Shown here one piece after another: positions 1 to 33,164 of a stretch of 33,164 bases of DNA. Where the stretch lies: the IMG/VR virus record IMGVR_UViG_3300044627_000209, positions 1-33,164 of that record; one strand, written 5' to 3'. The notes under the pieces were generated by a model. The model was not told the DNA's origin, made no database searches, and was given only the letters and a program-made list of their open reading frames with translations. Both the position numbers and the translations under genes were made by a program. The DNA comes from a virus. Each line of letters begins with the position of its first letter. Position 1 is the stretch's first letter.

Positions 1-2727
1 GCTACCTTCGGTGACGAGGACAATCGTCTGGCCGTGAACGCTAGGTACGTGAAGTCCCTGTTCATCGACATGGATGGATACGTTTCAAAGAAAGATGCTG
101 CGCTTGCGCTTCACGCGTTCTTGGATAAGACAGGGCTAGATACCCTAGGCACGCCCTATGTGGTGGCGTCTGGTGGCGGCTTGCATTGCTACTGGCCACT
201 GACTGAGGCTGTGCCTATTGAGTCTTGGAAACCTGTGGCCGAGAACTTTAAACGCCTGTGCAAACAGGAAGGTTTGGCTATCGATATGACTGTGACGGCT
301 GATGCCGCCCGAGTCTTGCGTGTGCCCGAGACTACCAACTTCAAGAAGAAGTACGCAACGCCGCGCCCTGTGCGCCTACTGACTGAGGGTGACACGTTTA
401 GCTTTGACATACTAGCCGAGCTAGTCAGGGACAAGCTTGTTGGCTCTGTGTACGAGGCGCAAGCTACACCTTCGCTGAACCTTCCCGGAGCCCGTCCGTC
501 TGCTGCCACTCCCGTGTCTGCAACCAGTGTCAAACTCTTTGAGAACAGCGTAACCAAGTTCAAACCAATTTGGCTGGCCACGCAGAACGATCGGGGTTGC
601 GGTCAGTTGGCCAACTACGTTGAACACGCAACCGAAGAGGGCATGGAACCGATCTGGCGTGGCTTGTTGTCATGGACTAAGGTCTGTGAGGATGGCAACA
701 AGGCGGCGGTATGGCTGAGCAAGATGCACCCGTACGAGCCTGAGCGCATGAACCAGAAGCTGCAAAGCATCAAAGGCCCATACCCCTGCATCAAGATGGA
801 CAGCGAAAACCCCGGCATCTGCCCAACGTGTACGCACTGGGGCAAGATCACCAACCCATTGATCCTTGGTCGTGAGTTGGCAGTCGAGGTGGAGGAGAAA
901 GAAATCGAGGTCAAACTCTCCAGTGAAAGCACAGTCACGGAGAAAGAAACCATCAAGGTCATGCGCCCAACACCGCCACGCGGCTACTCCTACGGAGCCA
1001 ACGGCGGCACGTTCATGGAGCGCACAGTGGAAGACGAAGAGGGCAACAAGTCTAAGAAGCAAGTCATGCTCTTGCCGTACGAACTATTCGTAGTCGACAT
1101 CCTCAACAGCAACAACGACCACACTGTGCACATGATTGCGCTCAAACCGGATGGCGCAGTAAACATCACGATGCCGCAGAAGGCCATCGTCAGCAAGGAC
1201 GAAACAGTTAAGTCGCTGGCTAGTCAGAACATCGTGGCCGCATTTGGTGCAGGCAATGACAAAAATTTATCTGAATACATAAGGGCGTGTGTGGAAGAAG
1301 CTAGTACAAACAAACCAGCCATCAAGGTGCCTGACAGCTACGGCTGGCAGACTGACAACACGTACGTGTATGCAGGGCGCATCTTTAGTAAGGGTAAACC
1401 CCCAGTCAAGGTTCCAATGCCGGGTCTGGAGAACATCACCGTCAACACCGAGCCCAAGGGCACGATGGAAGCATGGCGTGACTTTATCAATCTGCTGATC
1501 GCCAAGAAGATGTGGGGGCACATTGCTGTGATCCTTGCCGGTGCTGGCGCACCATTCATGCGCTTTACAGGCATCTACGGAATGACCTACCACTGCGCTA
1601 GTACCGAGTCTGGTACAGGCAAGACGCTGTCACTCGAAGCTGCTGCTTCAGTATGGGGACACCCAACGCACTATCGTACAGGTAAGAGCACTTCTCCTGT
1701 GGCTATGCAGCAACGCCTTGGCCTGCTCAACAGCCACCCGCTTATCACGGACGAGATCACCGCCAAGAACCGAGCCGCCCCTGAGTGGTTGCCTGAGTTT
1801 CTCTTAGACATGACCGAGGGTCGGGGCAAGGAGCGTATGGAGTCTGGCTCCAACAAAGAGCGTCTGAACCTCTCGACATGGATGACGGTGTGCCTGATGT
1901 CATCCAACACGCACGTTGTGGACTACCTGACAGGTGGCCGTGACCACTCATCTGAGGGCGAGCTTCGCCGCCTGCTTGAGTTTACTTTTGAGGAAGAACT
2001 ATCATGGGAGCCCCATGAGATTGAGATCATCAAGTCTTTGCAGCACAACTATGGCGTGGCGGGTTACAAGCTGGCTGAGTACATGGTCAACAACGTGGAT
2101 GAGTTCCCTACCTCTGTGCGCGAAGCGGTTACCGCCATGTACACGGAATTCAACGCAACCAATGATGAGCGCTTTTGGATGGCAGGTATTGGAACCGCAG
2201 TCCATGCTCGTAATGCTTTCAAGGCCGCAGGCATTGTCGAGATTCCCCTGCGCCCTGTCTTGAACGCTTTTAAGAAGGTTGTGGCCACCATGCGTGCCAG
2301 TATGAAGAACAGCGTGCGTAACGCAGAAGACATACTGAACGCCTACACTCGGGAGAGTTACGGCAGTTTTATCGTAGTGCGCCCAAGCGAAGGCGGCTTG
2401 ATGGCTGAGTTGGGTAACGGCCAGACCATTGACCAGTCAATTACCCGCAACAAGATTCTAGGGCGTGTGGAGCACGGCATGACCAAGGGCTACGTGGACT
2501 ACTTCATCGAGGAGCAGTTGCTTAAATCCTACTGCGCTTCGACAAGCTTTGGTTACGCCTCATTCAAGCGCCAGCTTGAGGATACGTTTACTGTTGAGTT
2601 CCTGAAGAAGAATATGACCGCCAAAACCAAGGGGCCACCGATGCGCGTTACTGTGATGCGCGTCAGACGTAAGATGGACGAAGTCGATGAAACTATCCTT
2701 AATCCAGTTCCCGTGGACGAAGATTGA
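1..2727 (+). CDS. Phage replicative primase-helicase (AEP-type primase plus DUF927-like ATPase), 5' partial
   Basis: The frame is open to the left edge, so the true start lies upstream. A GTG at 34 sits inside conserved sequence and is not a convincing start. Numbering from the first codon in the window, the N-terminal part has the three motifs of archaeo-eukaryotic primases: FIDMD (D23, D25), SGGGLH (H62) and AID (D95). A probable zinc knuckle follows (C263, C274, C277, H279). The C-terminal half carries a Walker A (ESGTGKT, K541), a Walker B (LITDE, D584-E585) and an arginine-rich GELRRLLEF segment, as in DUF927-type superfamily 3-like helicases. The inferred role is to unwind phage DNA and lay primers at the replication fork in the cytoplasm. 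It ends the + strand replication module and overlaps the next small gene by 41 nt. The family call is by motif only; primase-helicase fusion is confident, exact family less so. Confidence 0.88.
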   Translation, partial: ATFGDEDNRLAVNARYVKSLFIDMDGYVSKKDAALALHAFLDKTGLDTLGTPYVVASGGGLHCYWPLTEAVPIESWKPVAENFKRLCKQEGLAIDMTVTADAARVLRVPETTNFKKKYATPRPVRLLTEGDTFSFDILAELVRDKLVGSVYEAQATPSLNLPGARPSAATPVSATSVKLFENSVTKFKPIWLATQNDRGCGQLANYVEHATEEGMEPIWRGLLSWTKVCEDGNKAAVWLSKMHPYEPERMNQKLQSIKGPYPCIKMDSENPGICPTCTHWGKITNPLILGRELAVEVEEKEIEVKLSSESTVTEKETIKVMRPTPPRGYSYGANGGTFMERTVEDEEGNKSKKQVMLLPYELFVVDILNSNNDHTVHMIALKPDGAVNITMPQKAIVSKDETVKSLASQNIVAAFGAGNDKNLSEYIRACVEEASTNKPAIKVPDSYGWQTDNTYVYAGRIFSKGKPPVKVPMPGLENITVNTEPKGTMEAWRDFINLLIAKKMWGHIAVILAGAGAPFMRFTGIYGMTYHCASTESGTGKTLSLEAAASVWGHPTHYRTGKSTSPVAMQQRLGLLNSHPLITDEITAKNRAAPEWLPEFLLDMTEGRGKERMESGSNKERLNLSTWMTVCLMSSNTHVVDYLTGGRDHSSEGELRRLLEFTFEEELSWEPHEIEIIKSLQHNYGVAGYKLAEYMVNNVDEFPTSVREAVTAMYTEFNATNDERFWMAGIGTAVHARNAFKAAGIVEIPLRPVLNAFKKVVATMRASMKNSVRNAEDILNAYTRESYGSFIVVRPSEGGLMAELGNGQTIDQSITRNKILGRVEHGMTKGYVDYFIEEQLLKSYCASTSFGYASFKRQLEDTFTVEFLKKNMTAKTKGPPMRVTVMRVRRKMDEVDETILNPVPVDED

Positions 2728-2917
2728 AAAGGGGCAGGGGTTCTTTATCCCCTGCCTCGACACCGACGCTGTGCGTGAATTCGGCTTAAAGAAAGCCACC
2801 CTCAGTAGAGTTCTTGACGCCCGTGCTAAGACGGGCATCTATCAGGGCTTTACTGGGGTTATGTTTTACCGCCCCCGCCCCCGAACCGCTCCTCCACAAG
2901 GCGTGACTGCCGGATAA
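2687..2917 (+). CDS. Small phage protein of unknown function (76 aa)
   Basis: The ATG lies inside the 3' end of the primase-helicase gene, in another frame, and the product runs 59 nt past the end of the convergent - strand gene. The core has a KGQGFFIPCLD segment followed by a basic, Ala-rich stretch and GVMFYR. I have the impression of similar short 'KGQGFF(I/V)P' proteins downstream of replication genes in aquatic phages, but that is memory, not a search. No membrane segment or catalytic motif is visible. The Shine-Dalgarno is weak (GACGAAG), so translation may be coupled to the primase-helicase. Function unknown; its position suggests a role in replication or early metabolism. Confidence 0.7.
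   Translation: MKLSLIQFPWTKIEKGQGFFIPCLDTDAVREFGLKKATLSRVLDARAKTGIYQGFTGVMFYRPRPRTAPPQGVTAG
2733..2756 (-). terminator. Possible intrinsic terminator of the late (-) operon, distal hairpin
   Basis: Perfect 8-bp inverted repeat GGCAGGGG / CCCCTGCC with an 8-nt loop. Read on the - strand it is followed by CCTTTT, a short and interrupted U-tract; on the + strand no U-tract follows. It lies about 100 nt after the stop of the 2959-residue gene and inside the + strand 76-aa gene, so part of the symmetry could be a coding coincidence. Confidence 0.4.
2816..2839 (-). terminator. Hairpin just downstream of the late operon's last stop codon
   Basis: On the - strand GATGCCCGT and ACGGGCGTC form a 9-bp stem with one G-U wobble and a 6-nt loop. 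It begins about 20 nt after the TAA of the 2959-residue gene. On the + strand the wobble becomes a mismatch, so the fold favours the - transcript. No U-tract follows, so it may protect the 3' end or assist the second hairpin rather than terminate alone. Confidence 0.35.
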
Positions 2918-5900
2918 AAGCGTCGGCTCGGTCTTGTTTGGCTTTGTCTAGCGCATCAAGGCGTAACCGTTTTTCTTCTGCCGTCAAGTCATCACGCTCT
3001 TGCGTGCGGCGAATGTCGGTGTTGATGCGCCCAATGATTTGGCGATACTGCCCTGCGGCAGAAGCCATGGCCAACTCCACTTTGTTTTTGTCACGGTAGG
3101 CCACGGCCTCGTCACGACGGCCTTCGCTGAGCATTTTCTTAAATGTAGCATTAGCGTTAACAGCTTCTTGTGCTTCGCGGTACACCACATCGGCATCGCC
3201 ACCACCGTATTTCTTTTGAAACGCTGTACCAATCAGAGGCAAGTCAGACGCACGACCTGCGGGCCTTTCTCCTTTGCCTTCGCGCTCAAACAAACCGTTA
3301 GCCCCAGCCGCTGCCACCAAAGGCAGCACACCCAGATACCCGCGCACAATGTGCTCGATTTGGATTGGAGACAGAATCGGCAACAGCTTACTCATCTGTT
3401 TGGCCAACTCTGTGGTGGTCGCAAGGTAGCGCTCTTCAGTGTCGTATCCTTGCATGCGGCGAGGCTCTATCGGGCCGCCAGTTAAAAAGTTCTTATCACT
3501 CCACACTTCAAACGCAGGCTTAACAAGTGCAGGCACTCCCATAGACGAGTAGCCGGGAACAGAACCCAAGAACAAATCTCGCAGAGCTTGGAACTGCGCC
3601 TTACCATCAGTTTCAGCACGCATACCGTCAACTGCGGCCACAGCCAGCGAGAAGAAGTAGCCAGCCTCAAATGGGATGGGTAGTTTAAGCGGCTCATCCA
3701 CGCCCGGAATAGGCAAGAAGAAGTTGGCGTACTTGTCCCGTGGGCGAGCATTACGGAAGGTCTCGTCGTCTTCCATGGCCATGGCATACACAATACCGGT
3801 GCCCATCAGCAACATAGCGTTGTTAAAGAACTTGCGTTTAATTTGCTGTTGTTCTTCAAAAGGCATGTTGCCTCGAGCGGCTTTAACCAGCACATTCAAA
3901 CCCTGAATCTGGGCGTTGAAGAACGGTATCAAACGGCTGGCGTATTGCAGCGTGGGGGACAACCCACGTTTGTAGAAGTTCATCGACTCCATGGTCATCA
4001 TGTCGGCCTCGACCTCTGACAACCCATTAGCTTCAGCGTTTTTAAGTATCAGTGCTAATGTGGCAGCATCGGCACGCATCGCGTACCGGTCGGCTGCGGC
4101 CAGCACTTTGTCAAGAGCGCCTTGGTCTTTACCACTGGCAAGTTGAAGCGCCATCTTCTTCATGTCAGACATATCGCCCGCAAAGATGTTGGACTGGATC
4201 AGTCCTTTCTCAATCAGCTTAAGCTGTGCATCGCTAGTGCCGCGGCTCATTCGTACAAACTCAGCGCCTGCCTTAAACACGGCTGTAAATGCGTTGTTGT
4301 TTAGGCCGCCAGTAAAGGCTGCAGCCATTGGTTCGCGCAGTAGTTTACGAGCAATATACAAAGGCGTACGGGTCACACCAGCGCGTAGCAAATCAGCGGC
4401 TGCCCCACCTAGTTTAAAGAACCCGGGGAGCGCAAGACTTGCGCCTTCCAAACTTTGCACCACTAGCTCGGCAGGGATGCCTTCGGCTGCAGTGCCTCTG
4501 GTATCCACCACAATGTGGCGCTCGCCTTTATCGTCAGGTTTGTTTGGGTCAGGCTCTTGGTAGAACCGAATGACTTTAGCATCGTCAGGGCCAAGACCCT
4601 TTTTGATGGCCATCAAGTCCGTAGGTTTGCCTGTCTTGGGGTCAACAGGGCCTTTGCCTTTGCCCAGTGCTTGCATGCCATAGGCCACACTCTTGGCGGC
4701 GTTGTTGGTCAGCGCCATGTCCGTCAGCAATAACGTGTTGCGCTGGAGAGCTTCGTTCAATGGCAATAATTTCGTGTCACCGCCTTTGAGTTCTGCAAGA
4801 TATGGCTGACGGCGGATGTCGCCCACGTTAAACGTGACGTTGTTGTTAAAAACCAAACTGGCGTTGCCGTTTTTGTCCACGCGATAGAAAGGCACGTAGT
4901 CGCCTTCCTTAAGCAAGTCCGCCGCCAACTTTTTGGTGATGCGTCCGGTGCTGGCAAGAAACTCAATCATGCCTTTGTTATATGCGTTGTACTTGCGGCG
5001 AACGTTCTCAAGCGCGTTCTTCAAGGCAGGGTTGGCATCCGCCGCAGCCAGAGCAGCAGTCAGTTGTTCCTGCGTAATACCTAACGCGCCAAGGTCTAGT
5101 TTTGCTAATCCTTTGTTGGAGGCACGCTGAGCAACCATATACGTTTGCGCAATGTTGGTCTTTAACTGCGGATCGGCCACAGGAATGTCAGCAATAGCGT
5201 CAAACACATCACGAGCGCTGTTCTGATTGGAACTGCGGTAACCCACAAAACCTTTAGAGTCTTTGTATGCAACCAGCGGGCCGCTGTTCATGACGGTGAA
5301 CATCTGCGCCATCTTCTGTTCGGCCTTACGTACGTGGTACATAGCTTGCATAAACAGACTATCATCACCAAACTTAAGGGTTTCACGTAGTCCCGCACGC
5401 ATATCCACCGCTTGCATCTCGGCTTGCAAGGCAAGGTTGTTACTTAGCTTTTCTTTGAGCGTTTTAGGCTGCGTAGTAATTTGTCTTGACAACGCAATCA
5501 ACGCATTGTCTGGTTCGGGTGCTGCCTTGGTTCTGTATGTTGCTTCGCCAGAGGGCGCTTGTCCCGTGCCAGCTACGCCACCTTCAATTACAAAACGACG
5601 GGCGTTGGCAACAATCTGTTGCACTTCCGCGTCAGTAACATTACCCAAGTTAAACGTAGTGCGGAACCATGCACGCAAACGCTCATATAACTGGCGCAAG
5701 GCGCTTTTTTCTATGGGGGTTGGGTTGGATTCTTCAGCCATTTCAGCCAAAACTTCTTCAACGGCTGTTTGTTTTGACAGCTTTTTGTTTTCTCTAATTT
5801 TGGCGTTAGCTCGTAAACGAACTTCTAAGTTACCGCCGTACAGACTATTCATGGTGTCTGTGTATGCGCCACCAAGCAGTTCACGCAGACCGTAGTGCCC

Positions 5901-8900
5901 AGCAACCTCGTGCGCAACGGTTAAGATTACGTCGTTGGCGTTACTCAAGTTATCTGCAATTAAATACACTTTTTTAGTCCGTGTATCAAATATGCCCGGA
6001 GTAATACCAGTTTTGCGGCCTTCTCTAACAAGTTGACCACGGATGCGCACAGGCAAATCTGCCTCTGTAGCAACAACCACAATCTCAGGAGCGTTGACCC
6101 ATCCTTTGGTAATTCGTGCGGCTAGACGTTCTACTTGCGCAGTCTGCAATGATGTAGGCCCACGAGTAACTGTACGGAATACGTAGCGGTCGTCAAACCC
6201 AGTATCAATATCCTCATCAGTAACGCCAGACATTTCTGTACCGATCAACTGCGTAAACATGGTTTTGTCTTCACCCATGTACGGATCAGATATTTCTTTT
6301 GTCAAGCGGTTGATGTCATCGCCAACGCGATCTAACATAAATTGTGCAGACTCAACATCAGCCTTCAACTTATCTCTGCGGTCTGCTAACGTTGGGTTAC
6401 CAGATGGCACATTGCCAATTTCAGCCAGTTCGTCTTCACTTCTGCTAATAAATTTTATCAAGCGAACGCGATTGTCTTCCATCGCATCAAGAATCTGGTT
6501 CTGTTGCTCGTACTCTTTGGCTTTAAACTCAGCGTCTAGTGTTGCTTTGTCCTTGGCCGCAGCAATACGCTCAGCAAACGCGTTAGCATCTGCCACTGCT
6601 TTTTCAGATGTAATCGGTGCAGGTGTACGGCTTTCAACAATAGGCTGCTTACTAATACCCACAGTAGCTTTGGACTGTTCTGTGCCGCCACGCAGTTTGC
6701 CCGGAGCTTGCGACTGTATGCGCGTAGCTTGGGACACCCTAGACATATTGGGTGGAAGCACTTCGTTAACAGCTTCTATCTGGTCATTGATAAGGCGTTG
6801 TAAGTCAACAATCTTATCGGCTCTGTTTTCTTTAGCCTTCTTGGTCTTAGGCACTGCGCTTGCTTGCAGTGCGTCCATTTGTTTTTGCAAATCTGCAAGG
6901 CGTTTAGTACGACTGTCATACAGCTTGGCACGTTCTTCTTCAGCGGTAAACTCTTCGTCAAGCGTGCCAGACGCTTTCTTTGCGCGTGGGACTAATCGGT
7001 ACTCGCCGGTTTCTTCGTCTTTTTCACGAACCAACAAACTAACGTTTTGCCCTGTTAGAACATTTGTACGGGTAATCCCTAATCTGTTTGACTTGCGTGC
7101 TTGCAACACCTCGCGTTCTTTGAGGAACTCTGCAAAACGTTTGCGACGTTCTTTCTGCGAAGACACAAGCTTTACCAACTTGGCTTGCATGTTTTTTAAT
7201 GTTTCCGGCGTTGCTTTGCCTTCTGACCACTCTAGCTTTTTAGCCTTAATGTCTTTGCGCAGCTTGGCAATAGCGTCTTCGCTCTTGTTGACGGCTTCTT
7301 GTTTTTTAGAAATGGTTTTCTCAAGCTTGGCAATACGATCGTTAATCAGCTTTGTGACTTCTGCGTAAACTTCTGGGTCGCTGGACGTAGCGCGTCTGGC
7401 TTCTAGCAATGCTTTTTGTTTGGTAACTCTGGACTTTTCAAAGTCCTCAATAGACTTTTGCAGGGTCTCAACACGCTTGTTGCCCGCTTCAATCTGTTTG
7501 TTAAAGTCTTCGATTTGGGCAAACAACGCCTTGGCTTCTTTGAGATTCTTGCGGGGGCCGCGGTATGACGCCGCCTTTTCGGTTGCCTCGTCTAGTTTAA
7601 TCTGTACAAGTTCAACACGAACCTGCATTTCCAACACACCCTCTTCCATCTCTTTGATGCGTGCTTCTAACTCTGCAAAGTCTTTTGTGGAAGTCTTAAT
7701 TAACTCTAACATCTCACGACGCTTACTAAAGTCAATACGCTGACCGGACAACGCCTGCAACCTAGCGGTGCTTGCTTGGAAAGCTTCTAACTGTGTTTTA
7801 TTTCTAGCTATTACAGCATCACGTTCAGCAGAAGTTAAAGGCTCAATAGGCACATCAGCCATCTGTGCGCCAAAGCCACGGGACTCTGCCGCGTCTTTAA
7901 TAGCTTTCTCAACGTCTTTGGCAAACTGTGATTCAATGTAACTAGCGTTTTCAGCTTTCTCAATCTCGTTGTCAAGTAAAGCTAAGTCGTTGTCTAGCGC
8001 ACGTACGGCATCGGCACCCAGCTCTTTGGCAGCGCCAATCTCTTGTTTGATAGCTACAATTTCTGGGTGCGTAGACAAGTTAGCATCCAAGTCAACAGCC
8101 GCCAGTTCCAGTTGCAAACCTAAGTCCAAAAGCGTTTTACCGGCTTTGTTTAACTTACGTGTTTCTTCTCGTGCATCTAGCTGCAAACGTAAATCGTTGT
8201 TTAAGAACGTGATAAAAGCCGATGATGGAATGTACGGGTTAACCCTTTGGGTTTCCATTAAATTCTGCAAGTCAGCAATTTCTGCTTCTAGACGAACTAC
8301 TGTGCGTGGCTGAGTAACCCGTGCTTTTGACAACTGTTTTTGTAAATCTTGCAGTTTCTGTCTAGACTCATACAGCAACGGATTGCGTTGACGCTCAAGC
8401 GCAGTGATAACTTTCTGTTGCGCTGCTTCAATGCCGGGTAGTTTTTCGGCAAGACTGCCCAGTTTGTTTCGTGCTTGGCGCAACTCTTCTTTGGCTTTGA
8501 GCGTCTCTTGCGCGGCTTCAACCGCACGGTCGTCCATCTCTTTAAAGTTGGCAATGTTGTTGGCAATTAGGCGGCTGGTCTCTTCTGATCGGTCAGCTAA
8601 CTGGTCTACCTGCGATCTAACCTGCATGTACTCTAAACGCAAAGGCTCAAGCTCATCAGACAGACGTTTTAAAATACCTTCCATACGCACTTCAACATCC
8701 GCAATGATGTTTTTGGCAGCGCGGTCTTCAGAAATTTGTGACTTTTCCAACACGGCTTTGCGTGCTTTCAACGCTTCAACTTGCTTACGTATATTGGCAA
8801 TCTTTGCCTCGTGTTCTTTGACTTGTAACTCCATACGAGCAACAGTCTCACGGGTAATACCCATCTCTTGACGGGCGGCTTTCAAGTAGTCGCTGGCCAA

Positions 8901-11738
8901 ATAGCGGTTTAGTTCGGCAAACGACTCAAAGATCGTGCCCTTCTGTCTAGGTGCATAACGCTCGGCTGCACTGCCTTGGATGGGGCCACGATCTTCGGGG
9001 GCCACGTACTGGACTTTGCCGTTGACGATGCGTGTAGCGGCTTGAGGAGCCACTTGCTCAGGCATAAACTCAGCGCCCAACTCTTGCTGAACGGCTGTCT
9101 GTGTAGGCTTGGTTGCTGTGCCAAAAGCTGTCTCGCGTGTAGGCGTTTCTGTCTCAGAGAGCTTGCCTTCCTCCAATGTACGCAGTGCCGCCTGCACATC
9201 ACGGGTCATCTCAGGGTTACTGTTACCTGTGGTAGCGCGGTTAAGCCACTCACCAATCAGGTTGCGGCGGTCTTCGTTGGCTGTAACAGCGCCATAGTTT
9301 TGAGCAATCTGATCCAGTATCGACATGGTTTGCGTGTCGTAGCGTTGACGCTGCGCATAAGCTCGATCCATCTGGTCGAGCAACATGTCTTGGGTGGTTG
9401 TAGTGGGGATAGCCTCGGCTGGGCCAAACGTTCCGTATTTAACACCTGCACGCCAGCGTGTGCTGACTGCGTCAAGCTGAGGAGTTATATCGTTGCCGTA
9501 GCGTACTGAAGAATCAAGTAACGCGCTCAGTTCTTTTTCAATTTCTGTGATGGTTTCAGGTTTAAGAGAGCCACGAACCAAAGAAATCTCTTTAATTAAG
9601 CCGTCAATAACGTCTTGTTTAGCGTCAACTTTGCCGTTTTTAAAGCTGTCGTAAGCCGCGTCTCGTGCCGTTGCTGCTTCGCGTTGTGCGCGTTCTTGTT
9701 TTGGCAAGCTACCCAACCGTTCCTGCGCGTCTTTTGATTCCGTACCAAACGCGGTTGCACCCCCGCCCTCCATCTTGGCTTTACGCTCTTTCAGGTCACG
9801 GATCTGTTCTAGGAGAGTAGACACACGCTCACGGTTAGACCTACGGTCAATGGCAGTAGGAGCGCCATACGAACGGGCAACGTCTAATTGTTTGTTCAGG
9901 TCATCAATCTGAGCGTCAATGTCTACACGGGTTCCGGCCACAGGCATGTTCACCCGTTGCTGTTCGCCACCAAACAAATCACCTTGGGATGTTGTGCCTG
10001 TCAGCGGTTGGATACGTTCGATGTCTGTAGCGTTGCGGCCTTCTTGCTGCATCTCATAGGCTTGGCGCATCTGGCGCTGGTCTTCAAGTGCGGCGGCTTC
10101 TTCTGCCTCAACTTCGCTAAGTCTGTTTTGGCTTGCATTAGTAGCGGCTTCGCCAGCCGCCTTGTCTTTTGCGTCAATATCGGCAATCTGTAATTCCAAA
10201 CCGCCGTAAATAAGATTCTGTTGTTTTTTGGTTAAACCGGGCAAAGGTATACGTTTTTGCAGTACTTGCTTTGCTAGTACAGGATCAGCAAGCAGGTATT
10301 TAACGTAGTCTTGGGCAGCATCGGCAGGGTCTTTTTCATTTGCCAAACCTTGCGTGTTGGCCAGCGTTATTTGTTTTTTAGCGTAGTCAATCAGCGCTTG
10401 ACCGGGCACAGCAATCTGCTGTTCATAGTAGCCTGCAAGATCAGGCGTACCTTTTGGTGTTGGGGCGGAAGAAACTTCTCCTGTTTGCTCCAGCATGTAG
10501 TCTTGTGGAGTCAGTTGCGCAATACGCGCTTTCTCTTTGAGTTGGCGATACTCAGGCGTTAACTCGCCTAATTGGGCGTACAGTGCGCTGACTTCGGCTT
10601 GCGCTTCTTTATACACAGCTTTTTCTTCAGGCGTAGCATTCTTGCCGGGGTCTTTGAGTACTTTACGTTTATCTTGGTACTGCTGAAGTAAATCTTGGTA
10701 GTCTTTTGTAAACTTAATTGCGTACTCAGGTTTTTGTTTTTCTGCTTCTAATGCCTGTGCAGCAGCTTCTTCTTGAGTTTTCTGTTGCTGTGCTTGTTCG
10801 GTACGGCGTTGTAAATCTTCGGCTCGATCAAACTCTGCCGCTTGCCGCTTGGCTCCCCCACGCTCTAACGCACGGCCAGCAGGGGCTAAGGTTCCGGCTA
10901 ACACAGCGCCGCCAATAAAACTGTCGATGTACTCTTTGCGGGCCTCGGGGCTGTCAAGTTCTAAGCCTGCTTGCAGACGCTCAAGCAATTGTTGCGTGGC
11001 TTCTGTTACACCTTCTCGGCTCATCGCTACGCCCGTCTTGGCGGTGTAGTCTGCAATAGTGCGGGTTAGTGTTTGGGATGCAATTGCTTTAGCTTGTTCA
11101 GTCGTAAGTTTTGAACCCACAGAGCCAAACAGCTTGCCCACACCGGGCAACAACGCCATGGCAGCGGTGTCAATTAAAGCTTGCGGAACGGCTGCGGCTA
11201 CAGCCTTGCCAAGGCTGGCCTCTTCCAGCGTCTTGCCTGTCTCCACCTGAGCGCCAAGGTTGGAACCCGTGAACTGTCCCGTAGATACTGCACCTGCACC
11301 CAACAAACCTAGGCCAGCCGCAACTGGCGCAGATACTGGGAGGGTTAACGCCGCAAGACCTGCGGCGGCGGGGGCGGCCATGTAAGGAACAGACCCGCCA
11401 AGAAGTTCTCGAAACTTTAAAAACGGGTCTTCAGTAAAACCTTTTTCGGTTGGAGTAAACCGCTCCTGTGCACGTTTCTGTGCGGCTTCGTATTCTTTTT
11501 GCGCTTCAGCTTCGCTCTTAATGCCAAGCTTACCTTTGAGCAATTCAAACTCACCGCCCAGTCGGGTGGCACCGGCAGACGCTGCAGCTTTGAAACCGGA
11601 GGTGTCTTGCTTGGGTTTGTCTTCACCTTTAAACAACTCGGGAAACAACTGGCGAGCGGCCATCATCCCTTCTACGGGCGACTGCCCCTTCTTTAATTCA
11701 AGGGCGCTGCCGTCAGGAAGTTCAATGTATCGTGCCAT
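2859..11738 (-). CDS. Giant virion-associated polyvalent protein with zincin motif and LPD38-like domain (2959 aa)
   Basis: At 8.9 kb this is the largest gene and the last of the late operon. The N-terminus (YIELPDGSALELKKG) matches a leader common in large phage virion proteins. A Gly/Ala-rich hydrophobic stretch follows (about residues 112-200), typical of proteins that enter membranes. The centre (about 950-1700) is Glu/Lys/Gln-rich and predicted coiled coil. HEVAGH at 1943-1948 is a zincin motif, with EEVLAE at 1994-1999 supplying a plausible third ligand. The region from about 2600 to 2760 (FFNAQIQGLNVLVKA, then hydrophobic helices) resembles the large polyvalent protein-associated domain LPD38, and the C-terminus is charged and helical. 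The inferred role is an internal virion protein ejected into the host, opening an envelope path or cleaving a target. ATG start; the Shine-Dalgarno is poor. Domain names rest on motif memory. Confidence 0.85.
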   Translation of the reverse strand: MARYIELPDGSALELKKGQSPVEGMMAARQLFPELFKGEDKPKQDTSGFKAAASAGATRLGGEFELLKGKLGIKSEAEAQKEYEAAQKRAQERFTPTEKGFTEDPFLKFRELLGGSVPYMAAPAAAGLAALTLPVSAPVAAGLGLLGAGAVSTGQFTGSNLGAQVETGKTLEEASLGKAVAAAVPQALIDTAAMALLPGVGKLFGSVGSKLTTEQAKAIASQTLTRTIADYTAKTGVAMSREGVTEATQQLLERLQAGLELDSPEARKEYIDSFIGGAVLAGTLAPAGRALERGGAKRQAAEFDRAEDLQRRTEQAQQQKTQEEAAAQALEAEKQKPEYAIKFTKDYQDLLQQYQDKRKVLKDPGKNATPEEKAVYKEAQAEVSALYAQLGELTPEYRQLKEKARIAQLTPQDYMLEQTGEVSSAPTPKGTPDLAGYYEQQIAVPGQALIDYAKKQITLANTQGLANEKDPADAAQDYVKYLLADPVLAKQVLQKRIPLPGLTKKQQNLIYGGLELQIADIDAKDKAAGEAATNASQNRLSEVEAEEAAALEDQRQMRQAYEMQQEGRNATDIERIQPLTGTTSQGDLFGGEQQRVNMPVAGTRVDIDAQIDDLNKQLDVARSYGAPTAIDRRSNRERVSTLLEQIRDLKERKAKMEGGGATAFGTESKDAQERLGSLPKQERAQREAATARDAAYDSFKNGKVDAKQDVIDGLIKEISLVRGSLKPETITEIEKELSALLDSSVRYGNDITPQLDAVSTRWRAGVKYGTFGPAEAIPTTTTQDMLLDQMDRAYAQRQRYDTQTMSILDQIAQNYGAVTANEDRRNLIGEWLNRATTGNSNPEMTRDVQAALRTLEEGKLSETETPTRETAFGTATKPTQTAVQQELGAEFMPEQVAPQAATRIVNGKVQYVAPEDRGPIQGSAAERYAPRQKGTIFESFAELNRYLASDYLKAARQEMGITRETVARMELQVKEHEAKIANIRKQVEALKARKAVLEKSQISEDRAAKNIIADVEVRMEGILKRLSDELEPLRLEYMQVRSQVDQLADRSEETSRLIANNIANFKEMDDRAVEAAQETLKAKEELRQARNKLGSLAEKLPGIEAAQQKVITALERQRNPLLYESRQKLQDLQKQLSKARVTQPRTVVRLEAEIADLQNLMETQRVNPYIPSSAFITFLNNDLRLQLDAREETRKLNKAGKTLLDLGLQLELAAVDLDANLSTHPEIVAIKQEIGAAKELGADAVRALDNDLALLDNEIEKAENASYIESQFAKDVEKAIKDAAESRGFGAQMADVPIEPLTSAERDAVIARNKTQLEAFQASTARLQALSGQRIDFSKRREMLELIKTSTKDFAELEARIKEMEEGVLEMQVRVELVQIKLDEATEKAASYRGPRKNLKEAKALFAQIEDFNKQIEAGNKRVETLQKSIEDFEKSRVTKQKALLEARRATSSDPEVYAEVTKLINDRIAKLEKTISKKQEAVNKSEDAIAKLRKDIKAKKLEWSEGKATPETLKNMQAKLVKLVSSQKERRKRFAEFLKEREVLQARKSNRLGITRTNVLTGQNVSLLVREKDEETGEYRLVPRAKKASGTLDEEFTAEEERAKLYDSRTKRLADLQKQMDALQASAVPKTKKAKENRADKIVDLQRLINDQIEAVNEVLPPNMSRVSQATRIQSQAPGKLRGGTEQSKATVGISKQPIVESRTPAPITSEKAVADANAFAERIAAAKDKATLDAEFKAKEYEQQNQILDAMEDNRVRLIKFISRSEDELAEIGNVPSGNPTLADRRDKLKADVESAQFMLDRVGDDINRLTKEISDPYMGEDKTMFTQLIGTEMSGVTDEDIDTGFDDRYVFRTVTRGPTSLQTAQVERLAARITKGWVNAPEIVVVATEADLPVRIRGQLVREGRKTGITPGIFDTRTKKVYLIADNLSNANDVILTVAHEVAGHYGLRELLGGAYTDTMNSLYGGNLEVRLRANAKIRENKKLSKQTAVEEVLAEMAEESNPTPIEKSALRQLYERLRAWFRTTFNLGNVTDAEVQQIVANARRFVIEGGVAGTGQAPSGEATYRTKAAPEPDNALIALSRQITTQPKTLKEKLSNNLALQAEMQAVDMRAGLRETLKFGDDSLFMQAMYHVRKAEQKMAQMFTVMNSGPLVAYKDSKGFVGYRSSNQNSARDVFDAIADIPVADPQLKTNIAQTYMVAQRASNKGLAKLDLGALGITQEQLTAALAAADANPALKNALENVRRKYNAYNKGMIEFLASTGRITKKLAADLLKEGDYVPFYRVDKNGNASLVFNNNVTFNVGDIRRQPYLAELKGGDTKLLPLNEALQRNTLLLTDMALTNNAAKSVAYGMQALGKGKGPVDPKTGKPTDLMAIKKGLGPDDAKVIRFYQEPDPNKPDDKGERHIVVDTRGTAAEGIPAELVVQSLEGASLALPGFFKLGGAAADLLRAGVTRTPLYIARKLLREPMAAAFTGGLNNNAFTAVFKAGAEFVRMSRGTSDAQLKLIEKGLIQSNIFAGDMSDMKKMALQLASGKDQGALDKVLAAADRYAMRADAATLALILKNAEANGLSEVEADMMTMESMNFYKRGLSPTLQYASRLIPFFNAQIQGLNVLVKAARGNMPFEEQQQIKRKFFNNAMLLMGTGIVYAMAMEDDETFRNARPRDKYANFFLPIPGVDEPLKLPIPFEAGYFFSLAVAAVDGMRAETDGKAQFQALRDLFLGSVPGYSSMGVPALVKPAFEVWSDKNFLTGGPIEPRRMQGYDTEERYLATTTELAKQMSKLLPILSPIQIEHIVRGYLGVLPLVAAAGANGLFEREGKGERPAGRASDLPLIGTAFQKKYGGGDADVVYREAQEAVNANATFKKMLSEGRRDEAVAYRDKNKVELAMASAAGQYRQIIGRINTDIRRTQERDDLTAEEKRLRLDALDKAKQDRADAFIRQSRLVEERFGGGGGKT

Positions 11739-11756
11739 ACTGTTCTCGCAAATTGT

Positions 11757-11777
11757 GTCTGAGCGGCGCGGGCTCAG
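11757..11777 (-). promoter_or_regulatory. Hairpin in the leader of the giant polyvalent gene
   Basis: In the largest gap of the window (63 nt), the - strand forms a 7-bp stem TCTGAGC / GCTCAGA around a GC-rich 7-nt loop, ending about 18 nt before the ATG of the 2959-residue gene. No U-tract follows. It may tune translation or mark an RNA-processing site; this is inferred from symmetry only. Confidence 0.3.
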
Positions 11778-11801
11778 ATGTTTAAGCGCCTCTACGTATT
11801 A

Positions 11802-13496
11802 TCAACCACCCGGCTGAGTTCGTATAGTGGTATTTTTATTCGGGTTAACTTCAGGAATAAACTGTTTTGCAAACAGGTCAAAAGCCATTGGTGGTGTCAT
11901 AGTGTCTTTGCCAGCAAAAGCAGTTAAATACTTGTTGTAAGCTTCATACAGGTTGAACTTCTCTGCCTTCATCTTTTGCAACGCTTCTGCGGCTTTAACG
12001 GGGTCGCCGTACTGAGTAACTAGCGCATCAAATACCCTCTTGTCTGGCGTCTGGGCACGAGCGTTTGCAGCGCCCACTTCAAGTTTAGCAATATTCTCAC
12101 GCGACGTGTTTGTCAGCATGGTGTTAAATATGTCTGAACTGGCTTTTCCGCCAGCGTTTGTGATGTCGTTAACAGCCGCAATACCAAAACGCGCAGAGGC
12201 TTGTCTAGCCGTGTCAGCTTTATCTGTGTACATCCGCTCTTCTTTAAAGTCACCACGTTCTTCTGCGCGGCGAGCTTGTTGGATGTTTTGCATCTCTTTG
12301 TTGCGTTCTTTGGCAGCTTTCTTAAACTCTTTAAGCGCATCGCCGTAGTCGCCCAAACCAACCATAGCGCCCTTAGCAATGTTTGTAGCGGCGTTGGGAG
12401 ATTCTCCAGCAGCCATAGCTAAGAAGCCTTTCATCAGAGACATGAGGCCCGACTTCTCTTTATCAGTAGCGTCTTGCAGTTCTTCTTTTTGCAGCAGTTT
12501 TTCGTACCCTGCGTAAGCAGGGCCTTGTTTTTCGTTAAAGGCTTTTAAAGCGGCAATGCTGTTTTCTTTGGTTTTGTCTGCGTCCATTTGCTCTTGCAGA
12601 ACTTGCCGTTCAATGTCGCCAATACGTTTTTTTGAATTAAAGAACTTGTCGCCTTGCGCTATAGCTTCGTCAATAGTAGGCGCTTTTGTTGGTTTGTAGT
12701 TTGTGTCAAGTTTTGCAGCGCCCGGGAGAAGGTCTTTAACGCCACCAGTATCTTTTTTATTCTCGGGAGTAGGCGGTGCTGCTGCAGTCCCCGTTATGCG
12801 GGGGTCGGTTTGACGACGAAAGTTGGGGTCAGTTGGAGATGGCTTTGGTCGCATGTCGGCTTTTAACGCATTCAATTGCGCTTCTGCTTCTTGCGCTTGT
12901 GGAGCCCCGGCAGACTTTAAGAAAGCCACTTTTTGTTCCAAAGCAACTATCTTTTTAACACGTTCTTGTTCGGCTGCCTGAATTTCGTCCTTGGCTTCTT
13001 GCTCTGGAGTTGGCCCACCAAAACCGCTAAATTCTCCAGACAATGAACCACCAAACTGATAGCGAGGAACTGCACCACCACCAGACATACGAACCACGGG
13101 CTCGCTCTGCTGGGCAAAGTTAAACATACCGCCCATACCGCCTGTGGCCATACCTTCTTGGTCGTCTTCGTAGCCTGCAATACCGCCGTCAGCCATACGC
13201 TGCATGTTAGGCGTGGGGATCTGCGCTATGCCTTGGTTCTCTGGAAGCTGTTGCTGAGCCATGCCTGCAATGCTCTGCTCTACAACGGTAGGTTGCGGGC
13301 CTGCGTTTTGGCCTTGTGCCGCTAAGCGCACAGCTTTGCGGCGGTTTGATTCTGCATTGGCCAGCGACACAATGTATACGTCGTTTTTGTGCATACGTGC
13401 GTAGTCTTGCAACGCAGAATCGGGCTGCAATTTAGCCAACGTCTGTGTAATCAGGTCAGCATTAGGTACGGCGGCAGTTGTTTGTGTAAAAGCCAT
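11802..13496 (-). CDS. Virion protein of unknown function with Gly-rich 'ADGGIAGY' segment (564 aa)
   Basis: I chose the ATG at 13496 (MAFTQTT). A TTG at 13505 would overlap the upstream stop as TTGA but has no Shine-Dalgarno. Residues 101-150 hold a Gly/Met-rich stretch with MADGGIAGY and RMSGGGAVPRY. About residues 163-215 are a Glu/Ala/Lys-rich coiled coil, and the C-terminal half is helical and highly charged. No enzyme motif is visible. Its place between a Gln/Ala-rich protein and the giant polyvalent protein suggests an internal (ejection) or tail-associated virion protein. The Gly-rich motif also appears in the 933-residue protein encoded at 14520-17321. Function unknown. Confidence 0.8.
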   Translation of the reverse strand: MAFTQTTAAVPNADLITQTLAKLQPDSALQDYARMHKNDVYIVSLANAESNRRKAVRLAAQGQNAGPQPTVVEQSIAGMAQQQLPENQGIAQIPTPNMQRMADGGIAGYEDDQEGMATGGMGGMFNFAQQSEPVVRMSGGGAVPRYQFGGSLSGEFSGFGGPTPEQEAKDEIQAAEQERVKKIVALEQKVAFLKSAGAPQAQEAEAQLNALKADMRPKPSPTDPNFRRQTDPRITGTAAAPPTPENKKDTGGVKDLLPGAAKLDTNYKPTKAPTIDEAIAQGDKFFNSKKRIGDIERQVLQEQMDADKTKENSIAALKAFNEKQGPAYAGYEKLLQKEELQDATDKEKSGLMSLMKGFLAMAAGESPNAATNIAKGAMVGLGDYGDALKEFKKAAKERNKEMQNIQQARRAEERGDFKEERMYTDKADTARQASARFGIAAVNDITNAGGKASSDIFNTMLTNTSRENIAKLEVGAANARAQTPDKRVFDALVTQYGDPVKAAEALQKMKAEKFNLYEAYNKYLTAFAGKDTMTPPMAFDLFAKQFIPEVNPNKNTTIRTQPGG

Positions 13497-13501
13497 GTTC
13501 T

Positions 13502-14509
13502 TCAACCCATGTTATAGATAGCTAACTCAGCCAAACCTGCTGGGCGGCGCTCCAAGTCGCCAGTAGCTCCACCAGCCGCACCAAACAACTTAGCACCAGT
13601 AATGGCCGCACCGCCAAGACCTGCTACCTGAGACACCATAGACGGCGCTGGTTGGTAAATTGTGCTGGACTGCTGAGTCAGTGGCAAACCACGGAGCATG
13701 TCGGACATGAAGCCCATCTGTTTGTACGGGTAGTTCTGATAGTTCAGATAGTCTTGGTATTGGTTGTTCAGTACGTTTTGTGTTTGCTGTTGTTGCTGGC
13801 CACCAAATTGGTTCTGCATGCCCAAGATACCCATGTTTTGCTGGTACTGCGTGTTGCCAATGTTGGCCAAATTTTGAGCCGCTTGATTAGCTGTTTGCAG
13901 ACCTTGCAACCCAAGACCCGCTCCAAACTGCTGTTGCTGAGCGTTTTGTTGGTACTGAGTGTTGTACTGTTGTTGTGCATTTCTAAATGCGTCTTGTAAA
14001 CCTTTGGCTTGGATGTCACCTTTTTGACGAGCCAAGTTACCTGCGGCTTGCCCACGCATAAGATAGTCACCACTACCGCCAAACGCTCCTGCACGAGCCG
14101 CTTGAGCACCCTGTGCTTGTCCTGCAATAGCCGCTTGACGCGTTGCATCCTGTTGCTGTCGCTCCACTACATTTTGCATGTACGGATCGCTAAGAGCGTT
14201 AAAGTCTGCAGAGGTAAATTTTGATGGGTCGAATGTGTACTGAGTATTAAGAGCACCCAAACCAGCCGTACCAGCCAAAGCAGTTGCATCTTGTAACTGC
14301 GGCGCAGTCTGCATTAACCCCGCATTTTGATACGCTTGTTGTTGTAAAGGCGTGAACTGAGCTACACGGTCTCCCATGTATTGTTGGTACGGACGAGCAT
14401 TTGGGTCTGTGTAAGCTTGCGCTTGACCCAGCAAGTCCTCGACATACGGCTTGGCGTAGTCAGGGATTGTGGTCTGCGTCTGGTTTATCGTTTGTAGTTG
14501 TTCAGCCAT
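13502..14509 (-). CDS. Gln/Ala-rich virion protein (335 aa)
   Basis: Composition is dominated by Gln, Ala, Gly and Asn, with runs such as QQQQQTQ. The centre contains DPYMQNVVERQQQ followed by GAFGGSGDYLMRG and a long helical QYNTQYQQNAQQQQ region; the C-terminus is hydrophobic and Gly-rich (AGLGGAAITGAKLFGAAGG). Proteins of this style sit next to large internal virion proteins in many aquatic phages, so an ejection or tail-associated role is inferred. ATG start with AAGGAA upstream; the upstream gene's TAA is merged with this ribosome site. No recognised catalytic domain. Confidence 0.8.
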   Translation of the reverse strand: MAEQLQTINQTQTTIPDYAKPYVEDLLGQAQAYTDPNARPYQQYMGDRVAQFTPLQQQAYQNAGLMQTAPQLQDATALAGTAGLGALNTQYTFDPSKFTSADFNALSDPYMQNVVERQQQDATRQAAIAGQAQGAQAARAGAFGGSGDYLMRGQAAGNLARQKGDIQAKGLQDAFRNAQQQYNTQYQQNAQQQQFGAGLGLQGLQTANQAAQNLANIGNTQYQQNMGILGMQNQFGGQQQQQTQNVLNNQYQDYLNYQNYPYKQMGFMSDMLRGLPLTQQSSTIYQPAPSMVSQVAGLGGAAITGAKLFGAAGGATGDLERRPAGLAELAIYNMG

Positions 14510-14519
14510 GATCTATTCC

Positions 14520-17321
14520 TTATGCGGGAAGATATTTGTCAGCGCGGGAGTTGGCCGCTACTTTGTTTTTGCCTGTGGTCTTACCCCGTGCACGTTGCAC
14601 ACGATCCATCATGGCGTAGAGCTTCTTAGCCCCTGCATCTGTTGAGCCGTTGCCTAACTCAGAAACTATTCTTGCGGGGATCACAAACTCACCATCGGCA
14701 AGTCGTGCGGGTTGTTGCTTCTGACCAATGGTTGCAGGGATGCTGTCAGACACACCATCACCGGGGCCTTTAAGCAAACGACCGCCGTCTGAGTAAGAAC
14801 CCAGAGAGCCAAGGCCACCGCCTACGGCGTAGCCCGTCATGCCGCCTACAGCAAAAGGAGTTTCTGTTGAAGTGTCAGCTGCAGCCGTTGTCTTAGCAGC
14901 AGTTGCTTTCTTAGCCGCGTCGCGGAACTCAGCATACACTTCGGATAATTTGCGGCCTGTGGCGTCAGCAATATCTTGTGCAGAAGCGTCATTAGATTTC
15001 GCCCAGTCGTACAGAGCTTGGCCTGACAGTGGGTTTGTAGTTAAATATTTCTTAATTTCGTTTATTGACATGCCATACGTGACGTTGCCTTTAGCGTCGC
15101 GACCGGGAGCCACGTAGTCAGGATTGCGCACCATTTTGCCTGAAGCCGCATCCCAGTTGTACATCTTGTTGGTACTTGCAGGGTAACCAAGCACTTCTTC
15201 TGCATACGGTTTAGAGATTTGACCAACGCCTGATTTAACTGGATTTGCGCCTTTGCCCATCAGGTATTCGTACGCTGCTAGTGAGTCGCCAGTCTGCTTG
15301 TTGTATGCAGCTTCGTGTTCTTCCGGTGTTTTAACCACAGGAGAGGTGTAACCTAAACTGCCGCCGCCTTCTACATACTTATCTTTAACCTGCCCAATAC
15401 CAGAAAAACCATCATCTGGGCGATATGGAATATTAGGCGTAACTGTTTTAGAACCGTCTGAGTTAACCGTAATGTCACCGGGGGTTACATTTGTAATTGG
15501 CTTTAACGTGGCTAACTTGGCTTTTAGGTCGTAGGCGGTTCTAGCGCCAATTGGTGCTAATTGAGATGCACCAATTAAGTTTCTACCAAGGTCAATACCT
15601 TCAGAAGCCAACTGCTGTTTAGTTTTACCTGTTTGTGCAAGCAAATCAGCGTCTGTCAAGTTTTTGGCTCTTAGCTCTGCATCAATTTCTTTAATTCTAT
15701 CGGCAATAGTTTTAGTTGCTTCTGCTCCTGCATAGGTTTTAAACTGCCCATACAACCCTTGTGCTTCGCCCTGCGTAGTCATTTTATTAGCAGCATCTTT
15801 GTACCATTGCTGTTGTTTGTCAGCGTCGGTTGGCTCGCGGCCAAGGGTATTGCGCACCCACTCGTCCACAATGTTGGTTGTGTCAGCAGACATGTAGCCT
15901 GTATACGGTGTTGTAGCTTCCTTAAAAGTTTTATTTTTAATTTGATCTTCGCGGACTAACTCAGTATTAGCACGGGCGCTAGTTAAAAAATCTTGATAAA
16001 CACTCTCAGCCGGACGGCCAGAAGCAATAGCGTTGCTCCAGAAATTTAAACCCGTTGGGTCTGCATCACGGCCAAGCACGGTGCGGTACATGTTATTTAC
16101 TTGGGCTTGTGCATCTGCTAAAGATGTTCCGCCTGTGATAGCGCCTGTGTTATTCAACGTGGCTATGCCGGAAGTGTCTGCTGTTGCCGCTGTATTACCC
16201 GTTGTAGCTAAGTTGGCAACACCCCCACCGCCAGTATCAGCTTGGCCTGCTTGATAGTTTTTTACGTATTGGGTGTACTGGTCGGCAGGGTTCTGCGCCA
16301 TATAGTCGGTAACAGCCGTACCAAAACGGGAGCCAAGGTCTTCAGCTTTAAGCTCGCCCTTTACCAGAGCGTCAGTCCAATTTTTTAATCCTGCTGTATC
16401 AATTTGCCCCGCGCCTTCGCCAACACCCGTACGACCAATTGTGGCGTACTGGGCTTCAACAAGTTTTTGTGCTTGGTCGGCTGTCAAACCACCGTTCTCA
16501 TAATGCTGCATGCCACCACCGGCCAAAGCCACAATACCACCGTTGTTGTAGCCCCGATAGATGTCGGAGAAGTTACGGCTACCAAAATCAGCAGCGTTTA
16601 CTGGTGTTAAGTCACGCACTGTACCGTCGGGATTTACAATCTTTTGGCGAATAAAAGATGGCGATACGGGGGGAGCTTTGGTGGTTGTTGGAACCATTTG
16701 GTCTGCCAAAATTGGCGCAGCAGTTGAAGCCAAGTATTTAAAATTGTCTTTGGCAAAACTGCCCAGTGCTTCTGGGCTTTTTGTTACTGCATCAAATCCC
16801 GCAGAAAATGTTGATCCGGGGTTTGCAAGTGCGGATTTAGTAGCATCTGCTGCGGCTTGATTTAACACGCCTTGTTTTGTCAACTCGGTATTAGCCATCT
16901 CCGCTGCAATTTGATCTGCGCTTAGCGCCCCCATAGCGCTGTTTTGTGCAGCGCCTATACCAGCCCCAGTAAATCCAGCAGCCAAACCAGCGCCGCCGTA
17001 TGCGCCAAAGCCAGCCATCAAACCGCGCTCTAAACTTCCTGTACGGATAGTTTCAACACCGCCAACCATAGCGGCTGCGGTCATCGGATCAATCATACCG
17101 CCTGAGAGATAGCTAATACCGCCACCAATAATAGTAGGCAACAACTTGTCTAAGAAGCCTGCTTCGGGTAAACCCGTATCTGGGTTAACGGTTAACGAAC
17201 CGCCGTGTTTAAGGGCAAGCGCATGCAGTCCAGCAACTTCTCTGGGAGACATGTGGACAAGCATTGAGTCGGGGCCGCGACCCTTAGATGCCATGTGATC
17301 GGCTAGTACGTGAAGGCTCAT
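14520..17321 (-). CDS. Virion protein with DUF4214-like repeats (933 aa)
   Basis: The N-terminus (MLVHMSPREVAGLHALA) and the C-terminal DSIPAT / PARLADGEFVIPA / GNGSTDAGAKKLYAMMDR blocks recur in phage virion proteins. Residues 60-130 are Gly/Ala-rich and hydrophobic. Residues 405-455 match DUF4214 (MYRTVLGRDADPTGLNFW), a domain of surface and adhesive proteins. Weaker copies appear at 285-345 (YATIGR...GLKNW) and 484-530 (VRNTLGREPTDADKQ). GGIVALAGGG lies at 261-270. No enzyme motif. Probably a tail or ejection component, possibly binding carbohydrate or envelope. ATG start with GAGAGG upstream. Exact role unknown. Confidence 0.82.
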   Translation of the reverse strand: MSLHVLADHMASKGRGPDSMLVHMSPREVAGLHALALKHGGSLTVNPDTGLPEAGFLDKLLPTIIGGGISYLSGGMIDPMTAAAMVGGVETIRTGSLERGLMAGFGAYGGAGLAAGFTGAGIGAAQNSAMGALSADQIAAEMANTELTKQGVLNQAAADATKSALANPGSTFSAGFDAVTKSPEALGSFAKDNFKYLASTAAPILADQMVPTTTKAPPVSPSFIRQKIVNPDGTVRDLTPVNAADFGSRNFSDIYRGYNNGGIVALAGGGMQHYENGGLTADQAQKLVEAQYATIGRTGVGEGAGQIDTAGLKNWTDALVKGELKAEDLGSRFGTAVTDYMAQNPADQYTQYVKNYQAGQADTGGGGVANLATTGNTAATADTSGIATLNNTGAITGGTSLADAQAQVNNMYRTVLGRDADPTGLNFWSNAIASGRPAESVYQDFLTSARANTELVREDQIKNKTFKEATTPYTGYMSADTTNIVDEWVRNTLGREPTDADKQQQWYKDAANKMTTQGEAQGLYGQFKTYAGAEATKTIADRIKEIDAELRAKNLTDADLLAQTGKTKQQLASEGIDLGRNLIGASQLAPIGARTAYDLKAKLATLKPITNVTPGDITVNSDGSKTVTPNIPYRPDDGFSGIGQVKDKYVEGGGSLGYTSPVVKTPEEHEAAYNKQTGDSLAAYEYLMGKGANPVKSGVGQISKPYAEEVLGYPASTNKMYNWDAASGKMVRNPDYVAPGRDAKGNVTYGMSINEIKKYLTTNPLSGQALYDWAKSNDASAQDIADATGRKLSEVYAEFRDAAKKATAAKTTAAADTSTETPFAVGGMTGYAVGGGLGSLGSYSDGGRLLKGPGDGVSDSIPATIGQKQQPARLADGEFVIPARIVSELGNGSTDAGAKKLYAMMDRVQRARGKTTGKNKVAANSRADKYLPA

Positions 17322-17355
17322 TTTTGCCTCTCAAAATGGGGGTTGCTAGATAATA

Positions 17356-17997
17356 TCATGCGGGAAGCGCAGACACAAATGAAAGTGTGGCTACAACGGA
17401 TTGAGTAGATGGTTTAGTGGGTGTACCGGAAGCGGCAAGGTGTTGAATACTTACAGCGGTATTAGGTATAGACCAGTAAATTTCAATGTGGTCATTTGCT
17501 GCCATATTTAAAAAATAGTTCCAGCCAACAATTGAGTGGCCGTCCGTGCCTGCGTGTCTGTTTGGGATAGATACAAACCCCGTTGACCCTGTAATGTCCA
17601 CACCATTTTGTCTTAACCAAATATAAACATCTTGAAAAGCAGTGTCCGTGTTTTGGAACTGGGCGCTAAACTGCAAGTTGTATACGCCTGCATTGGCTAC
17701 AGTAATTTCTGAGTTTGTAATACTTACCTCGTTAGAAAAATCTGTGGTGTTTAGTGTCATCAACGTAGCTGTATTAGCTACTGCTGTCTGGTCTTGGTCG
17801 CTAGAAAACGCCCCGTATGGATTCGACACGTACTTACCACCAGTCGGGCCAAACAACTCACCAAACGCATTTTGCAGTTGATTAAAGTACAAGCGTAAGA
17901 CGTTTGTAAACTGATCTTGATACCGACGCTCGTACTGATCCGTACCCAACGGCAAATTGGGTGGTGCGGGGGTAATGATCCTGTTTTTGGATGTCAT
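17356..17997 (-). CDS. Predicted jelly-roll (C1q/TNF-like) fibre or head-decoration protein (213 aa)
   Basis: A short N-terminal helix-rich part (RRYQDQFTNVLRLYFNQLQ, about residues 25-45) precedes a beta-rich domain from about residue 70 to the end. That domain has alternating hydrophobics and patterns such as AGVYNLQFSAQFQNT, VYIWLRQNGVDI and NDHIEIYWS, as in C1q/TNF-like jelly rolls. Such trimeric domains are common at the ends of phage fibres and as head fibres. Its TAATG start overlaps the stop of the upstream tail/stabilisation gene by 1 nt, implying coupled expression. Fold assignment is by pattern; receptor binding is inference. Confidence 0.75.
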   Translation of the reverse strand: MTSKNRIITPAPPNLPLGTDQYERRYQDQFTNVLRLYFNQLQNAFGELFGPTGGKYVSNPYGAFSSDQDQTAVANTATLMTLNTTDFSNEVSITNSEITVANAGVYNLQFSAQFQNTDTAFQDVYIWLRQNGVDITGSTGFVSIPNRHAGTDGHSIVGWNYFLNMAANDHIEIYWSIPNTAVSIQHLAASGTPTKPSTQSVVATLSFVSALPA

Positions 17998-20108
17998 TAG
18001 CGCCTACCGTCCGGTCTGATGTCAATACGGGGTGCGCCCAACTGCCAACAGGTGTTAACTTGGTTTGAGCTAATCTTAAAGATCATCTGGCGACCGCGCA
18101 TGCGGGTAAAGATCGTGCCAGTAAACTGTTCCGTAATAACGTACGTACTACTTTTAGCTACAGGTTGTGATGCCGAACTTGTAACTCCAGAGCCTGAGTT
18201 AGCCAAACCATACAAAGTCATAGCCACTGCTGGCAGTGTGCCAGTAGGCGTGTTCTCAGCGTTTTCAAAAGTTAAGTCAGGTAAGACTCGCCATACAAAA
18301 CCAAAGTTATGGCCGTCACCAATGTCAAACTCAGACGAGCTAATGTAAGCATCAATGGCTACAGCAGTGCCGGTTGTATTGTCATTCAGCCCTGTCTCAT
18401 GGTTAATCAAGTTACCTGTGAGCGTAGCCGTGACGTAGTTGGCCGCAATGGGGACAGTCTGCAAGCCAGAGTCAAGCCAAGCAGTCCGAGACATCGTGCC
18501 GTAGTACCAGATTTTCTCAAGATAGTTATAAATAACGTACTTGTCCACCGCAGTGCTGTTAGCTGAGCAGTAGAACCACCAGACCTCATTAAAGCCCTCG
18601 TTTGTACCAGAGAACACTTGCAGTGCCTGCTCTTGGTTAAGGTCACCAAACACAAAGCGACGCAGGTCGCAGTTCAAAGTATTTACACGGCCATCATAGG
18701 AATAGAACTTATCTACGCCCATCCAGTACACAATACCTGAAGCAATCACAACCGAGTTAGGACTCATGATTGAGATATTGTCGCCAAGCAACTGCGGTAC
18801 CCACACGTACGGGGGGCCAAGATACTGGAGTGAATATATAGCCGAGTCGGTAAACATCACAATTTCTTGACGAGTCTGAACCGTAGCAACAATCTCAGAG
18901 CCGTGAGATATACGTATAAACCCTGCTTGGTTGGTAGGGTCAGGTGTCCAGTTGTAAATGTCATCTTGCGCTGACCAGCGAATTAGCATGGGGTCAAGTG
19001 TGTTTGAGCCGTAGTCATTACAACCAAACGCAATTACAAAGCGTGATGTATCAGAAACGGTCATGTTGTTCTGAACCGTAGGAACATCCACAATCAAAGA
19101 TACGGAACCCGTGCCCGTGGAGGAAGTATTGACCTCGTTACCGGAGCCGTCCAGTAAGTTAAACGTAAGCCCGTTAACTTGGAACACGTAATACGTAGTA
19201 GCCGCAGACACGCCAGTTGGCAATGAGCCCCCAGAAAACTGAATGGCGGCGTTTTCGGTATAAAGTATGGTGGAGGTCACCAAAGTTGGCGAAGCGTTGG
19301 TAAAAGATACTGTACCGCCAAGAGAGTTTAAAAGAACCCCGGGAGTATTAACACCGTTGTTGGCAGTCCAGTAATAAATACCGCCTGTGCGTGGGCCATA
19401 CACTAAATCTTGGCCGTAGTTAATCTGGTTCCACAAACGAAGCGCAGATGTAGATGTCCCGCCATTACCCCATGTCGTACCTGTCTCACCCCAGCTACCC
19501 GCGCCCCAACCCACAGCAGGGACAGGAATAGCAGGGCCAACACTGATTTGGTATGTAGCTACGACAGAAGCACCACCACCGGGGGAGCCAGAAGCATCCG
19601 TTGCATTTGCCGTAGCCGAGGCTGTAAATGTGTATGTGTTTGCAGTAAGTACTGTTATTTGGTACTGCGCATTTAACACTGTAGCCGTAATATTTCCGCC
19701 AAGGCCAACAGCGCCACTGAAGGTTACAAAATCCCCTGTCAATGCGCCATGGCTAGTATCTGTAACGGTGATTACGGCGGAGCCATTTGTAGCTACAAAC
19801 GGATTGTTGTTAATTGTGGAAGTTGCACGGATGGGCGTAATGTCATAGTAAGCACCGCCTTGGTTGATGTAAAACTTAAGGTTTGTGCCAACACCTATCA
19901 GATTATCGCCACCAAGCGTTACCCAGTTCCACAAAGAACGGCATACGCCTTGGAAATAAGCAGCAGAAAAAGGCTCCCAGCCGCCAATGACTTCGGGATT
20001 ACCCTGACGAAAGCGTACTTTGTCGGCCTCGTACCAACCACCCTCGGTGGTATAGCGGGTGTTTTCTTTATTGACGCCCGGCTTAAACAGTATTTTTTGT
20101 AATGGCAT
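17997..20108 (-). CDS. Tail/DNA-stabilisation protein, P22 gp10-like beta propeller (703 aa)
   Basis: The start MPLQKILFKPGVNKE followed by a GGWYEADKVRFRQGNPE block is typical of the P22 gp10 'phage stabilisation' family and related tail-nozzle proteins of short-tailed phages. The rest is almost all beta strand with repeated Trp-containing segments (WGAGSWGETGTTWG, YYWTANNGVNTPG, IRWSAQDDIYNWTPDP), fitting a propeller-like tail tube. It would close the portal channel after packaging and extend the tail. Its gene lies just after the endolysin, whose TAG stop is merged with the TAGGA ribosome site of this gene. The family call is from memory of sequence style. Confidence 0.72.
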   Translation of the reverse strand: MPLQKILFKPGVNKENTRYTTEGGWYEADKVRFRQGNPEVIGGWEPFSAAYFQGVCRSLWNWVTLGGDNLIGVGTNLKFYINQGGAYYDITPIRATSTINNNPFVATNGSAVITVTDTSHGALTGDFVTFSGAVGLGGNITATVLNAQYQITVLTANTYTFTASATANATDASGSPGGGASVVATYQISVGPAIPVPAVGWGAGSWGETGTTWGNGGTSTSALRLWNQINYGQDLVYGPRTGGIYYWTANNGVNTPGVLLNSLGGTVSFTNASPTLVTSTILYTENAAIQFSGGSLPTGVSAATTYYVFQVNGLTFNLLDGSGNEVNTSSTGTGSVSLIVDVPTVQNNMTVSDTSRFVIAFGCNDYGSNTLDPMLIRWSAQDDIYNWTPDPTNQAGFIRISHGSEIVATVQTRQEIVMFTDSAIYSLQYLGPPYVWVPQLLGDNISIMSPNSVVIASGIVYWMGVDKFYSYDGRVNTLNCDLRRFVFGDLNQEQALQVFSGTNEGFNEVWWFYCSANSTAVDKYVIYNYLEKIWYYGTMSRTAWLDSGLQTVPIAANYVTATLTGNLINHETGLNDNTTGTAVAIDAYISSSEFDIGDGHNFGFVWRVLPDLTFENAENTPTGTLPAVAMTLYGLANSGSGVTSSASQPVAKSSTYVITEQFTGTIFTRMRGRQMIFKISSNQVNTCWQLGAPRIDIRPDGRR

Positions 20109-20116
20109 CGGCAGTC

Positions 20117-20593
20117 CTAGGATAGAAACACGGCACGCTCGTCGATGCGACGCTTTTGCAGCCCTTTGAGAATTTTACCCCCAGCCATGCAATACTTCAA
20201 GAGTTCTTCTGCTGCGCCTGCCATATCACCACGAATCACTTTCTGACGCATGGTTGACCGCTGAAGCGTACCTAGCCCAACATTGAATGAAAATGATACC
20301 AGTGCGTCAAACTGTCCTTGAGTAAGAGGCACAGGACAATAAGTGGCCACGCCTTTCTCAAACCGAGCAAGATCGGCTTTAAGTATTGCATTGACTTCCT
20401 CCATGCTGTGTTTACGCATAGCCTCTGGCGGAGGTACAAAAGCATCCCGCTGGTCTATCTTGAGCTTGCCCTGCTCTGGAAACATGACGTGCCCAACCCC
20501 CACAGTCCACAACTTTGCTGGACATTTATACGGGTTTTGCCTGACACCTTCATGGTGGCGGATCATGTGCAGGCACTTGTCTGAGATGTTCAT
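20117..20593 (-). CDS. Endolysin, T4-like lysozyme / muramidase (GH24), 158 aa
   Basis: Hydrolyses the beta-1,4 bond between N-acetylmuramic acid and N-acetylglucosamine in peptidoglycan at the end of infection. The catalytic pattern is E15-(8)-C24-(5)-T30, i.e. the T4-type E-8-D/C-5-T triad with Cys replacing Asp, followed by VGVGH. A later GQFDALVSFSFNVG block is the other family signature. There is no signal peptide or SAR anchor (start MNISDKCLH), so release depends on the holin. The length is normal for the family. Its ATG overlaps the holin stop (ATGA), placing both in one coupled lysis cassette. Confidence 0.93.
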   Translation of the reverse strand: MNISDKCLHMIRHHEGVRQNPYKCPAKLWTVGVGHVMFPEQGKLKIDQRDAFVPPPEAMRKHSMEEVNAILKADLARFEKGVATYCPVPLTQGQFDALVSFSFNVGLGTLQRSTMRQKVIRGDMAGAAEELLKYCMAGGKILKGLQKRRIDERAVFLS

Positions 20594-21105
20594 TTACCAA
20601 ACGCCCGACCACCAAAGTGGAAAGCAATGATAGAAGCAAACAGGGCTTGGGTATCAGAGTCCCACAGCATCTCGGCTAACTCTACGAACGTAGCGCCACT
20701 GTGCCAGCCGTAGGCAAACAGGCCAACATCCACAAACAAAAGCAAAAAGAAGAAACCATAAGTAATGACTGGGCGAACGCTGGCTCTCAGGTTCTTCATC
20801 CACTGGGATGTGCCCTCGTTTAAACTTTCATCGTGGGCGTAGATTGCCTGCATCTCCGCTTGCTGTGCGCCAATCAGAATTTGCTGGGTGTTGGCTGCGC
20901 TCTCGGTTGCCAACTGGTCTGACCGGATATTCTCAATGCGCTCCTGCGCTTCAAAGCCTGCTTTACGCAGTTCCAATTCACGCTCAATCTGTAGCCGAGC
21001 AAGATTTAGTTCATGTAGTTTGTCAGCCTTGTCTTGGAAGAAGTCCAGCAACTTGGGCAAGCCGCCCATGAGAAACGAAATCAGGGTTGAGATAAGGGTT
21101 AGCAT
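20590..21105 (-). CDS. Holin-like membrane protein, GTA-type 3-TM family (171 aa)
   Basis: A hydrophobic N-terminal helix (residues 3-19) is followed by a charged coiled-coil stretch (21-90). Two strong membrane segments come next: 113-133 (after RASVRP) and 152-168 (ALFASIIAFHFGGRAF). The RPVITY...FHFGGRAF arrangement resembles holins of the 'three TM, gene-transfer-agent release' family. It would form inner-membrane holes that let the cytoplasmic endolysin reach the wall. The adjacent endolysin gene starts within its stop codon, which supports the call. The start overlaps the upstream stop by one base (TAATG). Confidence 0.82.
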   Translation of the reverse strand: MLTLISTLISFLMGGLPKLLDFFQDKADKLHELNLARLQIERELELRKAGFEAQERIENIRSDQLATESAANTQQILIGAQQAEMQAIYAHDESLNEGTSQWMKNLRASVRPVITYGFFFLLLFVDVGLFAYGWHSGATFVELAEMLWDSDTQALFASIIAFHFGGRAFGK

Positions 21106-21710
21106 TAGTTTCCTCTTTTAGTTAACATTGTCGCTGAAATTTCCATCATTGAGATGATGTGTTCCATGTTGTCAGGCTGAGTAGACCACCCTGCTGTAAC
21201 CTGCCCTATAAATCGACTGCGATCTGGGGGTACAGATATTCGGCAAGTGTAACCAACTCCTTGCCCTATGTACCAAATACCCAATTCACTTTGTGGGCGC
21301 AAATACTGCCCGCAAGGGACATCCCCTGCCATTAGCTTTACAACATCGTTGTTGTTTGCGTGGTTGGCTGTAAACAGCCCAACATCCAAGCCTTCTAACT
21401 CTTTACTGCGACCATCCTTGGTATACAGCCTGTATAGAATCCGAGTACCCAATATGGGGTTGACCTTGAAGATAGCCACAAACTTAGCGTCTGTTTGTTT
21501 AAACAGCACAGAAGCCGCATCATCTGTTCGCTCTTCATTGATGCTTGGCATCTTCTTTTGCTCTTGATACGCAGAGATCAAGAACGATTGGTTCTGCCAA
21601 AACACATAACCCACAAACGCCACAACCCCCATGACAAGGATTGCAAACAGTTTAAACGGGCTGTCTACATAGCCAAGCACCGTACTGAGAGTAGATTTTT
21701 CTTTGGTCAC
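21105..21710 (-). CDS. Membrane-anchored periplasmic protein of the lysis cassette (201 aa)
   Basis: The start is GTG, in a GTGA overlap with the upstream 50-aa gene; no better start exists. One N-terminal membrane segment (residues 19-38) is preceded by Lys-containing sequence, so the remaining ~160 residues probably face the periplasm. That domain is mixed alpha/beta with two cysteines (C133, C156) that could form a disulfide. No protease, amidase or spanin coiled coil is obvious. Position between a small membrane protein and the holin suggests control of lysis timing (antiholin-like) or envelope sensing; this is inference and I do not recognise the family. Confidence 0.78.
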   Translation of the reverse strand: MTKEKSTLSTVLGYVDSPFKLFAILVMGVVAFVGYVFWQNQSFLISAYQEQKKMPSINEERTDDAASVLFKQTDAKFVAIFKVNPILGTRILYRLYTKDGRSKELEGLDVGLFTANHANNNDVVKLMAGDVPCGQYLRPQSELGIWYIGQGVGYTCRISVPPDRSRFIGQVTAGWSTQPDNMEHIISMMEISATMLTKRGN

Positions 21711-21859
21711 CCAAGTCCAATCATTCCAAGTAGTTTATTGACAATCTTGTCTGACAGATTGTCAGGCAAGAACCGCAAAAGCCCAAGCACCCACCAAGCA
21801 ATGCACAACCGCACAAAGACTTTAAGGAAGAGGTCAAACTGTTTTTGGTACTCATTCAC
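21707..21859 (-). CDS. Small one-TM protein of the lysis cassette (50 aa)
   Basis: Starts at GTG 21859 in a GTGA overlap with the stop of the 164-aa gene and ends in a GTGA overlap with the next gene. Both junctions have the coupling geometry used throughout the operon, which supports it strongly despite its size. The product begins (M)NEYQKQFDLF, has one hydrophobic segment from about residue 14 to 30 containing CIAWWVLGLL, and ends with an amphipathic tail (LPDNLSDKIVNKLLG). An ATG-started alternative frame in the same stretch gives a non-hydrophobic Ser/Cys-rich peptide and does not fit the junctions. Possibly an antiholin or lysis regulator; function unknown. Confidence 0.72.
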   Translation of the reverse strand: MNEYQKQFDLFLKVFVRLCIAWWVLGLLRFLPDNLSDKIVNKLLGMIGLG

Positions 21860-22350
21860 CGACCACACCTTGATCTAGCACACAGATCAGAGACTTCATT
21901 GATACCCCATCCAACAGCACCAACAAACATCACAATAATAACAATGGCAACTGCCCATTGCATTTGTTCGGCCTCGTCCTCTTTGCGCTTTTTCTCTTCG
22001 GCGTGTAAAGCCGCCATCTCTTTGGCATCATCCCTGTCCATTTCAGCTTGACGGGCTTTGGTTGCATTCCATACGTCTATGCGTCCAGCTTGCATGAACA
22101 ACATTTTTAACTGCTCTTCAAACCGCTTGGCCTCATCCAAAGCCATCTCAATTTGTAACGCCGCACCAAGGTTAGACTTACCGCCCGTACGCTTGGCTTG
22201 GAGCATAGCCTTGGTAGCGGTTGACTTGGCATCAAAGAGCTTGGCAATTGACGGAGTTAAACCTGCCAGATCACTAGCAACTTTACTAGCTTTTTTAACG
22301 ACACTGATTGCAGTTTGCAACCCTTCTAGCGCCGTGATCGGATCAATCAT
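21856..22350 (-). CDS. C-terminal-anchored membrane protein of the lysis cassette (164 aa)
   Basis: The product starts MIDPITALEGLQTAIS and is helical and Ala/Lys-rich, with a charged coiled coil (about residues 65-128) ending in one membrane segment at 131-149 (WAVAIVIIVMFVGAVGW) and a short tail. I recall a widespread family of aquatic-phage proteins with the same plan (IDPITA... start, W near residue 94, C-terminal TM) beside lysis genes. Function is not established. The ATG overlaps the stop of the upstream 50-aa secreted protein gene (ATGA), and AAGG lies upstream. Could be a spanin-like or holin-partner protein; the C-terminal anchor argues against a classical i-spanin. Confidence 0.78.
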   Translation of the reverse strand: MIDPITALEGLQTAISVVKKASKVASDLAGLTPSIAKLFDAKSTATKAMLQAKRTGGKSNLGAALQIEMALDEAKRFEEQLKMLFMQAGRIDVWNATKARQAEMDRDDAKEMAALHAEEKKRKEDEAEQMQWAVAIVIIVMFVGAVGWGINEVSDLCARSRCGR

Positions 22351-22499
22351 CTTCTAACCTTTTGCCACTCAAGGCATACTACTTTACGGTTATACACATC
22401 TCCTGTCCAAGCCCAACGTACACAGCGGTATTCCGTCTTTCTATCTTGGCTGGCTGCTCCCGGTAGAAACACCAAAAAGAGCATTAAAAGCCAGCGCAT
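22347..22499 (-). CDS. Small secreted protein with signal peptide (50 aa)
   Basis: The ATG at 22499 follows the chaperone-like gene's stop by 6 nt, and the TGA overlaps the next ATG (ATGA). The first 17 residues form a good signal peptide: MR, a Leu-rich core, then PGAAS as a probable cleavage site. There is no lipobox cysteine, so it is not a standard o-spanin. The mature ~33 residues contain C26 and C42, several Trp (RCVRWAWTGDVYNRKV) and a basic end (QKVRR), suggesting a disulfide-closed periplasmic peptide. The gene is too short for usual length cut-offs. Its place at the head of the lysis cassette suggests an envelope role; the family is not firmly recognised. Confidence 0.72.
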   Translation of the reverse strand: MRWLLMLFLVFLPGAASQDRKTEYRCVRWAWTGDVYNRKVVCLEWQKVRR

Positions 22500-22505
22500 A
22501 GATCA

Positions 22506-22952
22506 TTAGGGTGTCTCAGGCCAAGTGATTGTCCAAGGGAACCCAGCTTGCGCAGTAATGTCACGCAGTGCTTGGCGGTATGTTGCCCATGCAGTTTTAT
22601 CCGCAGTGCTGTCAGCAATCTGTGTCCAGTCGCTGTCTTTAAGTTTTTCAGTACGTTGCTGGCGTATGGCCTTGGCCTGCGCTGTATCTAAAGCGTCTTT
22701 GGCTTCTTGATTCATATCGGAGACGCTGTACTTTGTGTACCATTTACCCTCAATCTGCTCAACGCCATCGCGGAACGCCACCTGATAACGGGTTGGCTGG
22801 GCTTGCGGGCCTTCAAACACTACGTCAGCGCCCAAGCTTTCCAAGACTTCAGTTGTTGTTATGCCCCATGTTGGGCCATCGTTGGCTTTGGTGTACGCAC
22901 GAAATTCTGCTTCGTACATGACTGCGCCGGATTGTTGAATTCTAATTTGCAT
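22506..22952 (-). CDS. Phage tail-assembly-chaperone-like protein (148 aa)
   Basis: The C-terminal ~60 residues (RQQRTEKLKDSDWTQIAD, then TAWATYRQALRDI and PWTITWP) match the pattern of the phage tail assembly chaperone family found next to fibre genes (Phage_tail_APC, named from memory). The N-terminal part is beta-rich (MQIRIQQSGAVMYEAEFR). It follows the 650-residue fibre gene, whose TAA is merged with its AAGGA ribosome site; this is the usual place for a fibre chaperone. The inferred role is to help fold or attach the fibre. It could alternatively be a minor tail subunit. Confidence 0.78.
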   Translation of the reverse strand: MQIRIQQSGAVMYEAEFRAYTKANDGPTWGITTTEVLESLGADVVFEGPQAQPTRYQVAFRDGVEQIEGKWYTKYSVSDMNQEAKDALDTAQAKAIRQQRTEKLKDSDWTQIADSTADKTAWATYRQALRDITAQAGFPWTITWPETP

Positions 22953-22961
22953 GATTTTTCC

Positions 22962-24914
22962 TTATGCGATTGCCAAGAAGATAAATGTGCCACCGTTTGC
23001 ATTAATAGAGTTTGGTGCTGTGCTAGTAATTTCAAACCCCGCATTGTAGGTATCAACATAGTCAGTGTTTGTCACTTCAGCGGCTGTACTACTAATAATC
23101 AGATATGGGTCGTCACCAGCTACAATGCCACGGGCTGAATCCCAGACGTACCAAGGACCAACAAAATCGGTGCGCTTGATGAGTACGAACCGTGAACCTG
23201 CTGTGAAGCCACAATTAATTTGAAGTGTTGTTGCTGTGCCAGTGTATGAGCCTACTTTGGAAACACCAGCGCAGGTTGCAAAGAGATAAGCAACGTAAGT
23301 TCCCGCACTTGCATTGGTTGTAGTGCTTGTTCCAATACTAAAAACAGAAGCGGTGGGAGTTGTGCTATTCCATCTTGTTGCGCCTGTATCTTTAGCGGCA
23401 TTAGTGTTTACAACAAGATACTCAGTGTTTGCAAGCGCAGAAGAATAACTGTCCCAATCTGCCGCTGTGTCTCTGCGTTTTACTATTATTAATTCTGGAA
23501 CAACGCCCAAGTTATGAGTTTGAGTTGTATTACTTCCCGTCCCTGTATAGCAAACCACATCCATAAAAGATGGGGCGCGTTGGAAGTTCCAAAAAATGCC
23601 GTCCTGACTTCCAATCCCTGCTGGCATAACAAAACCAGTATTACCCCATTGCCTTGTGTAAGAGCCACCTGTTTCAGCCGCTGTAGATGAAGTAACAATG
23701 AAGTTGCCACCTGCTGTGCTAGTTGTGCTTACACCACGCAGTCTGTCGCTTGTTGTGATGTTTGCAGCATCTCCAGCACGAATCCCATACATTTGCAAAT
23801 CAACGGGGAAGTTTGTTGTTAACTGAGTTCCACCAGCAGCAGCAGAGGCAATAGGACTAAACACACTTGTACCCACCGTAGGCACTTCCATCGGGCCACG
23901 GCGTATGGCTATGTAGATGTAGGTTGCATTATTACCATAATTGCTTGGTATATAAAAACCTGTCGCAGTTGGCTCTCCGCGCTCTTGGTTTGCAGTTTCA
24001 GCGGCGGATGAATTGGCAAGAAGTGTTGCGTCTAATCCCAACACATCAAATCCGCGCATTTGATCCAGCATGATCCAGTCGCCCGTGCTGTCGGTTCGCT
24101 TAATCATTACAAACTGTGGTTCATACCCAAGAGTTATTGTTGCCACGCCGCCAGCACTTGTAGTAAACGACCCACACGAAATCACATTGTCCGTACCCGT
24201 CAGGCCAAAGCCTCCAGCGTTGTGGGCGAAGAGGTAGGCCACATATGTACCGCCAGATGCGTTAACATCGTTGTTAGTCCCCAAAGAAAATACCGTACTT
24301 GTTGGTGCTGTACTGTTCCAAGCGGATGGGCTAGTTATTGCCTCCGCATTTGTTAAATTTAATTGTACACTGTATGCAGCGCTGGTCAGACTTCTGTGAT
24401 AGACCTCCCAATTAGCAACTGTATCTGTACGTTTGACCATAATACAGCCCGGCGCTGATCCAAGGTTGTGTGCAATTGTTCTGGCTACACCACTTCCTGT
24501 CCATGTCACAATGTCAAAAAACTTTGGCTGCTTTCGGAATGTCCACGACGTTAGCGTAGAAGATGTTTCGTTTACACGTGCTCCCGCCCCAACAGTAAAA
24601 CCTGTAATACTAAAGGCTGTTAATTGGTCGGTTGCCGTTTCTGGGACAGCCGATGTATTTGACTGTAACTGACTATTAACACCCCGCACTGTATCGGTTA
24701 GTACATGGTTGTACGCATTGTTTCTGCTCTTAATCCAAACCAACCCACCTTTAGTAGACAAGTCAATGCTATTTGTAATTGTGTTTGTAGAACTATTACC
24801 TGTATAAAGATAAGTTGAGAACACATCCTCAATGTAGTTGACAGACCCAGATGCCTGTGAAAACTCACCAAAGCCTTGAGCCGATGCCGCACCTTTTGTT
24901 GAAACTAATGGCAT
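22962..24914 (-). CDS. Tail-fibre / adhesin protein with duplicated beta modules (650 aa)
   Basis: A short N-terminal segment (MPLVSTKGAASAQGFGEFS) probably attaches to the tail. Two long, similar modules follow, at residues 131-335 and 449-650. Each contains HNLG..P..I.VKR.DT...W, WNST.PT..VFS.GT, NAS.GTYVAYLFA, and a second ..F V.IKRTD...W block ending with SSTAAE-like sequence. This is the DUF7483-like repeat (name from memory) of phage fibres. The segment before each module (VRGV / LRGV, then W.F) is also related. All beta, no enzyme motif. Likely a receptor-binding fibre; AAAGGA precedes the ATG, fused to the stop of the preceding gene. Confidence 0.82.
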   Translation of the reverse strand: MPLVSTKGAASAQGFGEFSQASGSVNYIEDVFSTYLYTGNSSTNTITNSIDLSTKGGLVWIKSRNNAYNHVLTDTVRGVNSQLQSNTSAVPETATDQLTAFSITGFTVGAGARVNETSSTLTSWTFRKQPKFFDIVTWTGSGVARTIAHNLGSAPGCIMVKRTDTVANWEVYHRSLTSAAYSVQLNLTNAEAITSPSAWNSTAPTSTVFSLGTNNDVNASGGTYVAYLFAHNAGGFGLTGTDNVISCGSFTTSAGGVATITLGYEPQFVMIKRTDSTGDWIMLDQMRGFDVLGLDATLLANSSAAETANQERGEPTATGFYIPSNYGNNATYIYIAIRRGPMEVPTVGTSVFSPIASAAAGGTQLTTNFPVDLQMYGIRAGDAANITTSDRLRGVSTTSTAGGNFIVTSSTAAETGGSYTRQWGNTGFVMPAGIGSQDGIFWNFQRAPSFMDVVCYTGTGSNTTQTHNLGVVPELIIVKRRDTAADWDSYSSALANTEYLVVNTNAAKDTGATRWNSTTPTASVFSIGTSTTTNASAGTYVAYLFATCAGVSKVGSYTGTATTLQINCGFTAGSRFVLIKRTDFVGPWYVWDSARGIVAGDDPYLIISSTAAEVTNTDYVDTYNAGFEITSTAPNSINANGGTFIFLAIA

Positions 24915-24923
24915 GGTTGTCCT

Positions 24924-25259
24924 TTAAGCAAACTGGGTTTGTGAAGCAAAGACAGTAAACGCCGCACTGCCCGTCTTGACGATGGTGTACACATACGCAT
25001 CCACGCTTGAAGCATTACCCGCCGTTGGCGCTGTACCGCCTTGATACTTAGGGGTCACAGTTGAGCCGTCTACCTGAACTACGTTATTGTAATAAGCAGT
25101 AGCGCCTTGAGTCACCAAGAAAGCCACAGTCATTGACTGGCCTGTAGTCATCAATGTATTCAATGAAGTACCGCTTGAGCCTCTGAAGTTAACTGTCCAG
25201 TTAGCACTTGCGTTAGTTGTGTAGTACAAAACAGACTGAGTTGTGATGTCGTAGTTGAT
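24924..25259 (-). repeat. C-terminal fibre module, copy B
   Basis: Codes for the last 111 residues of the 401-residue fibre protein, with ungapped similarity to the end of the neighbouring gene (about 69% identical residues by eye). Likely a gene-internal duplication or module exchange. Confidence 0.85.
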
Positions 25260-26129
25260 TGTCCCTGTGGCTGCTGTGGCTGATATAGTTACGACTTCTG
25301 CCGCATCGTTTAAAACAATAGCCTGAGCAGATGATGAGCCGGAGAAGGTCTTAGTAGCCGTGAATGTCTGAGTTGTAGATAAACTAGCCACATCAGACAA
25401 AGTGTTGTTACTAAAAGCTATGGTTTTGTTGGTTAAAGTCTCTGTGCCCGCCAAAGTAGATAATGTTCCCGTTGTGGGAAATGTGACGTTTGTTACGCCT
25501 GTCAGCGTTCTTGTGTAGGCAAAGTTGCCTGAACCCGTTACTGTCATGGCAGCGCTATTAACTACACCTGTGCCGCCATTGGCTGCGGGTAAAGGAACCC
25601 CCGAGTAAGTCATTGCCAGAGTGCCACTAGTAGTAATTGGGCTGCCTGCAATACTAAAAATACTTGGGACTGTCGCTGCTACGCTTGTGACTGATCCTGA
25701 TCCTGTACCCGTGCTGGTAGCTACTTTGATGTAGTCCGTACCGTTGTAGTAGACAAAACACTTCTCACCCACAGCGATAGAAACCCCTGTTTGACCAGCA
25801 GCTTTAAATGTTACTGCGCTGGTAGCGCCTGCGTGATCCACCATGTACAGCTTGCTGTAGCTAGGGCCTGTAATAACTTTGGTAACAGTCTGTGTGCCAG
25901 TAATACGGATCACCATGTACTGGGCTGTGGTAGAAGTTATTGCGTTTCCTGACGAGCTACCTGTGGTGTTAGCCAAAGTAATAGCGCCATCCCCTGCAAA
26001 AGATAATGTGCCCGCAATAGCAATATCAAGGTAATCAGTAATACCGTAGTTGACTGTGTCGCCCCATGTGCCTGAGAGCGTTCCTTGTGTTGGGGTGACT
26101 AAGCCCAAAAGAGTCGTCGTTGCTGCCAT
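24924..26129 (-). CDS. Tail-fibre protein sharing its C-terminal module with the preceding gene (401 aa)
   Basis: The N-terminus (LGLVTPTQGTLSGTWGDTV) is a common phage fibre start. The middle is Thr/Ser/Gly-rich with PAANGGTG and TETLTNKTI, motifs typical of long fibre shafts. The last 111 residues (291-401) align without gaps to the end of the 690-residue protein encoded just upstream; by eye about 77 of 111 positions are identical, including [19 protein letters not shown] and [10 protein letters not shown]. The shared module probably sets trimerisation or receptor contact. Start ATG with AAGGA in a TAAGGA junction. Receptor binding is inferred. Confidence 0.83.
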   Translation of the reverse strand: MAATTTLLGLVTPTQGTLSGTWGDTVNYGITDYLDIAIAGTLSFAGDGAITLANTTGSSSGNAITSTTAQYMVIRITGTQTVTKVITGPSYSKLYMVDHAGATSAVTFKAAGQTGVSIAVGEKCFVYYNGTDYIKVATSTGTGSGSVTSVAATVPSIFSIAGSPITTSGTLAMTYSGVPLPAANGGTGVVNSAAMTVTGSGNFAYTRTLTGVTNVTFPTTGTLSTLAGTETLTNKTIAFSNNTLSDVASLSTTQTFTATKTFSGSSSAQAIVLNDAAEVVTISATAATGTINYDITTQSVLYYTTNASANWTVNFRGSSGTSLNTLMTTGQSMTVAFLVTQGATAYYNNVVQVDGSTVTPKYQGGTAPTAGNASSVDAYVYTIVKTGSAAFTVFASQTQFA

Positions 26130-26137
26130 GATAATCC

Positions 26138-26473
26138 TTATGCAAATTTGGTTTGTGAAGCCAATACCGTAAATGTAGCCGATGCGGTCTTAATTACGGT
26201 TAAAACGTACACATCAAGCGCACTAGCATTACCCGCCGTGGGCGCAGTTCCGGTTTGCCATTTTGGAGTAACCGAACTTCCATCCACTTGATAAGCCGTA
26301 GGGTAGTACGCTGTTGCGCCGTTAGTTACCAAAAGCGCAATCGTGCAGGATTGCCCCGTAGCCATGATGGTGTTCAATGTCGTTCCGCTGTTGCCGCGAA
26401 TGTTGAACGTGAAGTTGGCCGAAGCGTTGGTAGTGTAATACTGAACCGCTTGCGTAATGACATCAAAGTTTGT
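26138..26473 (-). repeat. C-terminal fibre module, copy A
   Basis: Codes for residues 580-690 of the 690-residue fibre, matching copy B at 24924-25259. The two proteins have unrelated N-terminal halves, so the module behaves as an exchangeable tip or trimerisation unit. Confidence 0.85.
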
Positions 26474-28210
26474 GGTTGCCGCTGGAGCAGACGCTGTAAT
26501 TGTGGCCGCTTCAAACAACGCCTCAATGTTTGCGTATGAGCTATAAGTCCAAACGCCGTTGGCTGTAACTGACGACGTTGCCCCAGATACAGCAGAACCA
26601 ATATTGATATTGGTCGTTGAACCAGAAAGACCAGCAGTACCTACGTTGACTGTTTTGGTTGTGGCTGTTGCAGTAGCACCAGTAGCCAAGTTAAGCGTTT
26701 GAGCGCCTGTGGACTGACCAACGGTAATAATACCTGTGCCAGTAGTTCCACCAACAGTAATAAGACCTGTTGTTTGCGATGTTCCTAACAAAAGACTTGT
26801 TGTTGTTCCGCTAAAAGTTACTGCGGCAGAGGCTGTTAATGTAGAACTTACAGCAACAGTAGAACTTGCAGTTACGGCACCCACCGCAGTTACGGCACCG
26901 CCAATAACTAAAGTACCATCAACATAAGCGTTTGCACCAGCAACCAAGTTACCATTTATGGATAGTGTGCCGGGTGTGTACAGCTTGTCTGTGCTGAAAT
27001 CGACAGAGTTCGTCGCGGTGTTGTATTGGAAAACAGCATCATTAGTGCTGCCAACTATATAAACACGATTAGCCGCCGTGGAATCAATAAATAAACCTTG
27101 AGGGGATGTGTCTTGAAAGCCAACATAAAAATTATTGACGGGAGTTGCAGTGCTTACATTCCATGCCGTACCAAGCGAATATTCCCAGATGTCATCACCT
27201 GTTGCACCAAGAACCCACATTTTTGTGCCGTCAGCACTTAAATTTACTTGTACTGGGGATGTGTCTTGTGCTGCAACGCTGTAAGAAATACTTGCATAAG
27301 ATGCCGTTGAAACATCCCAAGCAGTTGAAAGTGTGTATTGAAATACAGTATCGCTTGAACTCCCAACAACGTACATTGACAAACCATCTGTCTTAAACCA
27401 AAGACCAAGTGGCGTTGCTTCTTGTGATGCAACGCTAAAAGACTTGCTTGCGTATGAAGCCGTTGAAATGTCCCAAGCAACTGTTAATGTGTATTGAAAA
27501 ACTGTATCGTTTGTACTTCCAATAACAAACATTGATAAACCATCAGGCTTAAAAAAGATGTCTTGTGGCGCAGTATCTTGTGCAGAAGTAGAAAATATTG
27601 TTACAAACGTAGCTGTTGTAATGTTCCATGCAGTGCCAAGTGTGTATTCGTTTACGTCATCGCCAGAACTTCCGTTGATGTACATTTTTGTGCCGTTGGA
27701 GCCAATAAACAAACCTGTTGGTGATGTTTCCTGACTGCTAACAGAAAAACTATTATCCGAGTACAGCCAACTTGTGATGCTGGTGTTAGGGGAAATGACA
27801 GCGTTGCCAGAAGCAACAGGGACGGTCACCGATGTGAACGAACCAGCCGCAGGAGTTGTGGAGCCAATGGCTGGCGGGTAGGCCAGTGTGTCGGTGGATA
27901 CCGATTTTTGTGATGGATATGTAACAAATACGTCTTTTGTACCGGCGGAGAATGATAGGGCCGATGGTTGTGTTCCTGCGCTATTAGATAAAACCGTAGT
28001 ACGGGCAAGTGTTGTACCAGAAGAAGTGTACGTACCAATACCAACTTCCCACTGACTACCAGTCTGCCCTGCAATCGTGTAATAAGTTGTGTTGCCGTTG
28101 CCAATCACAGCAAAAGACTGAAACCCTGTAGCTGCGCCAAGCAGAGTCACTGTCCCCGTACCAGTCGTGGTAGTGGTTTCTTTGACGCGATCTGCTAAAA
28201 CAAGAGCCAT
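26138..28210 (-). CDS. Tail-fibre / adhesin with five propeller-like repeats (690 aa)
   Basis: Residues 1-105 form an N-terminal domain I associate with phage virion proteins ([43 protein letters not shown]). Residues 155-403 are five tandem ~51-residue repeats: (F/Y)xV..Q(D/E)TSP.GLFF..DG.KMYV.GS..D.VFQYTLGTAW(D/N)VSTA. That is one beta-propeller blade each, like NHL/SMP-type lactonase-fold repeats. Residues about 405-575 are Thr/Val-rich shaft ([19 protein letters not shown]), and the last 111 residues are the module shared with the next gene. A propeller suggests host-surface binding. ATG with AAGGAT upstream. Confidence 0.84.
27002..27748 (-). repeat. Five tandem ~155-bp repeats coding propeller-like blades
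   Basis: Successive units of 51-52 codons share Q-D/E-x-S/T/A-P, DG-x-x-M, GS-x-x-D and QYTLxxAW(D/N)(V/I)STA; the fifth is shorter. Units 2 and 3 are most alike at the DNA level, so unequal recombination could change blade number. Confidence 0.82.
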
Positions 28211-28222
28211 AAGTTATCCTTT

Positions 28223-29146
28223 TCAGACTGTATCAACCAATTCCCAGTCTGGCGTTTGCTCATCGTTAATTACGCCCCAACCTGAAGATTGAGTGTTGTC
28301 GATATTTTGCCAGTTTGCGCTCTGATTGTCATCAACTAAAGCCCATCCAGATGCTTGCGTGTTATTTATATTTTGCCAGTTTGCGTCTTCGCTGTCATCA
28401 ATTAACGACCAGAAAAATACACCGAAGCTACCAACAGCACCCATCGCCTGATTGCCTGTGACAGCTATTAAGCGCTCGCCTATTGAAACAGAACCTAGGT
28501 TGCCTGAAGCTTCTACGCCTGTAAGGGCTAAAGACCTTGCGGCGACCTCAACCGTGCCAACTGCACCCGTAGCTGCTACGCCTGTAAGCGCTTTAGTTCT
28601 ACTTGAGGTGACGGAACCTACTGCGCCTGTAGCTTGAACGCCCGTAATTGCAAGAGTGACGTTTGCTGAAAAAACAACTGTGCCAACTGCACCCGTAGCT
28701 GCTACGCCTGTAAGCGCAACTGTTCTACTTTGAACAACTGTACCTACAAAACCATTGGCAACTACGCCATTTTCGGTTGGGCTGTTAGTTTCGGTAACAT
28801 TTCCAACTGCGCCCGTAGTTGCTACGCCTGTGAGCGCAACTGTTCTACTTTGGACGACTGTACCAACTGCACCTGCAGCAGCTACGCCTGTAAGCGCTTT
28901 AGTTCTACTTTGAACAACTGTACCAACTGCACCCGAAGCTGCTACGCCTGTAAGCGCTTTAGTTCTACTTTGAACAACTGTACCAACCGCGCCCGAAGCT
29001 GATACACCTGTTAGGGCCTTAGACCTAGCACCAACTGCGACTGTTCCTACCGCGCCAGATGCCTGAACGCCGGTAAGAGCAACGTCTCTTGTCTGCCCCG
29101 CAAGCGAGGCAAATGGAGCTTCGGCAAACGCGGAGATACCAAACAT
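28223..29146 (-). CDS. Repeat-built adhesin-like virion protein (307 aa)
   Basis: After a short N-terminus (MFGISAFAEAPFASLAG), residues 22-245 are eleven ~20-residue repeats of the form ALTGV.A.GAVGTV..SRT. They lack cysteine and aromatics and are probably short beta strands stacked into a shaft. Residues 246-307 are two and a half 22-residue repeats with WxLIDDxxxANWQNIxNTQxSG. The gene is unlike an enzyme and sits first in the fibre gene run, so a thin fibre or surface decoration is inferred. The ATG lacks a strong Shine-Dalgarno and follows a GAAA-tetraloop hairpin. Repeat copy number could vary between relatives. Confidence 0.82.
   Translation of the reverse strand: MFGISAFAEAPFASLAGQTRDVALTGVQASGAVGTVAVGARSKALTGVSASGAVGTVVQSRTKALTGVAASGAVGTVVQSRTKALTGVAAAGAVGTVVQSRTVALTGVATTGAVGNVTETNSPTENGVVANGFVGTVVQSRTVALTGVAATGAVGTVVFSANVTLAITGVQATGAVGSVTSSRTKALTGVAATGAVGTVEVAARSLALTGVEASGNLGSVSIGERLIAVTGNQAMGAVGSFGVFFWSLIDDSEDANWQNINNTQASGWALVDDNQSANWQNIDNTQSSGWGVINDEQTPDWELVDTV
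28226..28411 (-). repeat. Trp/Asp-rich 22-residue coding repeats
   Basis: Two full copies and one partial copy of W-x-L-I/V-D-D-x5-ANWQNI-x-NTQ-x-SG at the C-terminus of the 307-residue adhesin. Their composition differs sharply from the Ala/Gly/Val repeats before them, suggesting a separate tip or attachment segment. Confidence 0.82.
28412..29083 (-). repeat. Eleven ~60-bp tandem coding repeats
   Basis: The units encode (A/V)LTGVxAxGAVGTVVxSRT and are mostly 60 bp, with a few of 54-66 bp. Neighbouring copies at 28861-28920 and 28921-28980 differ at only about four bases, showing recent duplication or gene conversion. One unit (residues 126-143) has diverged to NGVVANGFVGTV. Confidence 0.9.
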
Positions 29147-29156
29147 TGGCTATTCA

Positions 29157-29170
29157 GCGGGTTTCCCCGC
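29157..29170 (-). promoter_or_regulatory. GC-only hairpin with GAAA tetraloop before the repeat adhesin gene
   Basis: On the - strand GCGGG-GAAA-CCCGC folds into a 5-bp all-GC stem with a GNRA loop, 10 nt upstream of the ATG at 29146 and where a Shine-Dalgarno would be expected. It is therefore a candidate translational control or RNA-stability element. Confidence 0.4.
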
Positions 29171-29178
29171 CGCCCACA

Positions 29179-29706
29179 TTAGGTTGTAGCCAAACGAATC
29201 AACGCAGTAGTCGTGCTGTTTGCGGGCATTGTTAAAGTAAACGTGCCAGCAGTTACAGTTTGTGAGCCAAACGTGTGAACACTAATGACTTTACCGCTCT
29301 GTGTAGAGTTATAAAGTACCATCGTATCAAACGCTGTAGTCAAAGTCACGGTTGTGTACGTAATACTTGCTGAAGGAGTCCAGTACGCAACACCCGCCGT
29401 AGAAGATGAGTTTGTTGATGTAGGCGCGGTAGCGTTAGTTACAGTCACACCACCGGCTGTGTAGCCTCCACCGGATACTTCGCTAGTGCCAATGTTTGAT
29501 GTTGAAGGTGCGCCAGTACCGGGTGTGCCAACGTTAGTCTGGCTGGCGTTAACCGTGCCAGAAGCCAAAACTAGCAACGCTTTGAGCGTGTCAGTTGTGG
29601 GAGAAGTCAAACTTGTACGAGAAACTAAAGTAACAGCACCTAATTGGTGTGCGCCAATGAGGAGCTCCCCCATAAATGAGGTGGCCATTGCTTGAGTATT
29701 TGCCAT
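29179..29706 (-). CDS. Beta-rich virion protein, paralogue of the 139-aa gene (175 aa)
   Basis: Shares an overall plan with the product of 29904-30323: an N-terminal SF...L..G.H segment, a Gly/Thr-rich middle with GGYTAGGVTVT (paralogue YALGGATLT), then YNSTQ, FTLTMPANS and TTALIR near the end. No enzyme motif. Likely a tail, fibre-base or decoration subunit; probably structural since it sits between adaptor and fibre genes. The ATG follows TAAGGAAATATC, with the stop of the 63-aa gene merged into its ribosome site. Confidence 0.8.
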   Translation of the reverse strand: MANTQAMATSFMGELLIGAHQLGAVTLVSRTSLTSPTTDTLKALLVLASGTVNASQTNVGTPGTGAPSTSNIGTSEVSGGGYTAGGVTVTNATAPTSTNSSSTAGVAYWTPSASITYTTVTLTTAFDTMVLYNSTQSGKVISVHTFGSQTVTAGTFTLTMPANSTTTALIRLATT

Positions 29707-29715
29707 GATATTTCC

Positions 29716-29907
29716 TTAATCTAAAGATGCTGCTTCGGCAAACAGCGGGGGCGAAGTTTTTAAACTGACATGAACAGAACGGTGAACAAGTTCACCCTCA
29801 TGCCAGTACTCAACCCAAGTTGTGTACTCTATGTCATTATCGACGGAACCTTCCCGTTTTTCAAGCAGAGATTCGTCCATGTCGCCTTTGGTGGTAGTAA
29901 CAATCAA
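29716..29907 (-). CDS. Small acidic phage protein of unknown function (63 aa)
   Basis: The start is TTG at 29907, overlapping the upstream stop as TTGA, with a strong AGGAG six bases upstream. The alternative ATG (residue 10) has no comparable site. The product begins MIVTTTKGDMDESLLEKREG and ends in a hydrophilic tail, with the segment WVEYWHEGELVHRSVHV in the middle. I believe very similar short proteins occur between structural genes in related phages, but I know no function. No membrane segment or zinc motif. It sits between two paralogous virion genes, so it may assist their assembly. Confidence 0.78.
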   Translation of the reverse strand: MIVTTTKGDMDESLLEKREGSVDNDIEYTTWVEYWHEGELVHRSVHVSLKTSPPLFAEAASLD

Positions 29908-30323
29908 TTTGAACTCCTGATAAGAGCCGTCGTAGCGGTATTTGCTGGCATGGTAATTGTAAATGTAACGCTGGATGTTTTATCAGAACCGAAGTCCAAA
30001 ACAGCAATAGATTTGTTGCCTTGGGTAGAGTTATAGATCAGTGCGCACCGAGCCGTGATAGCTCCAGTCCAAGAGATATTGGGGAAGCCCACATAGGCTG
30101 TGTATCCAGAAGACGATACCGTGATTGGTGTTAATGTCGCCCCACCAAGCGCATACGTACCTGTAGCTGGCACTTCACCGGTTGAATTGTAAATGGTTGT
30201 GTCTTCATTTAAATTAGCGTTGGCTGTATACAAAGCAATCTTGATAACGTCAGTTGTCAAATCATGTATGCCTTGATACAGCTCGGCCTTGAAGCTGGTG
30301 GTTTGGGTCTGGATAATTGACAT
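29904..30323 (-). CDS. Beta-rich virion protein, paralogue of the 175-aa gene (139 aa)
   Basis: Begins MSIIQTQTTSFKAELYQGIHD and ends with FTITMPANTATTALIR, matching the C-terminal block of the 175-residue protein. The middle (GEVPATGTYALGGATLT, then YVGFPNISW) is beta-rich. Probably a structural subunit near the tail base or a decoration protein. The ATG follows the adaptor gene's TGA by one base, and its ribosome site (AAGGTAAC) lies in the end of that gene. The stop overlaps the TTG of the 63-aa gene. Confidence 0.82.
   Translation of the reverse strand: MSIIQTQTTSFKAELYQGIHDLTTDVIKIALYTANANLNEDTTIYNSTGEVPATGTYALGGATLTPITVSSSGYTAYVGFPNISWTGAITARCALIYNSTQGNKSIAVLDFGSDKTSSVTFTITMPANTATTALIRSSN
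29914..29918 (-). promoter_or_regulatory. Shine-Dalgarno AGGAG deciding a TTG start
   Basis: AGGAG on the - strand lies six bases before the TTG at 29905-29907, inside the end of the 139-aa gene. It supports the rare start codon over the downstream ATG. Confidence 0.7.
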
Positions 30324-30324
30324 A

Positions 30325-30990
30325 TCAAGTTACCTTCTGACGGAACTGACCAGAACGATACGCGTCTTGACGCTCCATACCATCACCCAAACGTTTAGCT
30401 AACGCAAGAGCTTCCATAAACTTGCCGTTATACAACTGCATCATATCGGCTTCACCCTTCATGTAGGTGTAAGCCTCAACCAAAGAGCCATACAACAGTA
30501 CAGAATCAAAATTGTCGCCCAGCCATGTAGTAGAAGCTGTGACAATTGACTCAGGGTAGTAGTAATAGTGCAACTCAACTGTGTAATTGGCATCTGGCTT
30601 TGGGCCAAGAATAAACGTTAATTCGTCAGTAATTGTGCTACCACTAACAGTAGGGCCAAACAAAGCATAGTACCTTGGCAAACCCACATCGCTAGCGCTT
30701 GGATATGCCTGACGAATAAAGTTAACGTCTTTGTTCAACAAGTATTCATAGTTGCCGTCGGCATCAATAACAGCCAGTGAATACGAGGCTAAGTAGTCAT
30801 CAGGCGCGGACAAGTATGTACTGGTGGTAGATACCACGCCCGTCATGTTCTTACGAATCGAAGGGAACTGCACCGAGTTGTAAATACGCTGCTCAGCTTG
30901 CTGAACGAACACGGGTATTTCAGCGATAAAGTCCGCTTCGGTATTTTCCGTGTACGCTTGGATCGCGTTGCTGAGTTCAGTGTAATTCAT
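30325..30990 (-). CDS. Head-tail adaptor / tail-tube-A-like neck protein (221 aa)
   Basis: The N-terminal ~45 residues (YTELSNAIQAYTENTEADF, then FVQQAEQRIYNSVQFP) form the helix pattern of phage adaptor proteins that ring the portal in short-tailed phages (SU10-like adaptor, T7 gp11-type). A beta-rich middle (RYYALFGPTVSG, FILGPKPDANYTVELHYYYYP) and a helical C-terminus with SVLLYGSLVEAYTYMKGE follow, as in that fold. It would join portal to tail and hold DNA in. The ATG overlaps the stop of the preceding 81-aa gene (ATGA). Fold call is by pattern, fairly sure. Confidence 0.78.
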   Translation of the reverse strand: MNYTELSNAIQAYTENTEADFIAEIPVFVQQAEQRIYNSVQFPSIRKNMTGVVSTTSTYLSAPDDYLASYSLAVIDADGNYEYLLNKDVNFIRQAYPSASDVGLPRYYALFGPTVSGSTITDELTFILGPKPDANYTVELHYYYYPESIVTASTTWLGDNFDSVLLYGSLVEAYTYMKGEADMMQLYNGKFMEALALAKRLGDGMERQDAYRSGQFRQKVT

Positions 30991-31232
30991 GCCATCGGGC
31001 CTCTAGCCATAGTTCCCTTGGTCGCCGCGCCGTTACCACGGGTGACGATACCGGATGTCTTAGTGGTTTCGTTACCAGCCGCTTTGCTAATATTGCCAAT
31101 AGACATATTAACTGTGTCTGCTTTACTGCGGTTTGGCGGAATGCCGGGGTTCTCGGATATGCCTACAGGCTTACCACTCATGGTGTGGGGCTTGGCGTAT
31201 GCAGAAGCAGGTAGATTGTTGATCTTAGCCAT
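30987..31232 (-). CDS. Small Gly/Thr/Ala-rich basic virion-region protein (81 aa)
   Basis: The ATG at 31232 is chosen because AGGGG lies seven bases upstream; an in-frame ATG at 31274 would add 14 residues lying inside the 58-aa gene. The product (MAKINNLPASAYAKPHTMSG...) is low-complexity, disordered and basic, with a GIVTRGNGAATKGTMARGP tail. No domain is recognised. It lies between neck genes, so a scaffold-like, DNA-contacting or minor virion role is possible. The stop overlaps the adaptor's ATG. Confidence 0.75.
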   Translation of the reverse strand: MAKINNLPASAYAKPHTMSGKPVGISENPGIPPNRSKADTVNMSIGNISKAAGNETTKTSGIVTRGNGAATKGTMARGPMA

Positions 31233-31233
31233 G

Positions 31234-31410
31234 TTATTTCCCCTGATTTTTAACTTTGGCCATACCGCGGCCATACTGAAGCATCATCTCATTGGTCTTA
31301 CCGCCCTTGGCAAGCTTTGTAGGCGGCTTGCCGGGGTGCATGTTTTTCTCGTGCTTGCCGACAGCAGATTTAATCATCTTCTTGTCTTGGGCTAAATCTT
31401 TCTTGTCCAT
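31234..31410 (-). CDS. Small Lys-rich protein (58 aa)
   Basis: The ATG at 31410 has AAAGGAG six bases upstream, part of which is the stop codon of the zinc-ribbon gene. It ends one base before the ATG of the 81-aa gene. The product MDKKDLAQDKKMIKSAVGKH... is strongly basic, with HPGKPPTKLAKGGKT in the middle and no hydrophobic core. Could bind nucleic acid or the acidic interior of the neck; the function is unknown. It is real by start signal and spacing, despite its size. Confidence 0.75.
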   Translation of the reverse strand: MDKKDLAQDKKMIKSAVGKHEKNMHPGKPPTKLAKGGKTNEMMLQYGRGMAKVKNQGK

Positions 31411-31416
31411 ACTAGA

Positions 31417-31423
31417 CTCCTTT
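31417..31423 (-). promoter_or_regulatory. Shine-Dalgarno AAAGGAG overlapping a stop codon
   Basis: AAAGGAG shares two bases with the TAA of the zinc-ribbon gene and lies six bases before the ATG of the 58-aa gene. It is the clearest example of the stop-merged ribosome sites in this operon. Confidence 0.75.
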
Positions 31424-31811
31424 AAGTAACTGTTACCGTAACTGTACCAACAAACGTCGTTGCCACCAAATAGTTTGGCGTCAATGCAACATCAAAATTA
31501 CTCGACCCACCAACTGGGTTCCACCCCCACTGAACATCCCGCGAACCACCAGTCAAACTGCCACTAGCGTTAACCCCTGCCGTGACGTAAGTTGTGTCTT
31601 TACGGGGATCACGCACTGCCTGCGGATCATCCACTGGATACATACCCAATTGCAACTGCGGCTGATCTGGATCAAAACACTGCGGGCACACAAGCAGATT
31701 ATAAATCTTTGTCTTTTGTATCTCTTTACGAAGCGCTGTCAATTTAAATTGCTGACCGCAACGATCGCACATAGCAATACTGTTCTTGCCAGAAGCAAAA
31801 CGGTTACCCAT
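31422..31811 (-). CDS. Zinc-ribbon virion-region protein (129 aa)
   Basis: The ATG at 31811 (MGNRFASGKNS) is chosen because GAGG is well placed before it; a TTG at 31823 would add four residues. C15-x2-C18 and C42-x2-C45 form a clear zinc ribbon. A proline/aspartate-rich linker (QAVRDPRKDTTYV) and a Thr/Val-rich beta tail follow (TPNYLVATTFVGTVTVTVT). Zinc-ribbon proteins of this size occur among head-neck genes of aquatic phages. The 5' end overlaps the HNH gene by 8 nt. Structural or DNA-binding role; not resolved. Confidence 0.8.
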   Translation of the reverse strand: MGNRFASGKNSIAMCDRCGQQFKLTALRKEIQKTKIYNLLVCPQCFDPDQPQLQLGMYPVDDPQAVRDPRKDTTYVTAGVNASGSLTGGSRDVQWGWNPVGGSSNFDVALTPNYLVATTFVGTVTVTVT

Positions 31812-32271
31812 GTGCCACCTCAAACTTATTCTTCTTACGTACGTTGTCTACGCCACGCAAAAACTGAAGGTTGTTTGGTACATGCAACCCCGACACAAGT
31901 TTACCTTGCAATGGAACTATGTGGTCAACATGCCACGGTTCTTTATTATTACGAGCCAACATTGCCGCAACCGAGTAGTAGCATTTAATCTTCAACCGGT
32001 CAAATGGGGAAAGCCACATAGGTGTACGTTGCTTAACCACTTTTTTGCGCATCGAACACAAAAAGTTTATTTTGCCTTTGTTTGCTTGTCTGTACTCTCG
32101 TTTTTGCGCTAGGTTTGCTTCTCGTGCAGCGAGATATGCAGCCCGTTTATTGGCAATGATTTTCTCTTTGTTAGCCGCCCTGTAAGCGCGTTTAACCGCT
32201 GCAATACGGGCTTTGTTGGCCTCGTAGTACGCCTTGTGGTACGCAGTGTCGGTAACGCGTTTTGACTTCAT
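31804..32271 (-). CDS. HNH endonuclease (155 aa)
   Basis: The C-terminal domain has WHVDHIVPL (H114, D116, H117), then GLH, VPNNLQFL and DNVRKKNKF, the classic HNH order. The first ~70 residues are Lys/Ala/Tyr-rich repeats (YEANKARIAA, YRAANKEKI, YRQANKGKI), a DNA-binding style seen in phage HNH proteins. It sits between a neck gene and a zinc-ribbon gene and overlaps both (ATGA upstream, 8 nt downstream). It may be a homing nuclease or a packaging-associated HNH; the first is more likely because the terminase is not adjacent in this window. Confidence 0.88.
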   Translation of the reverse strand: MKSKRVTDTAYHKAYYEANKARIAAVKRAYRAANKEKIIANKRAAYLAAREANLAQKREYRQANKGKINFLCSMRKKVVKQRTPMWLSPFDRLKIKCYYSVAAMLARNNKEPWHVDHIVPLQGKLVSGLHVPNNLQFLRGVDNVRKKNKFEVAHG

Positions 32272-33164
32272 GTACCACTACCAATAAACATCTGACGTGG
32301 AACAAAACGAACCGAAGCCTTTTCACGATCTTCATCAGCGGCCAACTGCCAAGCCTCATCGTACTGTTGTTTTAAGATAGGCAAGCGTTCAGCGCCATTC
32401 TCAATCTTAAGGGCCAAATAATAGGCTAAACCTGCCACCATACAAGGCAGAAAGCGGAAAGGCACGTCCATCGTGCGTACACCACCGCCAGCATCATCAA
32501 TACGGCGCATGCGCCAGTAAACGAACTGATACGTTGCACTGTTGTCTGGGGTTGGCCAGAGGGTCACAGAAGGCAGATTCTGCGTGTATGCGGCTACGCC
32601 TGTTAAATGCGCCGCCGCAGTTGTACCATTCTGCCCACGGAAACAGTTAGTAAGCACGTTGCCAGAGATATAGCCGTACTGAATAGTCTCAGACTCAATC
32701 AACAAGAACCCTGTAGCGGGTAATCCAGCCACTGAAGTCAGTGTGATTGTTGTGTCTGTGGCTGTAATCCCGCCGTTTAACGTAGTGCCAATCGAAGAAG
32801 TCTGGCCATCCAAACGCTGATACCACACCTGAATCGGGCGGGCTTGTTGCAGTTTGTTGGGGATCGTGGCATAGGTAGAAACACTAATACGCGTAATGGT
32901 TAAGTCAGCTTGCGTGGATGCGCTACCCGCGCCCGTACGAATCACATGCTCAAGTAGATCCACTGTATCTACGGGTAGTGCGTAGTTGTTTAGACCCGGA
33001 GTCAGGTTAATTGTCCCCTGCTCAAACGTCCACATGTTGACACCGCGGTTTGCCCAATCAGCAAACATCAAATTCAATGATCGACGAGCTGTACGTAAAT
33101 CGTAGCCCGTACGCAACTCCGAACCGGCGCGTTCAAACGCTTCCTCAACCAACTCAGTAAGGTC
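32268..33164 (-). CDS. Neck / head-tail connector-like protein, 5' partial (298 aa in window)
   Basis: The frame is open to the right edge (first in-window residues DLTELVEEAFERAG), so a few N-terminal residues are missing; a TTG at 33152 is not the start. The helical N-terminus (LVEEAFERAG...GYDLRTARRSLNLMFADWANRG, read as two blocks) precedes a beta-rich domain (NNYALPVDTVDLLEHVIR) and a helical C-terminus (FRFLPCMVAGLAYYLALK). This plan fits tail accessory / adaptor proteins near the portal (compare P22 gp4), and the second adaptor-like gene downstream agrees. Exact family uncertain. The stop overlaps the HNH ATG. Confidence 0.75.
   Translation of the reverse strand, partial: DLTELVEEAFERAGSELRTGYDLRTARRSLNLMFADWANRGVNMWTFEQGTINLTPGLNNYALPVDTVDLLEHVIRTGAGSASTQADLTITRISVSTYATIPNKLQQARPIQVWYQRLDGQTSSIGTTLNGGITATDTTITLTSVAGLPATGFLLIESETIQYGYISGNVLTNCFRGQNGTTAAAHLTGVAAYTQNLPSVTLWPTPDNSATYQFVYWRMRRIDDAGGGVRTMDVPFRFLPCMVAGLAYYLALKIENGAERLPILKQQYDEAWQLAADEDREKASVRFVPRQMFIGSGT

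Follow-up and report, generated by a model that had tools for sequence, protein, structure and literature searches.

The window analysed here, the whole 33,164-base stretch of IMG/VR virus record IMGVR_UViG_3300044627_000209, is a linear contig that may be incomplete. Six minus-strand genes (C1 to C6) span positions 22499-20117, with successive overlaps of 4, 4, 4, 1 and 4 nt. The upstream edge of the cassette is set by a gene for a tail fibre assembly chaperone, whose end lies 6 nt ahead of C1, and a 703-aa gene beginning 8 nt past C6 bounds it downstream.

22506-22952, minus strand: tail fibre assembly chaperone (PF16778, E 2.2e-19)
22347-22499, minus strand: C1, ATG start, 50 aa, predicted secreted
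21856-22350, minus strand: C2, 164 aa, 4-nt ATGA overlap with C1
21707-21859, minus strand: C3, GTG start, 50 aa, single transmembrane (TM) segment, 4-nt GTGA overlap with C2
21105-21710, minus strand: C4, GTG start, 201 aa, 4-nt overlap with C3, T4-T-like holin candidate
20590-21105, minus strand: C5, 171 aa, 1-nt overlap with C4, remote relative of GTA_holin_3TM and ICP1 TeaA
20117-20593, minus strand: C6, 158 aa, 4-nt overlap with C5, endolysin (GH24-type lysozyme)

The longest open frame at C3 extends to 21868. A preliminary description of this DNA had proposed a coupled lysis and membrane cassette of six reading frames joined by overlaps of 1 or 4 nt, and the frames, their junctions and the coupled character of the cassette were all borne out. 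The overlaps recur in relatives, with -4 nt spacing kept between C1 and C2 in 10/11 cases, between C2 and C3 in 29/31, between C3 and C4 in 15/15 and between C5 and C6 in 98/104. Hydropathy likewise agrees that five of the six products are membrane or secreted proteins, though the signal peptide of C1 is short and no 19-residue hydropathy window in it exceeds 1.25.

Relatives were collected through IMG/VR scans with C4, C5 and C1, which found hundreds of loci, the best 80 per scan being kept, and dN/dS was calculated from pooled Nei-Gojobori counts. In frame, C3 gave a dS of 1.63 and a dN of 0.23 (dN/dS about 0.14), C1 gave 0.51 and 0.047 (about 0.09), and the core motif of C1 alone gave 0.91 and 0.031. 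The other forward frames of C1 and C3 showed no purifying selection and contain stops in most sequences, and reverse frame 1 carries a weaker echo of selection that mirrors the codon positions. Purifying selection was also detected on C2, C4, C5 and C6, and no run of strongly suppressed synonymous change, as a hidden overlapping gene would leave, was found in C2 to C6. C1 and C3 recur in dozens of loci with their overlaps kept, and relatives of C1 are encoded in at least 577 of 599 candidate IMG/VR stretches, among the matches listed. Both frames are short and neither has a Pfam or PHROG match, as might be expected of spurious open reading frames, but the strong in-frame purifying selection and the wide synteny refute that reading and leave it practically no chance. 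C1 and C3 are genuine genes because they combine in-frame purifying selection with recurring overlaps. The preliminary description had staked the two 50-residue genes on conservation and on selection at synonymous sites, and both turned out in their favour.

At the downstream end of the cassette, C6 matches PF00959 at E 6.6e-36 (123.8 bits against a cut-off of 22.3) and the phrog_7 endolysin family at E 3.8e-44, confirming the earlier reading of the last gene as an endolysin. Since no signal or SAR sequence is visible in C6, it should need a holin. C5, which had been named as that holin, has an N-terminal hydrophobic segment, a long helix and two C-terminal hydrophobic segments with an FxFG motif at the end; hydropathy places segments at 2-20 and 113-131, and the third (about 150-168) falls under the threshold used. 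This segment layout and the FxFG ending are shared with proteins of the GTA_holin_3TM family (PF11351) and with TeaA of phage ICP1, whose holin activity was experimentally tested (PMC7182436), and a profile-profile comparison by hhalign links C5 to PF11351-type proteins and TeaA with a probability of 88.9 and E 2.4e-6. C5 differs from them in giving no direct match to PF11351 above the Pfam cut-off (a relative, L078, reaches E 0.97) and in belonging to a group of its own, phrog_6637 (E 6.4e-21). Clear PF11351 proteins occupy the place of C5 in other cassettes with C4 (L009, E 1.9e-22). By sequence, C5 is thus placed as a remote GTA_holin_3TM/TeaA relative that would act as a holin. A below-cut-off Pfam match of C5 to PI3K_P85_iSH2 was set aside because it resembles coiled-coil or TM noise.

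C4 presents a second holin-type protein. A single N-terminal TM segment at about 19-37 precedes a GAF-fold domain of ~150 residues, the topology of a class III holin (as defined in PMC9636201), and the protein would lie N-in with a periplasmic domain. Two cysteines, Cys133 and Cys156, are invariant in 40/40 sequences. A Foldseek search of the PDB with an AlphaFold2 model of C4 (pLDDT 83.9, built from 40 sequences) put T4 holin T first, through its periplasmic domain (6psk_T, E 1.1e-5, TM-score 0.70 by target); the T chains of 6psk, 6pxe and 6px4 (E from 1.1e-5) came before generic GAF domains or were interspersed with them. Among viral models, the fold matches of C4 include proteins annotated as T-type and as class III holins. 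T4 holin T (PF11031; 6PSK/6PXE/6PX4) and C4 are alike in having one N-terminal TM segment, a large periplasmic GAF-like domain and a length of about 200 aa. They differ in sequence: C4 has no PF11031 match at E<=1, nor has its homologue in phage GF-2, whereas T4 T itself scores E 1.5e-118, and the similarity of the C4 profile to T4 T is marginal (score 20.3, against 18.4 for the best of 30 shuffles). They differ also in setting, the C4 gene lying in a compact overlapping operon by an endolysin and a 3TM protein. C4 belongs to PHROG 31287, a family without annotated function, at E 4.9e-18 and weakly matches phrog_860, the T4 T family, at E 0.021; its profile found no meaningful match among PDB sequences. 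Below-cut-off Pfam matches to Bax1-I and DUF4199 resemble coiled-coil or TM noise and were rejected.

The genomic settings of C4 homologues point in the same direction as the fold. The homologue in Edwardsiella phage GF-2 lies behind antiterminator Q and immediately ahead of a lysozyme and an Rz-like spanin. That of Vibrio phage IKEMa6-1 overlaps the gene of a GH24-like endolysin, after which comes Rz with a lipobox ORF embedded in it. Neither record yielded a PF11351 or PF11031 protein. Cronobacter phage S13 (a T4 relative in the Straboviridae; KC954775, 53403-53984, L161) also carries a homologue, and T holin was undetectable in this phage by a search that found T4's own T, making the C4-type protein a candidate replacement of gene t. 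As the GAF fold is widespread, fold alone is no proof of holin function. Taking fold, topology and position together, C4 is a T-like holin candidate outside PF11031, with predicted holin activity. The preliminary description, which left four of the six genes without function, therefore counted too many, and its single holin, C5, becomes a remote family relative and one of two holin-type proteins. On this assignment, the T4-T-type holin fold reaches a large set of small phages in which sequence searches fail to detect it.

With a T-like C4 and a GTA_holin_3TM relative in C5, the cassette has two holin-type proteins, and this is usual, as a 3TM-type holin lies within 2 kb in 99/128 C4 loci (those with 2 kb of downstream sequence). 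A different division would have C5 as the only holin and C4 as its inhibitor or timer, either a periplasmic sensor of the GAF type or an antiholin. GAF domains are mostly sensory folds, and C5 and the endolysin are neighbours in almost every cassette of this lineage. Furthermore, 17/65 C5-sampled cassettes contain neither C4 nor the 2-TM protein TM93, and C5 must suffice as holin there because both are absent. Against a purely regulatory C4, its homologue stands alone before the endolysin and Rz/Rz1 in GF-2 and IKEMa6-1, and T4 holin T takes first rank in its fold search. We consider this division of roles unlikely, with two holin-type proteins the preferred reading.

About 290 viral loci were compared with profiles for 16 small families. 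The cassettes are combinatorial, with recurrent slots: a 30-aa TM peptide; C1 or SP95; C2 (with C3) or CC79; C4, TM93 or neither; C5 or a PF11351 protein; and a GH24, GH108 or other endolysin. Among C5-sampled loci, C4 occurs in 17 and TM93 in 31, with both in 0 and neither in 17 (Fisher p 1.4e-6), and C2 occurs in 24 and CC79 in 39, with both in 0 and neither in 2 (p 8e-16); as the loci are related by descent, these p-values overstate independence. C3 accompanies C2 in all 24 of the C2-bearing loci, and the pairs C2-C3 and SP95-CC79 replace each other across viral loci. The 30-aa single-TM peptide, TM30 (MKDWAEAFIAA...GTYMIAW; L078:4435-4530, about 170 relatives), opens most related cassettes and is missing from the window. 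SP95 (L124:4472-4759, L084:4206-4493 and relatives) is a secreted protein of 90-114 aa with an MKW/MRW start as in C1, of which it is the positional counterpart, and it directly follows C4 in 41/171 C4 loci. It is modelled with confidence as a domain of four helices (pLDDT 88), two of its cysteines are invariant, and a fold search with this model gave no PDB match below E 0.99. SP95 was considered as an RI antiholin and rejected, as its profile found no RI chain in the PDB and its model no RI-like fold. The module swaps (C4 with the 2-TM protein, C2-C3 with SP95-CC79, and the endolysins) offer a natural set for testing how holins divide their labour.

The front module begins with C1, in which a predicted signal peptide leads into a cationic mature part of 33 aa with a net charge of +5, two invariant cysteines and conserved Trp (YRCVRWAWTGDVYNRKVVCLEW). 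In the alignment, the signal peptide is variable, and hardly any change is seen in the mature core, YRCVRWxWTGDVYNRKVVCLEW. C1 and C3 were found mainly in uncultured viruses. A search of 50,697 phage records at E 0.1 found no C1 other than a diverged form in the virome assembly MW202879, and GTDB genomes gave no credible match; the sole match in a bacterial genome (L300) was a chance 11-residue similarity with no other cassette gene. C1 is a conserved secreted peptide of hundreds of uncultured viral contigs, easy to overlook because searches found it in neither cultured phage records nor bacterial genomes. C2 is the next gene after C1 in 68/77 scored cases and overlaps it in most loci. Its product is helical and cytoplasmic, with a C-terminal TM segment at about 132-150 by hydropathy and a short periplasmic tail, CARSRCGR, and matches phrog_32327, a family without annotated function, at E 1.9e-7; a below-cut-off Pfam match to EssA resembles coiled-coil or TM noise and was discarded. 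The two-Cys tail is present in 61/61 scored loci with C1 versus 14/42 without it, an association that the clade structure of C2 may explain. C2 and C3 are predicted to form an inner-membrane complex, C1 probably closes into a small hairpin by oxidation of its cysteines to a disulfide, and C1 and C2 may be in contact.

The preliminary description had noted that no lipobox and no classical spanin pair are visible, and this holds in the record, where no protein matches PF03245, PF06085 or phrog_312 and no lipobox ORF lies on the coding strand. The search for a lipobox in an overlapping frame led to a 44-aa frame inside C3 (21855-21721, LLGGC), which exists here and is not conserved: its length runs from 8 to 44 aa in relatives, the lipobox varies, no selection is seen, and its ATG is present only because Asn-Glu happens to be encoded AATGAG. 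It could be that C1 with C2-C3 breaks the outer membrane, a secreted cationic, W-rich disulfide peptide replacing the spanins. Disruptin-type peptides are cationic and act on the outer membrane, and C1 resembles them in being small, cationic and phage-encoded. The lack of Rz/Rz1 in the record and the composition of the mature peptide would both suit this role. However, C1 differs from disruptins in its signal peptide and invariant two-Cys core, and in three loci (L285:5132-6784, L290 and L293), C1-C2-C3 lie upstream of a two-TM protein, an Rz-like i-spanin in which an Rz1-like lipoprotein is embedded, and a different endolysin, with an HNH-like gene between C1 and C2 in L290 and L293. Because these three cassettes carry Rz/Rz1, C1 does more than stand in for a spanin. 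In SP95 cassettes lacking C1, and in many relatives without it, no spanin turned up in the examined flanks. A near-invariant core behind a variable signal peptide fits interaction with one particular protein more readily than a general assault on membranes. We therefore regard a role in outer-membrane disruption as distinctly improbable. The preliminary description left this disruption to another route or to one of the cassette's unplaced proteins, and a need for the latter is not supported, given the three loci with Rz/Rz1, the many C1-less relatives without a flanking spanin and a record that may be incomplete. A conserved lipoprotein (MKLLALAVCSVALTGCATNSEYA...) just upstream of the TM30-C4-C5-GH24 cassette in L040:644-1276 and 23 other loci is possibly a spanin-type protein.

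Regulation of lysis is the leading and most likely role proposed for C1-C3. A competing proposal gives these genes an envelope function, superinfection exclusion or some other late change to the host, for which the lysis operon is just the carrier. The module does move among cassettes with differing holins and endolysins (GH24, GH108 and the canonical Rz/Rz1 set) and is dispensable in many relatives, as such a passenger might be. It nevertheless adjoins lysis genes wherever flanks are readable, and overlapping start and stop codons couple its translation to theirs, so that we judge a passenger role doubtful and retain lysis regulation as the preferred reading.

The locus is a lysis cassette of known kind and new composition, in which a T-like holin candidate, a putative 3TM holin and an endolysin follow an exchangeable C1-C2-C3. 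As in lambda-type S-R-Rz/Rz1 cassettes, holin-type genes directly precede a GH24 endolysin with overlapping ends; the record differs in having no Rz/Rz1, two holin-type proteins and a three-gene front module. Gene reality, selection, synteny, module exchange, the endolysin family and the C4 fold match were computed here, and around them we propose, with a probability of about 0.6, a translationally coupled holin-endolysin unit with an exchangeable envelope or regulatory front module, in which C4 is the T-like holin, C5 the 3TM holin and C1-C3 tune timing. C6 would accumulate in the cytoplasm until the holin-type proteins release it through the inner membrane. C4 would act as a class III T4-T-like holin, N-in with one TM segment and a GAF-fold periplasmic domain, and C5 could be the holin where C4 is absent; the presence of a periplasmic-domain holin together with a 3TM holin suggests that one may set or gate the triggering of the other. 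C1-C2-C3 would most likely adjust the moment of lysis, acting from the periplasmic side, with C1 secreted and probably oxidised to its small hairpin, and C2-C3 as a putative inner-membrane complex with a two-Cys periplasmic tail that never fails to accompany C1. T4 T works with the antiholin RI; no RI homologue was found here, the fold search showed no likeness of SP95 to RI, and no antiholin homologue was recognised. A more specific and rather speculative version is that the secreted, disulfide-stapled 33-residue C1 acts via the two-Cys tail of inner-membrane C2-C3 to gate C4 and C5, an undescribed way of inhibiting lysis, not of the RI kind, that would be common among uncultured phages. If C1 does control lysis, it would be a component of lysis inhibition outside the T4 RI system.

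Elsewhere in the window, the SU10 adaptor family (PF24175) is matched by two separate genes, at 30325-30990 and 32268-33152. The 2,959-aa product of positions 2859-11738, probably ejected together with the DNA, carries an LPD38 domain close to its C-terminal end (PF18857, E 2.4e-24).
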